The notes under the pieces are model-generated. The model saw only the letters and a program-made list of their open reading frames with translations, made no database searches and was not told the origin of the DNA. 15,285 nucleotides of DNA, from contig JADFJB010000114.1 in assembly GCA_022566355.1 (NCBI GenBank), positions 1 to 15,285 on the forward strand, read 5' to 3'. Below are positions 1 through 15,285 of the stretch, piece after piece (within the stretch, counting starts at the first letter, position 1; each line of letters starts with the position of its first letter). Origin of the DNA: a candidate division KSB1 bacterium (GTDB lineage: Bacteria > Zhuqueibacterota > JdFR-76 > DREG01). Made by a program: the position numbers and the translations under genes.

Positions 1-478
1 TTTGTCATCAGTGGCTTTCCAGGTTACCTTGTAGTTGCCTGCCGGCAGCTGGCCGGAAACCAATGTCCTTACTAACTGACCGGATAGGTTGTAGATAGCT
101 AGTTTTACTTCACCAGCTTCCGGAATTCCAAACGAAATCTCGGTCGTTGGGTTGAATGGATTCGGATAGTTTTGCTCAAGTACAAACTGGTTTGGAATAA
201 CAGTTAAATCAACCTCCTCAACACTAGAAATAATGTCGTATTTGATTTTTTCTGTTATTACCCAGTCAGAATGCAGACCAGTTGAGTTATCAATTGTGCG
301 AAAAGAAATAACATATTCAACTGGAACTGGTCCAGTGTAAATCCAAGTGTAGGTCAAGGTATCAAGATTTGCATTTGAGCTGGTTTTTGGAAATGGTGCT
401 GGTACAATTTCAAATTTAGTTTGTTGATTGATGACATCACATTAGCACTAAAACTAGCGAAAAAATTAGTTTTTTCAT
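1..478 (-). pseudogene. Frameshifted secreted protein with type A C-terminal sorting domain (3' end beyond window)
   Basis: On the minus strand an ATG at 478, preceded by a GAGGTG ribosome site, opens a signal-peptide-like start (MKKLIFSLVLVLM) but meets TGA at 437-439. From about 436 to the window edge a second frame encodes about 145 residues with no usable ATG. That frame has a beta-rich stretch (TLTYTWIYTGPVPVEYVISF), then VLEQNYPNPFNPTTEISFGIP and a beta domain (LAIYNLSGQLVRTLVSG), the hallmark of type A sorting domains (TIGR04183-like) that send proteins through type IX secretion. Losing one base near CTAATG (about 440) would join signal and body. The protein was therefore probably a small exported, surface-attached protein. 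The frame break may be a real mutation or a sequence error; the window cannot tell. Its true C-terminus lies left of position 1. Confidence 0.72.
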
Positions 479-599
479 GCTAACACCTCATATTTTTGAT
501 TGTTAAAGTAAAAATTTATCACCCAGACTGCTTACTTTATTGGCTGGTCTATCTGTTGAACGATGATCTCAATGTCGTAATATATTTAATATTTATTCT

Positions 600-1190
600 T
601 CATGAAATGCTAACGATTTCCCTTGCTCGTTCCATACGATCGTAGATTTGTTTGCGTTTACGACCAGAGATTGTTGCGTAAATATCTGTAGTTTGAATGT
701 ATTTATGGCCTAACTGATCTTTTACTTCCTCCTGGGTGTGACCAGCATCGAGCATATGCACCGCTATAGAATGTCTTAAAGTATGTGCATGCCATTTATC
801 TTTGGGCAATTTTGCTTTCTTGGCATACGCCCGAAAAAGATCATCGATGGTTTTTCGTGAAATTGCATTTTTCTTCCGGGAAAGAAACAAAGGCGAATAA
901 AAATCAACTTCTCTTTCCTTAAGGTAAGCTTTTAAAAGTCGAGCAGTGTCTGAGAAAATGCCATACTCTCCTGAAACACCACCTTTCAATCGCCAGATTT
1001 TAATCCGTCGGCGATCCAAGTCAATATCTTCTATTTTAAGTAATCCGGCTTCCGATGCCCTGAGGCCGTATTTATAAATCACATTGAACATGGCCCGATC
1101 GCGTTTAGATTTGATCTTTGAAAAAAATCTCGCGGTCTCTTCCTGGGTAAGATATTTTATGGTTGTATTTTTTTGATTGATAGGATCCAT
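600..1190 (-). CDS. Short tyrosine recombinase (XerC/D/FimB-like catalytic domain only)
   Basis: 196 residues, tyrosine recombinase/phage integrase family (PF00589). These enzymes cut and rejoin DNA at specific sites through a covalent 3'-phosphotyrosine. The full catalytic set is visible: Arg44 (YGLRASEAG), Lys69 (RLKGG), His136 and Arg139 (HTLRHS), His162 (LGHKY) and nucleophile Tyr171 (TTDIY). Xer proteins and phage integrases are usually about 300 residues or more because of an N-terminal SAM-like core-binding domain. Only about 15 residues precede the catalytic fold here, so that domain is absent, as in the roughly 200-residue FimB/FimE switches. The ATG at 1190 has a weak CAGGT site upstream. 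No partner gene is adjacent, but the upstream DNA carries an array of short inverted repeats that may be its target or its operator. Activity is plausible because all catalytic residues are kept; substrate and role are unknown. Confidence 0.88.
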   Translation of the reverse strand: MDPINQKNTTIKYLTQEETARFFSKIKSKRDRAMFNVIYKYGLRASEAGLLKIEDIDLDRRRIKIWRLKGGVSGEYGIFSDTARLLKAYLKEREVDFYSPLFLSRKKNAISRKTIDDLFRAYAKKAKLPKDKWHAHTLRHSIAVHMLDAGHTQEEVKDQLGHKYIQTTDIYATISGRKRKQIYDRMERAREIVSIS

Positions 1191-1593
1191 TGATATACCT
1201 GTTTAAATGTCCGGTGAGGAAAAAGGGCTCTACCGGTCAGTTTGTGTATTATGTCCGGTTGGAAGTATAGCTATAAATTCAATAAAATAAAAGGGTTATT
1301 TTGATTTAAAGGCAACCATCGATTGTCTAACCGGACAGTATACTTAAGATTTTCCCCCCAAGGTACTGCAAGAAAAAAAAGTTTAATGCCGACAAGCTTC
1401 AACGCCAGGAATCCGGAAAAGTACTTGCTTTAAAAACATCCATTCCTTTTATTGGTTTTTGTGGTTTTAGACAAATAGACATTTTCATTCCATCTTTCGA
1501 ATCAATTTTGCTAAATTAAGGTTGTTGGAAATGATATTGAATAGAATTCATGCAAAGCCAAAACAAAACGCTATCCTGCTAATACCTCATAGA
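1191..1593. other. Intergenic region between recombinase and metallo-hydrolase operon
   Basis: About 400 bases between divergent genes. The left third is the inverted-repeat array. The remainder (1344-1593) is AT-rich with a run of eight A near 1373 and shows no convincing promoter, RNA or ORF. The open frame of the metallo-hydrolase extends left to a TTG at 1522 and an ATG at 1531, but the lipoprotein signal argues for initiation at 1594. Confidence 0.5.
1208..1343. repeat. Inverted-repeat array upstream of recombinase (candidate recombination or operator sites)
   Basis: Four copies of an 8-bp word occur in 136 bp: TGTCCGGT at 1208-1215 (+) and 1252-1259 (+), its complement with one mismatch at 1232-1239 (ACCGGTCA), and its exact complement at 1330-1337. 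The last two extend to a 15-bp inverted repeat, GTATTATGTCCGGTT (1246-1260) against AACCGGACAGTATAC (1329-1343), 13 of 15 matching, around a 68-bp AT-rich centre. On the minus strand TATACT (1264-1269) could be a -10 box reading toward the recombinase, which would place repeat copies over its start site and leader. Binding by the recombinase or by a repressor is inference. Confidence 0.6.
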
Positions 1594-2805
1594 ATGAAGA
1601 AAATGACAACCCATTATATTTGCCTACTCTTTCTCTGGTCGAGTCTTTCCGGTTGTGGTACATTTCCCAGGGGTAGTTATGGCAAACCACAAGAAATTTC
1701 ATATTCAAATGTTCAGGGATTTTCTCCACAAAAAGGCGAGGTATTGGAATGGCATTCAGCCAGCATAAACAATGAAGATGAGCCTGTTGTGACGGCCTCA
1801 CGTTTGCCACCATCCGGCTTGAAGATAAGATGGCTGGGCACTGCGGGATATGAAATTAGTGACGACTCTACAGTTATCTTAATTGATCCATTTGTCTCCC
1901 GGCCTGCTTTTGGTCAGCTAATCAAAACCATTACGATCGACACGAGTGCCGTTAACCATTACATCCTTGCGCCGATTCCATTACAAAACCTAAAAGTAAT
2001 ATTAGTTGCACATGCGCATCATGATCATGTTCAGGATGTCCCATATATTCTTGCGCAATATCCGGATTCCCTAAAACGACCATTGGTAGTAGGCAGCCAG
2101 AATGTCCATGACCTGATCGTTGGACATGAGCCTGGAAGAGGCATGGAATGGCTCGATTCAATTGGAGGATTGCAAAATAGCAAAATAAAGACACTGCTTT
2201 TTAGTCCTGGTAAAAAAGAATGTTTGCTGGGTTCGGACATTTATTGTGATGTCGGTAGGTTTGGTAATTTCAAGATAACGGCATTTGCCTCTGACCATTC
2301 CAGTTATGATCATCTGGGTTCTACCGCTATTGTTGGTTCCATCAAAAAACATCCCCCCTATAATGTTTTTGATTATAAGATGAACCATAATACTTCAATT
2401 GGTTATTTGATAGAATACCAGGGCTTACGCATTTTTTTTAGTGAATCTACTATCGTTAGACACAACAACCAAATAGGTGAAGTGGATATCCTGATCCAGG
2501 GCATCACATCCAGAAGAGACTATAACACTATAGTTCAAACCCTTGCATATCTAAAACCTAAATATGTGATCCCATCCCACTACGACAATTTTTTCAAGCC
2601 AATTAAGAAAATGAAAATCCTTGATACAAAAATTGGCTTGGGTCCGCTAAATTTCAGCCGCTTTGAGCAATTTGTTATTGGATTTGAGAGATATTATGCC
2701 AAGGTTGCGCGTGACCGTTTTAAGTTAGCTGCAAAGAACTTTCAGCCAAAACTTCGTCTGATGAAGTTATTTTACTTTTATTCACTGGTGAATTTAGACC
2801 AATAG
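1594..2805 (+). CDS. Metallo-beta-lactamase-fold hydrolase, lipoprotein
   Basis: From the ATG at 1594 the protein has 403 residues. It starts with a lipoprotein signal MKKMTTHYICLLFLWSSLSGC, with lipobox LSGC and Cys21 as the lipidation site. This is why 1594 is preferred over the TTG at 1522 or ATG at 1531, although no strong ribosome site is seen. The fold is clear: ILIDPF near residues 95-100, the metal motif HAHHDH (140-145), a second metal-site stretch FASDHSS (His235) and a late IPSHYD (His329). It resembles the UlaG/NAPE-PLD-type branch of zinc hydrolases that cleave phosphoester or lactone bonds; the substrate cannot be read. The strand that normally ends in GD(T/S) with the bridging aspartate reads FFSEST, with Glu284 in its place. 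A 50-residue basic C-terminal tail follows. Only 8 bases separate it from the next gene, so the two form an operon at the cell envelope. Confidence 0.85.
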   Translation: MKKMTTHYICLLFLWSSLSGCGTFPRGSYGKPQEISYSNVQGFSPQKGEVLEWHSASINNEDEPVVTASRLPPSGLKIRWLGTAGYEISDDSTVILIDPFVSRPAFGQLIKTITIDTSAVNHYILAPIPLQNLKVILVAHAHHDHVQDVPYILAQYPDSLKRPLVVGSQNVHDLIVGHEPGRGMEWLDSIGGLQNSKIKTLLFSPGKKECLLGSDIYCDVGRFGNFKITAFASDHSSYDHLGSTAIVGSIKKHPPYNVFDYKMNHNTSIGYLIEYQGLRIFFSESTIVRHNNQIGEVDILIQGITSRRDYNTIVQTLAYLKPKYVIPSHYDNFFKPIKKMKILDTKIGLGPLNFSRFEQFVIGFERYYAKVARDRFKLAAKNFQPKLRLMKLFYFYSLVNLDQ

Positions 2806-2813
2806 GAGTCGAC

Positions 2814-4622
2814 ATGAAAAAATATATTCTTGGATTTCTTGGATTGGTGTTATTAATCGGAGGATGGTGGACTTACAAGCTTGTCTGGGGTAAACCGCTG
2901 AACATAAACCATTTTTATGAAAGAGTATTCATCGAATTCTTACTGGACGATCCGCAGTTACTCTCCCAATTAGGATTCATAGATAATTCACTTTTAGATT
3001 TTCACAGTGACGATCTAACGGACTCATCGCCAGCCCGGGCTCAAAAACTTGCTGATAAAACTCGGAGCGATCTCGAGCTTCTGCGTAGCTACGACCGTGA
3101 GGATCAAAGCAAATCGCAACAACTTTCAACTGATATCCTGGAATGGTTCATCGATGATGCTGTCCGGGGAGAACGATTTATGTACCATAATTATCCTGTC
3201 AATCAACTATTCGGAGTGCAGAGTAACCTTCCCAGTTTCATGGACGCTACACATCAAGTCAAAAATAAGAAAAGTGCGGAAAATTACATAGCCAGGTTAT
3301 CAAAATTTGGTATTAAGTTCGACCAGGTGATTGAAGGATTGAAACTGCGGGAAGAAAAAGGGATCATCCCACCCAAATTTGTTATAGAGAAAGTTCTCAT
3401 AGAAATGCGGAATTTCGTTATTCAACCAGTAGATGAGAACATCCTGTTTGTTTCCTTTCAAATGAAAGTTGAAAAGGTAAAAGAGTTTGAAAAAGAAAGC
3501 GCTGGTAAACTCTTTGCAGATGTCCGAGAACAGATTGAAAAAACTGTGTTCCCTGCTTATCAAAGAATGATTTTCTATTTTGAAGCTTTAGAGGCTAAAG
3601 CCACAACCGATGACGGCGTTTGGAAACTTCCCGATGGTGAAGCATATTATGCTTACCAGTTGCGCAGCAATACCACATCCGATTTCACTCCGGAAGAGGT
3701 ACACCAGCTTGGCTTAGAGGAGGTAAACCGTATCCAGAGTACAATGCATTCAATCCTGGATAGCCTCGGTTATACCGGTAAGACCGTTGCGAGTCACATG
3801 CGCCGACTCGGCTCAGAAGACCGCTTCCTTTATCCTGATACCGATTCCGCACGTGTGCAAATCTTAAAAAAATACCAGGAGATTATCGATGAAATCGACC
3901 AAAACCTGGGCATGGTATTTAACGTACGCCCTAAGATGGGTGTGGAAGTAAGGCGCGTTCCCGAATTTAAGGAGAAGACCGCACCTGGCGCTTATTACAA
4001 TGGACCAGCAATGGACGGATCACGTCCAGGTGTTTTCTTTGCCAATCTTCGCGATGTAAAAGAAATTTCTAAATTTGGCATGCGTACCCTGGCCTATCAT
4101 GAAGCCATACCCGGCCACCATTTTCAAATAGCGATCCAGCAAAAGATAACCGGAGTTCCCACTTTCCGCAATCTTATTCCCTTTACTGCTTACACAGAAG
4201 GGTGGGCGCTTTATGCGGAGCTCCTTGCATGGGAATACGGCCTTCAGCAAGATCCGTTCAATAATCTTGGCCGATTGCAAGCCGAATTGTTTCGAGGGGT
4301 ACGCCTTGTTGTTGATACCGGCATACATTACAAAAGATGGACGCGCGAACAAGCTATCGCTTATATGCTTGACAATACCGGCATGTCAAAAGGTGATGTA
4401 GTTGCAGAGATTGAACGTTATATTGTCAATCCAGGTCAAGCCTGTGCTTATAAGATCGGGATGTTAAGAATTGTTGAGTTGCGAGAAAAAGCGAAACAAA
4501 AATTGGGCGATCACTTCGACATCAGGGATTTTCATGATGTGGTACTCAAGAACGGCGCCATGCCCCTGAGCATTCTAGAACAGGTGGTGAATGAATATGT
4601 AGAGAGTAAATTGTCCTCTTAA
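2814..4622 (+). CDS. DUF885 family putative zinc metallopeptidase, membrane-anchored
   Basis: 602 residues of the DUF885 family (PF05960), widespread proteins resembling gluzincin metallopeptidases. The metal-binding motif HEAIPGHH lies at 429-436 and the second acidic motif TEGWALYAE at 461-469, so a zinc site of two histidines and a downstream glutamate is likely. The conserved tail element YIVNPGQACAYKIG follows near 536-549. Length matches the family (about 550-620). An N-terminal hydrophobic stretch (ILGFLGLVLLIGGWWTY, 5-21) without a clear cleavage site suggests a membrane anchor with the catalytic domain outside the cytoplasm. TAGGAG overlaps the stop of the preceding gene and sits 7 bases before the ATG, so translation is probably coupled. 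The substrate is unknown; peptide or dipeptide cleavage is inferred from the fold. Confidence 0.87.
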   Translation: MKKYILGFLGLVLLIGGWWTYKLVWGKPLNINHFYERVFIEFLLDDPQLLSQLGFIDNSLLDFHSDDLTDSSPARAQKLADKTRSDLELLRSYDREDQSKSQQLSTDILEWFIDDAVRGERFMYHNYPVNQLFGVQSNLPSFMDATHQVKNKKSAENYIARLSKFGIKFDQVIEGLKLREEKGIIPPKFVIEKVLIEMRNFVIQPVDENILFVSFQMKVEKVKEFEKESAGKLFADVREQIEKTVFPAYQRMIFYFEALEAKATTDDGVWKLPDGEAYYAYQLRSNTTSDFTPEEVHQLGLEEVNRIQSTMHSILDSLGYTGKTVASHMRRLGSEDRFLYPDTDSARVQILKKYQEIIDEIDQNLGMVFNVRPKMGVEVRRVPEFKEKTAPGAYYNGPAMDGSRPGVFFANLRDVKEISKFGMRTLAYHEAIPGHHFQIAIQQKITGVPTFRNLIPFTAYTEGWALYAELLAWEYGLQQDPFNNLGRLQAELFRGVRLVVDTGIHYKRWTREQAIAYMLDNTGMSKGDVVAEIERYIVNPGQACAYKIGMLRIVELREKAKQKLGDHFDIRDFHDVVLKNGAMPLSILEQVVNEYVESKLSS

Positions 4623-4742
4623 AGCTTGTGTTCATTCTAAAAAGGTGGGATACCGATTCCATCGCTCTCATAAGTATTTGTTTTTATGTAACATTGCTTT
4701 TGGAAAAGCGATTGCATCGGTTTTTAGAGTAGACTCAAGCTT
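4622..4742. repeat. 121-bp imperfect palindrome, REP/MITE-like, possible terminator
   Basis: The outer arms begin at the stop codon of the preceding gene: AAGCTTG (4622-4628) pairs with CAAGCTT (4736-4742), continuing to CTAAAAA (4637-4643) against TTTTTAG (4721-4727), 18 of 22 positions pairing. Inside, ACCGATTCCATCGCT (4652-4666) faces AGCGATTGCATCGGT (4707-4721), 13 of 15. Eight extra bases (4644-4651) bulge from the left arm and the loop is 40 bases. Five T follow the inner stem, so it could end transcription of the operon. The core GATTCCATCGCT recurs in the hairpin at 9458-9492. Confidence 0.65.
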
Positions 4743-4946
4743 CATTTATTAAATCCTTGTTTTATCCGTGCGAATCCGTGGCTATATTATTGTTTTTATT
4801 TAAAGTCCGAGAGTTTATTAATCTTATTTTATTTGAATGAATAGCACACAATAAGGGATGAGTTTCATAAATCTGTCTTGATTTGTAAATTTAACTATAT
4901 TATTTTTGTTGTCAATTCGGAAAACAAATAATTAAGGAGAAAGAAT
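4743..4946. other. Rest of the intergenic region before the sorbosone dehydrogenase gene
   Basis: AT-rich sequence containing one direct repeat, ATCCGTG at 4764-4770 and again at 4774-4780, a 10-base period that resembles dispersed intergenic repeats of many environmental genomes. No ORF, RNA or convincing promoter was seen. A strong ribosome site AAGGAGA lies at 4934-4940, seven bases before the next ATG. Confidence 0.45.
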
Positions 4947-6248
4947 ATGTTCAACTCTACAGGGATCAAAAAGAACTGGAGTATGCAGCTTTTTTTCACT
5001 TTCATTTTAGTCGGTTGTATGTCCTGTGGCCAAAAGTATGGTGAGATTCAATTCGATCCTGATAATGGTGGTATTCAGTTAGCCGATGGCTTTAGCGCTT
5101 TTGTGGTTGCCGACAGTCTAGGCCGCGCACGGCATATGGCCGTAAACACGAATGGCGATATTTACGTAGCGCTGCGATCCACAAGAAATGAGCAGGGCGG
5201 TATTGTGGCGCTGCGGGACACCACCGGCGATGGCAGAGCAGATATAATTGAGCGCTTTGGTGAATATGGTGGTACAGGAATTGGAATTCACAATGGATAT
5301 CTCTATTTCGCTCCTGACACCGCTGTGTATAGATACCGGCTGACCGAGGGAGAGTTGGTTCCCGAAAATCCCCCGGAGACTGTGGTCTCCGGTTTTCTAA
5401 GACAACGGCAGCATGCCGTTAAACCCTTTGCTTTTGACGGTGAAGGCAATATGTATGTGAACGTTGGCGCGCCCTCAAATGCCTGCCAGGAGAAAATGCG
5501 CAGACCAGGATCGCCGGGTTTGGATCCGTGTCCCCATTTAGGACGGCACGCAGGTATTTGGCGCTTTAGTGATGATAAGCTCAATCAAACGCAAGTCGAT
5601 GATGGTTACCGTTATGCCAGTGGGATTCGTAATTCGGTTGCCATAGATTGGAACCCGGTTTCCAAAAAACTATATGTTGTCCAGCATGGCCGCGATCAAT
5701 TAGAGGGTTTATGGCCGGAACTTTTTAACGACAGCTTAAATGCAGAGCTGCCTTCCGAGGAGTTTTTAATGCTGGACGATGGCTCTAATTTCGGATGGCC
5801 CTATTGTTATAATGATCATCTTCAAGGCAAAAAGATACTTGCTCCTGAATATGGCGGCGATGGCAAGAAAGTCGGCAGATGTGAGCAATACGAGAGACCG
5901 ATTGTGGCTTTTTCGGGCCATTGGGCTCCGAATGATCTGTTGTTTTACACTGGCAACCAATTTCCCGCAAGCTACCAAAATGGCGCTTTTATCGCATTTC
6001 ATGGTTCCTGGAACCGGGCGCCTCTTGAACAAGCTGGCTACAATATTGTTTTTGTGCCTTTTGATGGAGAACGCCCATCGGGTGATTGGTCGGTTTTTGC
6101 CGATGGTTTTGCCGGCGTTGATGTTATACATGGACCACAGGATGCACAACACCGTCCAATGGGTCTCGCACAAGGACCGGATGGCTCATTGTATGTTTCA
6201 GACTCTGTAACCGGCCGTATCTGGTGTATAAGATATACTGGGAAATAA
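4947..6248 (+). CDS. Glucose/sorbosone dehydrogenase family beta-propeller lipoprotein
   Basis: 433 residues, similar to the soluble PQQ-dependent sugar dehydrogenase/L-sorbosone dehydrogenase family (PF07995). These six-bladed propellers oxidise sugars or aldoses outside the cytoplasm with PQQ. Lipobox LVGC puts the lipidated cysteine at Cys24. Family stretches include DTTGDGRAD (91-99, a calcium-loop-like motif), YASGIRNSVAIDW, VVQHGRDQLEGLWPE, DDGSNFGWPYCYND, FHGSWNRAP and the C-terminal RPMGLAQGPDGSLYVSDS. The start has a good AAGGAGA site. The gene stands alone, 324 bases after the metallopeptidase, and is not obviously in that operon. Whether PQQ is bound cannot be read, and no PQQ biosynthesis genes are present here. 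Many relatives in environmental genomes have no known substrate. Confidence 0.86.
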   Translation: MFNSTGIKKNWSMQLFFTFILVGCMSCGQKYGEIQFDPDNGGIQLADGFSAFVVADSLGRARHMAVNTNGDIYVALRSTRNEQGGIVALRDTTGDGRADIIERFGEYGGTGIGIHNGYLYFAPDTAVYRYRLTEGELVPENPPETVVSGFLRQRQHAVKPFAFDGEGNMYVNVGAPSNACQEKMRRPGSPGLDPCPHLGRHAGIWRFSDDKLNQTQVDDGYRYASGIRNSVAIDWNPVSKKLYVVQHGRDQLEGLWPELFNDSLNAELPSEEFLMLDDGSNFGWPYCYNDHLQGKKILAPEYGGDGKKVGRCEQYERPIVAFSGHWAPNDLLFYTGNQFPASYQNGAFIAFHGSWNRAPLEQAGYNIVFVPFDGERPSGDWSVFADGFAGVDVIHGPQDAQHRPMGLAQGPDGSLYVSDSVTGRIWCIRYTGK

Positions 6249-6329
6249 TAAGTTAAACTTATCTTGAGTATTTTTTGGCGCTTATAGGGTTGTTATGAAC
6301 AATTTACTGCCTAATTGTTGAAGGGCTTA

Positions 6330-6387
6330 AATCCTAAAATCGAATATCGAAATCCAAAACAAAATCGAAACTTCAAATTTCAAAAAT
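6330..6387. repeat. Degenerate AATCGAA-type simple repeat
   Basis: A C- and A-rich stretch made of short variants such as AATCGAA, TCGAAATCC, AATCGAAAC and TTCAAATTTCAAA. It codes for nothing in any frame. It fills the gap between the sorbosone dehydrogenase gene and the hairpin at 6421 and looks like decayed intergenic repeat material. Confidence 0.4.
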
Positions 6388-6420
6388 ATTTTGTCCTTAG
6401 TTAGTTTTGTATGCAAATAG

Positions 6421-6485
6421 ACCTGGCAGGTTTCAAACTACATGCTTTAAAGAATGATAGCTTTCTTAGAAAAAACCTGCCAGGT
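6421..6485. repeat. Perfect 13-bp inverted repeat (hairpin element)
   Basis: ACCTGGCAGGTTT (6421-6433) is exactly complementary to AAACCTGCCAGGT (6473-6485) with a 39-base loop. Each arm contains the palindromic word CCTGSCAGG. The element spans the first codons of the truncated winged-helix frame: the ATG at 6454 lies in its loop and residues 7-11 come from its right arm. It could be a small non-autonomous mobile repeat, with loss of upstream coding DNA at its border. Confidence 0.7.
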
Positions 6486-7191
6486 TTTGATTCGATTTAA
6501 AGACTACCCCGAATGCTTGCTGAAATCCCCCCGGGTGAACAAACTGAGTTGGTGGGGAGTTGTCAGACAAGCTATGGTGGAGGGATTGGTTTGTTACGGC
6601 CCTGATCAAGGCCAGGAAGTTACTCTTGTCCGTGTTGATCAATGGCTGTCGAACCTGGAAGAAGTTTCGGAACAGGATGCCAAACACATTCTGTTCAGTC
6701 GATATTTGTCTGCTTATGGCCCTGCTACACTCCAGGATTTTTCCAAATGGTCTGGTATTTCCATGCAAGAGGTGAGAACTATCCGGCAGGAAATGAAAAA
6801 AGAACTAATAGAAGTCGGATTCGAAAATAAAGAAGGATTGATTCTTCGGGAAGATTTTGACCCACTCAGAAAAAGTTGTTTGGATAGCCAAGTTTTTTGT
6901 TTATTGCCGCATTTTGATCCCTACATGCTTGGCCATATAGATAAAAATCATTTAGTGGCTTCTAACTTGTACAAACGAGTTTATCGCAAAGCAGGATGGA
7001 TCTCACCGGTAATATTGTTAAACGGAAGGGTAATAGGAGTTTGGTCTTATACCCGTAAAAGTAAGCGATTGTTTTTGGAAATAGAGCCATTTGAAAAATT
7101 TTCTAAAAGCACGTTTACCAGGATTGAAGAAGAAGCTGCGAGTTTAGCTGGTTTTTGGCAGACTGAGTGGGAAATTAATGTGGTGAAATGA
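6454..7191 (+). CDS. N-terminally truncated winged-helix DNA-binding domain protein (HTH_42/YcaQ-like); likely gene remnant
   Basis: The 245-residue frame carries the middle and C-terminal signatures of the HTH_42 family (PF06224), which includes YcaQ-type DNA glycosylase relatives: RYLSAYGPATLQDFSKWSGIS (83-103), LLPHFDPYMLGHIDK (150-164) and GWISPVILLNGRVIGVWSY (181-199). Family members are usually about 350-400 residues and open with a winged-helix region and a conserved RGTxH-type segment. None of that is present, so roughly 130-150 residues are missing. The ATG at 6454 has no ribosome site and lies within a hairpin repeat, so the first 15 or so residues are probably not native. No missing coding sequence was found in 6249-6453. 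The rest of the frame is intact, so the damage may be recent, or a shortened protein may still be made. Original role: DNA binding or repair, by family. Confidence 0.72.
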   Translation: MIAFLEKTCQVLIRFKDYPECLLKSPRVNKLSWWGVVRQAMVEGLVCYGPDQGQEVTLVRVDQWLSNLEEVSEQDAKHILFSRYLSAYGPATLQDFSKWSGISMQEVRTIRQEMKKELIEVGFENKEGLILREDFDPLRKSCLDSQVFCLLPHFDPYMLGHIDKNHLVASNLYKRVYRKAGWISPVILLNGRVIGVWSYTRKSKRLFLEIEPFEKFSKSTFTRIEEEAASLAGFWQTEWEINVVK

Positions 7192-7277
7192 AATTGTAAA
7201 AACTTTCTTGCCAGATTCAGCTAACGAGGCTGCTGTATACATGCATACACTGGTTTTTCCTACGCCTCTTTTCAGAA

Positions 7278-7535
7278 TTATGGTCTTTTCAAAATATCAT
7301 GAGTGCCAATTCTTCTCAGAATTATCCGATCTGACTCTATGGTGAAGGTGAATCGGTAGGATTTAGTTACTCGGCCTTCCCAGGTATTGGGGTGGCCTTT
7401 CATTTTTTTAGCCTGTAGTGAAGGATGTTTGGGGTTCTGGAAAAACAGGGCTAGCTGCTTTCGGGCTCGCTGTTTGATGTCTTGAGGTAACGATTCAAAT
7501 TCTTTTGTAAAGCGATTAGATTTGACTATGGTCAT
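7278..7535 (-). CDS. RelE/ParE-family toxin
   Basis: 85 residues with the compact RelE/ParE toxin fold (PF05016-like). The N-terminal helices contain FTKEFESLPQDIKQRARKQLALF, followed by a beta sheet WEGRVTKSYRFTFTIESDRIILRRIGTHDIL. Such toxins either cleave mRNA at the ribosome (RelE) or poison gyrase (ParE). The late basic and histidine residues (RRIGTHD) fit the mRNA-cleaving type, but this is not decisive. It overlaps the upstream antitoxin by 4 bases (ATGA, 7532-7535), so translation is coupled, as usual for type II pairs. The length is normal (80-100) and nothing suggests inactivation. No terminator was recognised downstream. Confidence 0.85.
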   Translation of the reverse strand: MTIVKSNRFTKEFESLPQDIKQRARKQLALFFQNPKHPSLQAKKMKGHPNTWEGRVTKSYRFTFTIESDRIILRRIGTHDILKRP

Positions 7536-7954
7536 GGGCGTAGAGAATTGAGCAGCTCCTCGGGGTTGTGGAATTCCTTAATTCGACCCTGGTCAATATC
7601 CCGCTGCGCTTCTCGCTCGCCCTGCTGCCATTCTTCTGTCCACCACCAGCGTTGCTCTGGGTCGATCAGGCCAACCTTTGCAGCCACCTCGGTTTCGGCT
7701 TCTGTTAATCCGTTTGCAGATTTAAGATCTTTCCGGATTGCCTGAATTTTACGTTTGGCTGATTTTAGGAGCTTTTGGTCTCTGGGTGAAAGTTTCGGCA
7801 ATGGCATCTTCTCGAGGATCCGCTTGGGGATTATTATACCTTTGCCATCTTGGACAGTCACCTCTAGGATATCCCCAGTCTCCAGTTGGAGGGTTTCAAA
7901 AACCTCTTTGGGTATAGTTATCTGGTGTTTGGGGCCGATTTTAACATGTGGCAT
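7532..7954 (-). CDS. AbrB/SpoVT-type antitoxin
   Basis: 140 residues. Residues 1-45 (VKIGPKHQITIPKEVFETLQLETGDILEVTVQDGKGIIIPK) form a swapped-hairpin SpoVT-AbrB DNA-binding domain, as in MazE-like antitoxins. A basic helical linker (about 58-80) leads to a tail DPEQRWWWTEEWQQGEREAQRDIDQGRIKEFHNPEELLNSL, which is the expected toxin-neutralising part; WQxGExEAxxDxxxGR...F-type tails recur in RelE/ParE-pair antitoxins. GGAGG lies 6 bases before the ATG. The protein should block the toxin and repress the operon through the palindrome at 8010-8020. Pairing an AbrB-type DNA-binding domain with a RelE-type toxin is a mixed combination compared with textbook RelB-RelE or MazE-MazF. Confidence 0.85.
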   Translation of the reverse strand: MPHVKIGPKHQITIPKEVFETLQLETGDILEVTVQDGKGIIIPKRILEKMPLPKLSPRDQKLLKSAKRKIQAIRKDLKSANGLTEAETEVAAKVGLIDPEQRWWWTEEWQQGEREAQRDIDQGRIKEFHNPEELLNSLRP

Positions 7955-7997
7955 TATTAGACCTCCATGGTTAAGCTTTGTTTTAAAAATAAAGAAG

Positions 7998-8024
7998 TAT
8001 TCTTACTTTCTTACTGTAAGTATA
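7998..8024 (-). promoter_or_regulatory. Operator-like palindrome over the -10/+1 region
   Basis: CTTAC-T-GTAAG (8010-8020) is a perfect palindrome, nested in a second match TATTCTTAC (7998-8006) against GTAAGTATA (8016-8024), 8 of 9 paired. It overlaps the -10 box and the predicted start point, the place expected for antitoxin autorepression. Binding is inferred. Confidence 0.6.
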
Positions 8025-8047
8025 AGGTAGTTTAATTAGGATGTCAA
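8019..8047 (-). promoter_or_regulatory. Sigma-70-type promoter of the toxin-antitoxin operon
   Basis: On the minus strand TTGACA (8042-8047) and TATACT (8019-8024) are separated by exactly 17 bases, a near-perfect housekeeping promoter. Transcription would start near 8012, about 58 bases before the antitoxin ATG. The -35 box overlaps the stop codon of the broken coiled-coil gene. Confidence 0.8.
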
Positions 8048-8366
8048 GGGGCTGTTTTTTCTGTAAAATCCGCCAAATTTTCTACCTTCTGGTCAACTCG
8101 TTTATAATTCACTGTGATCGACTGTTGCTTAACCAAAATCCGATCGAGCTTTTTGGCAAGCTTGTCGTTGTCTGTTAGTTTAGTATCTCGTCTTTCCATT
8201 TGGCCATATCGCTCCATAGAGCGTCAACATTCTTATCAATTTTAATATCCAACCAGGTAATCTCTGATGAGAATTTATCATTCAACCTTTTATCTAACTT
8301 TTTAAGATCACATTTAGTGGTTAGTTTATTGCTATTGTTTGTTTCATAATAATTCAAGATGATCAA
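8044..8366 (-). pseudogene. Small coiled-coil protein gene broken by a 5-bp duplication
   Basis: Two overlapping minus-strand frames belong to one protein. The first (8366-8175, 63 residues) is MIILNYYETNN... with a heptad-like helix (CDLKKLDKRLNDKFSSEITWLDIKIDKNVDALWSDMAKWKDEIL), then stops. The second frame continues ...TDNDKLAKKLDRILVKQQSITVNYKRVDQKVENLADFTEKTAP to TGA at 8044-8046; it also has its own ATG at 8217. The break falls on a perfect 5-bp tandem duplication, TTAGT-TTAGT on the plus strand (8175-8184). Removing one copy gives KDEIL-TDNDKLAKKLD in one frame, a seamless helix of about 105 residues. It resembles small helical proteins of unknown function; no function is assigned. The start is uncertain because no good ribosome site precedes 8366. 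Confidence 0.7.
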
Positions 8367-8452
8367 AATCCCAGGGACTTGTCAATTTCCGAAATATTCT
8401 TACTTTTGAAGATCAAGATAAAGAAATAATTAAAATTCATATATCATCTTCC

Positions 8453-9385
8453 CTAAACCTCCACCATCCTCCCCAAACCCATTCCCTCAGCTCTCTCCAA
8501 AACCAACTGCGCAGTAGCTGCATCCTGTACCCCAACTCCGACGGATTTAAAAAAGGTAATTTCATCGGCAGATTGTCGCCCCGGTTTATTGCCGGCAATC
8601 ACATCACCGATTTCCGTCAGGTTTTGCTTTTGGATCAACTTTTTATCGATGGCTTCCATAAGCTCGCCTGCTTCCGTTAAGGAAGCTTGCAAGCTATCTA
8701 CAAAAATACCCAGTGAGGAATGATACCCAAAAACCGGAACTTCCCGCATATCCGGTTTAAAGGATCCCACGCCATTAATGTGAGTTCCTGCTGATACTTC
8801 AACCGGGTTAAAAACCGGTTCATTGCTGGTAGTCACACAAGTGATTATATCCGCATTCCGGATTGCATGTGCCGGGTTTTGTGCTGCAAACGCATTTACA
8901 TGAGGGAATTGTTGATGAATGCGATCAGCTAATTCAGAAGCAGATTTCCCTGACGGTGTAAAGATCCGGACTTCACGAATATTTCTAACTGAGAGCACGG
9001 CTGCCACTTGATCCATGGCCTGGGCGCCTGCGCCAAACAGGGCCAATACTCTTGCGTCCTCTCGTGCCAATATTTTCGTGGCTGCACCTGCTCCGGCTCC
9101 GGTCCGGAGCGCGGTAAGCCTTTCTCCGTCAACCAAACTTATTGGCACACCGGTTTCAGTATCAACGACTAGAACCAAAGCGTGGATTCTTGGCAAATTC
9201 AATTTTGGATTATCATTAAAAACGGAAACAACTTTCACAGCCATCGCCTGTGCTGTTTTAAGATAAGCCGGCATGAATAAAGTTGTGCCCTTTTCAGTTT
9301 CGATGGGTATTCGCTGCGGTAAAACAGCGTCGTTGGTGCTAAGACTCGCATAAGCCCGGGCATTCACTTCGATGGCTTCCGCCAT
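8453..9385 (-). CDS. Ornithine cyclodeaminase/mu-crystallin family dehydrogenase
   Basis: 310 residues from the first ATG. The family (PF02423) includes ornithine cyclodeaminase, alanine dehydrogenase, ketimine reductase and N-alkyl amino acid dehydrogenases, all NAD(P)-dependent. Visible features: substrate-site Lys51 (MAVKVVS), Arg94 (LTALRTGA), the Rossmann motif LFGAGAQA (117-123), ADIITCVTTS (178-187) and the catalytic-type Asp212 in GSFKPDMREV. The exact substrate is not readable. The N-terminus looks short: upstream in the same frame 16 codons read LKIRILSAEDIDKSIT before MAEAIEV, matching the usual family opening (ILSxxDI). No ATG, GTG or TTG exists there; a CTG at 9433 follows a GA-rich stretch AGAAAGAG. 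The real start is therefore probably non-ATG and near 9433, limited by TAG at 9446-9448. Confidence 0.87.
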   Translation of the reverse strand: MAEAIEVNARAYASLSTNDAVLPQRIPIETEKGTTLFMPAYLKTAQAMAVKVVSVFNDNPKLNLPRIHALVLVVDTETGVPISLVDGERLTALRTGAGAGAATKILAREDARVLALFGAGAQAMDQVAAVLSVRNIREVRIFTPSGKSASELADRIHQQFPHVNAFAAQNPAHAIRNADIITCVTTSNEPVFNPVEVSAGTHINGVGSFKPDMREVPVFGYHSSLGIFVDSLQASLTEAGELMEAIDKKLIQKQNLTEIGDVIAGNKPGRQSADEITFFKSVGVGVQDAATAQLVLERAEGMGLGRMVEV

Positions 9386-9457
9386 AGTGATGGATTTATC
9401 GATATCTTCCGCAGATAGTATTCGGATTTTCAGGATATGCTCTTTCTAAGGATTTTA

Positions 9458-9492
9458 AACAGATTCCATCGCTCAAAGCGATGGAATCTGTT
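9458..9492 (-). terminator. Strong hairpin terminator after the beta-propeller gene
   Basis: A perfect 16-bp stem, AACAGATTCCATCGCT (9458-9473) with AGCGATGGAATCTGTT (9477-9492), closes a 3-base loop 16 bases after the stop of the 864-residue gene. On the minus strand it is followed by TTTAAAA, a short T-rich tail. Its core GATTCCATCGCT is shared with the palindrome at 4622-4742, so it may also be a repeat-derived terminator. Confidence 0.75.
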
Positions 9493-9508
9493 GGCTTGTT
9501 ACTTCTTT

Positions 9509-12103
9509 CTATTTAAGCAATGTTAGCTTCGTCGTCCCAACGACCAACCTTGTTTGTTTAAAACCTAACTCTTTCACTTCAAGTCTAAAAAAATAAACAC
9601 CGGTCGAAAAGCCACTGGCATTCCAAACCACTTTGTGTGATCCTGGCTCTACCATGCCATCAACTAATTGATCGACTATTCTGCCGGACAAATCATAGAT
9701 AATGGCTATTATATGAGCTCTATCCGGAATTTCAAATTCAATTGTGGTTGTCGGATTAAACGGATTGGGATAATTTTGCTTCAATTTAAATTGTAAGACC
9801 ACACTGGGCGAATCCTCGACATCAACACCCACATCCAGCAAAGATCGTTCATAAGCTCCATTGCCATGAGTTGCCACACGCAGCTTTCGATTCGTAGGAG
9901 AGATACTGAGGTCCATTGTGATAACGGCATCCGGCAAGCCTTCTCGAAAGTCCTGCCAAGAACCGCCATCGTCGAGTGATACGAAGACGCCCAAATCATT
10001 GCCCAGGTAAATATGCCGGGGATACTCAGGATCCACCACTACGGCAGATGTGGGCACGTCAGGCAAGCCTGTTCCAATATCCTTCCATGATTGACCGGCA
10101 TTATTCGACTTGAAAATATGTGACGAACCAAACCCGCCAAACACGACATAAACTTGAGCAGCATTCTGCGGATTCACAGCAATATCCAATGGATAACGAT
10201 CCGGAAGATTTCCTGTTATGTTTTGCCAGGAGGAGGCACCATTCGTAGTAATAAAAATTCCCGGCTTTGTGCTTTGCGGGGCAGTCGCCACATAAACCGT
10301 ATCCGGAGTATTGGTTGAAATCGCCATTGCAATGGCCGGGTTTCCCTGAAGAGTGGAGGCAGTTGTTGTGATCGTCCATCCCGACCCACCGTTGGTGGAT
10401 TTGTAAATATTACTTCTACCTGCATACAATGTATTTGGATTTGACGGACTCAGCACAAAGGGTGCGATAAAAGCTGTGATCTCAGAGTCTGATTCAGGAG
10501 GTCGAACATTAAACCATGATTCCATTCGATTATTTGATTTTACAATAGCAAGATTCTGGCTGGATGCATAAATCGTATTGGGATTTCCAGGGTGAATTGC
10601 CGTCCAGCTGCCATCACCTGCTGCCACACGCCGCCAACTTGAGGAACCCTCATAGACTGCCGTCCAGTTATCTTGAAAGCCGCCAATGGATAAAAGAGAA
10701 TCCGTTTGTGAAGTAGAGAAGCCATTGTAAAATTGAGTGGTCTGGTAACCGCCATTGCAACTTTGAAATGTCTCGCCGCCATCCAAAGATCGCCACACGC
10801 CGCCATCATTGGCAAAATAAATAATATCCGGATTTGCGGGATGAAATACCATGGCATGGTTATCCGCATGGGCATATGTTGGAGGTCCTTCCGGACCGCC
10901 GGGTGGTGGAGTTCCTCTTGGATATACAAATTCAGTCTTCATTTGTAAATTCGTTCCACCCGATGTTGATTTGTAAATTCCCAGTTGTCCTGCAGCAATA
11001 ACAATATTTGGATTTGTGGGATGAACGCCGACATAATGAGAATACCAACCCTGGGCAGAGGCATAATCCGGAGTGGAGATAGTGCTCCATGAATCACCAT
11101 TATTGGTCGATTTGCACAACCAGGTTCCTGCATTACGCCAGTAACCGTTGCCAATACTTGCCCAAATTATATTTGGAGAAGATTTGGATATGGCAAGCTG
11201 GGCTTTGCCGCCAAAAGTATTTGGCAATCCGATAACTAGTTTCGACCAGGTTGAACCACCATTTTTTGTGCGATAAATACCATGCCCCGCACTTTGCAAT
11301 CCACCACAAGCAACAAACACTGTATTGGGATCATCGGGGTTTATGGCTATATCCATGGCCATTATTACAGAGTGTACTTTCAGCCAAGTGGTTCCGGAAT
11401 CTGTTGACTTATAAGTACCCTCGGTCGTAGCCGCCCAAATTATATTTGGGTTTTGGGGATCGATACGAACCGCTTGCACTCCCCGTTTTTGATTGTAAGA
11501 CCAATCCAGGCTTTTGGTCCACGTTTTACCGCCATCAGTAGTTTTGAGAATTCCGATGCCGTAACTCCCCCGGGTAGTCCTGTAATTAATTCCTGGAAAC
11601 GCTTGCTGGTAGCCATAAACTTCACCTGTTCCGATATAAATTTTCTTTGGATCGGAAGTATCAATAGCGATACTGCCTACTCCCAGCACTGGGAACCCTG
11701 TCGATACATATTGCCATGCAGAAGCGCCCCTTCCTGCGGTTGTGCTTTTCCACAATCCACCGCTGGCGGAACCGGCGTAGATGATATCCGTTTGAACCGG
11801 ATCAATGGCAATAGCCAGAGTTCTTCCGCCAATATTGTTCGGACCGATACTCCGCCATTCCTGGGATGAAGACGATTTCTTTAGCAAACGATTGACATTA
11901 GATAGATTTTTTTTTGTGAATTCATAGGCTTTCATAAATCCAACATCGGGAATGGTTGATTGGGGATAAGCGCGTGAATCCGACCAGAAATCAAGAGCCT
12001 GCTTTGCGCCTGAGGGAGTAGGTAGAGGCTCTTCTTTTTGAGTTCCGAAGAAAAGCCAAGCTATCAAAATGAACACAAGTGATAAAGTATGCTTCAATTT
12101 CAT
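9509..12103 (-). CDS. Secreted Asp-box beta-propeller protein with type A sorting domain
   Basis: 864 residues. An N-terminal signal peptide (KLKHTLSLVFILIAWLFFG) is followed by a long region of sortilin/BNR-type propeller blades. At least nine Asp-box motifs (SxDxGxxW type) are visible: KTTDGGKTW, KSTDSGTTW, RTKNGGSTW, KSTNNGDSW, RSLDGGETF, KSTNGGSGW, ITTNGASSW, KSNNAGQSW and VSLDDGGSW, with NPN(I/T)(I/V)(Y/W)A repeats between. Related folds occur in sortilin, sialidases and xyloglucanases, but no catalytic signature is clear, so no enzyme activity is claimed. The last 90 residues (LKQNYPNPFNPTTTIEFEIP...GVYFFRLEV) are a type A sorting domain, so the protein should leave the cell by type IX secretion and be surface-bound or released. 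The start has a signal peptide but a poor ribosome site. The gene is monocistronic, ended by the hairpin at 9458-9492. Confidence 0.88.
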   Translation of the reverse strand: MKLKHTLSLVFILIAWLFFGTQKEEPLPTPSGAKQALDFWSDSRAYPQSTIPDVGFMKAYEFTKKNLSNVNRLLKKSSSSQEWRSIGPNNIGGRTLAIAIDPVQTDIIYAGSASGGLWKSTTAGRGASAWQYVSTGFPVLGVGSIAIDTSDPKKIYIGTGEVYGYQQAFPGINYRTTRGSYGIGILKTTDGGKTWTKSLDWSYNQKRGVQAVRIDPQNPNIIWAATTEGTYKSTDSGTTWLKVHSVIMAMDIAINPDDPNTVFVACGGLQSAGHGIYRTKNGGSTWSKLVIGLPNTFGGKAQLAISKSSPNIIWASIGNGYWRNAGTWLCKSTNNGDSWSTISTPDYASAQGWYSHYVGVHPTNPNIVIAAGQLGIYKSTSGGTNLQMKTEFVYPRGTPPPGGPEGPPTYAHADNHAMVFHPANPDIIYFANDGGVWRSLDGGETFQSCNGGYQTTQFYNGFSTSQTDSLLSIGGFQDNWTAVYEGSSSWRRVAAGDGSWTAIHPGNPNTIYASSQNLAIVKSNNRMESWFNVRPPESDSEITAFIAPFVLSPSNPNTLYAGRSNIYKSTNGGSGWTITTTASTLQGNPAIAMAISTNTPDTVYVATAPQSTKPGIFITTNGASSWQNITGNLPDRYPLDIAVNPQNAAQVYVVFGGFGSSHIFKSNNAGQSWKDIGTGLPDVPTSAVVVDPEYPRHIYLGNDLGVFVSLDDGGSWQDFREGLPDAVITMDLSISPTNRKLRVATHGNGAYERSLLDVGVDVEDSPSVVLQFKLKQNYPNPFNPTTTIEFEIPDRAHIIAIIYDLSGRIVDQLVDGMVEPGSHKVVWNASGFSTGVYFFRLEVKELGFKQTRLVVGTTKLTLLK

Positions 12104-12129
12104 AATAGGTGGCTGATATTAATAAAAAT

Positions 12130-12211
12130 TTTAGACAGGTCGGGTGTATAAATAGAGATATATTTCATTATCATTTTTTGAAATATTTTCATCATGTTAA
12201 TCCTGTCTAAA
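12130..12211. repeat. 82-bp element bounded by 10-bp inverted repeats, carrying a 21-bp dispersed repeat
   Basis: TTTAGACAGG (12130-12139) and CCTGTCTAAA (12202-12211) are exact inverted copies bounding an AT-rich segment upstream of the beta-propeller gene. The right end overlaps a 21-bp sequence (12188-12208, TTCATCATG...CCTGTCT) that occurs again, exact and in the same orientation, at 15132-15152. The stop codon of the out-of-frame membrane tail (12207-12209) lies within this repeat. Confidence 0.6.
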
Positions 12212-13483
12212 TCTTTCTCTCAATCCATAAATAACTGGTACTTAATAAAAAAACAAGAAAAAACCAAACAGATGATATAGCTTGTGTTTTTTTACTTTTA
12301 GTATCGTCTTGTGTTTCATCTATTCTTGGATTAAAAGTCGATCGCAAACGAGTTGCTTTGATTTTTTGTCCCTGGCGCCGGCTAAGCCAGGCATTGCCTT
12401 CATTGACATAAAACCAGGATCCCCTCCCCTGGTAACGGTGGCAAATATTTTTGCTTTGTCGAATCCATAGTCATCTTTGACTTCAACCACCAGGTTAACG
12501 TTGGCCAGTTCATCGAATTTGATTTCAGTACGTTGGTCCGGATGTACTACAAAAACAGAAGCAGGTTTGTCCTTAATGACTTCCAGTTGATAAAAATCGG
12601 ACACGGTAAAAATCCCTTGTCCACTATTTAATTCCAAATAATAAAATCCTGATTCTGTGGCATTATAACCCAATGTGTAGGTTCGGTTTGGATTCTCCAT
12701 GAAAACAAGAGTATCAACATTATTTAATACGAGTTTAGCGGATTCAACAGATTTATCTAATTTTATTCGCCATTTTATTTCAGAACCTTCAGCAACACTA
12801 AGGTTAGGATTTTTGCTGGTTTTTTTTGGCTTCCTGGTATAAGCGGGCGGGGAAATCTCAATTCGGATTGATTCTACATTTGGCGGAGGATCAGAGTTTT
12901 TTGCAACGACTTCTTTGCCTTGCTGTCTCATTGGCTTGAACGAAAATTCTTTTTTTGATGAAATTTGCGGCGCCCAAATTGCCAGTATTGCAGTGATCAA
13001 TCCGAGCACAAATAACCACTTAAATCCGGAAACAAGTAAATTGTTGGGTAAAACAGATTGAATTTTGATTTTGGTAAGAACAGGCTCGATGCGGCTTAAC
13101 TGCATGCGCTGCAAAAGGGTACATTTTCCTGGCTGCAGAAATAATTCACTGCTCTCCTCAAGTTCCGGATACTTTCGATTTAAATGGGCTGCAATTTGGT
13201 TCACCTGGGCTCGCTTACGCCAATTCAACCTGATTAAAGCAACACCAAGTAATACGATCATAATTATAAAGATCAGGAATTGACTTTTGATCGACCAACT
13301 CAGAATATGGCCAAGGCCAAAGGGGAATAGCATGGACAATCCCAGCGCTTGCAGAAATGAACTAACTAAAACCTGTCGGTTCCAATCTTTGGCCAGCCTT
13401 TGGAGAATGTTTCTATGTAGATGATTCGTTAGTTTTTCTCCTTTCAGAAATCCAGCGCTCAAAACCAAAAAGTGATAAAACAA
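12207..13483 (-). pseudogene. Truncated DUF4175-type membrane protein joined out of frame to another protein's C-terminal tail
   Basis: The frame 13483-12320 gives 387 residues. Its first 350 match the N-terminal part of DUF4175-type proteins: transmembrane segments near 42-62, 66-86 and 150-170, then IRIEISPPAYTRKP (about 220-233) and VVEVKDDYGFDKAKIFATVTRG (about 327-348). Family proteins run to about 1000 residues or more; this one ends after a short unrelated run (GARDKKSKQLVCDRLLIQE). From about 12425 a second frame opens, reading NEGNAWLSRRQGQKIKATRLRSTFNPRIDETQDD and a membrane helix SSVWFFLVFLLSTSYLWIERKI to TAG at 12207-12209. That looks like the C-terminal anchor of a different membrane protein, such as a VWA or amidotransferase-like partner. 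A deletion at about 12420-12432 probably fused two genes. The start is also unclear: 13483 is TTG and overlaps the upstream gene by 71 bases, while AAAGGAG at 13438-13444 precedes no standard start codon. Confidence 0.68.
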
Positions 13484-14975
13484 TAAGCCATAAAAAAATT
13501 GTTAAATCGGATTTATTCTCTTTCTGCCGCATATCATTGGCAACTATAATTTTTTGTGGGCTTAATTGATTGATGCTTATATTTCTCCTGTCAATAATTC
13601 GCTTTGGATTTTCCATCCCCTCGTTTTCCAGACTTTTCAGAAGAACATTCATGATCCATTCCGGGAACTGTGGTTTAACCACTAATTCGTTCCATTGTGG
13701 ATGAAAACGGCTGTGAAACCGGTAAATCTCTCCCAGTCCAAGGGATTCGAACTGTAGTAATGGATTGCCTTCAACGTCTGTCCAAATTGAAGCATTCTGA
13801 TTTTGGACTTTAGAATACCGCCAAATCCTGGGTTCTTCATTTGTGGTTTGGCCAGCCATAATCATTTTGCCGGTACTTATCTCGTATTCATTAGAGGCCA
13901 TATCTGTTATCAGGGTAGCTCCGTCTTGAGTAAAATTTTTCAATGTCCCAGGGATTTCCTCAGACGAAAGCCAAAAAATGAGTTCCGGAGAATTCGTTAC
14001 TTTTTCAAAATCTTTCATTCCCAGCATCGATATAGAAATCGGAATTTTGATTATCTCCTCGACAGCTTCGACAGCGGCACGAACATAATTTGCATCATCA
14101 ACTCTATCCTCTTCATAAAAAATTTGAACAACCCTTTTTGATGGATTGGTTTGAATTCTGAAAACATCTGAATAATCATTGCTTGCTTGAATGATACGAA
14201 TTCTGATTTCTTCCCTTTTGAAGTCCGTGACAACTTCAACCGGAGGCATGTTGTTTCCACTGAATATTCTTGGTGTTCTTGGAATTTCGAATTCATATTC
14301 TCGAAAAAAGGTTTTCGATGAATCGCTGAATCCTAAAGTGACTAACAGCTTATCTTTATGAATCTTGGCTTTCTCGATCCATTGGCTTTTTTCAGATTCA
14401 ATTGGATACCAGGTATATTCGGAGTTCAGTTGCGGACGCTCGCCTCGAAAATATTTAAGCTGATTAGGTGCAAACACAACAAGCTGCGAGCCCGGCGGTA
14501 ATATTGAATCTGCTTCCCGCAAGAGTGACCAGTAATTTTGTAGCGATTGATCGATTTCATCTTTTACGTTCCAATTAATCTTGGGAAACTTTGAATCAAA
14601 AAGATGCGGTTCATAACCATTCGATATTAAGGAATCGATCTTCGTATTGATGGATGAATCATTTATTTTATCCAGGATTTCCGGACTTATTAGCACCCAG
14701 TGTTTTCCTTCGGATTCATTGATGGATTTGTGATCGATCCAATAGGGTTTTGCTAACAACAAAGCCAACAAAATAAGCAAGGTAGTTCTCAGTAGAAGTA
14801 ACATCACCTCACTCAGTTTTAAATTTTTAAATTTGCTGCTTTGGGATTCTGCGATGAGCTTAACGCTTCCTATTTTAAGTGTCTTGCCACGTCTTCGGCT
14901 CAAGAGATGAATCACGATAGGGATTATAACTGATAAGGAAAGCAATAATAATATTGGACTGAGAAATTGGATCAT
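13413..14975 (-). CDS. BatA-like (aerotolerance regulator N-terminal) membrane protein
   Basis: 520 residues. The N-terminus FLSPILLLLSLSVIIPIVIHLLSRRRGKTLKIGSVKLI is the typical BatA N-terminal module (PF07584): a membrane helix at 5-25, then an RRR-containing loop. A second helix lies at about 58-79 (VMLLLLRTTLLILLALLLAKPYW). The middle 400 residues are extracytoplasmic by prediction, with no clear von Willebrand metal site. A third helix near 490-506 (TIFLWLIVLSLFGFERWI) ends in a basic tail. In FCB bacteria these proteins usually lie in MoxR-DUF58-BatA gene clusters; the adjacent DUF4175 gene fits, though MoxR would be outside the window. The cluster's role, often described as stress tolerance or envelope assembly, is not settled. 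The ribosome site before 14975 is weak. Confidence 0.82.
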   Translation of the reverse strand: MIQFLSPILLLLSLSVIIPIVIHLLSRRRGKTLKIGSVKLIAESQSSKFKNLKLSEVMLLLLRTTLLILLALLLAKPYWIDHKSINESEGKHWVLISPEILDKINDSSINTKIDSLISNGYEPHLFDSKFPKINWNVKDEIDQSLQNYWSLLREADSILPPGSQLVVFAPNQLKYFRGERPQLNSEYTWYPIESEKSQWIEKAKIHKDKLLVTLGFSDSSKTFFREYEFEIPRTPRIFSGNNMPPVEVVTDFKREEIRIRIIQASNDYSDVFRIQTNPSKRVVQIFYEEDRVDDANYVRAAVEAVEEIIKIPISISMLGMKDFEKVTNSPELIFWLSSEEIPGTLKNFTQDGATLITDMASNEYEISTGKMIMAGQTTNEEPRIWRYSKVQNQNASIWTDVEGNPLLQFESLGLGEIYRFHSRFHPQWNELVVKPQFPEWIMNVLLKSLENEGMENPKRIIDRRNISINQLSPQKIIVANDMRQKENKSDLTIFLWLIVLSLFGFERWISERRKTNESST

Positions 14976-15131
14976 GATCTTTTAATTTGATTTATTCACA
15001 CCGAATAAAACCTAAAAAATGAATATTTTGATAATTGATAGGTTGCAAAATCCCAGCGGGATGAAATATTTATAGCATGCAAATTCCAAATATCTTTGAA
15101 ACTCCTTCCATTAATTATTTTGTAAATTTTG

Positions 15132-15152
15132 TTCATCATGTTAATCCTGTCT
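15132..15152. repeat. Second copy of the 21-bp dispersed repeat
   Basis: Identical over 21 bases to 12188-12208 in direct orientation and followed by similar AT-rich sequence (TATCCATTAATAA against AATCTTTCTCTCAATCC). It is internally built of two similar 9-10-base units, ATCATGTTA and ATCCTGTCT. Confidence 0.65.
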
Positions 15153-15261
15153 TATCCATTAATAAACTCTAACTAAGTGGTCTGTTTCATAAATTCGGTG
15201 ACGTATTTTTAAACGGAGCTATAAGCTGTAGTCATTTGTTTATCTCAATTACCCCTCCTAA

Positions 15262-15282
15262 CCTCCCCTTATCAAGGGGAGG
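15262..15282. repeat. CCTCCCCTT hairpin repeat at window edge
   Basis: CCTCCCCTT (15262-15270) pairs perfectly with AAGGGGAGG (15274-15282) across a 3-base loop. The preceding CCCCTCCTAA (15252-15261) is a near copy of the left arm. This form is familiar as a dispersed intergenic repeat of environmental bacteria. It may continue past the window. Confidence 0.55.
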
Positions 15283-15285
15283 AAT

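Follow-up and report, generated by a model that had tools for sequence, protein, structure and literature searches.

The core sites at which tyrosine recombinases act have a size and symmetry of 12 + 8 + 12 bp. In known DNA switches, repeats of 7–16 bp adjoin the recombinase gene, and the invertible segment of ipuS is 260 bp long (PMC6083910); that of fimS is 314 bp long (PMC9993118). Recognition sites beside recombinase genes are also described in other settings: for IntS of KplE1, att overlaps the integrase promoter and the integrase represses its own expression (PMC2951348), and the integron site attI1 is laid out as boxes L, R, DR1 and DR2 (PMC8946536).

The window described here, meaning the whole stretch of DNA that was analysed, is the entire contig C114 (15,285 bp) of a 4.62-Mb metagenome-assembled genome. 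An earlier note had drawn attention to a group of short repeats between a recombinase gene and a divergent lipoprotein operon, and offered two readings: a small invertible segment, or an operator bound by the recombinase.

The recombinase gene and its product

600..1190, minus strand: stand-alone tyrosine recombinase, 196 aa, catalytic domain only (PF00589, E=6e-33, residues 13-173)

The reading frame is open without interruption, and its description as an intact and short recombinase is thus confirmed. The product scores 114.4 bits against PF00589 (Phage_integrase), above the gathering score of 27.1. In a structure alignment confined to the catalytic domain, residues R44, K69, H136, R139, H163 and Y172 fall on aligned motifs of XerA, XerD and IntI4, and we take them to be the R-K-H-R-H-Y active site. 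The best profile and structure matches are to XerA/XerC/XerD (NF040815, 4a8e, 1a0p), with which the active-site residues are shared; however, the first 87 positions of the XerA profile are absent, leaving the enzyme without an N-terminal core-binding domain, and its best score against the Xer equivalog profiles (136.8 bits, cutoff 220) is below every equivalog cutoff. The gene is present in single copy. Because its genome encodes two other, longer recombinases elsewhere (open frames of 304 and 358 aa, 32–37% identical), the 196-aa enzyme is probably not the chromosomal Xer.

Like the FimB/FimE-type invertases (NF007370/NF007371; fimS, hyxS, ipuS), the enzyme is about 200 aa long, consists of the catalytic domain only and has inverted repeats beside its gene, and its residues 13-187 are collinear with positions 12-192 of the 200-aa FimB-type profile NF007370. 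It nevertheless scores 77.6 bits against that profile (cutoff 221) and 57.4 bits against NF007371 (cutoff 222), and it has no fimbrial context here. The best NCBIfam label mentions integron integrase, albeit with a score below cutoff; the score against TIGR02249 (integron integrase) is 80.5 bits, far below the cutoff of 265. The spacing from K69 to H136 is 67 residues, which is presumably too short to hold the extra IntI insert.

Boxes upstream of the recombinase gene

The features upstream of the gene are as follows, with CCGG centres numbered relative to the recombinase ATG and counterparts given for L005, the closest relative found.

1208..1215, plus strand: box D, TGTCCGGT, CCGG at -24; L005 has an identical ACCGGACAT at -28
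1232..1239, minus strand: box C, TGACCGGT, one mismatch, CCGG at -46, 22 bp from D; L005 has AGTCCGGT at an equal 22-bp step
1252..1259, plus strand: box B, TGTCCGGT, CCGG at -68, 22 bp from C; the L005 counterpart is a degenerate ACGGGCT
1330..1337, minus strand: box A, distal, CCGG at -144; L005 has ACCGGACG at -151 in opposite orientation
1246..1343: A-B imperfect inverted repeat, 18-nt arms (1246-1263 and 1326-1343), 15/18 (83%) complementary, 62 nt between the arms
1248..1277, minus strand: promoter-like TTTATA-18-CATAAT for the recombinase, overlapping box B; weak, with equally many in shuffles

The cluster of four repeat copies within 136 bp noted earlier is present, although only three of them (D, B and A) are exact TGTCCGGT/ACCGGACA octamers and the fourth, box C, is a one-mismatch copy. 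Similarly, the inverted repeat is there, but it had been given as 15 bp around 68 bp and measures instead as listed above. The minus-strand TATACT said to sit inside the repeated segment was located at 1269-1264. From B to C and from C to D the step is exactly 22 bp, or about two helical turns.

Taken alone, the box cluster is only mildly to moderately unusual. When the window was shuffled 300 times with its dinucleotides kept, a GC-rich 8-mer (at least five G/C) with at least three copies in 136 bp arose five times, and such a cluster arose 137 times once AT-rich words were allowed. Promoter-like sites in the region are at chance level, with two seen against 1.9 expected from shuffles.

As a single strand the array folds better than its shuffles (z -4.0 to -4.7), and Rfam gave no match. 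This folding, the integron label of the enzyme, and the presence of four boxes, two of them an inverted core pair and the others additional, much as in attI1, could all be accommodated by an integron-like platform, with the array serving as an attI-type site that has accessory boxes and with cassettes captured by the recombinase. We consider this highly improbable, given the low TIGR02249 score, a K69-H136 interval into which an IntI insert would presumably not fit, and box and repeat searches of the window that showed no further boxes, repeat array or cassette array, on a contig that ends 600 bp past the gene.

Conservation of the proximal pair at a second locus

L005, found in one genome-collection scan, encodes a recombinase with 82% amino acid identity over 161 aa; its contig ends within the gene, and its flanks differ from those of the window. 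Just 5' of its ATG it carries AGTCCGGT-N16-ACCGGACAT, the window counterpart of which is TGACCGGT-N16-ACCGGACAT. The proximal inverted pair common to both loci and adjoining the start codon is GNCCGGT-N16-ACCGGACAT, with 14 of the 16 site bases identical but only 6 of the 16 spacer bases; the rest of the upstream DNA is poorly conserved. When the DNA upstream of L005 was shuffled 200,000 times, no such pair arose. A MAFFT alignment of the two loci superimposes the distal CCGG boxes with only a 3-bp gap in between, albeit with the L005 box reversed and box B degenerate.

Genome-wide boxes and pairs were counted by pattern searches. Across seven whole genomes, the 32-bp pair pattern occurs with at most one mismatch only at the window and L005 recombinase loci, with one copy in each of the two genomes, and matches with two mismatches number approximately 1–2 per genome, near the calculated background of about one per genome. 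Exact AACCGGACAT sites are scattered across the window's own genome, and among those read the array form is seen only at the window's. No comparable box pair was found at L045, which encodes a 41%-identical short recombinase in another genome. As L005 was the sole relative found whose 5' end is intact, conservation of the array rests on two loci, and it is because of this conservation at L005 that we count the array as significant. The earlier note had made its proposals depend on the repeats being conserved beside orthologous recombinases, and for the proximal pair they are.

A second pair, at C35:804-834 of the window's own genome, has a spacing of 17 and toxin-antitoxin-like ORFs as neighbours. 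It was dropped; its occurrence is about that expected by chance (0.3 to 0.7 per genome by our estimate) and the stretch read contains no recombinase. Pairs at loose spacing in viral contigs (more than 120 stretches) are likewise consistent with chance, and no close relative is encoded at the loci examined. We note that the core-pair spacer of L005, GACCCAAATCCG, has a second occurrence, matching at 11/12 positions, 129 bp farther upstream and close to the distal box (4518-4529, 4647-4658), and this is possibly a second, degraded copy of the site.

The divergent lipoprotein operon

In a Fim-like switch, the recombinase would invert about 1261-1328, the A-B segment, and so point a promoter now at its own gene, now at the divergent lipoprotein operon. 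Such a switch would fit a short recombinase whose size and domain content resemble those of FimB/FimE, the A-B repeat with TATACT/CATAAT-like sequences within the segment, and the repeats that adjoin recombinase genes in known switches (PMC6083910). The would-be inverted segment, however, is 62–68 bp, far below the 260–314 bp of ipuS and fimS, and the spacing kept at L005 is that of C-D and not A-B, with a poor box B and box A in the opposite orientation. Moreover, an orthologue of the lipoprotein in genome G029 (L185, 66% identical) has different upstream DNA, in which neither the array nor a recombinase was found. The array thus goes with the recombinase and belongs to it, which counts against a switch devoted to the lipoprotein operon. 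The invertible segment proposed earlier has gained no support beyond the repeat itself and is possible but unlikely, a small chance at best. An inverted repeat adjoining a recombinase gene need not mean an inverton.

A proposed core site with autoregulation

1208..1239: proposed core recombination/binding site, TGACCGGTAGAG-CCCTTTTT-CCTCACCGGACA, 12 + 8 + 12 bp, read on the minus strand; the division into arms and crossover is putative

The boxes and their phasing, their retention beside the gene at a second locus, their absence with the neighbouring operon elsewhere, and the sporadic and decayed relatives described below are consistent with an array that serves the small recombinase as its cognate recognition site, in cis with its gene, and that combines a core site with autoregulation; we give this a probability of about 0.6. 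The proximal pair C-D would be the core site, with inverted arms in which GTCCGGT is outermost and a short crossover between them where strand exchange would occur, and boxes B and A would be extra (accessory) sites for binding of the recombinase. As the boxes lie at -24 to -144, over the promoter/leader, their occupancy would probably also repress the recombinase's own transcription. Counting against the core-site reading, the orientation of box A and the sequence of box B are not kept at L005, and the promoter-like site does not rise above chance level.

This arrangement is of a common type, here in a little-known enzyme lineage. Recognition boxes directly 5' of the recombinase gene, over the likely promoter/leader, are shared with IntS of KplE1, although IntS serves a prophage and has TorI as its RDF partner, whereas no prophage, RDF or tRNA target is seen here. 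A core inverted pair and extra integrase boxes adjoining the integrase gene are shared with attI, the differences from which are those of enzyme and cassettes given above.

The main rival to a core site with autoregulation is a pure auto-operator, the boxes binding the recombinase or another regulator for transcription control only and recombination taking place elsewhere. The same-face 22-bp phasing from -24 to -68 over the leader/promoter, the lack of a second core site seen near the gene, and the single pair copy at no more than one mismatch in each of two genomes are all as such an operator would have them. The C-D geometry, on the other hand, resembles a core site, and att sites commonly overlap integrase promoters and double as operators (PMC2951348), so that operator and core site need not be exclusive. 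We regard a pure operator as somewhat unlikely. The broader suggestion of the earlier note, that the array is an operator or is bound by the recombinase, is supported by retention of the pair at L005, its restriction to these two loci and the lack of the array upstream of the G029 lipoprotein orthologue.

With a core site and autoregulation, what was a suspected DNA switch becomes a testable recombinase/site pair, composed of a compact enzyme without a core-binding domain and the 32 bp proposed as its cognate site. An active pair would constitute a new, small system of site-specific recombination.

Distribution and decay of related recombinases

Close homologues are present in three of the 82 genomes of the phylum, the window's own included. 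G029 contains three partial recombinase copies at different places; L008 (C259) is a broken copy and a pseudogene, and L172 (C159) retains only the last 60 aa, with 86% identity. An N-terminal recombinase piece is present in G023/G082. Similarity between loci at the DNA level is restricted to the recombinase gene. The pattern is sporadic and often decayed, and suggests that recombinase and site together act as a module that is, or once was, mobile. Both L172 and L008 lie shortly 3' of a gene with a sorting-domain-like end.

Neither a second att-like core bounding an element near the recombinase gene, nor element ends or empty sites, were found. The top matches to the recombinase in plasmids and phages have only 28–37% identity, and protein scans of viral contigs gave no match or one remote match. 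A minimal one-gene mobile element, in which a catalytic-domain-only tyrosine recombinase with a 32-bp core site spreads without other genes and leaves decayed relics in a poorly studied phylum, is an unlikely reading.

The bin containing L005 (G082) is titled Phycisphaerae. G023 (C219, L007) and G082 (C135, L046) have in common a stretch of 3,273 bp, identical both in sequence and in its contig coordinates, which represents a shared or misbinned contig. Because G082 shares this stretch with G023, whose bin belongs to the window's own phylum and has 8% contamination, we do not claim cross-phylum transfer.

Other features of the window

Near the contig end (1-479, minus strand), a signal-peptide-like start, MKKLIFSLVLVLM (identified by eye, from 479), is cut short by a stop and lies in another frame than the ORF at 1-357, which has a C-terminal sorting/FlgD-like domain; this is a frameshifted gene or an assembly error. 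At 7278-7954 (minus strand), a ParE/RelE-like ORF (a weak match) is preceded by an AbrB-like ORF, and the two are a probable toxin-antitoxin pair.
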